From: Immundisolibacteraceae bacterium
GTDB lineage: Bacteria > Pseudomonadota > Gammaproteobacteria > Immundisolibacterales > Immundisolibacteraceae
Length of the DNA stretch: 12,443 bases
Direction: 5' to 3'
NCBI GenBank assembly: GCA_019090185.1
Contig: JAHRWJ010000173.1
Coordinates: 1-12,443, forward strand
The translations under genes were made by a program, and so were the position numbers. Below the pieces are notes generated by a model, which saw only the letters and a list, made by a program, of their open reading frames with translations, was not told the DNA's origin and did no database searches. How positions within the stretch are numbered: position 1 is the first letter of the stretch; the number at the start of each line of letters is the position of its first letter. This document shows positions 1 through 12,443 of this stretch, piece by piece.

Positions 1-350
1 CCAATTAATGTGGAAGAGAACGGCTGGGCAGCCAAAATACCGGCCATCAACCGCATACCGGTACCGGAATTGCCCATATCCAATGGCCGCTCTGGCTCAG
101 TTAAGCCCTGCAAGCCGACACCATGAATGATCAATTTATCGTCACTGATACGTTCAATTTTGACCCCAAGCTGCTCGAAAGCAGCCAGCGTCGCCAGGGT
201 ATCAGCGCCAGGCAAAAAGCCTTCTACCTCGGTGGTGCCATTGGCTAACGCGCCAAACATCACAGCCCGGTGCGAAATCGATTTATCCCCTGGTACCCGC
301 ACACAACCGACAACCGGGCCACCACCATTGGCCAGAATCCGACTACTCAT
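1..350 (-). CDS. aroA: 3-phosphoshikimate 1-carboxyvinyltransferase (EPSP synthase), N-terminal part, cut by window edge
   Basis: EPSP synthase transfers the enolpyruvyl group of PEP to shikimate 3-phosphate, the sixth step of the cytoplasmic shikimate pathway and the glyphosate target in many bacteria. About 116 codons are visible, starting [15 protein letters not shown]; the 3' part lies beyond the left end. The family signature PGDKSISHR is at about residues 20-28, its Lys being the phosphate-binding residue, and GNSGTGMRL follows near residue 95, matching the family's GNSGT motif. The ATG at 350-348 overlaps the end of tyrA by 8 bases and has no clear ribosome binding site, so translation is probably coupled to tyrA. 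In Pseudomonas the two activities are fused in one protein; here a tyrA stop codon separates them. Identification is secure; only completeness is unknown. Confidence 0.95.
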
Positions 351-1212
351 TAGGTTTTACCAGATGGGTATCACGGGCAAGCTTGGCATCGCTGAACAAC
401 TGCTGAAGATAATCCCCATCGCCATCGGCTAATTTTTCTACCAGCTCACCGAGCTGAGCTTGATACTGGGTCAACAAATCAATTACTTCCTTGTCGTTGG
501 CTAATGCAATCGCACGCCACATTTTGGGATCACTGGAGGCAATCCGGGTGAAATCCCGAAATCCGCCCGCAGCAAAATCAAATATCGCCTGATGATCATC
601 CCGATCAGCCATCATTTTCATCAGCGTAAACACCAGCATGTGGGGCAAATGACTGGTAGCGGCCAGTACCTGATCGTGGGTGCTGCTATCCATCTGCACC
701 ACCTCACTACCAACCGCCTGCCAGAGAGCAGAAACTTTCTCGATCGCTGCCACCGCTGAACCAGCGTGAGGGGTCAAAATAACTTTATGATCTACAAACA
801 GGTCAGCCTGAGCATGTTCATATCCGGAATATTCGGTGCCTGCAATCGGATGAGCCGGCACGAAATTATTTGGTAAATGTCCAAATGCCCGCTGTGCAGC
901 AGCAATCACCGAGCCTTTAGTGCTGCCGACATCGGTAATGATCGTATCGGTACCAACGCAATCAGCAATGCGCTCGAAAACTGCCTCTACCGCATTGACC
1001 GGTGAAGCAACCACAACCATATCAGCACCAGCAACCGCCTGCTCCCAGTCACCAGAGACCTGATCAACGATACCTAAGCCGATTGCCCCTACTAATTTTT
1101 CTGGATCGCGACCACAACCAATAACCTGATTACAGAGCCCTCGCTGCTTGGCCGCTAATGCTAATGAACCACCAATCAGCCCAAGGCCAATGATCACCAA
1201 TCGATCCATCAT
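343..1212 (-). CDS. tyrA: Prephenate (or arogenate) dehydrogenase
   Basis: Oxidatively decarboxylates prephenate to 4-hydroxyphenylpyruvate, or arogenate to tyrosine, using NAD(P)+. The sequence does not settle which substrate is used. Visible motifs, numbered from the GTG at 1215: Rossmann loop GLGLIGGS at 10-17, [10 protein letters not shown] at 94-103, the catalytic-region [10 protein letters not shown] at 122-131, and SHLPHML at 188-194. The length of about 289 residues fits the monofunctional TyrA family without an ACT domain, so classical ACT-mediated tyrosine feedback is not apparent. Start is uncertain: GTG (1215), ATG (1212) and ATG (1209) are consecutive, preceded only by a weak GGTG. 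I chose ATG 1212, where a 22-codon upstream ORF ends as TGATG. hisC lies 72 bases upstream and aroA overlaps the 3' end. Confidence 0.95.
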
Positions 1213-1284
1213 CACCGATTAACCATGGAGCTTGTATGACCATCCCTCAAATCGTTCAACATCACCTCATTTACTGACATTAGT

Positions 1285-2409
1285 TTAACCACTAGTTTCG
1301 TCCAGAGCCTCAGCGAGCGCCGCCAAACAACGACGGTTATCCGCCTGTCGCCCAACCGTGATCCGCAGATGATTGGGCATCTGATAATTGCCAACCGGGC
1401 GAACGATCACCCCACGGCGTAGCATCCCCTCATAAACTGGCATCGCAGCTCGTCCCAAATCAACCGCTAAAAAATTGCCTTTAGACGGGATCGTCTCTAA
1501 CCCAAGTTGCTCTATGCCCCGTGCAAGCTGGACCATACCGCGCTGATTTAACGCCAACGATCGTTGCAAATGGTCACCGTCATCCAGCGCTGCTTCGGCC
1601 GCCACTAACGCCAGACTATTGACATTAAATGGCTCACGGACCCGATTTAAAAATTCAATAATCTGGGGATCAGCAACCCCATAGCCGACCCGTATCCCGG
1701 CCAGCCCGTAAATTTTGGAAAAAGTCCGCAACACAATCAAACGGGGGAACCGGGCTAACAGTTTGAGGCCATCGGCAAAGCCTGTGCCCCGGTTGTACTC
1801 AATATAGGCTTCGTCCAGGACCACCACCAGGTGGTCTGGAAGTTGTTCCAGAAAACCAATCAACGCGGACTGACTCACCCAGGTACCGGTTGGGTTATTC
1901 GGATTAGCCACAAACACAACCCGGCTGTTGTTCTGAACCGCGGCAGCCATTGCACCCAGGTCATGACCCCACTTTTTTGCAGCAACCGTGACGATCTGCG
2001 CGCCCGCTGATTGGGTCACGATCGGATAAACCGTAAAACAGTACTCAGACATGATGGCGCTAGTGTCCGCGGTTAAAAAAGCCCGCGCGATAATTTCCAG
2101 CACTTCATTAGAACCATTGCCCAACAGCAGTTGATCAGACGACACCTGGCAATGCTGAGCCAATTTCTGTTTCAGGTAAAAGCCACCCGAGTCTGGATAT
2201 GAAACAATTTTTTTGGCTGCTTTACGCAACGCTTTCAACGCTAAGGGGCTCGGCCCCAACGGGTTTTCGTTTGACGCTAGTTTGATCGAGTTTTGAATAC
2301 CATATTCGCGCTCCAGCTCCTCCACCGGTTTACCCGGCTGGTAAGGGTTTATCCCATAAGGGCCTGGGGCCGCCAGTGCAGATACAAACTCAGCCATCGA
2401 AGCGATCAT
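1285..2409 (-). CDS. hisC: Histidinol-phosphate aminotransferase, HisC2 type
   Basis: Fold-type I PLP aminotransferase that converts imidazole-acetol phosphate to histidinol phosphate. HisC2 copies in this aromatic gene cluster are known or suspected to transaminate aromatic keto acids as well, which fits the pheA and tyrA neighbours. Motifs: substrate-loop SNENPLGPSP at 46-55, GNGSNE at 97-102, PNNPTGTW at 170-177, DEAYIEY at 199-205, and RTFSKIYGLAGIR at 228-240, in which K232 is the predicted PLP lysine and R240 binds its phosphate. R349 in the C-terminal HLRITVGR should bind the substrate carboxylate. The length of 374 residues is normal. The ATG at 2409 lies inside the end of pheA (20-base overlap) and lacks a strong ribosome binding site, implying translational coupling. 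An in-frame ATG at residue 5 is an alternative start. Confidence 0.96.
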   Translation of the reverse strand: MIASMAEFVSALAAPGPYGINPYQPGKPVEELEREYGIQNSIKLASNENPLGPSPLALKALRKAAKKIVSYPDSGGFYLKQKLAQHCQVSSDQLLLGNGSNEVLEIIARAFLTADTSAIMSEYCFTVYPIVTQSAGAQIVTVAAKKWGHDLGAMAAAVQNNSRVVFVANPNNPTGTWVSQSALIGFLEQLPDHLVVVLDEAYIEYNRGTGFADGLKLLARFPRLIVLRTFSKIYGLAGIRVGYGVADPQIIEFLNRVREPFNVNSLALVAAEAALDDGDHLQRSLALNQRGMVQLARGIEQLGLETIPSKGNFLAVDLGRAAMPVYEGMLRRGVIVRPVGNYQMPNHLRITVGRQADNRRCLAALAEALDETSG

Positions 2410-3274
2410 CAGCAGTGACTGGCCAGGACGAAACTCGGTTCACCGACCGACAGCATTCATTCAACAACACAACCCAACGCTCTACGTGCTGATCCTGCAA
2501 ATGGCCGTCAACCAGCAAACACCAACAATTACGACTCGTATCAATGCAGGTCAGTTGTAGATTGGGGCCCAACATCGACCGGAGAAACCGATCGTTAATG
2601 TGGCTATCACCGTCAACCACCAACAGGCTGCGGTCAGTGCCCGTCGGCTCACATCGCTGGCGACCCACAATCAAAACGCGGGTTGCCACCGACTGTTCCA
2701 AATCAGTCAGGTTTTGATGACCACTTTGCCATTGCTGGTCGACCCAAAGCTCACCAACCGGTATCACATCCGCAGCAATTACCTGCGCTAATGACTCAGA
2801 CCACAGCAAGTTCTGTCGATCACCGATAGCAACCATCGCGACATCTGCCGATCCATCAACCACACTTTGTAATGCTTGTTGCTCGTCAGCGACCATCACC
2901 GGCAGGGCCGACCTGCCAAAATGTTTCAACACCGCTGCCAAGGTAACCCCTGCCGATTGTTCGACAAACGCTACCTTCAAGGGCTGTTCAAGCGCCAGGG
3001 TCGCAGAAATAACTTCTCGATAAATAGTTCGAACTGCACGGTCAGGAAAGGGACCCTTATTGAGCCCACAGACGCGAGCCAAAACCTGTGCTTCTCGATC
3101 CGGCCGGTAATAAACAATTTCAGACTCACCACCGAGCTCGGCCTTTTTACCCTGCGCAACCTGCTGTGCTAAAGCAGCTCGGCGATTGAGCAGCTCAAGC
3201 AACTGGTCATCAATCTCATCGATCTGCGACCGTGCGTTCTTAAGCTGCTCACTATTAGCCACGATTGAGTCCAC
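2390..3274 (-). CDS. pheA: Chorismate mutase with a degenerate prephenate dehydratase/ACT region (P-protein remnant)
   Basis: Numbering here is from the upstream TTG at 3286. Residues 15-103 form an AroQ chorismate mutase domain with the expected charged residues R19, R35/R36, K48, R64, E65 and E100, so conversion of chorismate to prephenate looks possible. Residues 104-205 align to prephenate dehydratase only in outline: VAFVEQSAG replaces the VAYLGPEGTFT-type motif, AIGDRQ replaces PVENS, about 60 residues of the second lobe are missing, and TRF has become TRV at 202-204. Residues 218-285 resemble an ACT domain but lack GALYxLL and ESRP. Total length is 294-298 against about 360 for normal P-proteins. 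All possible starts are TTG or GTG. I favour GTG 3274, with GGAG 12 bases ahead inside the serA stop region; TTG 3283 and 3286 lie too close to it. Phenylpyruvate production is doubtful. Confidence 0.88.
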   Translation of the reverse strand: MDSIVANSEQLKNARSQIDEIDDQLLELLNRRAALAQQVAQGKKAELGGESEIVYYRPDREAQVLARVCGLNKGPFPDRAVRTIYREVISATLALEQPLKVAFVEQSAGVTLAAVLKHFGRSALPVMVADEQQALQSVVDGSADVAMVAIGDRQNLLWSESLAQVIAADVIPVGELWVDQQWQSGHQNLTDLEQSVATRVLIVGRQRCEPTGTDRSLLVVDGDSHINDRFLRSMLGPNLQLTCIDTSRNCWCLLVDGHLQDQHVERWVVLLNECCRSVNRVSSWPVTADDRFDG

Positions 3275-3289
3275 TCTGGACAACAACTC

Positions 3290-4453
3290 CTAGAGCGTAC
3301 GTACCGACAATACGCCATCTATGCCGCGAATTTTATCCAGCAATGCCTCCGGCAATTTACCGTCGGTATCCACCAAGGTATAAGCCAGGTCGCCCCGCGA
3401 TTTATTCAGCATATCGATAATATTCAGTCCGGCGTCTGCCAAATCGGTGGCAATCTGTCCGACCATATTAGGCACATTGGAATTAGCGACTGCCAACCGA
3501 AAACCTTCTCCACGGGGCAAATTAGCATTGGGAAAGTTCACCGAATTCTTAATGTTGCCCTGTTCCAGATAATCCCGTACCTGGTCAACCACCATCACCG
3601 CACAATTCTCTTCTGCTTCTCGAGTTGACGCGCCCAAATGGGGCAAGCAGATCACTCGTGGACAGTTTCGAAATTCTGCTGCTGGAAAATCACAAACATA
3701 GGCGTGCAGGTGATCTGACTCCAGCGCGGCAACGACCGCGCTATTGTTGACGATACCTTCACGAGCAAAATTGAGCACCGTGGCACCCTTTTTCAGCAAC
3801 CGAATTCGCTTTTCATCCAACAGATCACGGGTATGGTCGTTTAACGGCACATGAAAAGTCACCATGTCACTTTTGGCCATCAGCTCATCAACGCTAACAG
3901 CCTGAACAATTTCGGCAGGTAATTGCCAGGCACCTTCCACGGTTAAACCTGGGTCGAAACCAATCACTTTCATGCCCAAATCGAGGGCCACTTTGGCAAC
4001 CTGGCGACCGATTGCGCCCAAACCCACCACACCGAGCGTCCGACCTGGTAGTTCGTATCCAGCGAACTGTTTTTTAGCGGCCTCAACTTCTTTATTCAGT
4101 TGATCGCCTTCACTACTAAGGTTGCCAGTGTATTCCCAGCTCTGAATAAGGTTTCGAGCCGACAGCAACATTCCGGCGACCACCAATTCCTTTACCGCGT
4201 TGGCGTTGGCCCCGGGCGTATTGAAAACCGGAATACCTAAATCGCTAAACTTTTCTACTGGAATATTATTGACACCGGCACCAGCACGGCCAATGACTTT
4301 CAGATTTGACGGCACGGCCATGTCGTGCATTTTGGCGGACCGTAGCAGGATCACCTCGGCATTATCTGCCTCGGCCTCCAGGTCATAGCTTTCGGGATCA
4401 AGGCGCTGTAAACCGGCCGGCGAAATATTATTGAGGGTAAGAACTTTAAACAC
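3290..4453 (-). CDS. serA: D-3-phosphoglycerate dehydrogenase, short ACT-containing type
   Basis: Oxidises 3-phosphoglycerate to 3-phosphohydroxypyruvate with NAD+, the first step of serine synthesis; SerC encoded upstream does the next step. Domains: substrate-binding segment with GRAGAGVNNIP at 55-65, Rossmann NAD domain with GLGAIG at 144-149 and the acidic D167 after it, and the catalytic set R231 (NFAREGIV), E260 and H272 (LPHLGAST). An ACT domain occupies about 317-387 and suggests serine or other amino acid feedback. At 387 residues it is shorter than the 410-residue E. coli enzyme and resembles the short SerA type often paired with serC in Firmicutes and Bacteroidetes. The start is GTG at 4453 with GGAG five bases upstream. 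The TAG stop overlaps the ribosome binding site of pheA. Confidence 0.94.
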   Translation of the reverse strand: MFKVLTLNNISPAGLQRLDPESYDLEAEADNAEVILLRSAKMHDMAVPSNLKVIGRAGAGVNNIPVEKFSDLGIPVFNTPGANANAVKELVVAGMLLSARNLIQSWEYTGNLSSEGDQLNKEVEAAKKQFAGYELPGRTLGVVGLGAIGRQVAKVALDLGMKVIGFDPGLTVEGAWQLPAEIVQAVSVDELMAKSDMVTFHVPLNDHTRDLLDEKRIRLLKKGATVLNFAREGIVNNSAVVAALESDHLHAYVCDFPAAEFRNCPRVICLPHLGASTREAEENCAVMVVDQVRDYLEQGNIKNSVNFPNANLPRGEGFRLAVANSNVPNMVGQIATDLADAGLNIIDMLNKSRGDLAYTLVDTDGKLPEALLDKIRGIDGVLSVRTL

Positions 4454-4470
4454 ACTAACTCCATAACGAC

Positions 4471-4499
4471 TTAAAAACTTAACGAAAATTAAATTGCAA
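4471..4499 (-). promoter_or_regulatory. Possible weak promoter for serA-pheA-hisC-tyrA-aroA
   Basis: In the AT-rich gap between the Roadblock gene and serA, minus-strand TTGCAA (4499-4494, 4 of 6 matches to a -35 box) is 17 bases before TTTTAA (4476-4471, 3 of 6). Spacing is right but the -10 is poor, so this is only a candidate. It would let the biosynthetic genes be transcribed independently of the signalling cassette upstream. Confidence 0.2.
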
Positions 4500-4525
4500 C
4501 CTCAGCAGGGCTGCCGGATCTCAGC

Positions 4526-4891
4526 TTACAAATATTGGGCCAGTGAAAAAGCTGTACTGGTCGCTGATTCAAAAGCTAGATCCGCATCAATGCTACGCCG
4601 AGAGACCATTATCAGAGCAACGTCATCCGCAATAGAGATGATTAATACCTGACCCTGATTACCCACCAACCGAATTCGCTCAAGGCCGCCGCCAGAACTG
4701 TATCCCAGCAGCGTTTCAGCGAGCGCGGTCATTGAAGCACCCGCAGCACCGAGATAATCGAGACTATAGTTTGCTGGCAGGTTTGATTGAACAACAACTC
4801 CATCACGGCCAACGACCAGCGAACCAACGAGACCTGGATTATTACTGACTAAATCGTCCAGCAAGGTAGAAATTGAATCTAAATTTGCCAA
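4526..4891 (-). CDS. Roadblock/LC7 domain protein (MglB-like)
   Basis: A 121-residue single-domain protein of the Roadblock/LC7 superfamily, whose bacterial members (MglB and conservon CvnB proteins) bind Ras-like GTPases as dimers and in MglB act as GTPase-activating proteins. Evidence is the helix-strand pattern: LDDLVSNNPGLVGSLVVGRD at 11-30, the strand pair around DGVVVQS (30-36), a central helix at 47-64 that is rich in small residues, and strands LERIRLVGNQGQVLIISIAD (70-89) and VALIMVS (91-97). There is no signal peptide or membrane segment. The start is TTG at 4891, supported by AAGGG about eight bases ahead; the first internal ATG is residue 54 and would remove the fold. It follows the kinase-GTPase gene after 144 bases, so that GTPase is its likely partner (inference). 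The length suits one complete domain. Confidence 0.85.
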   Translation of the reverse strand: MANLDSISTLLDDLVSNNPGLVGSLVVGRDGVVVQSNLPANYSLDYLGAAGASMTALAETLLGYSSGGGLERIRLVGNQGQVLIISIADDVALIMVSRRSIDADLAFESATSTAFSLAQYL

Positions 4892-4942
4892 TCAAATGCC
4901 CTTTTAGCCAAAAAACCACTCTGCTCGAAAATCGCTCGACAA

Positions 4943-4948
4943 AGTTTA
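4943..4948 (-). promoter_or_regulatory. Candidate extended -10 element for the Roadblock gene
   Basis: Minus-strand TGGTAAACT gives a TGn extension plus TAAACT (4 of 6 matches to a -10 box), with a weak TTCAGC 17 bases upstream. Just downstream, TCGAGC occurs twice with an 11-base period (about 4924-4940), which could be an operator. This is the only promoter-like sequence in the 144-base gap and is weak on its own. Confidence 0.25.
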
Positions 4949-5003
4949 CCATTCGTCGATTTTAAGCTGAAAAAAAGTCCGGAAAATAATGCCTTCGCAC
5001 ACA

Positions 5004-5029
5004 ACAAACCGCCGAGGCCCAATCGGCAA
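5004..5029 (-). terminator. Weak intrinsic-terminator-like hairpin after the kinase-GTPase gene
   Basis: Minus-strand GCCGA and TCGGC (5027-5023 and 5015-5011) can pair around a seven-base loop, with two further G-U pairs possible, followed by GGTTTGTTG instead of a clean T tract. It lies 9 bases past the kinase-GTPase stop codon. It may attenuate read-through to the Roadblock gene rather than stop it. Confidence 0.25.
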
Positions 5030-5035
5030 TGTCAT

Positions 5036-6589
5036 TCAGGAAGAGACCGCCACCGGACTATTTGCGAAAAACAGCGCTTGAATCAGCACCTTTAAGTCCT
5101 TAGCGGAGCGGGCATCGACATCAAATACCGGCGGTATCACCGCCCTGTTCAAACAGTAGGTAAACAGCCACTGCTGAAAGTAATCAATTCTTGGCTGCAG
5201 CGCTTTATCCATATGGGTAACACCAATCACGAGCCGATTTGCCGCTAGAAGTTCCGAGTACTGCTCCAACATTCGCTCTAATTCGACCAGGCTATCCGGT
5301 TGGCGGTTATCAATTAACACCACCACACCAAACGCTCCAACTTTTAACAGATCGCCCATAAATTTAAATTGATGCGCCCCTGGGGTACCATAAAGATGAA
5401 TACGCTCATTTGAACCCAAATCCATATAGGCATAATCCTGAGCGACGGTCGATGCTCTGGTTACACGGCCACCTAAGGCACCCGGCCAAAGCTCTGTGGT
5501 CATAGCCGGCATATCGCCCAGTACCGATACAGCGGTGGTTTTCCCACCGCCAGAGCTGCCGCAAAATAGAAGCTTGTACTCTTCCTGTGGTCGAGACACC
5601 TTCGACTCAAGGCCTGAGACGGTAATATCTGAGGCAGTGATATCTGTCTCCGATGCGCCAGCCTGGAAGCGCTTACCAACATCAGCAGTCGCTATTGGTT
5701 TTTCACCCAGCGCAACCAACACCTCATCTGCTGATTGAGGCCGCTCAGCCGCAACCACGGTCAACATCCAGTCAACCACTCGCAAAAACTCGGGACTGGC
5801 GTAGCCTGCAGCAACCTTTGAGACCGGTACCAATGGATCGCTCTCACCGCGGGAAAACGCATTCGCACGATTATAGGCTGATGTCGGCGCCTTCTTGACG
5901 AAGCAGCGATAGACGGTTGCTCCGAGGGCATAGAGGTCAGACCAGGGCCCCAGCGCGGCCTGGTGACCATATTGTTCTATCGAGGCATAGGCCGGCGTAA
6001 GCACATCAGAGGTTTTACGCACCTCATCACCCATTGCAAAGCAGGCTGCCCCAAAATCAAGTAACACCGGAGTCCCGCTACGAGTCAAAAAAATATTGCC
6101 CGGTTTGATATCCCGATGCAGATAACTTTTCTGATGAATGGTGTTTAAACCACTAAGCACCGGCACCAGCCAGGCGCGTATTTGCGCTTCTACCATCGGC
6201 TGTTCTTTGGTCTTAATAATCCGATCAAGATCCCGACCAGCCTGATACTCCATCACAAAATAAGCAGTTCCATTTTCATGGAAATAGTTCAATACCTTAA
6301 CTATGTTGGGGTGCCGAAACTGCGCCAGGATCTGCGCCTCGGTAACAAACCGATCCATTCCCCATTGATAAAAGCGCTCATGCTCTGGCCCGCGCAAACC
6401 CACTTGCTTGCCACTGGTACGTGCTGCAATATCTTTTGGCAAATACTCTTTAATGGCAACATCAATACCACGGTCCAGGTCACGGGCACGATAAGTGATA
6501 CCAAAACTGCCAGCACCGAGCTCAGAAATCAGCTCATAACGCGCTATCTGCGTACCGGGGGGCAATCCACTAATCGAAATAGATGCCAT
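5036..6589 (-). CDS. Hanks-type Ser/Thr protein kinase fused to a Ras-like small GTPase
   Basis: A 517-residue soluble fusion. Residues 18-295 are a eukaryotic-type kinase with all active-site elements: glycine loop GAGSFG (25-30), VAIKEY with K47, helix-C E84, catalytic loop HRDIKPGN (158-165, D160), DFG (178-180), the YASIEQY activation-segment end (201-207), D218 and R283. After a Thr/Ser-rich linker (about 296-336), residues 337-508 are a small GTPase of the COG2229 type: P-loop GSSGGGKT (344-351), switch I near T381, GTPGAH (401-406), THMD (458-461) and DARSA (492-496). In this GTPase family position 405 is usually Gln; here it is Ala, and the G4 Lys is His. No membrane or extracellular sensor domain is present. 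It starts two bases after the upstream pseudo-receiver gene stops, so the two are co-translated. Substrate and process are unknown; the downstream Roadblock protein is the likely GTPase regulator. Confidence 0.93.
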   Translation of the reverse strand: MASISISGLPPGTQIARYELISELGAGSFGITYRARDLDRGIDVAIKEYLPKDIAARTSGKQVGLRGPEHERFYQWGMDRFVTEAQILAQFRHPNIVKVLNYFHENGTAYFVMEYQAGRDLDRIIKTKEQPMVEAQIRAWLVPVLSGLNTIHQKSYLHRDIKPGNIFLTRSGTPVLLDFGAACFAMGDEVRKTSDVLTPAYASIEQYGHQAALGPWSDLYALGATVYRCFVKKAPTSAYNRANAFSRGESDPLVPVSKVAAGYASPEFLRVVDWMLTVVAAERPQSADEVLVALGEKPIATADVGKRFQAGASETDITASDITVSGLESKVSRPQEEYKLLFCGSSGGGKTTAVSVLGDMPAMTTELWPGALGGRVTRASTVAQDYAYMDLGSNERIHLYGTPGAHQFKFMGDLLKVGAFGVVVLIDNRQPDSLVELERMLEQYSELLAANRLVIGVTHMDKALQPRIDYFQQWLFTYCLNRAVIPPVFDVDARSAKDLKVLIQALFFANSPVAVSS

Positions 6590-6591
6590 CT

Positions 6592-7683
6592 TTAACCCAA
6601 ATTCCTACCGATATGTTCAACAACTCTTTGCATCCCTGATCCACTATCGACCTGAGCGCCACGATTCGCCAACAGATAATCGTCATCACGATGCGCGACC
6701 CCCGCCAGCCCAATTGTCTTGGCCGCATAATAAAAAGTAAACACATCCGCCGGAGCGATGGCCAGGGCATCGGCAACAAACACCGGCGGCATCGGCTCAC
6801 GCACCCAAAAAGCGGCAATACGAACCGCATGGGGGATCACCATTAAGCGGGTAAAATTTGGCCAGCAGCGCAAATAAAAACGTGTGTTCGCATCCGTACC
6901 CTCTGGAAGACGACCCCGAGAAGTCCAAACCGCTAACTTCCACAACAGCACTTCTAGCGGCAGGATCTCTTTATACTGCTCTAAACGCGCCATCGCAGAT
7001 GTCTGTTCCGCAGCAGTTAAACCCTGTACCACAAACTGACCCGCCAGACTCGGTTCACGGGCCCAGGCCAACAGTTGATCTGCGTTCACGGAGACAGCGA
7101 CCAACGGCTCCCGCGGCAACACCAACAGCTCGCCATGGCCAGCCATTCGCAGCGCGACCGCACGACCAGTTTTGCAGGACCGATCTATTGCCTCCAGCAA
7201 TCCATTTAACAGGGTCTCGGAGCTATCAAAACTACGGATGTTAAGGGTGGCGTCCTCTTCCCGTCGACCAGTTGCCTGCGCCAGCCGAGCCGGGTCCAAG
7301 ACCATATCTGCACCGTGCCGACTGCCCGTCTGCCGTTTTTTTTTCGAGCGGCTTTTGCGCCGCTGAGCAACCTGGTTTCTAGCCCATGAAATCGCTTCGA
7401 GCAGCGCGACTTCCATGATCGGTTTTGGCACCCAGATCACGTCATCAATGTCCGGACGATGGCGCGATAACACAATGGTAGGCAAATCTGGATAATGCGC
7501 TCTAAACTCACTCCAGGCGCTATCGCTGGCATCGACATCGGCGATGAACGCCTCAGCACTCTCGGGCTCTACGACCTGACAATGCTCGTCAGCAATTTCC
7601 ATCAAAAACGAGCTCAACCGCCGCAGGCCCCGAGAACTAAGCCCAACAATCGCCAGCGCTACTGGCTGCTTAGATCCGCTCAA
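6592..7683 (-). CDS. Pseudo-receiver protein with an unidentified C-terminal domain
   Basis: I do not recognise this 363-residue protein as a named family. Residues 7-105 follow the response-regulator receiver pattern: strand VALAIVGLSS, possible acceptors D49/D51 in FIADVD, strand TIVLS (69-73) and VPKPI (85-89), the Lys-cis-Pro typical of receivers. The acidic pair after the first strand is absent (VGLSSRG), so Mg2+-dependent phosphorylation is doubtful. A basic linker RRKSRSKKKR (108-117) follows, then a region from about 150 to 363 that includes LLWKLAVWTSRGRLP (246-260), RCWPNFTRL (272-280) and a helical tail. The last part could be winged-helix-like, but this is a guess. No signal peptide or membrane segment. 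The start is TTG at 7683 with GGAG five bases ahead. It ends two bases before the kinase-GTPase start, so it probably acts with that protein. Confidence 0.8.
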   Translation of the reverse strand: MSGSKQPVALAIVGLSSRGLRRLSSFLMEIADEHCQVVEPESAEAFIADVDASDSAWSEFRAHYPDLPTIVLSRHRPDIDDVIWVPKPIMEVALLEAISWARNQVAQRRKSRSKKKRQTGSRHGADMVLDPARLAQATGRREEDATLNIRSFDSSETLLNGLLEAIDRSCKTGRAVALRMAGHGELLVLPREPLVAVSVNADQLLAWAREPSLAGQFVVQGLTAAEQTSAMARLEQYKEILPLEVLLWKLAVWTSRGRLPEGTDANTRFYLRCWPNFTRLMVIPHAVRIAAFWVREPMPPVFVADALAIAPADVFTFYYAAKTIGLAGVAHRDDDYLLANRGAQVDSGSGMQRVVEHIGRNLG

Positions 7684-7742
7684 CTGCTCTCCACGACGAC
7701 ACCTTTGTCAAAACGCACTCCAACGGCTAACTGTTTTTTGCT

Positions 7743-8825
7743 TTATCCATGACGGCTAGAAAAATCGGCCATAAAACTCACCAGTGCCGCGATACCTTCA
7801 TCCGGCATTGCGTTATAAATACTGGCTCTCATGCCACCGACCGAGCGATGACCTTTAAGGGTCACCAAACCTGCGGCCCCGGCTTCCTGCAAAAACAAAC
7901 CATCTAATTCAGCATTAGCCAGCGTAAAAGGCACATTCATCCTTGACCGACTCGCCTGCTCGGTTGGGCAGTCATAAAAACCATTGCCATCAATCATTTT
8001 ATAAAGCGTTTCTGATTGACGAACATTACGCGCCTCTATCTGGGCCAGACCACCTTCGGACAACAACTTTCTAAACACCAATCCAGCGACATAAACGCCA
8101 AAGGTTGGCGGCGTGTTGTAGCAGGAGTCGTTATCTGCATGGGGCTGATAATCGAACATGGTCGGCGTACCCGGTAATACGGTTCCGATCAGATCATCAC
8201 GAACAATTACGATGGTGACGCCCGCTGGGCCAATATTTTTCTGCGCGCCCGCGTAGATCAAACCATATTTCGATACATCGATTGGTTTAGAGAGAATATT
8301 GCTAGAGGCATCACAAACCAGCGGCACATCGCCAGATTCCGGTAAATAGTGGAACTCGGTACCGAAAATAGTGTTATTGCTGGTGAAATGCAGATAAGCA
8401 GCCTGCGGATCGAGCTGTAATTCCTGCTGAGTAGGCACCCGGCTAAAATTCACATCCGCACTGCCGCCGGCAACGTTTACTTCACAGTATTTCTTAGCTT
8501 CGGCAATGGCCTTTTTCGACCAGCTGCCGGTATTAATATAGTCGGCATTGGTTTTATCCTTGAGCAGATTCATCGGCACCATGCTGAACTGGGCACTGGC
8601 ACCGCCCTGCAAAAATAGCACTTTGTAATTGTTCGGAATCGCCAGCAATTCGCGCAGATCCGCCTCTGTCTGCTCCAATATCGACACGAAAGCTTTGCCG
8701 CGGTGACTCATCTCCATCACCGACATGCCTTCACCCTGCCAATCCAGCATCTCATCACGCACCTGCTCAAGCACAGATTGGGGTAACGCTGCGGGACCCG
8801 CACTAAAATTAAAAACTCGTGACAT
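7743..8825 (-). CDS. serC: Phosphoserine aminotransferase
   Basis: PLP enzyme that makes O-phosphoserine from 3-phosphohydroxypyruvate and glutamate (second step of serine synthesis). In many bacteria it also acts on the analogous intermediate of pyridoxal phosphate synthesis. The 360-residue length is that of the family. Motifs: NFSAGPAALP at 6-15, the substrate-binding MSHRGK at 39-44 (H41, R42), GGASAQF at 74-80, D172 contacting the PLP ring nitrogen, AGAQKNIGPAG at 192-202 with K196 as Schiff-base lysine, and GHRSVGGMRAS near 324-334 with phosphate/carboxylate-binding arginines. ATG 8825 has GGAG eight bases upstream. The gap to gyrA is 59 bases with no terminator, as is the gap to the pseudo-receiver gene downstream. 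Its usual partner serA is displaced by the intervening three-gene cassette. Confidence 0.97.
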   Translation of the reverse strand: MSRVFNFSAGPAALPQSVLEQVRDEMLDWQGEGMSVMEMSHRGKAFVSILEQTEADLRELLAIPNNYKVLFLQGGASAQFSMVPMNLLKDKTNADYINTGSWSKKAIAEAKKYCEVNVAGGSADVNFSRVPTQQELQLDPQAAYLHFTSNNTIFGTEFHYLPESGDVPLVCDASSNILSKPIDVSKYGLIYAGAQKNIGPAGVTIVIVRDDLIGTVLPGTPTMFDYQPHADNDSCYNTPPTFGVYVAGLVFRKLLSEGGLAQIEARNVRQSETLYKMIDGNGFYDCPTEQASRSRMNVPFTLANAELDGLFLQEAGAAGLVTLKGHRSVGGMRASIYNAMPDEGIAALVSFMADFSSRHG

Positions 8826-8884
8826 AACTACAACTCCATCAACCGATAAAAAACCAACACCCCTCCCACCTACAACCCAACTAT

Positions 8885-11512
8885 TTATTCATTGTCACCA
8901 TCAGACTGATCTACTGAAGATGCTGATGAATCCTGATCATCTGCCGAGCCAGTTTCATTACTAGATTCATTTTCAGCACCCTCAGGCTCATCATCCATAT
9001 CGCCAGCTTCCACTAAAGCCATACCGACCAGCAACTCTTCTTTACCCAGGCCGATCAAGGTCACTCCCTGAGTATTGCGGCCCAACACAGAAATAGTTGC
9101 TACCGGGGTTCGAATCAAGGTTCCTGCATCGGTGATCAACATCACCTCGTCGTCTTCTTTGACCGGCAAAGCAGCCACCACCGCACCGTTACGTTCAGAA
9201 GTTTGAATCGCAATCACTCCCTGCCCGCCCCGGCCGTAACCGGGATAATCCTCTACCGCAGTACGCTTGCCAAAACCATTTTCAGTGGCGGTCAGAATGG
9301 TGCCGGTTCCAGCAATAATCTGACTGATAACCTTTTGCCCAGGCTTCAGGGTTATACCCTTCACGCCACGAGCCGTTCGACCCATAGAACGTACGGCTTT
9401 TTCTGAAAATTTAAGAACTTTACCCGCATTGGTAAACAGCATCACATCATCTTCACCGCTGGTGATGTCGACGCCGATCAGGTGATCACCTTCGCGCAGA
9501 TCGACCGCAATAATGCCGTTACTACGTGGCCGAGAAAAATTGGTTAGCGCCGTCTTTTTAACCACACCCTGTTCGGTGGCAAAAAACAGGAATTTATCTT
9601 CGTCATAGCCGCGCAACGGTAGCGCCGCACTAATGCGCTCACCCTCATCCAGCGACAACAGATTCACCATCGGCCTGCCCCGGCCACCGTGACCGGCCTT
9701 GGGCAATTCGTAAACTTTGCACCAATAGGCTTTACCAGCGTTGGAGAAACTCAGCACCGTATCGTGAGTACTAGCAACAAACATCTGATCGACCACATCT
9801 TCATCTTTAACCTTGGTCGCCGAACGACCACGGCCACCACGGCGCTGGGTACGATACTCTTCCACCGGCTGCGACTTGATATAGCCCTCACGGGAGACCG
9901 TCACCACCACGTCCTCTTCGGCGATCATGTCTTCATAACTCATGTTGAGCTTCTGCTCACGAATCACCGTACGCCGAGCATCGCCGTACTGGTCACGAAT
10001 TGCGACCAGCTCATCACGAATCACCGACAACAGCCGAATGTCACTACCCAGAATCTCCAGACAATCACTAATCCGCTCTAACAGCTCCACATATTCCTCA
10101 CGGATTTTGTCCTGCTCTAATCCGGTGAGGCGATGCAAGCGCATATCAAGAATACCCTGCGCCTGTCGTGGCGACAGCCGGTAGCCATCGTCCTTGATGC
10201 CGTACTGCTCGCCTTCGGATTCACCGATGCCCGCACCTTCATCAACCCGCTCTAGCAGGTCAGCCACAATACCAGGTGCCCAGGATTGCTGTAACAACCG
10301 GGATTTGGCCTCCTCACTGCTTTTGGAGTTACGAATCAGCGCGATCACCGGGTCGATATTGGCCAGCGCTACCGCCAAACCTTCCAACAGATGGGCTCGT
10401 TCCCGCGCTTTGCGCAGTTCAAACATGGTCCGCCGGCTCACCACTTCACGGCGATGACGAACAAACTCTTCGAGAATTCGGGGCAGGGTCAGCAGCTCGG
10501 GCTGACCATCAACCAACGCTACCATGTTAATGCCAAATACCGCCTGCATCTGGGTCTGACGATAAAGGTTATTAAGCACCACCTCGCCAACTTCCCCACG
10601 GCGCAATTCAATCACCGCGCGCATGCCATCCTTATCGGACTCATCACGGATTTCGCGGATACCTTCAATTTTCTTCTCTTTAACCAGGTCGGCTATTTTT
10701 TCCAGCAACATCGCCTTATTAACCTGGTACGGCAATTCATGAATGATGATAGTCGAACCATCATCCACCACATCAGCCTTGGCACGAACATAGATTTTGC
10801 CGCGCCCGGTGGCGTAAGCCTCGCGAATCCCCTCAGCGCCATTTATGGTGCCGCCGGTCGGAAAATCCGGGCCCGGCAAGTGCTCCATCAACCCACTTAA
10901 AGTAATTTTGGGGTCATCGATGAATGCAATGGTAGCGTTGATGGTCTCATTGATATTGTGAGGCGCCATATTAGTCGCCATACCCACCGCAATACCGGTA
11001 GAGCCGTTGACCAGCAGATTCGGCAGCCGCGACGGCATCACCTTCGGCTCGTGCTCACTACCATCATAGTTGGGCACAAAATCAACAGTTTCTTTATCCA
11101 GATCGGCCATCACATCGTGGGCGATCCGGGTCAGTCGAATTTCTGTGTAACGCATGGCCGCGGCGGAGTCACCATCTACCGAACCAAAGTTACCCTGACC
11201 ATCGACCAGCATGTAGCGCAGCGAGAAATCCTGAGCCATGCGAACAATGGTGTCGTAAACCGCCGAATCACCATGTGGATGATATTTACCAATAACATCA
11301 CCGACCACACGGGCTGATTTTTTATAGGCCCGGTTCCAGTCGTTACCCATCCGATTCATCGCAAACAGCACGCGACGATGCACCGGTTTAAGACCATCCC
11401 TGACATCGGGCAGCGCCCGTCCAACAATTACGCTCATGGCGTAATCCAGGTATGAACCCTTGAGTTCATCCTCGATGTTGGCTGAAATCACTTCCTTGGC
11501 AAAATAGGGCAT
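8885..11512 (-). CDS. gyrA: DNA gyrase subunit A
   Basis: Breakage-reunion subunit of the A2B2 type II topoisomerase that introduces negative supercoils. The 875-residue length equals that of E. coli GyrA and alignment is almost gap-free: [21 protein letters not shown] at about 20-40, the quinolone region [11 protein letters not shown] at 78-88 with S83 and D87 in the sensitive state, catalytic Y122 in AAMRYTE, and GyrA box QRRGGRG at 556-562, which is needed for DNA wrapping. The C-terminal pinwheel ends in an acidic, Ser-rich tail (about 837-875), as in proteobacterial GyrA, where the tail tunes supercoiling. ATG at 11512 has only a weak upstream GGG/AAGAG. A possible small upstream ORF overlaps the start by 25 bases, so translational coupling is possible. 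Sited between mtnA and serC, as in Pseudomonas. Confidence 0.99.
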
Positions 11513-11622
11513 TCGTGTTTTCCCGGACTCTTTGATATTCGAAGGATTAATTTGGGAGCGCTAACCAGTAGCAGCAGAATTCCCAGAGGAAAAGCAATCA
11601 GAAACAGGCCCATGGGGAGCAT
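11488..11622 (-). CDS. Possible small hydrophobic protein overlapping the gyrA start
   Basis: A 44-codon reading frame from ATG 11622 to TGA 11490-11488. Residues 2-22 are strongly hydrophobic ([20 protein letters not shown]), enough for one membrane-spanning helix, followed by a basic stretch [18 protein letters not shown] lies two bases ahead of the ATG, close for a ribosome binding site. It overlaps gyrA by 25 bases in another frame. It could be a membrane microprotein, a leader peptide coupling translation to gyrA, or a chance frame. No homology is known to me and coding evidence is limited to composition. Confidence 0.3.
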
Positions 11623-11708
11623 AACTCACCACCCCGGCAGGGCTTTCGAACCAACAACCAAGCCAACAAAAACAGCTTTCAAAACAGACTGAATTACAAA
11701 GCAAATAC

Positions 11709-11738
11709 TCTATAAATCAACCGCCAAACCTCTCCCAA
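11709..11738 (-). promoter_or_regulatory. Candidate sigma-70 promoter 2 for gyrA
   Basis: Minus-strand TTGGGA (11738-11733, 4 of 6 matches to a -35 box), an 18-base spacer, then TATAGA (11714-11709, 4 of 6 matches to a -10 box). The transcript would have a leader of about 190 bases before gyrA. Confidence 0.35.
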
Positions 11739-11750
11739 CGCCAGCTCAGA

Positions 11751-11759
11751 ATTGTAGCA
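11751..11759 (-). promoter_or_regulatory. Candidate extended -10 promoter 1 for gyrA
   Basis: Minus-strand TGCTACAAT combines the TGn extension with TACAAT, 5 of 6 matches to the sigma-70 -10 box. The -35 region is poor (GTCAGA at 17 bases), as is usual for extended -10 promoters. It is the best single promoter match in the mtnA-gyrA gap and would give a leader of about 230 bases. Confidence 0.45.
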
Positions 11760-11835
11760 CGCAAAGGGCCATTTCTGACCTTCAAAAACCGCTAAAACCA
11801 TCGCTTGTAAACGGCCTAAAACCTTCGGATCAAAT

Positions 11836-12443
11836 TCACTTCAGCAGCGCTTGAATCGCAACCCCAAACGGCGCTTCCAGCACACCTTTATCGGTGACAA
11901 TCAGATCAATCAACTCTGCCGGAGTTACATCAAAAACCGGGTTCCAGGCTGGCACGCCAGGCACCGCAACACGACTCGCTCCAACATCCGTTATCTCCTC
12001 ACCGCTACGCTGCTCAATCTCAATTTCATCACCACTAGCAATCTCCAGATCAAAAGTTGACTGAGGCGCAACCACCATCACCTTTACACCATGAGCACGA
12101 GCCAGCAGCGCAGCGCCATAGGTGCCAATTTTGTTAGCAACATCCCCATTCGCCGCGATCCGGTCAGCCCCCACGATAAGCCAGTCAATCGACTGCTCTT
12201 TCATCAACATGGCCACCGCCCCCTCAATCAACAAACAGGTATCAACTCCCTGTCGCTGCAACTCCCACGCGGTTAACCGCGCGCCCTGAAACCAGGGCCG
12301 AGTTTCACTGGCATAGACCCGTTCGATGCTACCCTGCTTCCAGGCTAGGTTGATAACACCCAGCGCAGTACCCACACCACCGGTTGCCAGACCTCCTGCA
12401 TTGCAGTGGGTCATCACCCTGGATCCGGGGTTAATCTGCGCAG
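11836..12443 (-). CDS. mtnA: S-methyl-5-thioribose-1-phosphate isomerase, C-terminal part, cut by window edge
   Basis: Isomerises the aldose methylthioribose-1-phosphate to methylthioribulose-1-phosphate in methionine salvage. About 202 codons are visible; the frame is open to the right edge (AQINPGSRV precedes the first internal ATG), so the true start lies outside and the in-frame GTG/ATG at 12417-12412 are internal residues. Motifs: THCNAGG, with the Cys known as catalytic in this family, [36 protein letters not shown], in which the Asp is the second catalytic residue, APQSTFDL, and [12 protein letters not shown] near the C-terminus. It belongs to the eIF2B-like isomerase fold; the intact active-site motifs favour MtnA over an eIF2B-related regulator. 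Pseudomonas has mtnA at the same position upstream of gyrA. Confidence 0.96.

What the first reader, a model, noticed from the sequence alone, without database searches (positions are those of the whole stretch)
4526..7683. Three-gene kinase / GTPase / Roadblock switch inserted in a housekeeping operon
Seen: a pseudo-receiver gene, a Hanks kinase-small GTPase fusion and a Roadblock/LC7 gene lie in a row between serC and serA, with the first two separated by two bases. Known: Roadblock proteins regulate Ras-like GTPases in MglA/MglB polarity systems and accompany GTPases in Streptomyces conservons. Inference: these three form one switch in which kinase signalling and GTP state are joined in one polypeptide, with the Roadblock protein as regulator and the pseudo-receiver as adaptor or output. 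I know of no described system with exactly this composition.
Basis: partly seen in the sequence, partly recalled or inferred. Interest (0 to 1): 0.85.

Follow-up and report, generated by a model that had tools for sequence, protein, structure and literature searches.

The report
Kinase-fused bacterial Ras-type switch operon
Three neighbouring bacterial genes encode a known kind of Ras-like signalling switch in which, unusually, the switch protein is welded to a protein kinase and lacks the residue such switches normally use to turn themselves off.

Summary
Between serC and serA lie, on one strand, a receiver-like protein (6592-7683), a Hanks kinase fused to a Ras-like GTPase (5036-6589) and a Roadblock protein (4526-4891). 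The underlying trio is not new: PMC4316618 describes "Group 3 MglA" systems of beta/gamma-Proteobacteria, namely a receiver-like/winged-helix-like protein, MglA and MglB. In 369 gammaproteobacterial genomes all three families occur in 57; 53 of 97 GTPase hits have the receiver-like gene upstream and Roadblock downstream. The kinase fusion is the new part: seen in 6 of 369 genomes (lower bound), probably one origin, and not met in the listings shown by nine paper searches. The fused kinase stays intact (catalytic Asp 109 of 109) while the GTPase erodes repeatedly: P-loop plus Gln in 53 of 109 fused entries against 39 of 39 complete unfused ones. The window lineage keeps the P-loop, lacks the Gln, and is under purifying selection. 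serC and serA adjoin without the module in five other genomes. Best reading: a Roadblock-bound nucleotide domain gates the kinase; inferred, not shown. Interpretation partly supported; a new variant of a known kind.

The parts
6592..7683 (-). receiver-like + winged-helix-like protein (363 aa), the Group 3 'protein of unknown function'
7345..7671 (-). pseudo-receiver domain, residues 5-113; keeps acceptor-position Asp49, Ser73 and Lys87 but has Gly14-Leu15 where receivers carry the acidic pair (canonical residues recalled, not from a call)
   Evidence: model strands; residues; alignment with 8svz and EvgA; Asp49 and Lys87 at least 90% conserved
6694..7212 (-). C-terminal region, residues 158-330: alpha/beta part then a mostly helical part; invariant WPN (274-276)
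   Evidence: the winged-helix assignment is from PMC4316618, not shown here
5036..6589 (-). Hanks Ser/Thr kinase fused to an MglA-type GTPase (517 aa)
5726..6538 (-). kinase domain, residues 18-288; VAIK, HRD (6110-6118) and DFG (6050-6058) present
5054..5590 (-). GTPase domain, residues 334-512: P-loop 5534-5560, G3 GTPGA 5375-5389 (Gln absent), G4 THMD 5207-5218, G5 DAR 5108-5116
4526..4891 (-). Roadblock/LC7 (MglB-type) protein, 121 aa; Asp-Gly pair at 4799-4804
   Evidence: Robl_LC7 7.3e-10; Asp30-Gly31 invariant in 24 of 24 aligned; family profile's nearest solved chains 7f8m 3e-28, CvnB5 1e-15, MglB 9e-5
3290..4453 (-). serA, downstream flank of the insertion
7743..8825 (-). serC, upstream flank of the insertion

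Best explanation
A Group 3 MglA/MglB-type module in which the MglA-type GTPase has been fused behind a Hanks Ser/Thr kinase. Shown: composition, conserved order, intact kinase residues, a P-loop without the catalytic Gln, purifying selection on the GTPase domain, retention of Roadblock in the genus. Inferred: the GTPase domain binds nucleotide but turns it over slowly or not at all alone; a Roadblock dimer binds it and senses or completes its state; that complex gates the kinase on the same chain; the kinase, or the complex, acts through the receiver-like/winged-helix-like protein encoded two bases upstream, which is the likely output (probably transcriptional). The kinase thus replaces free GTPase as the effector arm, so the pressure to keep GTP hydrolysis is relaxed and it was lost repeatedly.
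For: Order receiver-like > GTPase > Roadblock: 53 of 97 GTPase hits in 369 genomes. Single chains elsewhere join receiver-like + GTPase (L076) and GTPase + a Roadblock-like domain (L077, Pfam 0.021, below cut-off), so the parts probably touch. Kinase HRD Asp and DFG Asp 109 of 109, VAIK Lys 107 with the other 2 truncated there. GTPase P-loop plus Gln: 53 of 109 fused entries, 22 P-loop only, 34 neither; unfused 39 of 39 complete. At least 8 changes between intact and not intact on the kinase tree (70 scored rows). Window against G003: dN/dS 0.054 for the GTPase part, 0.046 for the kinase. All 9 rows of the window clade lack the Gln (A, A, S, L, S, A, E, E, A). Roadblock kept in all four genomes held of the genus.
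Against: No binding, kinase or GTPase activity was measured and no complex was modelled. dS is 1.0-1.5, so dN/dS is rough, and the comparison with G002 is mostly saturated. Fused entries were picked by similarity to the window protein and include at least three near-copy pairs. G007 keeps Roadblock beside a GTPase domain without a P-loop, so keeping Roadblock does not prove nucleotide sensing. 24 of 97 GTPase hits have no Roadblock within 3 kb and 52 of 122 receiver-like hits (some of them halves of one gene) have no GTPase within 3 kb. No target of the kinase is known.
Confidence: 0.5

Rival explanations
1. Spatial recruitment: as in Myxococcus MglA/MglB, the GTPase-Roadblock pair marks a cell pole or pilus machine and simply carries the kinase there; the kinase is not gated by nucleotide.
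For: MglA/MglB and the receiver protein RomR set polarity in Myxococcus (starts of abstracts; PMC4316618 section 18). An orphan-mglB mutation in Snodgrassella, which has a Group 3 mgl locus, was tied to gut colonisation and spreading on soft agar (PMC11112851 passages).
Against: Losing the catalytic Gln would be odd for a cycling polarity switch; the other named genes of the window are housekeeping, none of motility.
Confidence: 0.2
2. Classical switch: the fused GTPase cycles, Roadblock is its GAP, kinase signals are joined to GTP state.
For: P-loop, G2 Thr, DAR motif and the Roadblock Asp-Gly pair are present; 53 of 109 fused entries do keep the Gln, so this may be right for them.
Against: The window clade lacks the Gln in 9 of 9 rows.
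Confidence: 0.15
3. Relic: the GTPase domain is an inert spacer or dimerisation module and Roadblock a leftover; only kinase and receiver-like protein matter.
For: Paralogues whose GTPase part is barely or not recognisable (L062, L064, L066) or degenerate (L065), with no Roadblock found nearby in L065 and L066 where the sequence goes on; G141 has the fusion but no Roadblock hit in its genome.
Against: GTPase dN/dS about as low as the kinase's; Roadblock kept in the four genus members.
Confidence: 0.1
4. A regulator of serine or aromatic amino-acid synthesis, or of gyrA, because it sits in that operon.
For: Same strand, gaps of 59, 2, 144 and 72 bases, same place in five genomes.
Against: Homologous fused modules elsewhere are on other contigs than serC (G015, G141, G347, G374, G375); the serC-serA junction is intact without it in five genomes.
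Confidence: 0.05

Closest known systems
Group 3 MglA systems (Wuichet and Sogaard-Andersen 2014, PMC4316618; sections 8, 11-15, 18 and 20 read)
   Same: Receiver-like N-terminus plus winged-helix-like C-terminus protein, MglA, one or two MglB; beta/gamma-Proteobacteria; G4 often without Lys; DAR in G5; Asp-Gly in MglB; conserved neighbourhood
   Different: Here the GTPase is fused to a Hanks kinase and lacks the Gln of GTPGQ; that paper left proteins over 240 aa out of its analysis
Actinobacterial conservons (Cvn/Mfp)
   Same: A kinase-type protein, Roadblock, small GTPase and one further protein act as a unit
   Different: The conservon kinase is a separate histidine kinase; here a Ser/Thr kinase in one chain with the GTPase; no CvnC relative was looked for
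MglA/MglB/RomR polarity module of Myxococcus
   Same: Ras-like GTPase, Roadblock partner, receiver-domain protein
   Different: Group 1 MglA with intrinsic Arg and the Gln; no kinase fusion; genes not next to RomR
PpkA-type Hanks kinases (solved 5x1r, 5hnv)
   Different: Partner domains and context; the type VI secretion context of PpkA is recalled and not seen here

Membership tests
Group 3 MglA system | conserved trio: receiver-like/wHTH-like protein, MglA, one or two MglB | tested here: met
   the window has one MglB-type gene
Group 3 MglA system | first protein: receiver-like N-terminus | tested here: met
Group 3 MglA system | first protein: winged-helix-like C-terminus | tested here: inconclusive
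   mostly helical region with a strand in the model; the structure list covers residues 4-117 only
Group 3 MglA system | G3 motif GTPGQ | tested here: not met
   window GTPGA; all 9 rows of its clade lack the Gln
Group 3 MglA system | G4 often lacking Lys, and G5 DAR | tested here: met
   THMD and DAR
Group 3 MglA system | small single-domain GTPase (150-240 aa, the size limit used in PMC4316618) | tested here: not met
   517-aa kinase fusion
Group 3 MglA system | Asp-Gly pair in the coupled MglB | tested here: met
   24 of 24 aligned
Group 3 MglA system | GTPase groups with named Group 3 GTPases in a tree | tested here: inconclusive
   fused rows nest among unfused ones with the trio, but no named Group 1-5 references were in the tree
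MglB-type Roadblock | Robl_LC7 domain over cut-off, coupled to a GTPase | tested here: met
MglB-type Roadblock | GAP activity on its GTPase | not testable with these tools
   needs biochemistry
Hanks Ser/Thr kinase | VAIK Lys, HRD Asp, DFG Asp | tested here: met
Phosphorylatable receiver | acidic pair, acceptor Asp, Ser/Thr, Lys (definition recalled) | tested here: not met
   Asp49, Ser73, Lys87 present, acidic pair absent in the window protein
Conservon | histidine kinase CvnA beside Roadblock and GTPase | tested here: not met
   the other eight minus-strand genes of the window are named housekeeping enzymes

The most novel reading that the evidence does not exclude
Fusion to a kinase turned a Ras-like switch into a pseudo-GTPase regulatory subunit many times over: in the window lineage a GTP-loaded, non-cycling domain clamped by Roadblock holds the kinase in a GTP- or partner-dependent state, a bacterial counterpart of a kinase governed by an attached pseudo-GTPase.
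Probability: 0.3. Interest if true: 0.75.

Novelty: new variant of a known kind. Interest (0 to 1): 0.55.

Why it matters
For Group 3 MglA systems I found no known input or output in the papers seen. The fusion names a biochemical output (phosphorylation) and lets the GTPase-Roadblock interaction be read as kinase activity. The repeated loss of GTPase catalysis with the kinase preserved is a natural experiment on which function selection keeps, and gives a series (intact, Gln-less, P-loop-less) for testing how a GTPase domain regulates a kinase in cis.

Tried and rejected
Rejected: 'no described system with this composition' (Group 3 MglA systems are described). Rejected: an RNA structure in the 144-bp gap before the Roadblock gene (fold z 0.86, 159 of 200 shuffles fold at least as well); promoter-like sites 3 against 5.8 expected; terminator-like sites 12 against 6.7 expected, none followed up. 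Rejected: an anti-phage defence reading; the PADLOC matches shown (25 of 35) are to the kinase part, none for the other two proteins. Led nowhere: the BFVD search of the fusion listed mostly kinases; the 50 PDB rows shown for the fusion are kinases and those for the receiver-like protein lie on its receiver part, so the GTPase fold and the C-terminal region were not tested by structure; Pfam at E 10 gave no PATAN match and a helix-turn-helix match (HTH_26, 0.29) for 1 of 30 members. A PATAN-like topology of residues 158-221 is my impression from the strand order and is not tested.

Single origin of the fusion: 38 fused and 39 unfused GTPases split at one branch, 79/100, 78% of bootstrap trees. 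With four long rows dropped (two fused, two unfused) the split is lost (two changes; one change in only 18% of bootstrap trees), because one long unfused row, L077, falls inside a 99/99 group with all 36 fused rows; holding the fused rows together gives a higher likelihood, AU p 0.653. So one origin is likely, not proven. On the kinase tree the 12 unfused kinases form one starred group nested among fused ones and the fused label needs 2 changes (midpoint root).

Rows dropped: the 'unfused' fragment L055 is a piece of a fused gene cut by a contig end and is the one non-intact entry of the 40 printed; it was left out of the 39. P0094 was left out of the fused set. In one search, 67 of the 109 fused entries were used, thinned by hand, and three remnant paralogues were scored not intact by me. 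Motif counts use strict patterns (for example GKRS or GKRT is scored as no P-loop). Class-wide counts are lower bounds: only up to 5, 9 and 4 candidates per genome were scored.
Full report
OBSERVATION. The minus strand carries, in transcription order, serC (8825-7743), a 363-aa ORF (7683-6592), a 517-aa ORF (6589-5036), a 121-aa ORF (4891-4526) and serA (4453-3290) (flank names). Two bases separate the first two ORFs of the trio, 144 the second and third. Pfam calls Pkinase (1.2e-40) in the 517-aa protein and Robl_LC7 (7.3e-10) in the last, and no family over its cut-off in the first. The window is a contig of a 60.7%-complete assembly; the nearest named records are MAGs labelled Immundisolibacteraceae and Gammaproteobacteria.

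CONSERVATION OF THE TRIO. In 56 related genomes Roadblock is found in 11, and in all 11 one Roadblock lies downstream of the GTPase, 2 to 924 bases away (G016 has a further lone one). In 369 genomes of the class (E<=1e-6, E<=1e-3, E<=1e-8) the receiver-like family is in 74, Roadblock in 71, the GTPase in 66, all three in 57. Of 97 GTPase places, 53 have the receiver-like gene upstream and Roadblock downstream within 3 kb on the same strand and nothing else of the kind; 14 have only Roadblock downstream, 7 only the receiver-like gene upstream, 16 neither, 7 other patterns. 24 of 97 have no Roadblock within 3 kb; 52 of 122 receiver-like hits have no GTPase hit within 3 kb (some hits are halves of one gene and some contigs end).

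THE KINASE FUSION. In those 369 genomes the full-length fusion is in five (G000, G015, G141, G219, G347), plus G001 where a contig end cuts it: 6 of 369, a lower bound. Also in G002, G003, G007, G374 and G375. Of the 100 best protein hits to the window fusion, 99 (all but P0094, left out) gave a GTPase-profile stretch of over 120 residues at a loose threshold. On the GTPase tree fused rows form one side of a branch in the first build (79/100); details for and against are under Tried and rejected.

WHAT HAPPENS TO THE GTPASE. By strict motif patterns, unfused GTPases keep P-loop and Gln in 39 of 39 complete entries; fused entries in 53 of 109, with 22 P-loop only and 34 neither. Kinase residues in the same 109: HRD Asp and DFG Asp 109, VAIK Lys 107 with 2 truncated. 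On a kinase-domain tree the intact/not-intact state needs at least 8 changes over 70 scored rows. The window clade (9 rows) has P-loop and G5 Arg, never the Gln. Window against G003: dN/dS 0.054 (GTPase part), 0.046 (kinase), 0.042 (Roadblock), 0.115 (160 codons of the receiver-like gene), 0.023 (serA), 0.341 (27 linker codons), dS 1.0-1.5; against G002 mostly saturated. So the Gln-less domain looks maintained, not decaying. Roadblock is present next to the Gln-less fusions of G000-G003 and the Gln-containing ones of G015, G219, G347 and G375. It was not found near the degenerate ones of G141, G007:C75 and G002:C4; for G374 only 0.9 kb of sequence follows, and for the Gln-containing G002:C99 and two paralogues the contig ends. 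It is present in G007 beside a P-loop-less one.

POSITION. serC and serA adjoin without the trio in G004, G005, G006 (same family), G141 and G374 (another order); the trio fills the junction in G000-G003 (G001 and G003 across contig ends) and G007. So it is an insertion in an old operon, and the place is not shared by the other fused modules looked at.

WHAT IS KNOWN. PMC4316618 (sections 8, 11-15, 18, 20 read; passages) describes Group 3 MglA systems: a protein with receiver-like and winged-helix-like ends (by Phyre2), MglA, one or two MglB, almost only in beta/gamma-Proteobacteria. It counts 488 MglA-clade sequences of which 449 are small and analyses the latter; no Ser/Thr kinase fusion is mentioned in what I read. 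PMC11112851 (passages) reports a colonisation-linked mutation in an orphan MglB of Snodgrassella, which has a Group 3 mgl locus. Nine searches showed no title or abstract start on a kinase-MglA fusion; six of them matched more papers than were listed (for example 1,618 matched, 12 listed), and the library holds open-licence papers only. PMC1262709 on Ser/Thr kinase architectures was searched for GTPase terms and gave only host GTPases (passages).

MECHANISM. What the sequence shows: an active-looking kinase tied to a Ras-like domain that can probably bind nucleotide but lacks the usual catalytic Gln, beside its Roadblock partner and a receiver-like probable output protein. What I infer: Roadblock binding to the domain gates the kinase, and the receiver-like protein is output. 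Single chains elsewhere, receiver-like + GTPase (L076) and GTPase + Roadblock-like (L077, Pfam 0.021, below cut-off), support contacts between the parts. Whether the Gln loss means no hydrolysis, or hydrolysis completed by Roadblock, is open.

VERDICT. The thing is real and conserved, and its genes could be co-transcribed (same strand, short gaps; not tested). As a trio it belongs with a described kind; as a kinase fusion with a repeatedly eroded GTPase it is a new variant. It fails two features of Group 3 (single-domain GTPase, GTPGQ), so I do not file the fusion itself as a Group 3 MglA, only as derived from, and working with the parts of, such a system.

Noticed in passing
L082 (G108) 4500-7779, L083 (G323) 4241-7486, L084 (G153) 4074-7320: The receiver-like gene, a 213-214-aa second MglB-like gene and Roadblock flank a different protein where the GTPase usually sits: a protoglobin (2.3e-20) in G108, one that looks alike by eye in G323, and a phosphonate-binding-type protein (1.3e-21) in G153. 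The slot may be swappable.
   Followed up: partly
G000:C10 (L062), G003:C338 (L064), G002:C4 (L066), G007:C75 (L065): Paralogous pairs: receiver-like protein (three of four lack the receiver part) plus a kinase whose C-terminus is a degenerate, barely recognisable or absent GTPase; no Roadblock found near L065 and L066, contig ends at L062 and L064.
   Followed up: partly
L076:5143-6678, L077:2367-3671: Single chains joining receiver-like protein + GTPase, and GTPase + Roadblock-like domain.
   Followed up: partly
L050:3082-3714, L071:5677-6351, L082:5625-6266, L084:5236-5877: A second, 210-224-aa MglB-like gene downstream of the GTPase or receiver-like gene; three of the four were scanned and give weak Robl_LC7 (0.04-0.22), one also weak MarR_2 (0.016); no such gene in the window.
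   Followed up: partly
window 3290-4453: SerA of 387 aa scores well under the NCBIfam phosphoglycerate dehydrogenase cut-offs (243 of 454 bits and 196 of 404).
   Followed up: no
P0155, P0164, P0166 (Frankia-group proteins): Actinobacterial proteins carry the C-terminal region of the receiver-like protein without the receiver.
   Followed up: no
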